A DNA stretch of 34,593 bases, taken from positions 1 through 34,593 of IMG/VR virus record IMGVR_UViG_3300009082_000042. One strand, written 5' to 3'. The stretch comes from a virus. Position 1 is the first letter of the stretch. The number at the start of each line of letters is the position of its first letter. Under the pieces are notes generated by a model that was not told where the DNA came from, did no database searches, and worked only from the letters and a program-made list of their open reading frames with translations. Position numbers and translations under genes: made by a program. Shown here in pieces: positions 1 to 34,593 of the stretch.

Positions 1-548
1 ATCGGTATTAACCTGTCGTTCAGCAGAAACGACCTTGCGTAATTCTTCGCCACAACACCCTCGATCTTTGACCCGCCAAGAATGCTGTCAGTTTCAAGTA
101 AAGCGACAAGCTCGTTTATATTGCCAACCATACCGTTGTACAACACCGGCACCGATTCAATCTCCAGCATGTCCGCGAACTCCGGTAAGAACTGGTTGAA
201 TTTCTGGTCCACACCCATCACGCCGAACAGAATCAGGTGGTTCTTTGGCACCCTGTCGTATTTGATCGTGTTGTGCTTCGGCTTCTTGAGATACTCGGAG
301 TAGAATATCATGCCTTCCGGCAACCGGTCCTGTATCTGCTCTATGTATGTTACGGCTTCCGTGAACATCTTATCAGGGTTATCAAAGTAAAGCTGCGCCC
401 CTTTACTCCTGACGAACACTTGACCGTCAACACGCCCGAAACAGAACTGCGAGCCGTCAACCTTCTCGGTTACTTCTACCGGCTCGTTGAATATATTCCC
501 AATGTGGCTCGTACCAATTGCGAATATCTTTGGGTATGCAGTTATCAT
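1..548 (-). CDS. RNA ligase-like nucleotidyltransferase, C-terminus cut by window edge
   Basis: An open frame starts at ATG 548 and runs off the left edge; 182 codons are visible. I read the covalent nucleotidyltransferase signature: motif I as EKVDGS (Lys29 the expected AMP-linked residue, Asp31, Gly32), a VRSKG segment near residue 46, motif III as IFYSEYL (Glu85), and motif IV as EGVVAK near residue 163. These motifs fit ATP-dependent RNA ligases of the Rnl2/RNA_ligase type better than long DNA ligases, and such enzymes seal 3'-OH/5'-phosphate RNA ends. A GGGAGG site sits 6 bases before the start. It follows a thioredoxin gene and lies about 760 bases downstream of the permuted tRNA element on the same strand. 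Motif V is outside the window, so an RNA versus DNA substrate is not proved. Confidence 0.8.
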   Translation of the reverse strand, partial: MITAYPKIFAIGTSHIGNIFNEPVEVTEKVDGSQFCFGRVDGQVFVRSKGAQLYFDNPDKMFTEAVTYIEQIQDRLPEGMIFYSEYLKKPKHNTIKYDRVPKNHLILFGVMGVDQKFNQFLPEFADMLEIESVPVLYNGMVGNINELVALLETDSILGGSKIEGVVAKNYARSFLLNDRLIP

Positions 549-557
549 GTCGCCTCC

Positions 558-608
558 CTTATTATACGTTCCTGCCCGAAGGTATAATAAGACGAATCCT
601 TATTATAC
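558..608. promoter_or_regulatory. Inverted repeat GTATAATAAG/CTTATTATAC with third copy
   Basis: A perfect 10-bp inverted repeat (582-591 and 599-608, 7-base spacer) overlaps the thioredoxin stop codon. A third copy of the same 10-mer (558-567) ends just before the ligase ribosome site. Each copy contains TATAAT on one strand, so it may be a -10 element, a regulator site or an RNA hairpin between the two genes. No good -35 was found 17 bases upstream on the minus strand. Confidence 0.5.
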
Positions 609-905
609 TTCCATCCAATGCCGCAACCTTGCCTCCCAATAAATCGCATCCCTCTCAGGACTGTAGCCATGAAACATGTCTACCGGCTTGCCGTCCTCAA
701 GAAATACAATCGTCGGCAACCCGTTGATGTTGTATCCGCTCGCCACCTTCGCCGACTCCGCATCCTCCATGTCGTACACCTTCAGGATCGTAGTCAGGCT
801 AGACGTTGGCAAGCCAATAGCCCTCATGCCCTCCTTCAACGCAGACTTGGCAGGCGGGCATTGGGCACACCACGGAGCCGAAAAGAATAAAATCTGCTTG
901 GTCAC
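603..905 (-). CDS. Thioredoxin-like protein
   Basis: This is a 100-aa thioredoxin fold. The redox motif WCAQC (Cys13, Cys16) follows the first strand, and the cis-proline segment GLPTIVFL (Pro64) is in the expected place. The start is GTG at 905, overlapping the TAG stop of the upstream 32-codon frame by one base, which implies coupled translation. The family reduces disulfides or serves as a processivity or assembly factor in phages; T7 borrows host thioredoxin for its polymerase. No polymerase is in this window, so the partner is unknown. The CAQC dipeptide is unlike the CGPC of host housekeeping thioredoxin, suggesting a glutaredoxin/NrdH-like or dedicated phage role. Confidence 0.85.
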   Translation of the reverse strand: MTKQILFFSAPWCAQCPPAKSALKEGMRAIGLPTSSLTTILKVYDMEDAESAKVASGYNINGLPTIVFLEDGKPVDMFHGYSPERDAIYWEARLRHWMEV

Positions 906-1003
906 TACACCACCGCCATGAGTATGATTGCAATCACGACCATCGTAAACCCTATGCCGCAGACCAATATCAGAAACTTAATCAGAGTTATCAGGTCTTT
1001 CAT
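905..1003 (-). CDS. Putative 32-aa single-span membrane peptide
   Basis: An ATG at 1003 opens a 32-codon frame that is almost entirely hydrophobic after an MKDLITLIK start: one membrane span, residues about 10-32. It fills the gap between the zincin-like gene (26-base overlap) and thioredoxin (stop TAG overlaps its GTG). The ribosome site is weak (AGGATGG). The hydrophobic composition and snug fit support a real gene, but its short length leaves doubt. Confidence 0.4.
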   Translation of the reverse strand: MKDLITLIKFLILVCGIGFTMVVIAIILMAVV

Positions 1004-1289
1004 CAGACACCATCCTGTCAAGATTGTTGACTATGAAGTCGTGAACACCAACGCTGATGGCGCATATCTTCGGGTGTTCAAGCCCAAGTTCCAAGTTGTC
1101 GTTTATCGCTTCTATCACTTCATGTATAAGTAAATCAACTTGTGCTACAGGAGGGCTGCTTTCATCTATCCTGATTTCACGGGCGGTACTGTCACATTCA
1201 GCACTGTTCTCACAGTTATCTAAACGCCTAAGTACTACGCCGTAGTGCATACCAAATAGTATAATTTCTTCCGGTACTTTTAATTCCAT
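978..1289 (-). CDS. Zincin-like small phage protein (HExxE)
   Basis: The product is 103 aa. A central LLIHEVIEAIN helix carries His56-Glu57 and Glu60, with a second His at 72 and a C-terminal VNNLDR segment. This resembles the small phage proteins related to ImmA/IrrE-type minimal metallopeptidases, in which the second motif histidine is often replaced by Glu (HEVIEAI). Zinc binding and peptidase activity are therefore uncertain. GGAGG lies 5 bases before ATG 1289. It is the first gene after the structured RNA, whose trailing helix ends about 20 bases upstream of the start. Confidence 0.6.
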   Translation of the reverse strand: MELKVPEEIILFGMHYGVVLRRLDNCENSAECDSTAREIRIDESSPPVAQVDLLIHEVIEAINDNLELGLEHPKICAISVGVHDFIVNNLDRMVSDERPDNSD

Positions 1290-1310
1290 TGTGCCTCCGG
1301 GCGGGAGTTA

Positions 1311-1678
1311 AAAAGTGCGGCTCCCAACAAGGAAGCCTCGGAAGTTCCGGAGCGTAACACGAAACGACAACTTATCCGAGGACGTTCACATACACGCCTT
1401 GCGGCCTCTGTGTTACATCCTTGAATCCTTGTGCCTTTCTCCCTTGACATTCTTAAACCTTTCTTCCTTCGGTCTTCAGCCTTCAGCCTTGAATGTCTAC
1501 CCATTAGGGTAATGTGAGTATGCTCTACCGCTGAGCTATCGGCCCCCGTTGGAGGCCAAGCGGGAGTTGAACCCGCGACACTACTCTCATATCATTAGCA
1601 ATGATATTGCCATGTTCACAGGACACAGCGGCCTGTCGTGTTATCCCGGTTTTTATCTCTTGTTGTAACCGCACTTTT
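1311..1678 (-). ncRNA. Large structured RNA enclosing a permuted tRNA
   Basis: This approximately 370-base stretch has no credible gene. On the minus strand its ends pair: AAAAGTGCGG (1669-1678) with CCGCACTTTT (1311-1320), then CAACAAG (1659-1665) with CTTGTTG (1325-1331), then TAACACGA (1636-1643) with TCGTGTTA (1355-1362), all colinear. The downstream arm also contains GACATTC/GAATGTC (1491-1497 with 1446-1452), a GCC-GCAA-GGC tetraloop hairpin, and a crossing pair, CCTCGGA (1375-1381) with TCCGAGG (1336-1342), that would make a pseudoknot. The purine-rich loop near 1453-1490 has degenerate heptamers of AAGGCTG type. A circularly permuted group I intron around tRNA exons is one model. I could not place the canonical P7 or guanosine-site motifs, so the class is open. 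Confidence 0.65.
1516..1586 (-). tRNA. Circularly permuted tRNA (3' half before 5' half), His-like acceptor
   Basis: Reading the minus strand, first comes GAGTA (1582-1586, positions 39-43), a 5-base variable loop (1577-1581), the T arm GCGGG-TTCAACT-CCCGC (1560-1576), 3' acceptor TTGGCCT (1553-1559) and C73 (1552). After a 5-base linker comes G-1 (1546), 5' acceptor GGGCCGA (1539-1545), T8 A9, D arm GCTC-AGCGGTA-GAGC (1522-1536), A26, and TACTC (1516-1520, positions 27-31). The acceptor pairs 7/7 (two G-U) and the anticodon stem 5/5, all at standard spacing. G-1 opposite C73 is the hallmark of tRNA-His. The anticodon loop is the break point and its sequence cannot be read with confidence. 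No second D arm or T arm lies nearby that would make two ordinary tRNAs. Confidence 0.7.
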
Positions 1679-1685
1679 ACATTCC

Positions 1686-2195
1686 TTAGATTAGGTCGGT
1701 TGTAGCGTTGACCACTTCGAGCGTTCTGTCGATCACGCCCGGCTCCGAATGATACATCATAAGCATTTCGTCGCGCTGAAGTGGGTTGTAGTACCTCCGT
1801 ATCTTTACCATCGTTTCCGTTCCCCCTGTTGACGACGGCAACTTGCCCTCCTTTAGTCCACGGTCAGTCAACATCGACCATGCGGCTATATCCAGCTTTG
1901 CCAGATCACGCCTACGATGTATCCACTCGGCTATTGTTTTTCTCACCACCTTGCCGCCGAGTTCCATATCCACCTCAGTAGAGATATTCGTTCTCTGTAT
2001 GGCTACGCGCAACTTGAGAATCTCCTTGTTGAGATCCGTGTGAGCCTGAAGCCATTGCCGTACCTGCTCGGCCTGATCCTGATATACTGGCGTTTCAAAG
2101 TCGAGATCAGCACAGTGCGCCGCTATCTTTTTACGCAGGTCGTCAGCCTTCATCTGAAACTCTTTGATCGTCTTCATTGCTTCGATTATCTTCAT
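1686..2195 (-). CDS. DIP1984-like protein
   Basis: The product is 169 aa and mostly helical, with an N-terminal coiled-coil-like region and the block INRTN-like AIQRTN, then WIHRRRDLAKLD near residues 111-122. This pattern matches the DIP1984 family of small bacterial and phage proteins, sometimes called septicolysin-like, whose function is not established. Ribosome site AAAGGA precedes ATG 2195. Its stop lies 8 bases before the first long-range helix of the downstream structured RNA. The family assignment is from remembered pattern, not a search. Confidence 0.55.
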   Translation of the reverse strand: MKIIEAMKTIKEFQMKADDLRKKIAAHCADLDFETPVYQDQAEQVRQWLQAHTDLNKEILKLRVAIQRTNISTEVDMELGGKVVRKTIAEWIHRRRDLAKLDIAAWSMLTDRGLKEGKLPSSTGGTETMVKIRRYYNPLQRDEMLMMYHSEPGVIDRTLEVVNATTDLI

Positions 2196-2216
2196 TATCC
2201 TTTATCCTTTAGTTCC

Positions 2217-2242
2217 GGGCGGGAGCCTTTCGACCCCCGCCC
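2217..2242 (-). terminator. GC-rich intergenic hairpin, no U tract
   Basis: A 9-bp stem (2217-2225 with 2234-2242, one G-U) with an 8-base loop lies between the membrane-protein gene and the DIP1984-like gene. On the minus strand it is followed by CGGAAC, not uridines, so it looks more like an RNA-processing or stabilising hairpin than an intrinsic terminator. The CTCCCGCCCGGA side recurs just before the zincin-like gene near 1300. Confidence 0.4.
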
Positions 2243-2256
2243 TTGCCGTTCCATCC

Positions 2257-2928
2257 TCACGCCGGAGTTGCTTCGTCGCTGTACTTGATCTCTTCACCGG
2301 CTACCATCACGGCAGCCACCGTCAACGCATGGATGCCCGCCTTTACCCTGTCCTCCTTCGGCATAGCCGCGAAGTCAGTACCCTCCGTTACCAGCCCGAA
2401 TGCGTCTGTTAGTATGCCCTGAATCTCATCCTTGTTCGGCTTGTCGTCGGTCAGCCTCGTTACGAGTTTCGCCAACGCCATACCCAACTGTGTCGCGTCC
2501 TCTCTTATCATTCCTACCTCCTTCCCGTTCGTTCGTGGTTTCAAAAGATTAGCCGCTGCTGTCAGCATGTCGGGCTTCCCTGCGGCCCTGAGTTCATCAT
2601 CCCCACCCTTGCGTACAATACCTGCAACTCCACCGATTACAAATGCACCACCCGTCGCTGCCCAATCCTTCGTTGTCGTGAACGCCGTGATAGCTGCCGT
2701 ACATCCTGCAAGCAGGAAGTGCCGCACAAGATTGAACCTGTTCGCCCACAAGCGGTCGCGTAATGCGACCTGTTTCGCCACAGGCTTCGGAGACTCGGGC
2801 ACCTTAGCGTCTATAACGTCAAGGTTCACATCCGGCCCCAACACCGGCTCGCCTGCATCACCCTTGACATCGGGATCGTCCTCGGGGCCGTCGATTATCT
2901 TTGTGCCGTCGTAAGGGTAGTCAGCCAT
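2257..2928 (-). CDS. Membrane protein with hydrophobic hairpin, unknown function
   Basis: I chose ATG 2928, which overlaps the upstream TGA stop as TGATG with AAGGAGG 5 bases before; the protein is 223 aa. An acidic Pro-rich N-terminus (about 60 residues) is followed by two adjacent hydrophobic segments (about residues 66-103) with a Gly-rich second span, then a soluble helical domain with many Lys/Asp. Two closely spaced spans next to an M15-type lysin candidate could fit a holin or pore component, but the long cytoplasmic-looking tail is atypical. I do not recognise the family. Confidence 0.6.
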   Translation of the reverse strand: MADYPYDGTKIIDGPEDDPDVKGDAGEPVLGPDVNLDVIDAKVPESPKPVAKQVALRDRLWANRFNLVRHFLLAGCTAAITAFTTTKDWAATGGAFVIGGVAGIVRKGGDDELRAAGKPDMLTAAANLLKPRTNGKEVGMIREDATQLGMALAKLVTRLTDDKPNKDEIQGILTDAFGLVTEGTDFAAMPKEDRVKAGIHALTVAAVMVAGEEIKYSDEATPA

Positions 2929-3344
2929 CACGCCTCCTTATTATGTGCATGACCTATGTTGCAGGCCATGTTCTCCGGGGTATATTCGGACACAAAACAT
3001 GGGTAATAATCATCGGTATTATCTGTCCCTACGGACAGCACAACCTTGCCGGTTACTTCGTCGATCAAGTCTAGTATATCCTCGTTACGCTTGTTTCTAA
3101 GGCAGGCCAGCACGGCGCAGGGGGGGAATTCATTCTTTGTCGGGCTTGGTGATACAACAAGCTCTCTCATACTGCTACGGTAGCCGTCATCCGGGTCTTC
3201 AATTGCGGCGTATGTAACGCTGTCTAGCGTAAACCTACAAACATTACAAGACTCGTATCTGTCGCCGTATTCCTCCTTTATATCTTCTGCGTCCATATCA
3301 ACTCCAGTCAGAATATGCCTACCAATCAATTCTTCAATGCCCAT
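2928..3344 (-). CDS. Hypothetical protein, 138 aa
   Basis: I do not recognise the family. The start is ATG 3344, in a TGATG overlap with the upstream stop and with AAGGAGG in front, identical in form to the next junction. The protein is acidic and soluble, with five scattered cysteines (a CNVC pair near residue 34) but no clear zinc ribbon. Its place between the M15-type peptidase and the membrane protein suggests co-expression from the promoter at 4760-4788. Confidence 0.65.
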   Translation of the reverse strand: MGIEELIGRHILTGVDMDAEDIKEEYGDRYESCNVCRFTLDSVTYAAIEDPDDGYRSSMRELVVSPSPTKNEFPPCAVLACLRNKRNEDILDLIDEVTGKVVLSVGTDNTDDYYPCFVSEYTPENMACNIGHAHNKEA

Positions 3345-3748
3345 CACGCCTCCTTCACTACAAACTGCGTGTTAGGATGCACCTGAAAATGAACGTGATC
3401 CTCGTGCGCCCCGTGTTCAGCGGCTTCCTTGCCCGTCAACTTGTACACCGCGCACTTCATTTCGGGCCGCTGCGGGTCGTACACCGTGAATCCGTTGATG
3501 AACGCCACTCCCGCCGCAACATGCCCTGCGTCCATATCCCTCGTTCGCACATCGCACCCCCTGAAGCTCGAATGCACTGATGCCTTATTCTCCGGCCTGA
3601 ATACGCTCGTAATCGTCGGCCTGTTGTCGTGCAGCATGTACATCCGCAGGGCGTAGGCGTACACGATGTACTTTAGCTTGTGGTCCAAGCGGTCGAACTC
3701 ATCCGACATGAATGATTCCTTGAATCCCATGATCTCTTTGAGTAGCAT
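3344..3748 (-). CDS. M15-type peptidase, candidate endolysin
   Basis: The product is 134 aa. It shows the zinc-ligand pattern of D-Ala-D-Ala/L-Ala-D-Glu (VanY, M15) peptidases: SVHSSFRGCDV gives His59 and Asp66, and a late EDHVHFQV gives His118/His120. In that family zinc binds His-x6-Asp plus the C-terminal His, and cleavage is in the peptidoglycan peptide. It has no signal peptide or extra binding domain, which fits a minimal lysin needing a holin. Small membrane genes lie on both sides. Ribosome site TAGGAAG precedes ATG 3748. Family-level call is good; role as the lysis enzyme is inferred from context. Confidence 0.7.
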   Translation of the reverse strand: MLLKEIMGFKESFMSDEFDRLDHKLKYIVYAYALRMYMLHDNRPTITSVFRPENKASVHSSFRGCDVRTRDMDAGHVAAGVAFINGFTVYDPQRPEMKCAVYKLTGKEAAEHGAHEDHVHFQVHPNTQFVVKEA

Positions 3749-3754
3749 TACTTC

Positions 3755-4540
3755 CTACACCTTCCTCGCTATGACTTCCATACAACCGTTGAAGTGCCGC
3801 GATACCGAGTAGTGTATCGGCTCGAAACCTGTGCGCTTCAGCGTTTCAAATAACGATTTGCGCGAGAACCAATTTATATGCTCGCAGACTCCGCGCATCC
3901 AATCCTGCTCGCCCACCACCCTTGTAAACGCGCTGTCAAAATTGGGAGTCGATATGTACAAAATGCCATTACGACGTAGCATCGCATTGACACCGCCAAG
4001 CATCAAGTCGGGGTGAGAATCATGCTCCAATACGTCGCCCATTGAGATAACGTCGAACGGCATCCATGCGCTTGCCGCATTCAAACCACCGCATTCAACG
4101 TGCGCTTCGGGCAGTAGCCTTGCAAGGTTATTGACGTACTGACAGCGCAGGTCAACGCCGTAGCACTCGCACCCCATTTCGTGTGCCGTCAGCAAAAACT
4201 CTCCGGCTCCGAATCCGACATCCAAGATGTCGCTGCCGTCAAATTCATTGTACGCAAAGGTTCTTATGTTATTCAGTGTATCCGAATACAGCGCAAATCG
4301 CTTCGGGTTCGGCTGCATGTACTGCGGGTCAACATGGCTCGTTACAGCCTTGTACAGGTCTTCAGGATAGTTCCTCGCATATACATGATGGCAGTCAGGG
4401 CAGTACCACCACTCTCGTCTAGGATTGAAGGCGGGGTTGTAATCGTTATTGCCAGAACAGTCCGCGAGCCACTTGATGGCCTGCTTATCCTTGTCCCCGC
4501 ACAACGGGCAATCGGTCTGAATGTGTTCGGGCATGTGCAT
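3755..4540 (-). CDS. Class I SAM-dependent methyltransferase with N-terminal zinc site
   Basis: The product is 261 aa. The N-terminus carries two Cys pairs, CPLC (11-14) and CPDC (about 52-55), likely a zinc-binding cap. The Rossmann methyltransferase core follows: motif I ILDVGFGAGEF, an acidic end of strand 2 (YGVDL), and the DVLEH segment typical of Methyltransf_23/C-methyltransferase relatives. These often act on sugars or small molecules in surface-glycan pathways. A substrate such as a glycan, lipid or nucleic acid cannot be told from sequence. ATG 4540 overlaps the upstream TAA. A glycosyltransferase lies in the same late operon, so surface-glycan modification is a reasonable guess. 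Confidence 0.8.
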   Translation of the reverse strand: MHMPEHIQTDCPLCGDKDKQAIKWLADCSGNNDYNPAFNPRREWWYCPDCHHVYARNYPEDLYKAVTSHVDPQYMQPNPKRFALYSDTLNNIRTFAYNEFDGSDILDVGFGAGEFLLTAHEMGCECYGVDLRCQYVNNLARLLPEAHVECGGLNAASAWMPFDVISMGDVLEHDSHPDLMLGGVNAMLRRNGILYISTPNFDSAFTRVVGEQDWMRGVCEHINWFSRKSLFETLKRTGFEPIHYSVSRHFNGCMEVIARKV

Positions 4541-4740
4541 TATTTTTTATGCTCCAGCTTTATAAGACAATGCCACGGTATGGCTAAACCATGTATTGCC
4601 TCTATTTCTTTAAGGGCAAATAATTCTGTAATGGTGCTAAGTTGTCCCATTTCTTCAGGCGTTTCGGGATATATGCGTATGCCATAAAACGCACTTTGAT
4701 GGTCCTTGTCCTTTGGTCTAAGATCAAGTTTTGTACGCAT
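4540..4740 (-). CDS. Small hypothetical protein, 66 aa
   Basis: I chose ATG 4740 because AAGGAGG lies 6 bases upstream; a longer in-frame reading would cross the strong promoter at 4760-4788. The product is charged and soluble with a Lys-rich end (KLEHKK). It is the leader gene of the promoter-proximal unit that continues into the methyltransferase through a TAATG overlap. Function unknown. Confidence 0.65.
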   Translation of the reverse strand: MRTKLDLRPKDKDHQSAFYGIRIYPETPEEMGQLSTITELFALKEIEAIHGLAIPWHCLIKLEHKK

Positions 4741-4759
4741 AGCCAACCTCCTTGACCAT

Positions 4760-4788
4760 ATTATAGTCAAGTCGGCCTCGTTTGTCAA
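4760..4788 (-). promoter_or_regulatory. Perfect-consensus sigma-70 promoter
   Basis: On the minus strand the -35 TTGACA (4783-4788), a 17-base spacer and the -10 TATAAT (4760-4765) match the bacterial consensus exactly. The expected start near 4753 leaves a leader of about 13 bases, with the ribosome site almost at the RNA 5' end. It would transcribe the methyltransferase, M15-type peptidase and downstream genes independently of the structural operon. Confidence 0.85.
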
Positions 4789-4804
4789 GGGGTATTTTGA
4801 AGAA

Positions 4805-5041
4805 TTATATGAACGCCAACCCAACAACGGCGGTCAGCAGAATAAACATCACACCCCACAGCAACTTGGTATTGGTGTTTAGCGCACTGAATTGCCCCGC
4901 ACATTCTATGCGCTTGGTCGATGTGGCGGCGATAAAATCGTCAAGCGATTTCTTTATGTCCTTTACATCTTGGCTAGTCTGCTCGATCAGAACGCCATGC
5001 TTCGCCAATTCAACTCTGCCGTTGCCGTTCTCGTCTGCCAT
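4805..5041 (-). CDS. XhlA/holin-like small membrane protein
   Basis: The product is 78 aa: a charged helical N-terminus with coiled-coil spacing (HGVLIEQTSQDVKDIKKSLDD region), then one C-terminal membrane span (about residues 60-78). This is the architecture of XhlA-type haemolysin/holin-associated proteins in phages. AGGAGG precedes ATG 5041, 9 bases after the stop of the giant protein gene. Either a lysis role or an unrelated tail-anchored protein is possible; the family is judged by architecture only. Confidence 0.6.
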   Translation of the reverse strand: MADENGNGRVELAKHGVLIEQTSQDVKDIKKSLDDFIAATSTKRIECAGQFSALNTNTKLLWGVMFILLTAVVGLAFI

Positions 5042-5049
5042 GCCGCCTC

Positions 5050-8000
5050 CTATTTCTTGTGCGGAAGTTTCTTCATTTCCGCTTGGAGTTTCTTTATCTG
5101 CGCTTGCAATCTAATTGCCGTTTTTGGGTCGTCGTTCCGCTTGGCGTTGGACACCCCCTTGTTAAGCTCATCAACCATATCCTTCATGCGATAGTACAAG
5201 TACCGCTTCGATTCCTTCACATCTATTTCGTAGTTGCGGCCGACAATGTGATATATCAGCCGCGCTTCTATCGGATCGTCAGTGCCCCACCAAAAACGGT
5301 TGACTTCCTGAATGGCTCGTATCGGCTTGAATATCTGCACGTATCTCGGATTAACCTTCATGCCGAAGAAATTCACCGTCGCACCCGGCACACGCGGTAG
5401 CTTCTGCCCCGTGAAACTGTCCTTCGCCCACGCTATTTCACCAACGACCTTGATCGGATGCAGAAGGTTCAGCCCCTTGTGCAGCATGTTGTCGAGCGAG
5501 GTCAGATCCAATAGGTCAGCCTCGGGCAGCCAATTCTTCAGTAGAAAATAGTTGCGCTTGTTTGGCCCACCGCCGATACCGACCGCGTACCCTTCCTGAA
5601 TGTACTCGGGCGAGAAGTCCTCGGGCAGCTTGCCACCCGCTAGGGCCGTGATGCCCTTACGCATCTTCTCGATTCGGACGTAATGGCTCGGATTCTCAAC
5701 GAACATCCTCATGTGCAGCGGCATGTTGAACCTAGTCCACGAATAGAACGGGAACACGCGCCGCAGCACCTTCTCCTCGAACATCGTGAAATCATCGTAC
5801 ACCGGATGGAACTTGCGAACGTACTTGACCGCCGCATTATCGAGCGTAGGCCCCGTGAAACCCCTGCCAGCGAGCCATTTCGCACCCTTGTTCTTGCCGT
5901 ACATGAACTGCGCCATGCGCGGCACATCCTCGGTGAAGCTGCCGAAACGCTCCATCGTTCGCATTGGCGCACCCCATACCTTGCTCTGCATAATCTTCCC
6001 GCGAACCAATACTGGCTTGATACCAAGCTCGGACGCGAAGAACCCGCCACCTATAATGCCGAGCTTCACCATCTCGTTGTACTGCTCCATAGCCTCGGGT
6101 ATCTTGTTTATCTTTGCATTCCACCATATCTTCGCGGCGGTGTTGTACTCAATCCTGTACATGGGCATACCCGCAAGCGAGTTCAGCATGTTCTCCGACA
6201 CCCAATTTCGGATGTGGAACTTGCCGAACGGTATCAGCGTCGTGTACTTCCAATAGCCCGTACCCTTATCCCATGCGTCCAAGAACTTGCGCCATTCGGG
6301 ATTCGTGCCTCGTACCATGCCGAACATGGATGAGAATGTTTCCTCGTAGCCCTTCTTAATCATGTAGTGCCCGAGTACGGGGTCGGATATGTTCAGCCAG
6401 CCAGGTGCGGCCTTCACGCCCTCTTTGGTCGGCTGAATTATATCCGGCGTGATCGCCATTATCTTCTGTAGCGAGTCGTGGTAGTTCAGGGCTAGTTTCA
6501 GCTTGACCTCGTGCCGGTACATAAGCTCTGCGAAGTTCGTCTCGAACGCCTTGAAGCCCTTCTCGGCAGTCAGCTTTGTTATGTCGTTCAGCGTGCCGAA
6601 CGCCTTGCGGAACTGCTGTGTCGATTCAATTATCTTCCGCATTTTACCGAGCGCGGGTCCGATAGCGGGGTACTTCTGCATCAGCTTCGTGGCTTCAGCC
6701 ATGAACTCAAGCATCGGGTCGGCACCCTCAAGTACCTGCTTCTGCGTTACACTTATAGCCTTGTCGATGGCGTACTTGAAGTCAGTTACCTGCGCCTCGA
6801 TTACATCGTCAGCCAAGCCGGTAGCCTTCAGGTCTGCCGTGTACTCATCTATTACGCCCTGCATACGTGCCATGAACGTGCGCTTGATAGGTACTTCGGC
6901 ATCAGCCAATTCCTTCAGCGACTTGCCAAGATTCTGATGAGGCACCCATCCAAGCCCCGTGGTTTCCTGAAAGTTCTGCAATACCTCGCGCTGCAACGTG
7001 CCTAGTTTCTGCTGCACCTCTTCGACTAGCTTAGTGTTGATATACGTTACACGCTCGCCGAAGCCCTTGAACATCGGGTTCATCTCGGCAAGCGACTCTT
7101 CAAGCAATACCTGAAACTCTGGCATCTCGTGTACGGGCGGGATGTCAAGCTGCCCGAACGTGTGCGTAACCTTTTCGGCGATGTCGTCCATAGCCCCATA
7201 CGCGGGCGGTAAGGTGAGGCCATCATTCAGACCCGTATTTTTCCACGCCGTTGATGGCATCCGGCTTGCACGTTTGGCAACCTTAATCGTGCCACCATGC
7301 TCGGCGATTATCTCCTGCACCCGCTGCTTGCCGAGTACGTCCTCGAATAGCGATATCCCCTCGCTCGGCAGTACCGCGACGCCTTCCTTAACCACCGGCG
7401 CATTACGCTCCACAAGGTCCGTTATCTTCAGCCGCGTTGCTTCATCGGCATCGTGCAGAACGTGCGCCTTGTCAACAAAAAAGTCATGGGCCTCGCGCTG
7501 TATACCCTTGTTCGTCAGGCCCATGTCCTTGAACACGCTGACCATAGCGTCAACGTCCCTGACCTTGTGCAGATTCGCCCGCGCCTTGTCAAGCTGCTCA
7601 GCTCCAAATCCCTTTTGAGTAAGAAAATCGAGTGCTTGGTCCACAGTCTTCGTGCCGTCAGATACCTCGTCTACCAAATTGCTCGGGACCTTGAGTAATT
7701 TTAGCGCATCGGCGGCCTCGTCGTAATTCATGGAGGCTTTGAAACTTGCATAATGCCCACCCGATACGAAACGCGCCGCATACCGTCCGGCGTCAACTGC
7801 CTTCTTGAACTCGGGCGATGCCGCCGCAAGCCTCAATACCCCGCGCTGTATCGCTGACGGTACGCCCGTTGCCCTCGCTATCTTGCCCGGTGCGCCAACG
7901 GGTATCCATGTGAACGGGTCTAATGCGAATCCGAGCGCGATACCGAGCGGTACGTTGTCCGTAATGTCGATGTACGTGAGTCTCCGCTTGCCGGACAGAC

Positions 8001-8139
8001 CCTTCCATGCGGCCTCAAATAGGTTGTCATACGGCGACCGGCCCTGAAGGTACTCTGTGACGTTCGCCGATGTGTACTCTCCACGGCTCAGAAAGTCAAC
8101 GACCTTTTCACCCTTACCATGCGGATTGGGAATGGGCAT
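5050..8139 (-). CDS. Giant internal virion / ejection-type protein, 1029 aa
   Basis: This is the longest gene here. It is largely helical, starting with a polar segment, then a GIALGFALDPFTWIP-type hydrophobic patch (about residues 65-85), long amphipathic helices in the middle, and a region around residues 640-680 with FHIRNWVSENMLNSL. That last segment resembles the RN(W/L)xxN segments I associate with large polyvalent phage proteins (LPD38-type); this is recalled, not searched. The last 40 residues are Lys-rich and coiled. Short-tailed phages eject such large proteins with the DNA (T7 gp15/gp16 role). The gene follows two other ejection-type genes. I see no lysozyme or polymerase motif. 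It could also be an unusual minor head protein. Confidence 0.7.
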   Translation of the reverse strand: MPIPNPHGKGEKVVDFLSRGEYTSANVTEYLQGRSPYDNLFEAAWKGLSGKRRLTYIDITDNVPLGIALGFALDPFTWIPVGAPGKIARATGVPSAIQRGVLRLAAASPEFKKAVDAGRYAARFVSGGHYASFKASMNYDEAADALKLLKVPSNLVDEVSDGTKTVDQALDFLTQKGFGAEQLDKARANLHKVRDVDAMVSVFKDMGLTNKGIQREAHDFFVDKAHVLHDADEATRLKITDLVERNAPVVKEGVAVLPSEGISLFEDVLGKQRVQEIIAEHGGTIKVAKRASRMPSTAWKNTGLNDGLTLPPAYGAMDDIAEKVTHTFGQLDIPPVHEMPEFQVLLEESLAEMNPMFKGFGERVTYINTKLVEEVQQKLGTLQREVLQNFQETTGLGWVPHQNLGKSLKELADAEVPIKRTFMARMQGVIDEYTADLKATGLADDVIEAQVTDFKYAIDKAISVTQKQVLEGADPMLEFMAEATKLMQKYPAIGPALGKMRKIIESTQQFRKAFGTLNDITKLTAEKGFKAFETNFAELMYRHEVKLKLALNYHDSLQKIMAITPDIIQPTKEGVKAAPGWLNISDPVLGHYMIKKGYEETFSSMFGMVRGTNPEWRKFLDAWDKGTGYWKYTTLIPFGKFHIRNWVSENMLNSLAGMPMYRIEYNTAAKIWWNAKINKIPEAMEQYNEMVKLGIIGGGFFASELGIKPVLVRGKIMQSKVWGAPMRTMERFGSFTEDVPRMAQFMYGKNKGAKWLAGRGFTGPTLDNAAVKYVRKFHPVYDDFTMFEEKVLRRVFPFYSWTRFNMPLHMRMFVENPSHYVRIEKMRKGITALAGGKLPEDFSPEYIQEGYAVGIGGGPNKRNYFLLKNWLPEADLLDLTSLDNMLHKGLNLLHPIKVVGEIAWAKDSFTGQKLPRVPGATVNFFGMKVNPRYVQIFKPIRAIQEVNRFWWGTDDPIEARLIYHIVGRNYEIDVKESKRYLYYRMKDMVDELNKGVSNAKRNDDPKTAIRLQAQIKKLQAEMKKLPHKK

Positions 8140-8140
8140 A

Positions 8141-9040
8141 TTATTCCTTTCTACGCCTTACAAACGGGGTGCCAAACTGCCCGAACTCTATGAGGCCAGA
8201 CCGTTCTTTATCAAGTGCCGTTTCCGGCTTAGGCTCCCTATCGGGGCCGAGTATGTACGGCTTCGCCTTATCCCAACCTGCTTCCAAATACTTTAGGTAA
8301 TCGCGCCCTTGCGGTATAGCCCCGCTTCCCTGCGCCTCTTTCCTCATCTGCTGAAGCATCTGATCTATCTGTGCGTTCGACGCGCCCTGAAGCATCATCT
8401 GTGCTATTGCCCCCCGCGCCTGCTGCTCAACCTCGAACGGTACGTTGCTGCCAAGCGTGTTCTCTGTCGGATACACACTCGCCTGAACGACCGCCTGCGC
8501 CTCGCCGTACTTGCCTTCCTGAAGGTACTGCATAGCAACCGAACGGACCCCGGCGCTAACCGGTACGTCGCCGCCCCAAAGGTCTATCATGTCGCTGAGT
8601 TTTTTGATGTCACCGATCTTTGGCTCTGGGGTTGGTTTTGGTGTAGGCGTTGGATGATACGGATCGAATCCGCGTTCAAGCTCACCATTTGTATTTATGA
8701 ACGTACCTTCGGGGACATTCGGAGTACCATCTTCCCGTATCCCATACAATGCCCCGATACGTACAAGGTTCCGCTCATACTGTAACTTTGATGCCGTACC
8801 GGCTTCGGTGGCTGCGGTGGCCCGATCCTCTTTTGCCTTGCCCCGCTCGTAATCAGACACCTTCACGGCGGTATCGTACCGCTGCTGTGCCTCCTGCTCC
8901 GGCGTCCGTATGTTCGCCATCTGCGCCTGATGGTACTCGCGCTGCAACGCACTTGTTTCAAGCTGGTCAAACATCTGGCGGCCCTGCATGAAGCTCGATA
9001 TCCCCGCCTGTATCGCCCTCGTAAACTTGCTATCCGGCAT
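8141..9040 (-). CDS. Probable internal virion protein, 299 aa
   Basis: I chose ATG 9040 (MPDSKFTRAIQ), which has AAAGGAG before it and starts 10 bases after the upstream stop; a longer reading would invade that gene. The N-terminal half is Ala/Gln/Arg-rich helix, then comes a linker of repeated Thr-Pro and Lys-Pro dipeptides (about residues 130-143), then a Gln/Met-rich helical domain. The low-complexity helical composition and its position before the giant protein suggest a virion-internal protein. No sequence family is recognised. Confidence 0.6.
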   Translation of the reverse strand: MPDSKFTRAIQAGISSFMQGRQMFDQLETSALQREYHQAQMANIRTPEQEAQQRYDTAVKVSDYERGKAKEDRATAATEAGTASKLQYERNLVRIGALYGIREDGTPNVPEGTFINTNGELERGFDPYHPTPTPKPTPEPKIGDIKKLSDMIDLWGGDVPVSAGVRSVAMQYLQEGKYGEAQAVVQASVYPTENTLGSNVPFEVEQQARGAIAQMMLQGASNAQIDQMLQQMRKEAQGSGAIPQGRDYLKYLEAGWDKAKPYILGPDREPKPETALDKERSGLIEFGQFGTPFVRRRKE

Positions 9041-9050
9041 GATTACTCCT

Positions 9051-9677
9051 TTATAACAACTGCGCCACAGCATACCCGCCGAGCGACATACCGCCGCCCA
9101 TCGGCAACGACGCCGCGAATCCTACCAGCGACGCCAGACCTTCCCACCAACTTGAACTGTTCATCTCCGCTATCTTCATCTGCTGCTCGTATTGCATCTT
9201 CATCGCGTCAAGCTGAAAGCTCTGCTGATCCTCACGGTCAAGATAATTCAGGAAAGCCGCCCGCTCGAACTGCTCTGCGGTAGTCGCTATCTCCCCGGCC
9301 TTCTGTGTCGCCGCCCTGCCGAGTGCAAGCTCTGCCGACTGATATAAGCCAGACGTGCCTGACCCTTGCGACTGCCGGTAGCCTAGCCCCTGCAAGGCCA
9401 TCGCCTTCTCGCGCTGGAATGCCGATAGAGCATCGCGCTCCATCTGCGCCCCGTATTCCTGCACCTTTGGCGCGTAGATATTCTCGAATGAAGTCGCGCG
9501 CTTGGCACCAATACGCTTCTGACCTTCGGCGTAAGATAAGTCCTGAACGGTCTGATCCTTGTTGATCTTTCGTAAGTATGCAAGTTGCCTGTCGGTAAGA
9601 TTGCTATAATCGCCGGACGCCTCGGCAGCCTTATAAGCATCATTGCGAGCTTTTAGATTTGCGAAAATATCACCCAT
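9051..9677 (-). CDS. Probable internal virion protein with hydrophobic C-terminus, 208 aa
   Basis: A long Ala/Gln/Glu-rich helix (residues about 10-170, with many tyrosines and glutamines) ends in a Gly/Met-rich hydrophobic tail, WWEGLASLVGFAASLPMGGG, that could insert in a membrane. This pattern is common in T7 gp14-like ejection proteins; the assignment is by composition and order (adaptor, nozzle, fibre, ejection proteins). AAAGGAG precedes ATG 9677, and its spacing to the upstream TGA is one base. Confidence 0.6.
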   Translation of the reverse strand: MGDIFANLKARNDAYKAAEASGDYSNLTDRQLAYLRKINKDQTVQDLSYAEGQKRIGAKRATSFENIYAPKVQEYGAQMERDALSAFQREKAMALQGLGYRQSQGSGTSGLYQSAELALGRAATQKAGEIATTAEQFERAAFLNYLDREDQQSFQLDAMKMQYEQQMKIAEMNSSSWWEGLASLVGFAASLPMGGGMSLGGYAVAQLL

Positions 9678-9678
9678 G

Positions 9679-9936
9679 TCAATCTCCTTTAACGGTTATC
9701 AATGCGTCGCCATCCGCGCTCGACTGCAAGTACACCCTCTGCGCGTCCGGTGGCCTCGTACACCACCATGTAAACTCCGAAAGCGGCACCACGCTTATCA
9801 TCGTCGGCACCACACCCATATTGTGCTGAAACTGCATCCCCGCCTCGGTGATATAAATCTTGCGGTTCACCACCTGTTTCGACTTCCACATGCGCTTGAT
9901 TTCCTCAAGCTGCTTGTATGATTCTAACTCGTTCAT
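9679..9936 (-). CDS. Hypothetical structural-module protein, 85 aa
   Basis: I chose ATG 9936 because it forms an ATGA overlap with the stop of the upstream gene. A charged N-terminal helix (MNELESYKQLEEIKRMWKSK) precedes a small beta-rich part with a Trp pair and a typical YLQSSADGD turn. The size and position suggest a virion accessory protein. No family recognised. Confidence 0.55.
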   Translation of the reverse strand: MNELESYKQLEEIKRMWKSKQVVNRKIYITEAGMQFQHNMGVVPTMISVVPLSEFTWWCTRPPDAQRVYLQSSADGDALITVKGD

Positions 9937-10466
9937 ACGTTGCCGCACACTTCCCAATAGACGACCATGTTAGCCGCAAATGTCTCGGCGGCATTCAGGT
10001 CAACCTTTACGTTCGCCGTTGCCGTACCCGCTGTGGTTACGTCAACGTAGTGAGAGCCATTCGTGCCGTATGCGTACACCCACGCCTTGACATGCGGTAC
10101 AGCCGTGTACACCGGCTCGCCCGCAGCGCATATATCGCCATTGGCATAGGTAATCGTGATGTCTGTTACAGTCGTATTCGCCGCCGTGATGAGCGAGGTG
10201 CCCTTGCAGTAGAACTGCTCGTATGCCGCCGCCGTACTCTTGCCTATCTGTACGACACGAGGCCCCGTTGTGGCTGCCCAATTCAAATGCTGCTCGCCTA
10301 CGATGTCGTTGGCAATCTTGTTGCCATCACCTATCGCACCCGAGGCGAAGTTACCGTTTGTCAGGCCACCCGCAAGCGCACTCGACAGGTAATCGAAGTT
10401 GCCGTTGAGGTCCGCACCATACAGAACTTCAGTGGTAGTACCCGTTGACCATTCCTTCCAAGCCAT
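9933..10466 (-). CDS. Tail-fibre/receptor-binding-like protein, 177 aa
   Basis: ATG 10466 overlaps the nozzle gene stop as TGATG. The N-terminus carries DLNGNFDYLSSALAGG, the kind of N-terminal stretch found in short fibres and appendage proteins, followed by Gly/Asn-rich segments and a Thr/Val-rich beta domain ending in a Trp-containing strand. This suggests a small fibre or beta-sandwich head for host binding. There is no signal peptide. The assignment rests on composition and gene order. Confidence 0.5.
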   Translation of the reverse strand: MAWKEWSTGTTTEVLYGADLNGNFDYLSSALAGGLTNGNFASGAIGDGNKIANDIVGEQHLNWAATTGPRVVQIGKSTAAAYEQFYCKGTSLITAANTTVTDITITYANGDICAAGEPVYTAVPHVKAWVYAYGTNGSHYVDVTTAGTATANVKVDLNAAETFAANMVVYWEVCGNV

Positions 10467-12625
10467 CACGCACCATACTTTCGTTTAAGTTTCCTTGTTG
10501 GCACCCACTCGAATCCTATCATATGTATCCGCAGCGGTGCCGCAAGCGCCGTCATCGTCGCCGCAAACTGTATCCTAGACCCCTGTAGCCCCCTGTTAAG
10601 CGAAGTCGTCGTAAGCTCGTCAGATAGATTCTTTATGTAATCAGAATTGATAACGCCAGCCGTAGCCGAGTTGATTATAAACCCATCCACATTGTTCTGA
10701 TGAACAACGGTAGACTTGGCTTCGTTGAGGCTGTCAACATACACAGATGTAGTTACCGTTCCCGCATAATTCTCTATGTTCAGATACCACACCCTCGGTA
10801 TTTTGTAGATGTCCGGCGCACCGAAGTCGTAATACTTCGTCTTGAACGTGCAGGTTATCGGCTCATCACCATCACAGTAGCCATCCTCAAGTGTTCCGAT
10901 ATAGCATTCGCCATCCGTACCCGCACCCGCGAAGTACAGCGTTTCGTCGTTGCCGTCGTAGTCAACGTGCATCTTGTGGATGTTCATTGCCGTGCCGCTG
11001 TGATCGTTGTACCTTCTGACATGCCACTGTCTCAGGTCGAAATCGTAAACCAACACAAGGTCGTTGTTCGTCGATTCAAACGGCCCGCACAGGAAATACT
11101 TGCGGCCGTACACCGCCGATGTAGCCCTGCCCGCAGATTCGTTTCGCATATCGTCTATGTACGGATGTACCTTGCTCCATGTGATGTTCTCTATCTGCGA
11201 GCCGTTGTACATGTAAACGCCATTACGAGCGAGCCATACCAACTTGCCCTCGAACTCCCCTATGGTATCGTTGGCAATACAGCCTATTTCGTTCGACAAC
11301 TTGATAGGCTCGCCCATGCCCTCACGCCATACAAACGTGCAACGCTTTGTAAATATCATCACGTTGTTTTCATAGGCATGAATGCCCGTTATTGGATCTT
11401 CCACATCCTCGGGATCGCAGAAGAAAAAACTCATCTGTGGGAATATCAACATGGGGTCAGGATACGTGTACCCCTGTATCTGCTGCACCATCGCACCGTC
11501 TACGTTCATCAGCCCCTTGTAACTGAAGTATATTTTCTTGCAATCCTGCACACTGTCAGTTACGATGTTGGCAAGGAATATCTGCCCATGAAGCCTTGTC
11601 ATGTACTTGGCTTTCGGGCTGACAACCTCGACGGATTCGTAGGGAACCTCATCGACAAACTGATCTTTAAAACAATGCTGCCACGTTAGGAATATTTCGC
11701 ATATATCTGTAGTTGCGCTGTGTGTTGCGGTCAGGCCGGTGATAACTCCATATTGGCTCTGGTCGGGGATGTATATCTCACCGAGCTTGGAAAGCGTAAC
11801 CCTGTCAAGTAACACCCATGAGCCGGTGGCACTTGTGGGAGCGGTGCCGTCTATCCCTATCGGCGCTGCACTGGCCTTACGCATCCACAACTTAACAGCG
11901 TAAGCGGTGAATCCGTGCATGTCGTTACAGGAATATTTCACCGCAGTACCCTTGACTATCAACTCACCGGTATCCGCATGCCCATGTGCATAATCACCCT
12001 GAATAAGAATATGCGGGGCAGGGTTATAATACTCCGATAACCAGTACGATGTGCTTGGGGCAGCGTTGGCAGTTTCGCCGTCCTTGCCCTCGGTGCCAAG
12101 TTCCACGGTTATCGAATACTGATACTCCTGATCGACTTCCAAGTTGGCACCGACGGTTTCACTGTCGGCCTCAGAAGTAACCGCACCCGAAAGCGGCACA
12201 GCCCTAACAAACTCCGGGTATCTCACCGGTGCCAAACTCTCAGCCGTCCCGTACCACCGCAGATAATCGCCATGTCCCAAGAACAACATCTTGTCCTTGT
12301 ACCGCAGGGCCGTGATGCCCTGAGTACCCCTCGGGTACGAATCTATGCCCGTAGCCGTACTCCCTACCATCTTGCCGAATGAATATCCAACATGATAGTA
12401 GAGCCGCTCGTCGCCGTCAGCCCACGCCGTAGTCCATAACCCATCGCAGTACGACGAGGCTACATCACCTATTTTCTTGTGCCCCATCCGCGATTCCAAC
12501 GTGCCACTCTTGGTAACGAAAAGGTTCTCCATCTCAACCATCTCGTTATCCTTGATGTTGTGCGGATTCACCGACTTGTTCAGCCCACCGAATTTCGTTA
12601 TCCTCATCGTGTTCGAGACTGACAT
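10466..12625 (-). CDS. Tail nozzle/tubular protein B-like, 719 aa
   Basis: ATG 12625 overlaps the adaptor TAA as TAATG. The N-terminus has the pattern GGLNKSVNP...NEMVEMENL...GTLESRMGHKKIG, the GGxN...L/EN...G.L..R.G signature of podoviral nozzle and stabilisation proteins (T7 gp12-like and relatives). The rest is beta-rich with repeated Trp/Tyr strands, as expected of beta-propeller-like nozzle subunits that hexamerise under the adaptor. Length fits the 600-800 aa range of these proteins. Immediate neighbours (adaptor before, fibre-like after) agree. Function is by family resemblance. Confidence 0.75.
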   Translation of the reverse strand: MSVSNTMRITKFGGLNKSVNPHNIKDNEMVEMENLFVTKSGTLESRMGHKKIGDVASSYCDGLWTTAWADGDERLYYHVGYSFGKMVGSTATGIDSYPRGTQGITALRYKDKMLFLGHGDYLRWYGTAESLAPVRYPEFVRAVPLSGAVTSEADSETVGANLEVDQEYQYSITVELGTEGKDGETANAAPSTSYWLSEYYNPAPHILIQGDYAHGHADTGELIVKGTAVKYSCNDMHGFTAYAVKLWMRKASAAPIGIDGTAPTSATGSWVLLDRVTLSKLGEIYIPDQSQYGVITGLTATHSATTDICEIFLTWQHCFKDQFVDEVPYESVEVVSPKAKYMTRLHGQIFLANIVTDSVQDCKKIYFSYKGLMNVDGAMVQQIQGYTYPDPMLIFPQMSFFFCDPEDVEDPITGIHAYENNVMIFTKRCTFVWREGMGEPIKLSNEIGCIANDTIGEFEGKLVWLARNGVYMYNGSQIENITWSKVHPYIDDMRNESAGRATSAVYGRKYFLCGPFESTNNDLVLVYDFDLRQWHVRRYNDHSGTAMNIHKMHVDYDGNDETLYFAGAGTDGECYIGTLEDGYCDGDEPITCTFKTKYYDFGAPDIYKIPRVWYLNIENYAGTVTTSVYVDSLNEAKSTVVHQNNVDGFIINSATAGVINSDYIKNLSDELTTTSLNRGLQGSRIQFAATMTALAAPLRIHMIGFEWVPTRKLKRKYGA

Positions 12626-13275
12626 TACCACACCTCGTCCACATCGGTTATCTGTTCATAGCTGTTGCCCGGCGGCTCCAATATCATCAACGCCCTCAGA
12701 AGATCGTCGGCGTAAAGCTGCCTGTAGTACACTACCCTGTCAATCTTGCTGTCGTCGGACTCACAGATTTTCCAACACACATAGTCGATAAGCGCCTGAT
12801 GGTACTTCGTTGGTATCATCGGCACATCATCGCTGCCGTCACAGTCGGTCGGCAGATAGTTGTAGAATATCTTCACCGTCTTATCGGCTTCGGTATCGCA
12901 TTCAAACTCTATCGTGCGATCCTCGTAACAGTAGTAACACGGCGTTCCGGCCTGACCATCCACGCCCCGCAGATACAGCAGGTTATCCCTGTTAACGCTT
13001 ATCAGCTTGTCGTACACATCGGTATCCCTGTAGAACAATACCTCGGTTATATCGAGGAAGTTTACAAGCGACGTTTCCGACATGTCGTACATCGCCGTAT
13101 CCGCCGAAGTTGTAAACGATGCGTCGGTTTTAAGGCATTTCGTGGCGATGGCAAATTCACGCGCACCCTCATTGATGCAGTTCAGATAATCGGCATCGCT
13201 CCAGAACCCCTCGTCGGTGCCTGTCGGCTCGTTGACCTGCCGCTTCACCCGCGCCCTGATCGTAGTAATATCCAT
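12625..13275 (-). CDS. Head-tail adaptor / tail tubular protein A-like, 216 aa
   Basis: The N-terminus DITTIRARVKRQVNEP...FWSDADYLNCINEGAREFA is the DUF6682/gp11-like adaptor pattern: a Trp-Ser/Thr-Asp-x2-Leu helix and an N(E/D)G turn. A beta domain follows (GQAGTPCYYCYEDRTIEF region), then a C-terminal helical part with YHQALIDYVCWKI and a YYRQLY repeat. Such proteins dodecamerise between portal and nozzle. AAGGAGA precedes ATG 13275. The order relative to the nozzle gene matches T7-like modules. Confidence 0.75.
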   Translation of the reverse strand: MDITTIRARVKRQVNEPTGTDEGFWSDADYLNCINEGAREFAIATKCLKTDASFTTSADTAMYDMSETSLVNFLDITEVLFYRDTDVYDKLISVNRDNLLYLRGVDGQAGTPCYYCYEDRTIEFECDTEADKTVKIFYNYLPTDCDGSDDVPMIPTKYHQALIDYVCWKICESDDSKIDRVVYYRQLYADDLLRALMILEPPGNSYEQITDVDEVW

Positions 13276-13284
13276 ACTATCTCC

Positions 13285-13743
13285 TTACGCCACTATCGTA
13301 GGCGCAACCCCTATCGTATCTGTGCCCGCCGTTCTGAATATGTACCAATCGCTGCCACCCTGGTTGCCGTATATATCCGCACTCACCGCCCTGATATAGT
13401 AATCAGTCGCTTCCGCCAACCCGGTCAACTCGTAGTCCCTGCCGGTTTTAACGTAGTGCGCGTGTTTTGCACCCTCTGAATACGGGATCGTTTCGGTGCC
13501 GTAGTGCATCATGCAGTTGGCTTCCTCATCGGTATCCCACGCAAATCTCGCGCCTGAACGGGTTATGTCAATCGCCCTGAAATTCGTTATCACAGGCGCG
13601 GTAGTATCCCCACCTGTTTCAGTGCCAGTAGCTGTGCCGATGAACGATGTGCCGATAGCCCCACGCGCCGAATAGCTTGACGTATCAAGCGTCCGCGCCG
13701 TGTACTCTACCGTGTCAATCGTCCTCTGCGTAAAGTCGGTCAT
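13285..13743 (-). CDS. Fibronectin type III domain protein, 152 aa
   Basis: After a Thr-rich N-terminal 50 residues comes one FN3 domain (about 50-138): TAPVITNF as strand A, then SGARFAWDTDEEAN, LTGLAEATDYYIRAVSAD with the classic LxxLxxxTxYYxRVxAxD pattern, ending in FRTAGT. FN3 modules on virions commonly aid adhesion to carbohydrate or cell surfaces and may be exchanged between phages. It is encoded just after the two exported proteins and before the adaptor. The start is ATG 13743 with GAGG upstream inside the previous stop region. Confidence 0.8.
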   Translation of the reverse strand: MTDFTQRTIDTVEYTARTLDTSSYSARGAIGTSFIGTATGTETGGDTTAPVITNFRAIDITRSGARFAWDTDEEANCMMHYGTETIPYSEGAKHAHYVKTGRDYELTGLAEATDYYIRAVSADIYGNQGGSDWYIFRTAGTDTIGVAPTIVA

Positions 13744-13751
13744 GCTACTTG

Positions 13752-15509
13752 CTACCTCACCGTTACATGACTATTCGGAAACGCCATCCCGGTTTTACGG
13801 CCGTACTTGACTTCCTTAACCCAACAGTTTCGCATCGGCCTCTGTCCTGCCGCAGAATAGGTATCGGCGACGTTGTTGTAAAACGTCATCGTCCGGTTGA
13901 GCGCATCGACCGCCCATGCATTAGCGTTGTTGTACGTATCGACCCCGTACGGATACGACCCCGCGTCAGTCTCGAAACCGTAGAGCCCTGACAGCAGAAA
14001 CCCCGGCGAAAATATGCAGTGAGCCCCCGCGTAAATCTCGCTACCGGCCAAACCCTCCCTGATTCCGGCCGCCCACCACACGATGGAATTTTCGGTAAAT
14101 GCTTGGTTGTTCTGCGTTGGGGGATCGGCCACGGTATACATCGCATACCCGCTGCCGCTCGTTGAGCTGATCCGGTACGCCCGCATCTCGTCGGTTCCGA
14201 CATAGTACCTCATCGACCCCGGATAGATGTACCGCTTGTCACGCGGCCACGAATAAAGCCCCGTAATCCTGCCGTGATAAATATTCCTGATCCCCGCGTA
14301 GTGCATATCCGACATGCAGGTCTGGCCCCACGGATACGCCTGATTGTTGTTGGCCCCATACGTGCCGGACACATACCCGATAACGCTGGTCGTGTCGATG
14401 TATCCAAATAAGTCGGCGTTGGTCGCCACACTATCGAACGCCAGCGCGATACCGGCCCTGCGCGTCGATGATGTCGTGTTGCCGGTCGTGACCTGCCCAA
14501 ACCAGTCGCCCGCCGACATCGTGTTGATTCGCCGCGTGTCCATCATCATGTTGAATATTTCGGGATGTGCCTTCATGCGGTCGGCCATCCAGCCATAGCC
14601 AAACGCATCCATCGCGGGTTCTGAAATAAACATGTCGATCTTGAAACTATTGGTCACGCAGTAATCCAAAAATGCCTTCGTGTTCGCCGCGTAGCCCGTC
14701 GAGTCGCCGGTATTAGGGTAAGCAACCTGCGCGACCTGAGCACATATCTCCAGCGGCGTTACGCGGTCATGCATCGCCATAGTTGCTATAATCGCTCCGG
14801 CCATGCCACTGAAATGTGCGTGCTGAATGATATACACCCGGTATCCGTTGTCCTTCTCGTAAAACCACCAGTTCGATGGCACATATACCGAGGACAATGT
14901 AGAATCGGCACGCCATGACAGCGGCGTGACGTGCGTTTGGTTGGCAATGTCCAGGTAAGCCTCGGGGAACGACTCGTTGCAGTGCGTTGACAAATAGAGC
15001 AGATCGCCATCGGCGTTTGTATAAGATTCGTATTCGCTGGCGCACGACGCCGCCACCGCATGTACACCGGTTGAGTCGGTAAATATCGAACCCGTAGCGT
15101 AAGCCTCACCCTCAAGCAGTACCACAACCGGCAGCGGGAAGGCGGTATCAGAAGGCCCGATCCACTGCCCGAATTTATTCAGACCTTTGGCCTTGCAGTT
15201 GCTATTCGACTTTAGGCCAGCGTCAAACTCCGGCAGGTTTATCATCACGGCATACCTGTAGTTGCCGCTCGCCGCCATCGTCTCGCAGGTCCACACGGTA
15301 TCGACACCGGATATCGTGAATGCCTCCATCAACACAAGGTCATGCGCCTGCCCCATCACATTGGCTAGTGCGGGGAACGTCTTGTTGATATACCCCGTGT
15401 ACGTCGTAACGTCAGCAGCCGGAGGGTTGCCAACAACGAGCAAAAACCGGCCCTGCACCGGCATCGCCGCCAGCACTAAAAGCAGGGCCATCAGAATAAC
15501 CCGCCTCAT
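13752..15509 (-). CDS. Exported protein of unknown function, 585 aa
   Basis: A clear Sec signal peptide opens the protein (MRRVILMALLLVLAAMPVQG, predicted cut after Gly20). The mature part is rich in aromatic residues, Asp and Ser/Thr, with an even number of Cys that could form disulfides, and no membrane span. The best family I can offer is a secreted, periplasmic or surface protein; hydrolase motifs are not evident. ATG 15509 overlaps the stop of another signal-peptide protein (TAATG). It lies between a glycosyltransferase and virion genes, odd for a structural module. Confidence 0.6.
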   Translation of the reverse strand: MRRVILMALLLVLAAMPVQGRFLLVVGNPPAADVTTYTGYINKTFPALANVMGQAHDLVLMEAFTISGVDTVWTCETMAASGNYRYAVMINLPEFDAGLKSNSNCKAKGLNKFGQWIGPSDTAFPLPVVVLLEGEAYATGSIFTDSTGVHAVAASCASEYESYTNADGDLLYLSTHCNESFPEAYLDIANQTHVTPLSWRADSTLSSVYVPSNWWFYEKDNGYRVYIIQHAHFSGMAGAIIATMAMHDRVTPLEICAQVAQVAYPNTGDSTGYAANTKAFLDYCVTNSFKIDMFISEPAMDAFGYGWMADRMKAHPEIFNMMMDTRRINTMSAGDWFGQVTTGNTTSSTRRAGIALAFDSVATNADLFGYIDTTSVIGYVSGTYGANNNQAYPWGQTCMSDMHYAGIRNIYHGRITGLYSWPRDKRYIYPGSMRYYVGTDEMRAYRISSTSGSGYAMYTVADPPTQNNQAFTENSIVWWAAGIREGLAGSEIYAGAHCIFSPGFLLSGLYGFETDAGSYPYGVDTYNNANAWAVDALNRTMTFYNNVADTYSAAGQRPMRNCWVKEVKYGRKTGMAFPNSHVTVR

Positions 15510-16324
15510 TAGAACACCACCCGCGCCGATATCTGCAAGTCACGAATCGTCACGACACCCCACGAGTCTACCGTGCAGTAGTAATATCCGGTAAACCGCT
15601 GCTGACCGTTCGGAATTTCAGGGAACCACGTTAGCGATCCCATAGCCTTGCCGAAGACCGCACCGTCAACAAGTATCGTGTCGGCGAGAGCGACGGCACC
15701 GTCAGCCGTTTTTGATGTCGTATCTCCAGCCGCCGAAACAAACCACTGTTTGACCGTAAACTTGTCGTTACTCCGCCCGTCAAGCGAATCATAGCTGCAC
15801 GCCACCATAAATGACTTCGCGCCCTCAACGTACAACCCCGTCTGCGGCCCGGACAGCACGACATCCGACCGCACAATGTCAGCCGTCAGAAGCGCACCGG
15901 TCCATACGTCCACCGGCTCGGGCTGCGACGCCCTGATTAAAAGGGAGTCGATATCTGCCGCCATGTCCGATGTACTCGGGAAAATCATCGGCGCGGCTTC
16001 CTTGAACGTCGATAGATTGTAATCCACAATCGTTCCCAGTGTGCTGCCAAGTACCATCTGACTCAAGCCAATGGCAAGAAAAGTCTTTGACACACCCGCA
16101 GGCACCGACATAATGTCTACCACAGTCTGCACACCTGCTACTTTAGTATATGTCGTAACGAACATCTCGTTAGTGCGGGCGTAAACAGAAACCCAATATA
16201 CATGGTCAAGCGTTATAGTCTGGCCCACACCGGCCGCAAGCGTAACGTAAGTGTTTGGCCCCGTTGCCATAACCGGCGATGTGAGAAACATCACAATCAG
16301 CGAGGCAAGCAAAAACTTCCTCAT
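15509..16324 (-). CDS. Exported beta-rich protein of unknown function, 271 aa
   Basis: A Sec signal peptide (MRKFLLASLIVMFLTSPVMA, predicted cut after Ala20) is followed by a Thr/Val/Ser-rich, probably all-beta mature protein of about 250 aa with many VxVxxG strands. No family is recognised. The ATG follows the glycosyltransferase stop by one base and shares its leader; the downstream exported protein overlaps its stop. Together these two genes form a secretion pair in the late operon. Confidence 0.6.
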   Translation of the reverse strand: MRKFLLASLIVMFLTSPVMATGPNTYVTLAAGVGQTITLDHVYWVSVYARTNEMFVTTYTKVAGVQTVVDIMSVPAGVSKTFLAIGLSQMVLGSTLGTIVDYNLSTFKEAAPMIFPSTSDMAADIDSLLIRASQPEPVDVWTGALLTADIVRSDVVLSGPQTGLYVEGAKSFMVACSYDSLDGRSNDKFTVKQWFVSAAGDTTSKTADGAVALADTILVDGAVFGKAMGSLTWFPEIPNGQQRFTGYYYCTVDSWGVVTIRDLQISARVVF

Positions 16325-16325
16325 T

Positions 16326-17492
16326 TTACTTCCGTCCTTTCACAATAAGATCACCATTCTCTTTGACTACCAATATATCCTTAAACCCTGCCTGCTTCAT
16401 CGCCTCGCTCATAAAGCGCACGGTATATAGCCCCTGATATGCGCCAGCGGGAGTTCCACACGCCGCCTCAATTTCAGGTATGTCAGATTCGTCACCCAAC
16501 ACACTCCGACGCGCCACGGCATCCGGCACGATTATCTCCACGGGTGCATCTTGTACCATTACTTGGTACAACGCCTGTAAAATCCCCTGCGACTGCACGT
16601 TTGTCCGGTACTGCAATAGATTCGTTATCTTTACATCCGTTACTTCTGCCAACTTGGACTTGATTCCAACGACATCTCCGCAGTCTTTCCCTGCGTCGGA
16701 ATAACCTTCTGGAATTTTCTCGTACCCCCATGCTACCTTACCGCCTTGATACTTCACCTCAGCCCGTGCCGCCTTCGCCTGATCGAGCGTTGGGCGGTAC
16801 TGTATTGTGCCCGCGCCGGGGTTGCCCCATACCCCCATGCCAAATCTCATGTCGTGGCGGTAAATTATGCCGTTATGGTCCTGATGCCCGCACTGAACAC
16901 CGGTATCAACGACAATCTTGTATCCGGCTTTCAGTACCCTCTCGCAGAACCATACGTCCTCGCCTAAATTATCGGCATCCTTATCAATATCAACACGGCC
17001 ACGGTTAAAGAAGAAGTACGGCTCCTCAATCTCATCGAATATACTCATGTCGATAAGCATACATCCGCATCCGGCGTAGTCAACCTCTACCACTTCGCCC
17101 TGCACCCACTCCACTACCCCGCCCGGTTTGTTTTTGTCGAGTATAACCGGCACTGGAGGCTGTTGTTTGGTATAATACACGCCAGAAGCGACCTTAATTT
17201 TGCCCTTGCTGTACACGAGCTGATGGTATAATTTAATGAGCGCATCGGGTGGGGCCAGCACGTCGTCGTCGAGGAAGAACATGTATTTCGCCCCGGAACG
17301 CTTTGCCTCCGCGACCAGTTCGTTGCGTGCCATATCGACCTGCTTGCCCCTGACAAGCTGCGTGCCGAACGACGTGTTAATCGGCGGCTGTACCGCCTTC
17401 ATCGTCATTAAAAACTCCCACGTCGGAACGCGGTCGCTGGCAATCGACATGATTATTAGATTGCCCGGACCCTTCTTGACTTCCTCTGCCAT
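16326..17492 (-). CDS. GT-A (family 2-like) glycosyltransferase, 388 aa
   Basis: The N-terminal 210 residues look like a GT-A fold: nucleotide-sugar region MSIASDRVPTWEF, metal-binding FLDDDV (the DxD motif, about residues 72-77), and an acidic GEDVWFCERVLKAG segment near residue 185, with a later CGH that may complete metal binding. A C-terminal domain of about 150 residues (after residue 235) is unrelated to the catalytic core and I do not recognise it. It lacks membrane spans. Phages use such enzymes to glycosylate virion proteins or host receptors; which one cannot be read here. ATG 17492 follows GAGGAGG-type sites (CAGGAGGC). Confidence 0.75.
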   Translation of the reverse strand: MAEEVKKGPGNLIIMSIASDRVPTWEFLMTMKAVQPPINTSFGTQLVRGKQVDMARNELVAEAKRSGAKYMFFLDDDVLAPPDALIKLYHQLVYSKGKIKVASGVYYTKQQPPVPVILDKNKPGGVVEWVQGEVVEVDYAGCGCMLIDMSIFDEIEEPYFFFNRGRVDIDKDADNLGEDVWFCERVLKAGYKIVVDTGVQCGHQDHNGIIYRHDMRFGMGVWGNPGAGTIQYRPTLDQAKAARAEVKYQGGKVAWGYEKIPEGYSDAGKDCGDVVGIKSKLAEVTDVKITNLLQYRTNVQSQGILQALYQVMVQDAPVEIIVPDAVARRSVLGDESDIPEIEAACGTPAGAYQGLYTVRFMSEAMKQAGFKDILVVKENGDLIVKGRK

Positions 17493-17524
17493 AATCCTCT
17501 GCCTCCTGAGTTAAATGGCTTTAG

Positions 17525-17554
17525 GTTGGAGGGGCCTTTTACAGCCCCCCCAAC
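17525..17554 (-). terminator. Strong hairpin between structural gene and glycosyltransferase
   Basis: An 11-bp stem (17525-17535 with 17544-17554, one G-U) has an 8-base loop. On the minus strand it is followed by CTAAAGCC, so the uridine tract of an intrinsic terminator is missing. It may be a processing or partial-attenuation site lowering expression of the downstream glycosyltransferase relative to capsid genes. Confidence 0.5.
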
Positions 17555-17571
17555 ATGTTTTGACCTATTCG

Positions 17572-18069
17572 TTAGGTCGTTCCACCATAGCCCTTCGACG
17601 GGCAATCCAACCAAACCGCCACGGTGTTACTCGCGGCAGTCGTGATCTCAACGCCCCTGCCACAGTAAATGTCGCCAGCAGCGTTAGCCAGATCGAAGTA
17701 TCCATCCGTGACAACCTTTATCGGCTGACCGATAACGGTTATCGCCGCCGTAATCATAACGGGGGAGTGATACCCTCTGGTCTGTATCCACCCATACTCG
17801 TTGACTGCCATCGTAGCCATATAGACACCGAGGCAGGCGTGAGTTGTCGTGTTGTCAACGTCGGCGGTTACGAGGAACGATGTCCCGCACGAGTATGCGG
17901 CGGCATCGTAATCCTCCATCGCCGGGTAGTTGGCGGTGCCAACAACGGACGAACCGTTACGGACGTACAAGTACCGTTTCTCGCCGACTGCTTTCTCCGT
18001 GCCAAGCGCGTGCATAGGCTTGTCAGTGGCGTTTACAAAAGTAAACTCATCAGAAATAAAGTCGCTCAT
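17572..18069 (-). CDS. Structural protein next to capsid, possibly decoration or stabilisation, 165 aa
   Basis: The product is a 165-aa beta-rich protein: Thr/Val/Ala strands, an ITAAITVIGQPIKVVTDGYFDL stretch (quoted in part) and a Cys-containing late loop. Its place directly after the major capsid gene, strong GGGAGG ribosome site and the following hairpin are typical of abundant head-decoration proteins. No family recognised. Confidence 0.5.
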   Translation of the reverse strand: MSDFISDEFTFVNATDKPMHALGTEKAVGEKRYLYVRNGSSVVGTANYPAMEDYDAAAYSCGTSFLVTADVDNTTTHACLGVYMATMAVNEYGWIQTRGYHSPVMITAAITVIGQPIKVVTDGYFDLANAAGDIYCGRGVEITTAASNTVAVWLDCPSKGYGGTT

Positions 18070-18083
18070 CTAGCTCACCTCCC

Positions 18084-19025
18084 TTAATTGGTAGCACCGT
18101 AAAGGACTGACTGCCTGCGCCGGTTCGTGCATATGACGGCGCCTTCCCACGTCCAGTCCGTAGCGAACGCGAACTGATCGGTCGGCCGTACCTGCGGCCA
18201 ACGCTTCAGGTCGTCCATGCTGTGGACCGTCAGGTAATACGAATCTTCATCGAGGAAGTACATGTACCCGCCCGTGTCGTCGCCCGACTCAAGAGCCGCA
18301 TCGACAACAATGGGAATACCGTAAATCACCGGAAGCTGGTCGATCTGCTTCGCCTTGCCGTCCGTGTACCGCTCGTATATGCCAAGAAGCGTAGAAATAG
18401 CATACGCCCTCAGATACTTGTCGGTAATAACAACAGTCGGAGCATCGGCACCATCAGACGCCATCGTAATGGCTTCCATGATACCAGCAAGCGTGAGCGC
18501 ACCGTTCTCGTTGAAATACTTGTTCCTCCACCATGAGTACGTGTTGCCGCTGATGCCGCAAACAGTGCCCGTCACTGTGCCCGCATGGACGTTCGTGGAA
18601 AGACCAATCAGGCCGGTCGTGGAACCGGTCAGGTAATCGGTCGTCATGGTACGCGCAAGCGTCTTCAGCGCGTTCGCTGCCTTCGCCTTCAGGATGCCGA
18701 CCATATCCTCTTTGGACCGCGCACGTTTCTCATCGCCCCACGTAATGCTCAGTTCGGCCCTGTAGGACACCGGCTGAACGTATCCGTAGTGCATGACTTC
18801 CTTGCGCTGCCTGTTGAAGGTCGCGCCCTCAGCATAAACTTCAGCCGTTCCACCCGCCATCTCGACGGGGAAATAAATCGGCTGACCGCTGACAAACATC
18901 TGCTTCTTCTGCTTTGAACGCGCACGAGCCAACACCTGCGTAGCATTGAAGTAGTTGTCAGACAGGCCGTTCTTCATATCGAAGAAGGTCTGCATGACCT
19001 TCTGATAATCGTAGGTTCCTGCCAT
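18084..19025 (-). CDS. Major capsid protein, HK97-type
   Basis: The product is 313 aa in the scaffold-capsid order. The opening polar region precedes an elongated beta arm (YFPVEMAGGTAEVYAEGATFNRQ), a long spine-type helix (KAKAANALKTLARTMTTDYLTG) quoted here in parts, and a P/A-domain-like region containing VVITDKYLRAYA and WTWEGAVI near the C-terminus. These fit HK97-fold capsids from phages. AGGGGTGA precedes ATG 19025. It would assemble with the scaffold encoded immediately upstream and the portal. Confidence 0.8.
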   Translation of the reverse strand: MAGTYDYQKVMQTFFDMKNGLSDNYFNATQVLARARSKQKKQMFVSGQPIYFPVEMAGGTAEVYAEGATFNRQRKEVMHYGYVQPVSYRAELSITWGDEKRARSKEDMVGILKAKAANALKTLARTMTTDYLTGSTTGLIGLSTNVHAGTVTGTVCGISGNTYSWWRNKYFNENGALTLAGIMEAITMASDGADAPTVVITDKYLRAYAISTLLGIYERYTDGKAKQIDQLPVIYGIPIVVDAALESGDDTGGYMYFLDEDSYYLTVHSMDDLKRWPQVRPTDQFAFATDWTWEGAVICTNRRRQSVLYGATN

Positions 19026-19047
19026 AGTTCACCCCTATTTCGGGCGA

Positions 19048-19911
19048 TTACAAATCGTCTGCCATCGCCCTGTTCAGAGCTTCGGGGTCTTCCTGCTCAA
19101 GTTTCCACGGGTTTATCTTCTGCGCTCCGGGATCGAATGCACCTGCCGTACCACCCGCCAAGCCAGCCGTCGCGTCTTTGGCCTTCTGCGCCAAATACTC
19201 GTCGAACCGCTGCTTGGCTATGCGCTCGGCTTCAGCATTTACATCCCTAGATGCGTTGAAAATAAGCTGGAACCCCTTGACGTTGTACGGCAAGCCCTCT
19301 TTACGGGCCGTAGCCGCAACCTCAGCCGTTCTGTTCTCGGCCTCTAATGGGTCCATACCGTGCTGCTTGACCAGGATGTCACGGAAGTCGTCCAGACTCC
19401 GCATCATCGACTGCCCCTGCTCATATTTTTCCCTCTGTATCGCTCTGTTCTCCATTGCCTCGACACGACTGCGAGCTTCAACGGCTACGTCATACGCTTT
19501 CTTCGATACAGGGTCGAGTAATGCCACCTCGTCAGGTGTCAAATCGCCCTGTGCCGCAAGATGCGCTTCGGCTTCAGCCCTGCCAGGTGCTTCCCTGAAC
19601 ATATCGTCAAGGATACGCTTCTGATGCATGGCTTCGGCTTCGCGCCGCATTTCGGCCGCTTCCTGAGTCTTTCGAGTGTAGTCCTCTCGCATCATGTTAC
19701 CGGCGATAAGCTCCTTTACGGTTAGCTTTTTGCCGTTTACATCATACGTAGGCTCAGTCTCGGTCGGTGCCTCGGTCTTTGTTTCGCCCTCAGCAGATTG
19801 TCCGGCCTCAGCCGGGGCCGCTTCGTGCGTTTCGCCAGAGAGTTCCATTAACTCCTCAGCCATTTGAGCGTCGGTTGGTTCGATTCCCTCTGACATTTCG
19901 TTTGCCTCCAT
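19048..19911 (-). CDS. Capsid scaffolding protein
   Basis: The product is a 287-aa acidic, Glu/Ala-rich protein with an unstructured N-terminus, long coiled-coil helices (residues 70-180 of EAEA/REK composition) and a short basic-acid C-terminus, as expected of an internal scaffold directing shell assembly and then leaving. It lies directly before the major capsid gene. The start could be ATG 19911 (GGAGGG at 7 bases) or the in-frame ATG 19896 (GGAGG at 7 bases); both have ribosome sites. Assigned by composition and context. Confidence 0.75.
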   Translation of the reverse strand: MEANEMSEGIEPTDAQMAEELMELSGETHEAAPAEAGQSAEGETKTEAPTETEPTYDVNGKKLTVKELIAGNMMREDYTRKTQEAAEMRREAEAMHQKRILDDMFREAPGRAEAEAHLAAQGDLTPDEVALLDPVSKKAYDVAVEARSRVEAMENRAIQREKYEQGQSMMRSLDDFRDILVKQHGMDPLEAENRTAEVAATARKEGLPYNVKGFQLIFNASRDVNAEAERIAKQRFDEYLAQKAKDATAGLAGGTAGAFDPGAQKINPWKLEQEDPEALNRAMADDL

Positions 19912-19927
19912 ATCTCAACCCTCCAAG

Positions 19928-20272
19928 TTACGGGGTGGACGGGATGCCCTGCTGCGCGGGCACCTGTCCTTGTCCCTGTGCATGATCCTGACTCATCGAC
20001 TGCATCTGACCTATCATCCTGCCAAAAATCGCAAGGTCCGCTTCGTTACCCCTCATCAACGTCTGAAACACAGCGTTGCAGGCTTCCTCAAATCCTGGTG
20101 TCGGCTGACCCTGTTGTGGTACGCCGCCGGGCGGTTGTTGCACGGCCCCCTGTCCGGGAGGAGGCGGCCCAACAGAGGACGGCAGTCCCCCCTGCGGCAT
20201 ACCTGCGGGTGAGGCCATCGGCCCCATCCTTTGGTTAAGTATCGCTCTTTCCCTGTCCAATGCTGTCTGCAT
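19928..20272 (-). CDS. Pro/Gln-rich structural-module protein, 114 aa
   Basis: I chose ATG 20272 because GGGAG lies 6 bases upstream; ATG 20278 is also possible. A Gly/Pro/Gln-rich low-complexity middle (about residues 25-70) sits between a charged helix and a Met/Gln-rich C-terminal helix ending QGIPSTP. It lies 11 bases after the portal stop, overlapping no neighbour. A head-assembly or portal-associated role is plausible from position only. Confidence 0.55.
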   Translation of the reverse strand: MQTALDRERAILNQRMGPMASPAGMPQGGLPSSVGPPPPGQGAVQQPPGGVPQQGQPTPGFEEACNAVFQTLMRGNEADLAIFGRMIGQMQSMSQDHAQGQGQVPAQQGIPSTP

Positions 20273-20283
20273 ATCCATCTCCC

Positions 20284-22197
20284 TTACTGAACAACCGGCT
20301 GCGGCTGACCCGCACCCAACGCCTCGTTTAACTTCTTCATAATTCCATCCGCATCGGGATAGTTCCACTTCTCAAGCAGCACCGGCAGAAACGCCAATCC
20401 CGCCTGCGGAGCTATGCCGGATATGATTTGGAATAACTCCATCGTCTGCTGCCTGCGTACCGCCTCGTTCACCGGCATAGTTGACCCCGACTCTATCCTT
20501 ACATCAGGCAGCCCACCTGCAAGCGACGCCTCGGCGAAGTTCACCGTGTCAAACTCATACCCACCCGGCTTGTCCTTGCTCTTCGTTCTGATAACCCTCG
20601 GCTCCCTGTAGAACTGCCATATAACCGACAGTATCAATTCGGCGGCGAGCTTCAGCGAGTATTCGAGATACCGCGCCTTCTGCCTGTACCTCGTCTGCGC
20701 GGCTTCCTGTAACGATTCGATAGCCACACCCGCCGTGATCCCCGTAGGCTTGCGGCCCTGCGTGATGTCGTGATACCCCGTAACCGTCGATATGTCGCTC
20801 TGCGTTTCGGAGATAGACACGAACAAGTGCGACGGAATGTTCGGCACCTGTAGCCACTTCGCCGCCCTGTCAACATCCATCGACACCGGTATAATCAAAC
20901 CGGGCGCGTTCGTCATCTTGTTCGGCTTGATACCGGCCATTATATTTACCAGCATCGGCGGGTTCGATGTCAGATTCATTATGTCTATGATCTGCGACTT
21001 GCGCTTATTTAATTCCAACTGCAAGCTGATAATCTGATCTATCTCACCGTAGAAGTAATTCTTGCCGGGCACCGGGCAACCGAAGAATCTCACATACGGC
21101 GACCTGCCATGCGTGTACGGCGACGGCTTATCACAAAGTAGCACATTGCCAACCTTTGCGATGATGCGCCCGAACGGGTACTTGCGGAGCATGTTCACCC
21201 TTGCCGGTAAACCTATCGCCGTTAAATTGCGCCCGTTGATAATCTCGAAGTTTATCAACCCTTCCTGCAACGCCTGTTCCTGATTCTCCTGCGTCGCCTT
21301 GCCGTAAACGAAATACCCCTCAGCATTCGATCCAACGATCCAATCGTCAACAACCTCAACGAGCGTCTTGTCGTCAAGCCACACTTCCTTGTACGTCATA
21401 GTCTCAAGGCCGTCGCTGCCCGCACCGCCGAACGTATTGTATGTTGAAAGCGAGCCGTCACCATCGTCGGATACCGACCTGTGTATGCCTGCATCATCGC
21501 CCGGTCCCGCATCGGCTTCAAGATCGTCGCCGTTGGTCATAGCCCACTCTTTGCGTAGCCGCTCCGCCATCTTCGGATACCACGCCTGAAGCTCACCTAA
21601 CGAGTGCGGCCCCGCATATATCACGGCATAGCAATCCGTCATCAACGGATCGCTACCACCTATGAACGACAGTCTGCGAGGACTGATAAGCTGAACGTCT
21701 ACATCACCCAAGCCGCCCATGTGCAGCGGATTCCAGAATATCTTCCAGTACCACTCGCCCCTTATAAGCTGACCCTTTGTTGCAACCTCGGTCTTTAGTT
21801 GCAACATCAGATCCTCATACTTCGAGTCGTACACCTTTTTTAGCTGCCCAACTACTGGTATGTCGGCCTCGGCACCGGGGATGATTTCAGCCTTCGGGCG
21901 GTTGTCGCAGATAATCGGAACGGCACCCTCTACAACGGCGAAGCAATGATTCGTTACCGACTTCGCCCTGTGCGATGGAGTCTTGCCACCCGCCACTTCG
22001 TAATGCTTGCCGTCGTACATCTTCTGACAGATGTCCATACGCTTAAACGTATCGACCCTCGATTCGCCACCACCATCATTATTAAGCGATACGTCGTGCA
22101 GGTGGTCAACAAATCGGCACATGACACGAGCATGATCGTCTGCCGACTGACCTTTTTCTTTAAGGTCTACATCCTTGAGTATTTTTTCTCCCGGCAT
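20284..22197 (-). CDS. Portal protein
   Basis: The product is 637 aa. It shows long helices and features of large podoviral portals: an N-terminal clip-like region with basic patches, a core rich in WYPKMAERLRKEWA-type helices, and a C-terminal Gln-rich tail. PTSHRAKSVTNHCFAVVEGAVPIICDNRPK-type sequence (not quoted in full) matches the early portion of P22/T7-type portal relatives. Portal rings of twelve subunits form the DNA entry vertex. The start overlaps the FmdB-like gene by 31 bases; ATG 22197 is the first Met. Family call is from position and pattern. Confidence 0.75.
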   Translation of the reverse strand: MPGEKILKDVDLKEKGQSADDHARVMCRFVDHLHDVSLNNDGGGESRVDTFKRMDICQKMYDGKHYEVAGGKTPSHRAKSVTNHCFAVVEGAVPIICDNRPKAEIIPGAEADIPVVGQLKKVYDSKYEDLMLQLKTEVATKGQLIRGEWYWKIFWNPLHMGGLGDVDVQLISPRRLSFIGGSDPLMTDCYAVIYAGPHSLGELQAWYPKMAERLRKEWAMTNGDDLEADAGPGDDAGIHRSVSDDGDGSLSTYNTFGGAGSDGLETMTYKEVWLDDKTLVEVVDDWIVGSNAEGYFVYGKATQENQEQALQEGLINFEIINGRNLTAIGLPARVNMLRKYPFGRIIAKVGNVLLCDKPSPYTHGRSPYVRFFGCPVPGKNYFYGEIDQIISLQLELNKRKSQIIDIMNLTSNPPMLVNIMAGIKPNKMTNAPGLIIPVSMDVDRAAKWLQVPNIPSHLFVSISETQSDISTVTGYHDITQGRKPTGITAGVAIESLQEAAQTRYRQKARYLEYSLKLAAELILSVIWQFYREPRVIRTKSKDKPGGYEFDTVNFAEASLAGGLPDVRIESGSTMPVNEAVRRQQTMELFQIISGIAPQAGLAFLPVLLEKWNYPDADGIMKKLNEALGAGQPQPVVQ

Positions 22198-22499
22198 TTT
22201 GCTAACAACTCCTTCTGCTCGCCCATGTACGTTCGGTCGTTACCGATTTCTTCATAGCCATTAGACTTCATCCACGCCTGCCGCTCGGCCCTACTGTTGA
22301 ACCTGCGGCCTGCTCCGTGATCGTAGTACGGGATGATATCGGCCTGCACGTTCGGAGCCGACTGCTTATCGAATATCCGCTCGACATCCGGCTTCGTTGA
22401 CCCACATCCCGGACACGCCGCCTCATCCATTTGACTCATCGCCGACACCCACTCGAAATCCGAGTCGCACAACTTGCAATGGAAATCGTATGTCGGCAT
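22167..22499 (-). CDS. FmdB-type zinc ribbon protein
   Basis: The product is 110 aa. The N-terminal MPTYDFHCKLCDSDFEW and CPGCG give a CxxC...CxxC zinc ribbon typical of the FmdB regulatory family; the C-terminal half is charged and helical. FmdB-type proteins are found in phage head modules, with no proven function. ATG 22499 overlaps the previous TAA as TAATG, and its 3' end overlaps the portal start by 31 bases. Confidence 0.75.
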   Translation of the reverse strand: MPTYDFHCKLCDSDFEWVSAMSQMDEAACPGCGSTKPDVERIFDKQSAPNVQADIIPYYDHGAGRRFNSRAERQAWMKSNGYEEIGNDRTYMGEQKELLAKCREKKYSRM

Positions 22500-22816
22500 T
22501 ACTTACCCTCTTTGGCCTTCTCTTCCCGTACCCTATCGGCGAACGACTTGCGTTTGCCCGGCTTCTCTTTCTGCGGCTCATCCACAACCTGCTTGCCGAT
22601 GGTTTCTCCCACAGGCTGTGCGGGTTCTGCCTTCATATCCACACAAGTCGGCCTGAACACCCCGTATATCGGATTGCCGAACTTTATCTTCCGCTCGATA
22701 TCACCGTAAACCGTGATAAGCTCGAACCCTTCACTGCGTATCTTCTCAACCTTCTCGCGGTCGATATAATCCGACCTGCTAATCCTGCCTATGTCTTCCC
22801 ATCTCAACTCTTCCAT
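22499..22816 (-). CDS. Hypothetical head-module protein, 105 aa
   Basis: I chose ATG 22816 because GGAGGCGCGAG leads it, following the terminase stop by 11 bases. The N-terminus contains RISRSDYIDREKVEKIRSEG and a beta segment (ELITVYGDIERKI); the C-terminal 40 residues are Lys/Glu-rich and disordered. No family recognised. Genes at this place (between TerL and portal) are often packaging- or head-associated. Confidence 0.6.
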   Translation of the reverse strand: MEELRWEDIGRISRSDYIDREKVEKIRSEGFELITVYGDIERKIKFGNPIYGVFRPTCVDMKAEPAQPVGETIGKQVVDEPQKEKPGKRKSFADRVREEKAKEGK

Positions 22817-22827
22817 CTCGCGCCTCC

Positions 22828-24441
22828 TTATGCACACCAACTGTACCGTGAACTATCCTCGCACTCCTCGCCGATAACCGTGTACCCCTCGGGGAACAGG
22901 TCGTCGAGCGTCTTCTCTTTCGCCTCCATATCCTCGTTCATCATCGTCTCTTCGTTGTCATACTTATTCGTCGGCTCCGCTGAACCCCAAAAGATTATTT
23001 CTTCCTGCATGGCAGCGGCATCCAATAGATCGTCGTGCCCTCTTGTGCCGTCATAAGTCAACGTAAGGAATTGGTCCTCAAGTTCTATCATATCTTCGGC
23101 TATAGAATATTGACCGTAGTTCAGTGGCGGGGCCAGCTTGACAAGCCTCGCTATCTTCTGCGACCCGGGGCCGTAGTGCATAAGCCCCTCTTCAGGGTCG
23201 ATGTTAAGAAACTTGGTACGTTCCCGCATCGCATCCCTTAGCGGTATCCTGAGCCACGACTTGTAGTTGTTAGCCTCTATGCCCCACCTAGTCGGGTGCC
23301 ACACATCATTGATGTCAAACATTTTATTTATCACAACCGTAGGCTCTGTGGTCTTGAATACGTCGTAGTGTATCGGATACCTATGCCCCGTTGTGGTTTC
23401 GACGGCTTGCAAGAATATCACCGTGTTATCGCTAGTAGCTTTGTTGGTGTAAGCGAGATCAACCGTCACAAATATATTGCACTTGGTTCGGAAAAACTCA
23501 TGCGCTGGCATACCTTGTATTGTCGCCCCGTACTTATCCACGCGTTTTATGAGCGCGTCTTCCTCGCCGACTATTTTATTCTCATACTGGCAGTTGTAGA
23601 AGCGCGGCAGCATTTTTACACGTTTGGATTTCAGGAAGTTATCGCTAAGCAGTTCGGGGAAGAACAGTTTGCCATCAGGCATATGGGCACTTTCGATCAG
23701 AACATCGGCGTAGGCCAGCTTGCCTAGAGTCTTTATGTGATCGAGTTGAGTATTATAAACGTCGAGGTGGTGCCAGCGCGTACCTATGAAAATCATCACC
23801 CCACCCTGATTCAACACCGACCCCAAGTTCTTCACAAATTCGTCAACCTTTAAAAGCTGCTCTCTGGTGTTGGCGTTAGACTCGCCCACCAAGTCGTCGT
23901 TGATAACAAGGTCGGCATGTTTACCGGTAACAGATGCGGTAGTAGATCCAGTATCTATCGACGGCGATTTGGTCCACTTGGTTCTGGTGGCTATGTCAAT
24001 TCTTTCCTCATTCCAACGCCTGCCCCTGCTCTTCTGCTTTTCGGTTGACAGTTCGCCGAACAGCAATTTGAACTTCTCGTTCTCGGTTATGTGGAATCTT
24101 ATCTCGCGCAGGAAGTCTTTCGCCTTGCCCAGTTCCTCGTTGTTTATAAGGATGGTCATGTTGGGATTCTTTAGAAGCATCCACAATGGATAGGCTATGC
24201 TGCCGATGGTTGACTTGTAAACACCACGGGGTTCAAGTAGAATTTTTGTGGCCTGTTCATTCAGCGGCCGTTCAATATCTTTGGTAAGGAACGCGCACAT
24301 CGGCCTGTGGACACGCTCAACCATCTTGTCGTATCCCAAGACCTTGTTGCAGAAAAAGTAAAAATCGCTTAAAGCTCGCCGCTTAATCTGTTCCAGTTCC
24401 GCTGCTGATTTCAGCCGACTCGGTGACATCGACGAAACCAT
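22828..24441 (-). CDS. Terminase large subunit (TerL)
   Basis: The ATPase part has Walker A EPRGVYKST and Walker B VINDDL with catalytic acidic residues. The C-terminal nuclease domain shows three expected acid clusters: VTVDLAYT, GIEANN and HDDLLDAA. TerL powers DNA packaging and cuts the concatemer. I chose ATG 24441; an alternative ATG lies at 24429 and a TTG at 24480. No start has a strong ribosome site, and translation may be coupled to the overlapping upstream gene (59 bases). Length is typical. Confidence 0.93.
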   Translation of the reverse strand: MVSSMSPSRLKSAAELEQIKRRALSDFYFFCNKVLGYDKMVERVHRPMCAFLTKDIERPLNEQATKILLEPRGVYKSTIGSIAYPLWMLLKNPNMTILINNEELGKAKDFLREIRFHITENEKFKLLFGELSTEKQKSRGRRWNEERIDIATRTKWTKSPSIDTGSTTASVTGKHADLVINDDLVGESNANTREQLLKVDEFVKNLGSVLNQGGVMIFIGTRWHHLDVYNTQLDHIKTLGKLAYADVLIESAHMPDGKLFFPELLSDNFLKSKRVKMLPRFYNCQYENKIVGEEDALIKRVDKYGATIQGMPAHEFFRTKCNIFVTVDLAYTNKATSDNTVIFLQAVETTTGHRYPIHYDVFKTTEPTVVINKMFDINDVWHPTRWGIEANNYKSWLRIPLRDAMRERTKFLNIDPEEGLMHYGPGSQKIARLVKLAPPLNYGQYSIAEDMIELEDQFLTLTYDGTRGHDDLLDAAAMQEEIIFWGSAEPTNKYDNEETMMNEDMEAKEKTLDDLFPEGYTVIGEECEDSSRYSWCA

Positions 24442-25051
24442 TGACGAATTCGGCAAGCTCCTTATCGCTTTTCGTACCAAAGTTTATCTCACCTATGTTA
24501 ACGCCCGGTCGCCTCGCGTTTGCATCCTCACTGTAAAAATCGTACTTGCTCTTTATAAAACCGGCTACCTGTAAAACACGGTCGATAGCCGCCTGATCGC
24601 CCGCTTCAGCCATGTCACAGAGCTTGTCCAATATCTTGACAACCCGCATCCCCACAAGGCCACGTCCAACGACATGTACGACTTCCTCGAACTTGGGGTC
24701 TTTAAGGATATTGAAGAACTTCTGTTGATCTTGTGGTCTGCCACCGATACCTGACCTTTGGAACGCGGCGAAGAGCTTGCGGTAGATGTCCGTCTTGCCC
24801 TCAATCGCCGGTTCGGGGAACGCATCTTCGAGGATCGTATTGAGGACGCAGAGTTGGTCATCCGTTAAATCCTTTCCTAGTTCTTCCATCCCCGCAGGAG
24901 CAAGCTTAAGAGCTTTATCCCTGGGATCAGTGCCGACATCAGCAAGAAGTTGAGTAGCCCTTGCATTTTCTTCGGCCCTCTTTACCTTCGGACTCTTATC
25001 CTTCGTTTTCGTAGGCGTCAAGGTCGATGGTTTCGGCTCTTCGCTGCTCAA
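24383..25051 (-). CDS. Small terminase candidate, 222 aa
   Basis: A TTG start at 25051 has GGGAGG 6 bases before it. The product is Lys/Thr-rich at the N-terminus, then helical: KLFAAFQRSG, NILKDPKFEEVVHVVGRG, VLQVAGFIKSKYDF. The helical body and its position directly before TerL (59-base overlap) suggest the DNA-recognition small subunit, but I see no classical helix-turn-helix. It overlaps the upstream membrane gene by 56 bases. Confidence 0.55.
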   Translation of the reverse strand: MSSEEPKPSTLTPTKTKDKSPKVKRAEENARATQLLADVGTDPRDKALKLAPAGMEELGKDLTDDQLCVLNTILEDAFPEPAIEGKTDIYRKLFAAFQRSGIGGRPQDQQKFFNILKDPKFEEVVHVVGRGLVGMRVVKILDKLCDMAEAGDQAAIDRVLQVAGFIKSKYDFYSEDANARRPGVNIGEINFGTKSDKELAEFVNGFVDVTESAEISSGTGTD

Positions 25052-25217
25052 CTAGCGCCTCCCTGCTAGTGTTCAGAAACGGCTCAGGCACTTTCGTTTC
25101 ACCAAACAGCCTTCCGGTGTCTTCAAGCCGTTTGTGAGCCATAAACCCGGCCACAAAAAACGCCGCCGACATCACTCCGGCAACGTAACACCCTGCGTAC
25201 GCAAGAATTTCAAGCAT
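24996..25217 (-). CDS. Small membrane-anchored protein, 73 aa
   Basis: The start is ATG 25217 with GAGGAGG before it. An N-terminal membrane span (residues about 4-26: ILAYAGCYVAGVMSAAFFVAG) is followed by a polar tail. It overlaps the preceding gene by 46 bases and the next by 56 bases in different frames. Function unknown. Confidence 0.6.
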   Translation of the reverse strand: MLEILAYAGCYVAGVMSAAFFVAGFMAHKRLEDTGRLFGETKVPEPFLNTSREALVEQRRAETIDLDAYENEG

Positions 25218-25363
25218 TCGGCCTCCTCAGGCGTGTACAAATCGCGTATCTCTATGCCCGGCCCACCCGAAAACTCGCATCCACCACCCCTTGCGGCCTC
25301 CGACTCGAATAATTCGGCGATCTCCGGGTCTTCAATCGTATGACATTTGCCCTCACAAACCAT
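25172..25363 (-). CDS. Leader gene of late operon, 63 aa
   Basis: This is the first gene after the leftward promoter at 25384-25412. It encodes a small acidic protein with a Cys pair near the N-terminus and GGGCEFSGGPG in the middle. ATG 25363 has AAGGTG in front. It overlaps the next gene by 46 bases. No family recognised. Confidence 0.55.
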   Translation of the reverse strand: MVCEGKCHTIEDPEIAELFESEAARGGGCEFSGGPGIEIRDLYTPEEAECLKFLRTQGVTLPE

Positions 25364-25383
25364 TCCATCACCTTCTACTATGA

Positions 25384-25412
25384 ACTATACCATATAAATT
25401 CCGCTTTGTCAA
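25384..25412 (-). promoter_or_regulatory. Leftward late promoter
   Basis: On the minus strand the -35 TTGACA (25407-25412), a 17-base spacer and the -10 TATAGT (25384-25389) form a near-consensus sigma-70 promoter. The expected start near 25377 lies just upstream of the first gene of the late operon. It is divergent with the rightward promoter 73 bases away. Confidence 0.8.
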
Positions 25413-25457
25413 GATAAAAATGATATATAGTGTAAAAAATACTTACAGATTGACATA

Positions 25458-25479
25458 TTTGTAGATAAATTGATACAAA
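25458..25479. promoter_or_regulatory. Inverted repeat between divergent promoters, candidate operator
   Basis: TTTGTA (25458-25463) and TACAAA (25474-25479) form a perfect 6-bp inverted repeat with a 10-base AT-rich spacer. It lies between the leftward and rightward promoters, where a regulator could switch early and late transcription. A weak third TTGACA-like element (25450) is also nearby. Confidence 0.4.
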
Positions 25480-25484
25480 AAGAC

Positions 25485-25513
25485 TTGACAAAACAGGGAA
25501 TCCGGTGTATATT
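25485..25513 (+). promoter_or_regulatory. Rightward early promoter
   Basis: The -35 TTGACA (25485-25490), a 17-base spacer and the -10 TATATT (25508-25513) form a strong sigma-70 promoter, with the start expected near 25520 and the first gene at 25542. The spacer holds GGGAATCCGG, and the same GGGAAnCCGG block recurs in the spacer of the promoter at 30895. Confidence 0.8.
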
Positions 25514-25541
25514 AAGCAGGAGGCGTGAAAGGAGGTAGCCC

Positions 25542-25733
25542 ATGCCTTACAAATGTGAGTTCTGCGGTAAGAAGTACGACAAGCGTAAGTTCTACACAGA
25601 GGCAGTACCCAACGAGGGGTGTTCGTCTATCACAATTGGAGACGTTTCCCTTTACATTGACGACGCCGACTACTGCTCGCTACAATGCTTCGTGAGCGAA
25701 ATTCTTTCACATTTTAACAAGGAGCCGAAATAA
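25542..25733 (+). CDS. Zinc-binding mini-protein, 63 aa
   Basis: KCEFCGKKYDKR opens the protein with a CxxC pair, and YCSLQCF provides the second pair, giving a treble-clef-like or zinc-ribbon fold. AAAGGAGG lies 6 bases before ATG 25542. It is the first early gene; such proteins in phages often act as small transcription or host-modifying factors. No family name is certain. Confidence 0.7.
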   Translation: MPYKCEFCGKKYDKRKFYTEAVPNEGCSSITIGDVSLYIDDADYCSLQCFVSEILSHFNKEPK

Positions 25734-25743
25734 GGAGGTGGAT

Positions 25744-26022
25744 ATGGAAAGCAATTATGGCAGGCCATGTTCAAAATGCGATTATTTTAATCGTGATACA
25801 TGCGATTCTTGTTTACATTGTAACGCATCTGCTTTTGCCGGACCAATAGGAGACACCAGACCGTTGTGTGAAAACCTGCGAACTTCAAGTGCCGATACTG
25901 CCTGCGGGGCAGAAGGTAGATGGTTTGAATCTCATGGGCATGTTAGATATCTATTCAACAAAATAGATTCGCTTGAACGCGAGTTGCATGTTTTGCAATT
26001 AAACAGGAAGGGGAGCAAATGA
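25744..26022 (+). CDS. Cys-rich protein, 92 aa
   Basis: ATG 25744 has GGAGG 7 bases before it. The N-terminus has CSKCDYFNRDTCDSCLHC, two CxxC pairs plus an extra Cys, likely binding one or two metal ions. The remainder is helical and Glu/Arg-rich. It ends in an ATGA overlap with the next gene. No family recognised. Confidence 0.65.
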   Translation: MESNYGRPCSKCDYFNRDTCDSCLHCNASAFAGPIGDTRPLCENLRTSSADTACGAEGRWFESHGHVRYLFNKIDSLERELHVLQLNRKGSK

Positions 26023-26207
26023 AAGCTCAGATCGGTATTAGTATGGCCGACGACAACGGCGTAATTGTCACATGGAACAACCTTTACAAGCAGGAGTTAA
26101 AGTCTTACACTATCCCCGATGGCGATAATCAGTTCGCCGTCCTCAAGACCATCTTCGAGAAGGCGAAGGCGCAGGTTCAGAGTGAAATTTACACACCCGG
26201 ATCATAA
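26019..26207 (+). CDS. Hypothetical protein, 62 aa
   Basis: ATG 26019 overlaps the upstream stop (ATGA). The product looks like a small alpha/beta protein: MKAQIGISMADDNGVIVTWNN with a hydrophobic strand pattern, then a helix VLKTIFEKAKAQVQSE. No family recognised. Confidence 0.55.
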   Translation: MKAQIGISMADDNGVIVTWNNLYKQELKSYTIPDGDNQFAVLKTIFEKAKAQVQSEIYTPGS

Positions 26208-26421
26208 CAGCAAGTGGCCGCATTGCATAACGATACACTTTGAATCGCAATGTTTTTCTGTTGTAAATGGCGAGGCGTTCGGAGATACCGAGCGTAGGGC
26301 CATGATCCTCAAGGCGTTTGGGTTTAAAGAAAAGAGGGAACATGTCAGCAGGTCAGGCGAACGGAATGATAGTGGGGCCGTTGGCGACAGCCCCGATCTA
26401 CAGCGAGACGAAGAACGGTAA
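26182..26421 (+). CDS. Possible small overlapping gene, 79 aa
   Basis: A GTG at 26182 opens a frame that fills the gap before SSB: KFTHPDHNSKWPHCITIHFESQCFSV... with a hydrophobic-polar alternation, then a Lys-rich helix. It overlaps the previous gene by 26 bases and SSB by 80 bases, and its ribosome site is poor, so it may be non-coding. Included because the 135-base gap would otherwise be unexplained. Confidence 0.3.
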   Translation: MKFTHPDHNSKWPHCITIHFESQCFSVVNGEAFGDTERRAMILKAFGFKEKREHVSRSGERNDSGAVGDSPDLQRDEER

Positions 26422-26758
26422 TCCTATTGTAACCGTTGTCATTAACGTGGATACCGGCTACACCACAAAGGACGGCTCCAAGACCGAGCGTATCGAGCCT
26501 GTAGCTGTAAAACTCTTCGGTGGGATAGCCCACGCCGCAAACGAAATGGACCTTCACGTCGGCGACGCAGTAGCCATCGCATTCTCTTTAAGTGGAAGGG
26601 AATACAACGACAAATACTACACGGATGTCGTCGGCCGCGATATCAGCATAGTAAGTCGGGAAGCCGCCGACATACCGGACACAAACAAGACAAACAGGAC
26701 AGCCAAACAGCCAATTCCCGAACTGGGCGATCAGAACGACGACGACCTGCCATTTTAA
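26342..26758 (+). CDS. ssb: Single-stranded DNA-binding protein (SSB)
   Basis: I chose ATG 26342 with AGAGGGAA before it. The 138-aa protein has an OB-fold pattern (MIVGPLATAPIYSE, VTVVINVDTG, VAVKLFGGIA, GDAVAIAFSL, YYTDVVGRDISIV) and a disordered Thr/Asn/Gln tail ending in DDDLPF, the acidic SSB tip that recruits repair partners. It protects single strands during replication and works with the RecT annealase downstream. Confidence 0.88.
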   Translation: MSAGQANGMIVGPLATAPIYSETKNGNPIVTVVINVDTGYTTKDGSKTERIEPVAVKLFGGIAHAANEMDLHVGDAVAIAFSLSGREYNDKYYTDVVGRDISIVSREAADIPDTNKTNRTAKQPIPELGDQNDDDLPF

Positions 26759-26772
26759 GGGAGGTATTTTTG

Positions 26773-27582
26773 ATGTCCCGAGGTGACGCAATTTACTTCA
26801 AGGTTGATGTCGATGCCCTCGACGGCGAACGTATCGGCCAGCTCAAACCCATAGAGGTTTATACCTATATTTTTGGGTACTGGAGAACCGCCGTAAAGTA
26901 CCGCCAGTATCGCTTCAATGTTACAAAAGATCAACATTTTTCGTGCAAAAAGCTTGCAAAATCCGTGCAAATTGACAGCAGAACTATTGCAAGCCATGCA
27001 GAGAAATTGTTCGCCCTTGGCCTTCTGATCCAACACGACGACGGAAGTGTAACAGTAGAAGGCGTAAGGGCTTCCCACCCTAAACTCGGCTGGAAAGAAT
27101 ACGAGCCGACTTCCCGATATGGGGACAAGATGGTACCCCATTTGGGGACAACTCAGGGTTACATTACGAGAGTACGAGAGTACGAGAGTACGAATGTACC
27201 ATTAGGAACATCTGATATATTAACTACTCTTCAGGATTCTTCCAACAGCAAAACCAGGAATCCCGAAGAGTCAGATTTCAAAAATCAGGTGGATGAAAAT
27301 CTGTCACCTTGCCCGGACGAAAAACGGTGGTCAAAAGTCGATGCCCTCATCGCCTCTCTCTGGCCCAAAGGAGTCACCGAAGATTTCAGGGAACAGGTCA
27401 AGTGGAAAATCTACGACGCCGTTTCCCACTACCCCGAGGTCTGGATCAACGAGGCCATGATGACCACCAGAGATAAACAACTCAGGATCGCCGAGGGGGT
27501 GGCACCCCAATTCACCTCGGGACCGGGTAGCTACTTCCTCGGCATCCTGAAGAAACGCGAACGAAAGGACGGTGGGAAGTGA
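26773..27582 (+). CDS. Replication-initiator-like winged-helix protein, 269 aa
   Basis: ATG 26773 has GGGAGG before it. The N-terminal half looks like a winged-helix domain: CKKLAKSVQIDSRTIASHAEKLFALGLL as helix-turn-helix (residues about 60-87), followed by a wing. A middle linker is followed by a C-terminal helical domain (FREQVKWKIYDAV...EGVAPQFTSGPGSYFLGILKKRERKD) quoted in parts. This layout is seen in phage replication proteins of the O/DnaD-like type. The linker gene region carries 8-base tandem repeats (27165-27196). No helicase is in the window. Confidence 0.65.
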   Translation: MSRGDAIYFKVDVDALDGERIGQLKPIEVYTYIFGYWRTAVKYRQYRFNVTKDQHFSCKKLAKSVQIDSRTIASHAEKLFALGLLIQHDDGSVTVEGVRASHPKLGWKEYEPTSRYGDKMVPHLGTTQGYITRVREYESTNVPLGTSDILTTLQDSSNSKTRNPEESDFKNQVDENLSPCPDEKRWSKVDALIASLWPKGVTEDFREQVKWKIYDAVSHYPEVWINEAMMTTRDKQLRIAEGVAPQFTSGPGSYFLGILKKRERKDGGK

Positions 27583-27590
27583 GTGCCACG

Positions 27591-27755
27591 ATGTTTATCT
27601 ATGACGCAATTTGTGCAAACTGCGGAGAAGAAAGACGATGCACCATAGCCGCAGGATGCGATGACGTAAACGACGATTGTGGCGACGAAGTGTTCCTCTG
27701 CCAAGACTGCATAAACAAAGCGTTCGAGGAACCGGAGGAGGACGGAAATGCCTGA
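27591..27755 (+). CDS. Zinc-binding mini-protein, 54 aa
   Basis: ATG 27591 opens a 54-codon frame with CANCGEERRC and CQDC, four or more cysteines in a zinc-ribbon arrangement, and an acidic tail. It begins 8 bases after the replication gene stop and overlaps the next start by 8 bases. Confidence 0.6.
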   Translation: MFIYDAICANCGEERRCTIAAGCDDVNDDCGDEVFLCQDCINKAFEEPEEDGNA

Positions 27756-27954
27756 ACCCAAACCGATACCAAAAACATGCTGCGGCAAACGGCCCCTTGA
27801 GTTCTGGGACCATAAAGTATCGTCCAACACCCTGCATTACGTCATAACCTGCTGCACCTGCGGAAGATTGGTCGATAAACTCACCATAGCCGATTCCGTC
27901 ACCGAATGGAATGCCAACTCAGCACCCAAACCCAGACGCTCAGGAAGGCGGTGA
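27748..27954 (+). CDS. Lar-like restriction alleviation zinc ribbon, 68 aa
   Basis: The protein begins CCGKRPLEFWDHK and continues ITCCTCGRLVDK and IADSVTEWNA. The CxCG...CxxC pairs and the final TxxxAxxxWN-type segment match the Lar (restriction alleviation) family, small proteins that reduce type I restriction. GGAGGAGG precedes ATG 27748. Identification is by pattern only. Confidence 0.6.
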   Translation: MPEPKPIPKTCCGKRPLEFWDHKVSSNTLHYVITCCTCGRLVDKLTIADSVTEWNANSAPKPRRSGRR

Positions 27955-28092
27955 ATTTCGTTCCAGATTGACGATCACCCCCTTAGTCGAGTATTGGGTC
28001 AACCCAGATGAGATCGTGTCTTAGAATCAAAATTTGAGGCCTTCTCGAACGTTTCAAATTTCGCCGCCAGAAAAAACCCAACCGCTACAGAA

Positions 28093-28175
28093 CCCCGTGG
28101 GGGGTCGAATAGTTTACAAAACAGTGCAGGTACGAGTGTTGCAAGCATTATCGCGCGCGGGTCCACCCCGTGGGG
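28093..28175. repeat. Pair of CCCCGTGGGG palindromes
   Basis: The 10-base palindrome CCCCGTGGGG is at 28093-28102 and 28166-28175, each closely followed by GTCG. They are 73 bases apart and could be protein-binding sites or hairpins, in a non-coding region downstream of the replication genes. Confidence 0.6.
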
Positions 28176-28275
28176 TCGTTCTCGGGCCTACCGCCATGCC
28201 GATAATCATTCTTGCCCGATACTGATTCTTGCGTTCGTGCGCGTGCCTGCCTGCCTTGCTGCCTGGTTAGTTAGG

Positions 28276-28307
28276 GTCTAAATAAGTCATAAATAGGTAT
28301 TGAATAG
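28276..28307. repeat. Three tandem 10-11-base repeats, iteron-like
   Basis: GTCTAAATAA, GTCATAAATAG and GTATTGAATAG lie end to end. The spacing near one helical turn and AT-rich composition are like iterons or melting elements of replication origins. The repeats are imperfect. Confidence 0.5.
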
Positions 28308-28767
28308 GTCGGCCCGGCGAGTAGGTAGCAAGTTGTTTGGCGCGATCTAGTCCAGCTGTCAACTATTCGATATTGTCGAATCGTTGCCTTGAAGCGCCAT
28401 GCTGGGCATTGGGCCGCTTGGGGATCGTGCCTCTGCGGGCTCCTACGCTTGTCTGGATGTCAAGTTGACTTGGCAAATTAGCTATATATGCCTGATTTGC
28501 ACTTATCCTGTGTTTGTAAGGGTCGGTCCACTGGCGACCCGATACCATTTTGACGATTTAACTGTGTCGGGTTTCTTTACACTTGCCATTTGCTAGCAAG
28601 TCTCATGCCAGTGGAATTTTCCCCACATGTGCAAGATTTTCTCCCACAGGGGCAATCTGCAATAGACTCATGCAGTTAGCTCGATTTTCAGATATAGACA
28701 TGCGAATTATTTACCACTTTGACATTGGCACGATTTATTCCGGTATACAGGCCAACAAGTTAGCACA

Positions 28768-28796
28768 TTGGGAACTGGCACGCATCATGCTATACA
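28768..28796 (+). promoter_or_regulatory. Promoter-like element upstream of accessory genes
   Basis: TTGGGA (28768-28773), a 17-base spacer and TATACA (28791-28796), with TG one base before the -10, fit an extended -10 sigma-70 promoter, 43 bases before the next gene. The spacer also contains CTGGCACG...ATGCT with 10 bases between GG and GC, close to a sigma-54 site; either reading is possible. Confidence 0.4.
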
Positions 28797-28838
28797 TATG
28801 ATCAGGAAACGGGAACGAAACCTTAATAGGGGGGAGCA

Positions 28839-29018
28839 ATGCACGAAAAGAGTATTAAAACAAAGTATTACGGAATAACCATTATTGGTTATTGGATGGA
28901 AAGTCTTTGCGGATCGTTTTGGGACTACTGGCTTGCAAGCGATAACGGCGGTGAAACGTATACGGGACGTTACCCGACTAATGAGCAAATCGACAATTTT
29001 AGAAGTGAAGTAATGTAA
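28839..29018 (+). CDS. Hypothetical small protein, 59 aa
   Basis: GGGGGAGCA leads ATG 28839. The product is aromatic-rich (YYGITIIGYWMESLCGSFWDYW) with a polar C-terminal half. It resembles the small early proteins around it by size and ribosome site. A GTAAAG-CGAA-CTTTAC hairpin (29015-29030) overlaps its stop. Confidence 0.55.
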   Translation: MHEKSIKTKYYGITIIGYWMESLCGSFWDYWLASDNGGETYTGRYPTNEQIDNFRSEVM

Positions 29019-29080
29019 AGCGAACTTTACACTATTACCCTACAGTAGCGGAAATGCTACGGAACGAAAGGCGGGGCGAG

Positions 29081-29269
29081 ATGAAATACACGGTGAGCGA
29101 TCCATATCACGGCGAATCAAGATCGATCTGGTATGTGCTTGACGACGAAGGCGATCCAGTCGAATCTTGCGACAATAGACCGGATGCAATGGAGCGGGCT
29201 AAATTCTTAACAATGGATACCGAAGGCGTCAGGGAACCTTGGCCGTCCTGGTGTATGGCGAAATGGTAA
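29081..29269 (+). CDS. Hypothetical small protein, 62 aa
   Basis: I chose ATG 29081 because GCGGGGCGAG precedes it; an upstream in-frame ATG (29054) sits in a small GTAGC-GCTAC hairpin without a ribosome site. The product has WYVLDDEGDPVESC and a Trp/Pro-rich end and is probably a small alpha/beta protein. No family recognised. Confidence 0.6.
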   Translation: MKYTVSDPYHGESRSIWYVLDDEGDPVESCDNRPDAMERAKFLTMDTEGVREPWPSWCMAKW

Positions 29270-29279
29270 AGGGGGAGCA

Positions 29280-29462
29280 ATGTTTCACAAGCTCAAACCG
29301 GAAACGATTGCCAGGAATGCCGCAAGGCATGCCGAAGAACAAAAACGGAGTCATGCGGACCTTATCAAAAGACTGGAGGCAGAAGTTTCAAAGGCTAAGA
29401 CGGACGAAACCAGGGACTTTTATCAAGACATGTTAAACGAGGCATTAACGCGGGAGGTTTAA
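29280..29462 (+). CDS. Coiled-coil small protein, 60 aa
   Basis: GGGGGAGCA precedes ATG 29280, the same ribosome-site sequence as the gene at 28839. The whole product is a Lys/Glu/Ala-rich helix with heptad spacing, ending immediately before the next gene. It may oligomerise or pair with a neighbour. No family recognised. Confidence 0.6.
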   Translation: MFHKLKPETIARNAARHAEEQKRSHADLIKRLEAEVSKAKTDETRDFYQDMLNEALTREV

Positions 29463-29984
29463 ATGTTCAAGGTCAAATTTGATAAATCAGCATCCTATTA
29501 CTTTGACGGGGAATTGTTCAGCAACGGCCATTATGCTTTCCACGTCAAGCGGATGTTATGCAGGGACCGGAAAGCGATCCAGTTCCCAAAAGAGTTTCAA
29601 GCTATGATCGATTCGGGGACCGCGTTCAGGTATGACGGTATCCGCCAGGTAACGGAGCTCGGATGCAGCGCCAAGATTGCGGGCTGTTCATCAACCTATA
29701 ATGACACGGCTGTTATCCCCGCCGAGGTGTCGCGGTTTTCAGTGTTGGCCCCGGTCTACCCGTCGAATATCGCATATACGGCGGTTACGGCCGGGGAGCG
29801 GATAGAATGGATGGACGGCAAATATGCGCCATTGTGTGAAAACCGGAACGTGTTCATACTGCCAGAAACCGGGCGACCGTTTATAGTCAAATCCGAGAAC
29901 GGCGATTTCATGGCAGCGGTAATGCCGGTTAGGGATAATGGAGACTTGGCAGGGGAGATCAAGCGCATGGCGGCGCTGCTTTAG
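29463..29984 (+). CDS. Hypothetical protein, 173 aa
   Basis: ATG 29463 directly follows the upstream stop, with GCGGGAGG overlapping the end of the previous gene. The product is a soluble mixed alpha/beta protein rich in Tyr, Val and Gly, with a Cys-containing middle (ELGCSAKIAGCSS) and a Met-rich C-terminal strand. No family recognised. Confidence 0.65.
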   Translation: MFKVKFDKSASYYFDGELFSNGHYAFHVKRMLCRDRKAIQFPKEFQAMIDSGTAFRYDGIRQVTELGCSAKIAGCSSTYNDTAVIPAEVSRFSVLAPVYPSNIAYTAVTAGERIEWMDGKYAPLCENRNVFILPETGRPFIVKSENGDFMAAVMPVRDNGDLAGEIKRMAALL

Positions 29985-30031
29985 AGTGCAGAGGTATCGG
30001 ATTGTTAACCCTTAACGCGGGAGCGTGAATC

Positions 30032-30538
30032 ATGGAACGTGATACAAGCAAGAATCAGGCAATCAAAGCGGAATTTGTCCGGCGTGAAGTCGGGGAGTGT
30101 GTGTCCGTCCTCGTATCGGAGCTTGCGAAACGGGCGGAGCAGTTCCCGGACTATGAGGACGATCTTTACCAGGCGTTTTCGGTCCCTGACCCGGAGGGTG
30201 CGCTTTCGGACGCGGGGATTGAAGCCTATACCGACGAATACGGGGCGGACTGCTGGCGGGATTCGGACGGCCTCACTTGTGCCGGGACCGCTTCGGAAGC
30301 GTGTGACTTTTTTGAGGTCGAGCCATACGACCGGGAGATATTCGAGCATTGGACCGTTTCCCGATACCTGGCGGACCAGTTGGAGGCACGCGGCGAGCGG
30401 ATTCTGCGGAACTTCTTCGGGCTTACGGTATGGGGCCGGGGCACTACCGGACAGGCAATACTTCTTGACGGTGTGATCTCGGACATCTGCGAGGGAATGG
30501 AGATCCTCGAAGGCCAGCGGAACGAGTGGACCGTATAA
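30032..30538 (+). CDS. DUF7222-like phage/plasmid protein, 168 aa
   Basis: Acidic helical N-terminus, then the conserved C-terminal pattern EHWTVSRYLADQLEARGERI...GLTVWGRGTTGQAILLDGVI (shown in parts), which I associate with DUF7222-type proteins on phages and plasmids; the number is recalled, and function is unknown. The start ATG 30032 has GCGGGAG in front, downstream of a GTTAA-CCC-TTAAC palindrome (30004-30016). Confidence 0.65.
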   Translation: MERDTSKNQAIKAEFVRREVGECVSVLVSELAKRAEQFPDYEDDLYQAFSVPDPEGALSDAGIEAYTDEYGADCWRDSDGLTCAGTASEACDFFEVEPYDREIFEHWTVSRYLADQLEARGERILRNFFGLTVWGRGTTGQAILLDGVISDICEGMEILEGQRNEWTV

Positions 30539-30551
30539 CCGGAGGTGTATC

Positions 30552-30710
30552 TTGAAGCGTTCAACAATACTCAAGTTGTTTCTGTGGTTCGCCTTCTTCT
30601 GGCTTGTATTGTGGCCCGCGTGTATCTTGACGCGGCAGCATATCGAGCGGGAGCGGGCGGAGAGGATCGAGGCGATGGAGAACTTTAACGGCGGCGATGA
30701 TGGGAGGTAA
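30552..30710 (+). CDS. Small membrane protein with TTG start, 52 aa
   Basis: GGAGGTG lies 5 bases before TTG 30552. An aromatic N-terminal membrane span (LFLWFAFFWLVLWPACIL, residues about 9-26) is followed by an Arg/Glu-rich helix (QHIERERAERIEAME) and a Gly/Asp end. It could be an inner-membrane anchor. The TTG start is chosen for the ribosome site; no other start in frame upstream is sound. Confidence 0.55.
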   Translation: MKRSTILKLFLWFAFFWLVLWPACILTRQHIERERAERIEAMENFNGGDDGR

Positions 30711-30737
30711 TCTTTACAGCAATCGTTCGGTAAACGT

Positions 30738-30768
30738 AAATCGACATAATTCTTGAACGTGTCGATTT
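30738..30768. promoter_or_regulatory. Perfect 9-bp inverted repeat, operator-like
   Basis: AAATCGACA (30738-30746) and TGTCGATTT (30760-30768) are separated by 13 bases, giving a centre-to-centre spacing of 22 (two helical turns), as in dimeric regulator sites. A third related half-site, TATCGACAAGCG, follows near 30779. It lies between a membrane protein and a mini-gene, upstream of the promoter at 30895. Confidence 0.5.
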
Positions 30769-30818
30769 GCGGGGAGTTTATCGACAAGCGTAAATTGTGG
30801 CGCTGTAAGGCGGTGATG

Positions 30819-30884
30819 ATGTATTATCTAGTGGCAGTTTTGTTTCTTTTGTGTGTTTTGATTGTAGTCATGGGGCGCAGATGA
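30819..30884 (+). CDS. Possible 21-aa membrane mini-protein
   Basis: ATG 30819 (or the adjacent in-frame 30816) with AAGGCGG before it opens a 21-codon, almost wholly hydrophobic frame with a basic end (MGRR). It ends 10 bases before the promoter at 30895. Its small size makes it uncertain. Confidence 0.35.
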   Translation: MYYLVAVLFLLCVLIVVMGRR

Positions 30885-30894
30885 AAATAAGCCC

Positions 30895-30922
30895 TTGACA
30901 AATTGGGAAACCGGAGTATATT
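30895..30922 (+). promoter_or_regulatory. Second rightward promoter
   Basis: TTGACA (30895-30900), 16 bases, TATATT (30917-30922). The spacer holds GGGAAACCGG, as at 25491-25507, so these two promoters share both core and spacer and may be jointly regulated. It drives the operon from 30941 that includes the recombination genes. Confidence 0.75.
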
Positions 30923-30940
30923 TAAAGCGGAGGTTGGAAA

Positions 30941-31165
30941 ATGTTTCACCTGTACAAAGTAGAACGGCATCAAACCGGACCTTATCAATCGGCGTTAACG
31001 TGGCTCGATGGAAGCGTAGAGCCAAACGGCAGCTTTGCCGCCCGTGAGGTTGTGGCGGCTGAAAATGGATGGGATGCGAATTGTTGCGACGCTGAATTTA
31101 TCGGTGCGTATGAGTCGATTTTTATTCCCTTCAGCGATGTGGATATCGCAAGGGCAAAGGCGTAG
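30941..31165 (+). CDS. Hypothetical small protein, 74 aa
   Basis: GCGGAGG precedes ATG 30941, the first gene after the second rightward promoter. The product is FHLYKVERHQTG...LTWLDGSVEP, a small beta-rich N-terminus followed by an Ala-rich helix with CC. It is not recognised; the size and aromatic pattern resemble other small early phage proteins. Confidence 0.6.
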   Translation: MFHLYKVERHQTGPYQSALTWLDGSVEPNGSFAAREVVAAENGWDANCCDAEFIGAYESIFIPFSDVDIARAKA

Positions 31166-31174
31166 GAGGAAAAG

Positions 31175-31528
31175 ATGTCTACCAGGTGTCAGGTTAAAGT
31201 TGTTCAGGAATGCTTGGATTGGGAACAAGCCGTTACGCTTTACCATCATACGGACGGATACCCGGGACACATGGTCCCAGCAATCAAAGAGGCGTACAGC
31301 CCCAATTGGGAACATGGACGGGCCGGAAAGGTTGCCTCATTTTTATGTGCAAGCGATCCCGGAGTATTCGAGCCAGAGGAGGGGCACGAAAAACATCCCG
31401 ACATTGAATATTATTACATCTTGCACTGCATCAATCATAAGGGCGGGAGTATGAATGAAATTCCAACATGGGTGCTTGAAATTTACGACCCGGACAATCT
31501 AATAGATTCTATTACAATAAGGGCATAG
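31175..31528 (+). CDS. Conserved phage protein of MSTRCxxK type, 117 aa
   Basis: AGGAGGAA precedes ATG 31175. The opening MSTRCQVKVVQE and LYHHTDGYPGHMVPAIKEA recall a common phage/plasmid family that begins STRC...LYRHxDGYP, function unknown. The product is soluble with conserved His and Gly-Tyr-Pro. Family resemblance is from memory. Confidence 0.6.
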   Translation: MSTRCQVKVVQECLDWEQAVTLYHHTDGYPGHMVPAIKEAYSPNWEHGRAGKVASFLCASDPGVFEPEEGHEKHPDIEYYYILHCINHKGGSMNEIPTWVLEIYDPDNLIDSITIRA

Positions 31529-31569
31529 GCTCGCCTGCTGGACACGTGCCGCAGGTTGGCTTAACGGGC

Positions 31570-31612
31570 GCGGGGCAGCCTGTACGGTGTCCCGCCCCGG
31601 AATGAAACGGGG
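31570..31612 (+). other. Tandem hairpins in an intergenic gap
   Basis: In the 113-base gap (31529-31641) two stems occur: GCGGGGCA (31570-31577) with TGTCCCGC (31588-31595), then CCCCG (31595-31599) with CGGGG (31608-31612). They share a base and no uridine tract follows, so they are probably not a terminator; RNA-processing or translation control is possible. Confidence 0.35.
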
Positions 31613-31641
31613 GCACAAATGAAAACGGTTTGGAGGTCATA

Positions 31642-31818
31642 ATGGACGATGAATTGTGGAACGAGTTCGGGCGCATTCTTGCCGAGGCGCAGAAGAACAT
31701 CGCGGAATGCCTTGAGATCGTGAGGAAGATGCAGATGGAGCTTGAAACGGATGTATCGGCAAGGCAGCTTGTCAAGGCAGAGTTAAAGAACATGGGAATC
31801 GTAACGAAGGAGGGCTGA
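31642..31818 (+). CDS. Small helical protein, 58 aa
   Basis: ATG 31642 with TTGGAGG before it. The whole product is a charged helix (ELWNEFGRILAEAQKNIAECLEIV...), with coiled-coil spacing. It precedes a second helical protein by one base. No family recognised. Confidence 0.6.
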   Translation: MDDELWNEFGRILAEAQKNIAECLEIVRKMQMELETDVSARQLVKAELKNMGIVTKEG

Positions 31819-31819
31819 C

Positions 31820-32089
31820 ATGGACGATATTATTCACACCGGTGAAACGGTGGTTGAAATGCAGGAGCGGGTTGTCGAGGTAATGCGGCAGCGAGGGGAG
31901 ACGGCGAGGGATCATTACAAGCATTTGAAACAACGTGCAGAATGTTCCATTGACGAAATATTGGCCGCGCAACAGGACATGCTGCTTGCCATATCTGACT
32001 ACGGCAGGGCGTTGAGGGTTCTTGAACACATGAAGGGACTTCAGGCGGTTCTCGATGCCGCCGAGGACATGAGCAAGGAGGAGGAATGA
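31820..32089 (+). CDS. Small helical protein, 89 aa
   Basis: ATG 31820 one base after the previous stop; AAGGAGG lies in the upstream gene end. The product is a coiled-coil-like helix (EMQERVVEVMRQRGE, LRVLEHMKGLQAVLDAAED). The ending GGAGGAATGATT includes the nuclease start. It may partner the nuclease or form oligomers. Confidence 0.6.
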   Translation: MDDIIHTGETVVEMQERVVEVMRQRGETARDHYKHLKQRAECSIDEILAAQQDMLLAISDYGRALRVLEHMKGLQAVLDAAEDMSKEEE

Positions 32090-32871
32090 TTCTCCACGTC
32101 ACCGGCCTGAACATGCTTTCGCGGTGCGGGATTCAGTTCGAGTTCTTGCAGACGCTTGGGCCTCGCGCCCCACGTTCAGCTATGATTGTGGGCAGCGGCA
32201 CACATGACAGCGTGGAAGCCAACTTGAGGCACAAGATAGAGGCCGGAGAGCTTTTGTCCGAAGATGTGGTGTTGGATACGGCGAGGGATGCTATCATGGC
32301 AAGGGTGGACCGTGATGGGCTTACGTTATCGACTGACGAGGCCACCGTTGGAATGCGTCAGGTGATAGGCGATATGAAAGACGAGGCCGTATCGCTTGCA
32401 AGGCTACATCACCGCGAGGCAGCTCCGAAGATAGAGCCGGTCAACGTGGAGAGGTTATGGGAACTCGACATCACCGGCACACAGCACAAACTCGCCGGGC
32501 GCATCGACATCGAAACGGCGACTGGTATCAGGGACACAAAAACAACGAAGATCGCCGGATCACAGGATAAGGCAGACACATCCGACCAATTAACTATGTA
32601 CGGCATGGCAAAAACAGTGCTTGACGGCGGCAACATCGGCGACCTGACTTTCAGTTTAGATTACTTGCAAAAACTGGTAACGCCGAAGTACAAGCCGTTC
32701 GACACCAAGCGCACTGACGCCGACGTTCAGGCGTTATTGATGAAGGTTTCGCAGGCATTCAGGGTGATTGATTCTGGTTTATTCATGCCGACTTCGAGGG
32801 AGAACTGGTGGTGTAGCGAGCAATGGTGCGGCTACCACGATGTTTGCCCGTATGTTGGCAAGAAAGGATGA
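32086..32871 (+). CDS. Cas4/RecB-like PD-(D/E)XK nuclease, probable Fe-S exonuclease
   Basis: The product is 261 aa. Core motifs are GSGTHDSVE (residues about 37-45), AGRIDIE (GxxD motif II), RDTKTTK (DxK motif III) and DQLTMYG (QxxxY). Cys14 in RCGIQFEF plus three C-terminal cysteines (243, 248, 254) form the four-Cys pattern of Cas4/AddB Fe-S nucleases. ATG 32086 overlaps the previous stop (ATGA). The enzyme would resect DNA ends to supply 3' strands for RecT encoded next. Confidence 0.8.
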   Translation: MILHVTGLNMLSRCGIQFEFLQTLGPRAPRSAMIVGSGTHDSVEANLRHKIEAGELLSEDVVLDTARDAIMARVDRDGLTLSTDEATVGMRQVIGDMKDEAVSLARLHHREAAPKIEPVNVERLWELDITGTQHKLAGRIDIETATGIRDTKTTKIAGSQDKADTSDQLTMYGMAKTVLDGGNIGDLTFSLDYLQKLVTPKYKPFDTKRTDADVQALLMKVSQAFRVIDSGLFMPTSRENWWCSEQWCGYHDVCPYVGKKG

Positions 32872-32874
32872 GAA

Positions 32875-33897
32875 ATGGAAAAAGCATTGACCGTAAAGGA
32901 TAAGTTCAACACGCTGCATTCGAGCCTCGCGAAAATGGAGGCGGAGCTTGTAAAGACAATACCTAAACACATTGACCCCAAGAAGGCGATCCGCGTTCTA
33001 CTGACATCCGTCCGCAAGAATCCCAAGCTCCTGGATTGTACGCCGGAGTCCGTCATGGGTTGCCTCATGGAAGCCTCGACGCTCGGCCTGATGCTCGACG
33101 GCGTGACCGGAGAAGCGTATCCGATACCATACAAGAATCAGTGCCAGCTTATTGCCGGGTACAAAGGGCTGATGAAACTTGCGTATCAGTCCGACCGCGT
33201 GTTGTCAATCACATCCCGCACCGTACACGAGAAGGACAAGTACGAGATCGTGCAGGGTATCGACGAGCGCATCACGCACATACCCTCGAATGATGCCGAC
33301 CCCGGAGAGCCGGTAGCGTTCTATGCCGTTGCAAAGCTCAAGGGCGGCGGAGTGAAAACCGAGTGGATGTGGAAGGCCGAAGTTGACCGTATCCGCAACG
33401 CCGCACCGGGCAAAAACTCGGATGCGTGGATAAACCACTACGATGAAATGGGTAAGAAAACTGTCGTCAGACGTATTTGCAAAACGCTCCCCGCGTCGCC
33501 GGAGCTACAGACCCTTATCAGTCTCGATGAAATGCACGACGCCGGGATCGCACAGAATCTAGCGGCATCGGCAGGCTTCATCGTCGAGGGCGACGAGGAC
33601 CGGTACCAGCCGGAGAAGGGGGCAATCAACATCGGAGACTTAAAAGCTACAGGCGGCGCAGTCCCCCCAACTTCCAATGCGCCGTCGGGGGCGGGTGCCG
33701 AAACGCCCGCCTCCATCCTTACTAAAATCTACGGGCAGAAGGTGATCACCGCTGACGACTTCGAGGCGGCCTGCATAGCGTCGGGGCTGCCGGTAGATGT
33801 AACCGAGGGCGACGACGTTTCGGCGTTGGCAGTCGGCGGGGATTACAAGGGCGCGGTCAAGATGCTGATCGCTAAAATGGCGGAGGTGAAGTCGTGA
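32875..33897 (+). CDS. recT: RecT-family single-strand annealing protein
   Basis: The product is 340 aa. RecT family pattern: ASTLGLMLDGVTGEAYPIPY, CQLIAGYKGLMKLAYQS, then EPVAFYAVAKLKGGG and a core of WMWKAEVDRIRN... and DAWINHYDEMGKKTVVRRICKTLP, shown in parts. It anneals complementary strands with the nuclease and SSB. The C-terminal third is disordered then folds into a short acidic domain. ATG 32875 lies 3 bases after the nuclease stop; GTGA overlaps the next gene. Confidence 0.93.
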   Translation: MEKALTVKDKFNTLHSSLAKMEAELVKTIPKHIDPKKAIRVLLTSVRKNPKLLDCTPESVMGCLMEASTLGLMLDGVTGEAYPIPYKNQCQLIAGYKGLMKLAYQSDRVLSITSRTVHEKDKYEIVQGIDERITHIPSNDADPGEPVAFYAVAKLKGGGVKTEWMWKAEVDRIRNAAPGKNSDAWINHYDEMGKKTVVRRICKTLPASPELQTLISLDEMHDAGIAQNLAASAGFIVEGDEDRYQPEKGAINIGDLKATGGAVPPTSNAPSGAGAETPASILTKIYGQKVITADDFEAACIASGLPVDVTEGDDVSALAVGGDYKGAVKMLIAKMAEVKS

Positions 33898-34271
33898 GCC
33901 TGGCAACCCTGTTTCAAGAGTACCTTGACGCATACGACGAGTACAGCACATGGGACCGCAGACTGAACGAGGACAGCATGTTTCGCAACAAGGCATTGGC
34001 TAGGGCGATGGTCAACAAGGCCGAGCGTGAAATGGAGCGCACGTACACGGAACTGCAACGCATGGGATTCGACTTCACGGTGTCCGACATCATTGACGAT
34101 ACCATCACGTTTCGCGGGCCGGACTTCAGGACGTACACTTACAGGCACGGAGACATCACGCCCGACATGGATGAACCCGACAGGCTGAACGGCAAGCTCG
34201 CATGGCTGACGGCTATGGCGTGGCCGTTCGTGTGGCTGTACGTCAGAGTGCGGAGGGTGTTTAGATGTTAA
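33894..34271 (+). CDS. Hypothetical protein with C-terminal membrane span, 125 aa
   Basis: The start is GTG 33894 in a GTGA overlap with recT, with GGAGG 7 bases upstream. An N-terminal helical region (residues 1-60, many Arg/Glu) precedes a small beta part and a C-terminal span (WLTAMAWPFVWLYV) with a basic end. The role beside recombination genes is not clear. Confidence 0.6.
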   Translation: MSLATLFQEYLDAYDEYSTWDRRLNEDSMFRNKALARAMVNKAEREMERTYTELQRMGFDFTVSDIIDDTITFRGPDFRTYTYRHGDITPDMDEPDRLNGKLAWLTAMAWPFVWLYVRVRRVFRC

Positions 34272-34593
34272 TAATCGGCATCGACCCAGGACCCGAAAAG
34301 AGCGCGGCGGTGATGTTCGACGGCTCATGCATTTCACATGCGGCGTACTATACAAACTCCATATTGCGTCTAATGCTGATATCTCCGGGATTTAAGGGCG
34401 TCAAGCTCGCCATCGAATATCCAGAAGGGCGCGGCATGGCAACGCCGCAGAGCTTGCTAGACACGGCCTGCTGGTGCGGCAGGTTCGACCACGACCGCAC
34501 GGCGGCCCTATATCACCCGCGCAACATACGGGCGCACTTTTGCGGGACGGCGAACTCGGACAGGTCGAATGTGATCCGGGCGATTAAGGACCG
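34265..34593 (+). CDS. RuvC/RNase-H-fold nuclease-like protein, cut by right edge
   Basis: An ATG at 34265 (7-base overlap with the previous gene) opens a frame through the window edge; 109 codons are visible. The first lines read MLIIGIDPGPEKS with Asp7 and later LAIEYPEG with Glu51, the first two catalytic acids of RuvC-like resolvases. Its position after RecT and the nuclease suggests branch resolution in recombination. The later acidic motifs are outside the window. Confidence 0.7.
   Translation, partial: MLIIGIDPGPEKSAAVMFDGSCISHAAYYTNSILRLMLISPGFKGVKLAIEYPEGRGMATPQSLLDTACWCGRFDHDRTAALYHPRNIRAHFCGTANSDRSNVIRAIKD

Follow-up and report, generated by a model that had tools for sequence, protein, structure and literature searches.

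A circularly permuted tRNA-like domain, probably an exchangeable module of an undescribed phage RNA beside a DUF6847-like gene

The locus: a permuted tRNA body inside a conserved phage RNA

In this work we have analysed a stretch of viral DNA of 34,593 nt (IMG/VR record IMGVR_UViG_3300009082_000042, positions 1 to 34,593; hereafter the window), in which a conserved RNA of roughly 350 nt lies on the minus strand, at about 1669-1321, beside a DUF6847-like gene (Table 1). Within this RNA, at 1586-1516 on the same strand, a T arm and a 3΄ acceptor half stand ahead of a 5΄ acceptor half and a D arm, and all four stems are paired. This swapped order had been put forward in the initial annotation, and every element that it named is present in the sequence; its pair counts for the acceptor (7/7) and the anticodon stem (5/5) are exact, and the cloverleaf spacing is correct. 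The acceptor reaches 8/8 pairs if the flanking C-G is included, while the T and D stems pair at 5/5 and 4/4. The acceptor halves, TTGGCCT (1559-1553) and GGGCCGA (1545-1539), are separated by CCAACGG, a short loop that contains CCA; the bases TA lie between GGGCCGA and the D arm, and a single A between the D arm and TACTC. In a thermodynamic fold of the whole element the pair probabilities of the T arm, the acceptor and the D arm are those of Table 1, and that of the anticodon stem is about 0.40. When the body was rotated in silico, ARAGORN accepted a tRNA at every join tried, and the anticodon that it gave varied with the arbitrary join.

Table 1. Features of the conserved RNA and of its neighbour gene in the window
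Feature	Positions	Strand	Basis or remark
DUF6847-like gene adjoining the RNA	1686..2195	-	Possible protein partner; profile match, synteny
5΄ conserved motif GTTACAACAAGAGATAAAAACCGGG	1645..1669	-	Alignment of relatives; consensus CYTACAnnCAGAGATAAAAACYGG
P2 hairpin ACAGG..CCTGT	1618..1636	-	Comparison of relatives
Anticodon-stem-loop-like hairpin TATCA-TTGCTAA-TGATA	1590..1606	-	Sequence; 7-nt loop, U33, A37, would read GCU
Anticodon stem, 3΄ strand GAGTA	1582..1586	-	5/5 pairs with 1520-1516; own-versus-cross pairing test
Variable loop GTGTC, 5 nt, between GAGTA and T arm	1581-1577	-	Sequence
T arm GCGGG-TTCAACT-CCCGC	1560..1576	-	Sequence; pair probability about 0.88 in fold
Acceptor hairpin TTGGCCT(C) / (G)GGGCCGA	1539..1559	-	Fold 0.73-0.99; covariation with relatives
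D arm GCTC-AGCGGTA-GAGC	1522..1536	-	Sequence; fold probability 0.73
Anticodon stem, 5΄ strand TACTC	1516..1520	-	Own-versus-cross pairing; CAT/upstream ATG extension in constrained fold
Purine-rich region, AAG(G) about every 7-8 nt	1415..1490	-	Conserved in relatives
P3 hairpin, closing pairs CAC/GTG	1387..1412	-	Two-sided changes at all 3 pairs
P4 hairpin CCTCGGAtAAGTT..AACTTCCGAGG	1336..1381	-	Covariation, 95.8% of cells paired
P5 hairpin CTTCC-TTGTT-GGGAG, end of conserved RNA	1321..1335	-	Conserved; 90% of cells paired
Match of covariance model R1 (3΄ domain of host RNA)	1320..1479	-	123.7 bits; window among 24 model-building sequences

In the unrotated window ARAGORN calls a tRNA-Ser(GCT) at 1551-1634, which scores 17.7 bits against the tRNA model, under the cut-off of 29. 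This apparent complete ordinary tRNA, which would use one of the two halves, is a false call: its 5΄ part coincides with a hairpin conserved in the surrounding RNA, and the remainder includes the T arm. It nonetheless contains a real anticodon-type hairpin (1606-1590), and that good GCU hairpin, together with the call itself, is what could be said for reading 1634-1551 as an ordinary but degenerate tRNA-Ser(GCU), with an unrelated half tRNA after it. Such an arrangement is disfavoured by the comparison of relatives and by the score, does not account for the 5/5 and 7/7 pairings within the permuted body, and seems to us extremely improbable. A match of the window to the tmRNA model covers the T arm alone, and a tmRNA was rejected on this ground.

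The host RNA was found by fetching relatives of the gene at 1686-2195 and aligning the DNA beside it; all relatives are uncultured contigs, one of which (L122, an FCB-group MAG) comes from the genome collection. Their common layout is a 5΄ motif, the hairpin P2, a variable slot, a purine-rich AAG stretch and the hairpins P3-P5, which finish as AACTTnnnAGGCTTCC-nnnnn-GGGAG. At the P2 position the relatives have a hairpin, often with a GCGAYA-type loop; the P2 of the window has by itself a low pair probability in a single-sequence fold. The AAG(G) repeats may represent a protein-binding site present in multiple copies. When 24 sequences were aligned with MAFFT, blind to structure, 93.4% of the cells in the P3-P5 helices are paired and 49 cells carry two-sided changes versus 15.2 in shuffles, a signal that is abolished by sliding the helix partners; P5 shows no two-sided changes in the alignment of relatives. 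The model R1 detects 55 of the 57 DUF6847 loci of a first set, both misses being at contig ends, and 27/28 in a second set, one marginal at 16.6 bits, some of the positive loci having been collected only once the model existed; in other viral DNA, 364 kb in all, nothing exceeds 14 bits. No match to the host RNA was found in Rfam 15 (4227 families), neither in the window at gathering thresholds nor in five sources (L041, L043, L044, L052 and L001) with E up to 5. As judged by the comparison of related sequences, the host RNA is a previously undescribed, widespread structured phage non-coding RNA.

As a finder, a pattern search with the 5΄ motif was rejected, as it mostly matched unrelated coding sequence; its two matches in the genome collection are the real member L122 and a chance match in L121. 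In L124 (5691-5800) an apparently truncated RNA, in which the 5΄ motif is joined directly to AACTTCTGAGGCTTCCC, lies upstream of a DUF6847-like gene. The boxA is an element of rRNA antitermination, and a TTCTTTGAAA-like sequence resembling it immediately precedes the RNA in 13 of 54 members (among them L154, L156, L132, L136, L138, L147, L150 and L151); limited to these members and absent from the window, the boxA-like CTTTGA was discarded as a family feature.

The RNA adjoins the DUF6847-like gene in nearly every phage contig with that gene, and may stand on either side of it. The window protein scores 20.6 bits against DUF6847, under the Pfam cut-off of 27, and 39 of its 46 relatives match the family. 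The AlphaFold model of the DUF6847-like protein is confident (pLDDT 94.8), and a fold search with it gave as sole result an uncharacterised Corynebacterium protein, 3kdq (TM 0.56); no DUF6847 relatives were found in isolated-phage records. Profile match and synteny make the DUF6847-like protein a possible partner of the RNA, which probably works with or near it.

Contents of the slot in the RNA family

What does the slot hold in other members of the family? Among 78 distinct members, 32 carry a complete normal-order tRNA, of many isotypes and with tRNA-model scores of up to 67.6 bits; 10 carry a permuted tRNA body; 26 have an anticodon-like hairpin and/or a T arm only, a class that rests on a relaxed hairpin search letting in some chance matches and that includes L180 and L185, near-complete by the tRNA model; and 10 contain nothing recognisable. 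With 26 reduced and 10 unrecognisable slots, the module is therefore dispensable for at least some of these RNAs. One slot, that of L141, houses two abutting tRNAs.

The permuted members are the window, L133 (=L043), L103, L172 (=L104), L110, L162 (=L105), L168, L165, L175 and L232. The break point falls in the anticodon loop in eight of the ten (type I) and in the variable loop in L165 and L175, which retain the anticodon arm after the D arm. The compensatory changes by which the initial annotation proposed to judge the pairing are found among these related phages. Their acceptor stems are unrelated (TTGGCCT/GGGCCGA, CTTCCC/GGGAAG, CACGCCC/GGGCGTG, CCCCCCC/GGGGGGG, GCCAC/GTGGC, TGGTT/AACCA, CCGCCCC/GGGGCGG, CCTCCCC/GGGGAGG and ATTCCCC/GGGGAAT), so that the halves match each other and not some common sequence, and the two halves of one member pair far better than do halves exchanged across members, both for the acceptor (0.90 vs 0.56, permutation p below 1e-4) and for the anticodon stem (0.91 vs 0.39, p = 0.0012). 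Searching for the whole T-acceptor-D pattern gave matches in 12 of 56 related slots, nine of them true on inspection and the other three beside complete tRNAs. Since 200 dinucleotide-preserving shuffles gave a mean of 0.015 per 56 slots, the permuted arrangement is not a product of chance.

Between L043 and L103 the differences inside the permuted body are confined to the loops; the acceptor hairpin of L168 is closed by a GAAA tetraloop, and several permuted members have CCA traces between the acceptor halves. Free hairpins resembling that at 1606-1590 occur in L133, L103, L172, L162, L168 and L110 (those of L110 and L162 come from the relaxed hairpin search), and most of the eight anticodon-broken members thus have a separate anticodon-type hairpin just upstream, L232 having none. 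In the slot of L175, which has a variable-loop permutation, the acceptor is followed by G-CCA and the D arm by a UUU-type anticodon loop; of all members, this one is the strongest candidate for processing into a two-piece tRNA.

tRNA gene, relic or retained tRNA shape

The feature had originally been described as a circularly permuted tRNA gene, and from this description we retain the permuted tRNA body and not the gene. In a true permuted tRNA gene, circularisation or splicing of the transcript at the anticodon loop, together with trimming of the acceptor ends, would give a working tRNA. Correct cloverleaf spacing, perfect stems and the acceptance of the rotated versions by ARAGORN agree with it, and the G-CCA and UUU-type loop of L175 make a two-piece tRNA imaginable in that member. 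Against it, no flush join of the strands gives a 7-nt anticodon loop with U33 and R37 in six of the seven type-I members compared, window included (L105 is the exception, and L232, found later, was left out). In the window, the anticodon stem runs on as the helix ATG-A-GAGTA/TACTC-A-CAT in a constrained fold 0.2 kcal/mol above the optimum, and inspection of the junction revealed no bulge-helix-bulge. The GAAA tetraloop on the L168 acceptor, the embedding of the body in a larger conserved RNA, and the presence of RNA ligase genes, which splicing might need, in only 4 of 50 related records also speak against a gene. The feature is thus not well explained as a tRNA gene and probably is not one, and we regard the production of a working tRNA by this route as very unlikely. 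The window itself encodes an RNA ligase (PF09414, 54.8 bits) at 3-548 on the minus strand, truncated at the contig end; a role for it in splicing was dropped, given the 4/50 count.

The permuted bodies could also be neutral remains, if the linker tolerates tRNA genes and tandem copies shed their outer halves, leaving apparent permutations without a role. Reduced tRNA parts are found in many slots, and the 26 reduced and 10 unrecognisable ones would also fit a tolerant linker collecting tRNA sequences, as would the tandem tRNAs of L141 and the CCA traces between acceptor halves. However, nearly all stems are intact in every permuted body (for each of which a recent origin is possible), different break points recur, and the L043/L103 body differences lie in loops only. 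We therefore hold a neutral origin to be unlikely.

We propose that this circularly permuted tRNA-like domain probably serves as an exchangeable central module of the undescribed RNA of about 350 nt beside the DUF6847-like gene. The permutation would have originated when a tRNA in the slot was duplicated in tandem and the outer halves were then lost, as suggested by the CCA traces between acceptor halves and by the two abutting tRNAs of the L141 slot. The module would fold as a tRNA elbow with its acceptor closed as a hairpin, would be attached to the host RNA via the anticodon stem, and would stay in it without ever being released as a tRNA. It may offer a tRNA shape, often plus a separate anticodon-type hairpin, to a tRNA-recognising factor, e.g. 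the ribosome, an RNase or a tRNA-modifying enzyme, and the DUF6847-like protein is possibly involved. From the sequence comparisons we infer that the module acts as a tRNA mimic that binds such factors, and the permuted members suggest that shape, not tRNA release, can be what is retained. This proposal is weakened by the pair probability of only about 0.40 for the anticodon stem of the window, by the absence of P4 from the single-sequence fold prediction, and by the dispensability of the module in at least some members.

A more tentative version, possible but less than even in our judgement, is that of an exchangeable tRNA module of a new phage ribonucleoprotein, made of the RNA and the DUF6847-like protein, into which the module is plugged by either end. 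Attachment by the acceptor would correspond to a normal tRNA, and attachment by the anticodon stem or variable loop to a permutation that has arisen repeatedly; in some members the module may be cut into a two-piece tRNA that remains in the complex.

Natural RNA folds are rarely seen in circularly permuted form; here a single RNA family has several permutations at one and the same position, and its normal-order relatives allow direct comparison. The family is also an addition to the non-coding RNAs of phages, being widespread, so far undescribed and probably accompanied by a protein neighbour, and it illustrates how such elements are misannotated by tRNA finders.

Comparison with known permuted and tRNA-bearing RNAs

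Circularly permuted tRNA genes occur in some algae and archaea. As in these genes, in the phage body the 3΄ half precedes the 5΄ half with full pairing of the stems. In contrast to them, it has no anticodon loop and no bulge-helix-bulge was seen, its acceptor is closed as a hairpin, and it lies inside a larger RNA.

The initial annotation knew of no permuted tRNA in such a phage, and in this it overlooked YrlA, a tRNA mimic with the same permuted topology. YrlA is a bacterial Y RNA whose basal stem is bound by the Ro-like protein Rsr and whose tRNA-like domain binds PNPase (PMC8394870; PMC7790460). In Rfam with relaxed thresholds, window positions 1494-1602 match YrlA (RF02553) with 43.7 bits over the full model length (cut-off 69), because the tRNA-like topology is the same: T arm, acceptor hairpin and D arm are permuted alike and joined to the RNA via the anticodon-stem position. 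The docking of an effector on the module, as proposed above, would be comparable to that on the YrlA tRNA-like domain. The window domain differs in scoring below the cut-off and in being part of a larger RNA that has a conserved 3΄ domain of its own, and most members of the phage RNA hold a normal-order or partial tRNA at the same place.

Could the phage RNA nevertheless be a YrlA, binding a Ro/Rsr protein that is encoded by the host or in a stretch of the phage genome that is missing here? The full-length match and the YrlA-like RNAs beside TROVE proteins in other phages would support this. However, neither the window nor any of its 13 syntenic relatives, records that are fragments, has a TROVE/Ro gene; the outer strands of the window align poorly with the YrlA model and show no clear conserved motif, so that the Ro-binding stem is not clear; tRNA arrays and control genomes also give weak YrlA matches; and the larger conserved RNA around the domain contains normal tRNAs in other members. 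With a score below the cut-off and no TROVE gene, membership is therefore not claimed, and we find it highly doubtful.

TROVE genes were present in 13 of the 35 IMG/VR records fetched by a YrlA-type pattern, and a YrlA-like RNA and a TROVE protein occur in the same record in L007, L008, L012, L014, L016, L021, L029, L030, L033, L034, L040 and others. In Brevundimonas phage Gurke (ON529850.1; L002), at 156205-158197, the 463-aa 'hypothetical protein' GURKE_03090 matches TROVE/Ro and has two YrlA-like RNAs beside it; one of these is overlapped by the annotated tRNA-Ser GURKE_03100, which is below the tRNA cut-off and is probably misannotated. Ro ribonucleoproteins may be common in phages.

A tRNA-like fold outside translation is also found in the yjdF riboswitch aptamer (PMC9142559), which we liken to the module by the description of its fold; it belongs to a ligand-binding mRNA leader and has no reported link to the present RNA family.

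Similarly to GOLLD and ROOL, the present RNA is a large structured phage RNA with a conserved 3΄ domain, but it is much shorter and has other helices. A homo-oligomeric RNA cage is a mark of GOLLD and ROOL. No match to the GOLLD/ROOL Rfam models was obtained in the window at gathering thresholds, or in L041, L043, L044, L052 and L001 with E up to 5. Permuted tRNA modules have no mention in the part of the GOLLD report on which we draw (PMC12286853), where GOLLD linkers are described as sometimes holding a phage tRNA. This parallel suggests that structured phage RNAs whose linker carries a tRNA may be a recurring design.
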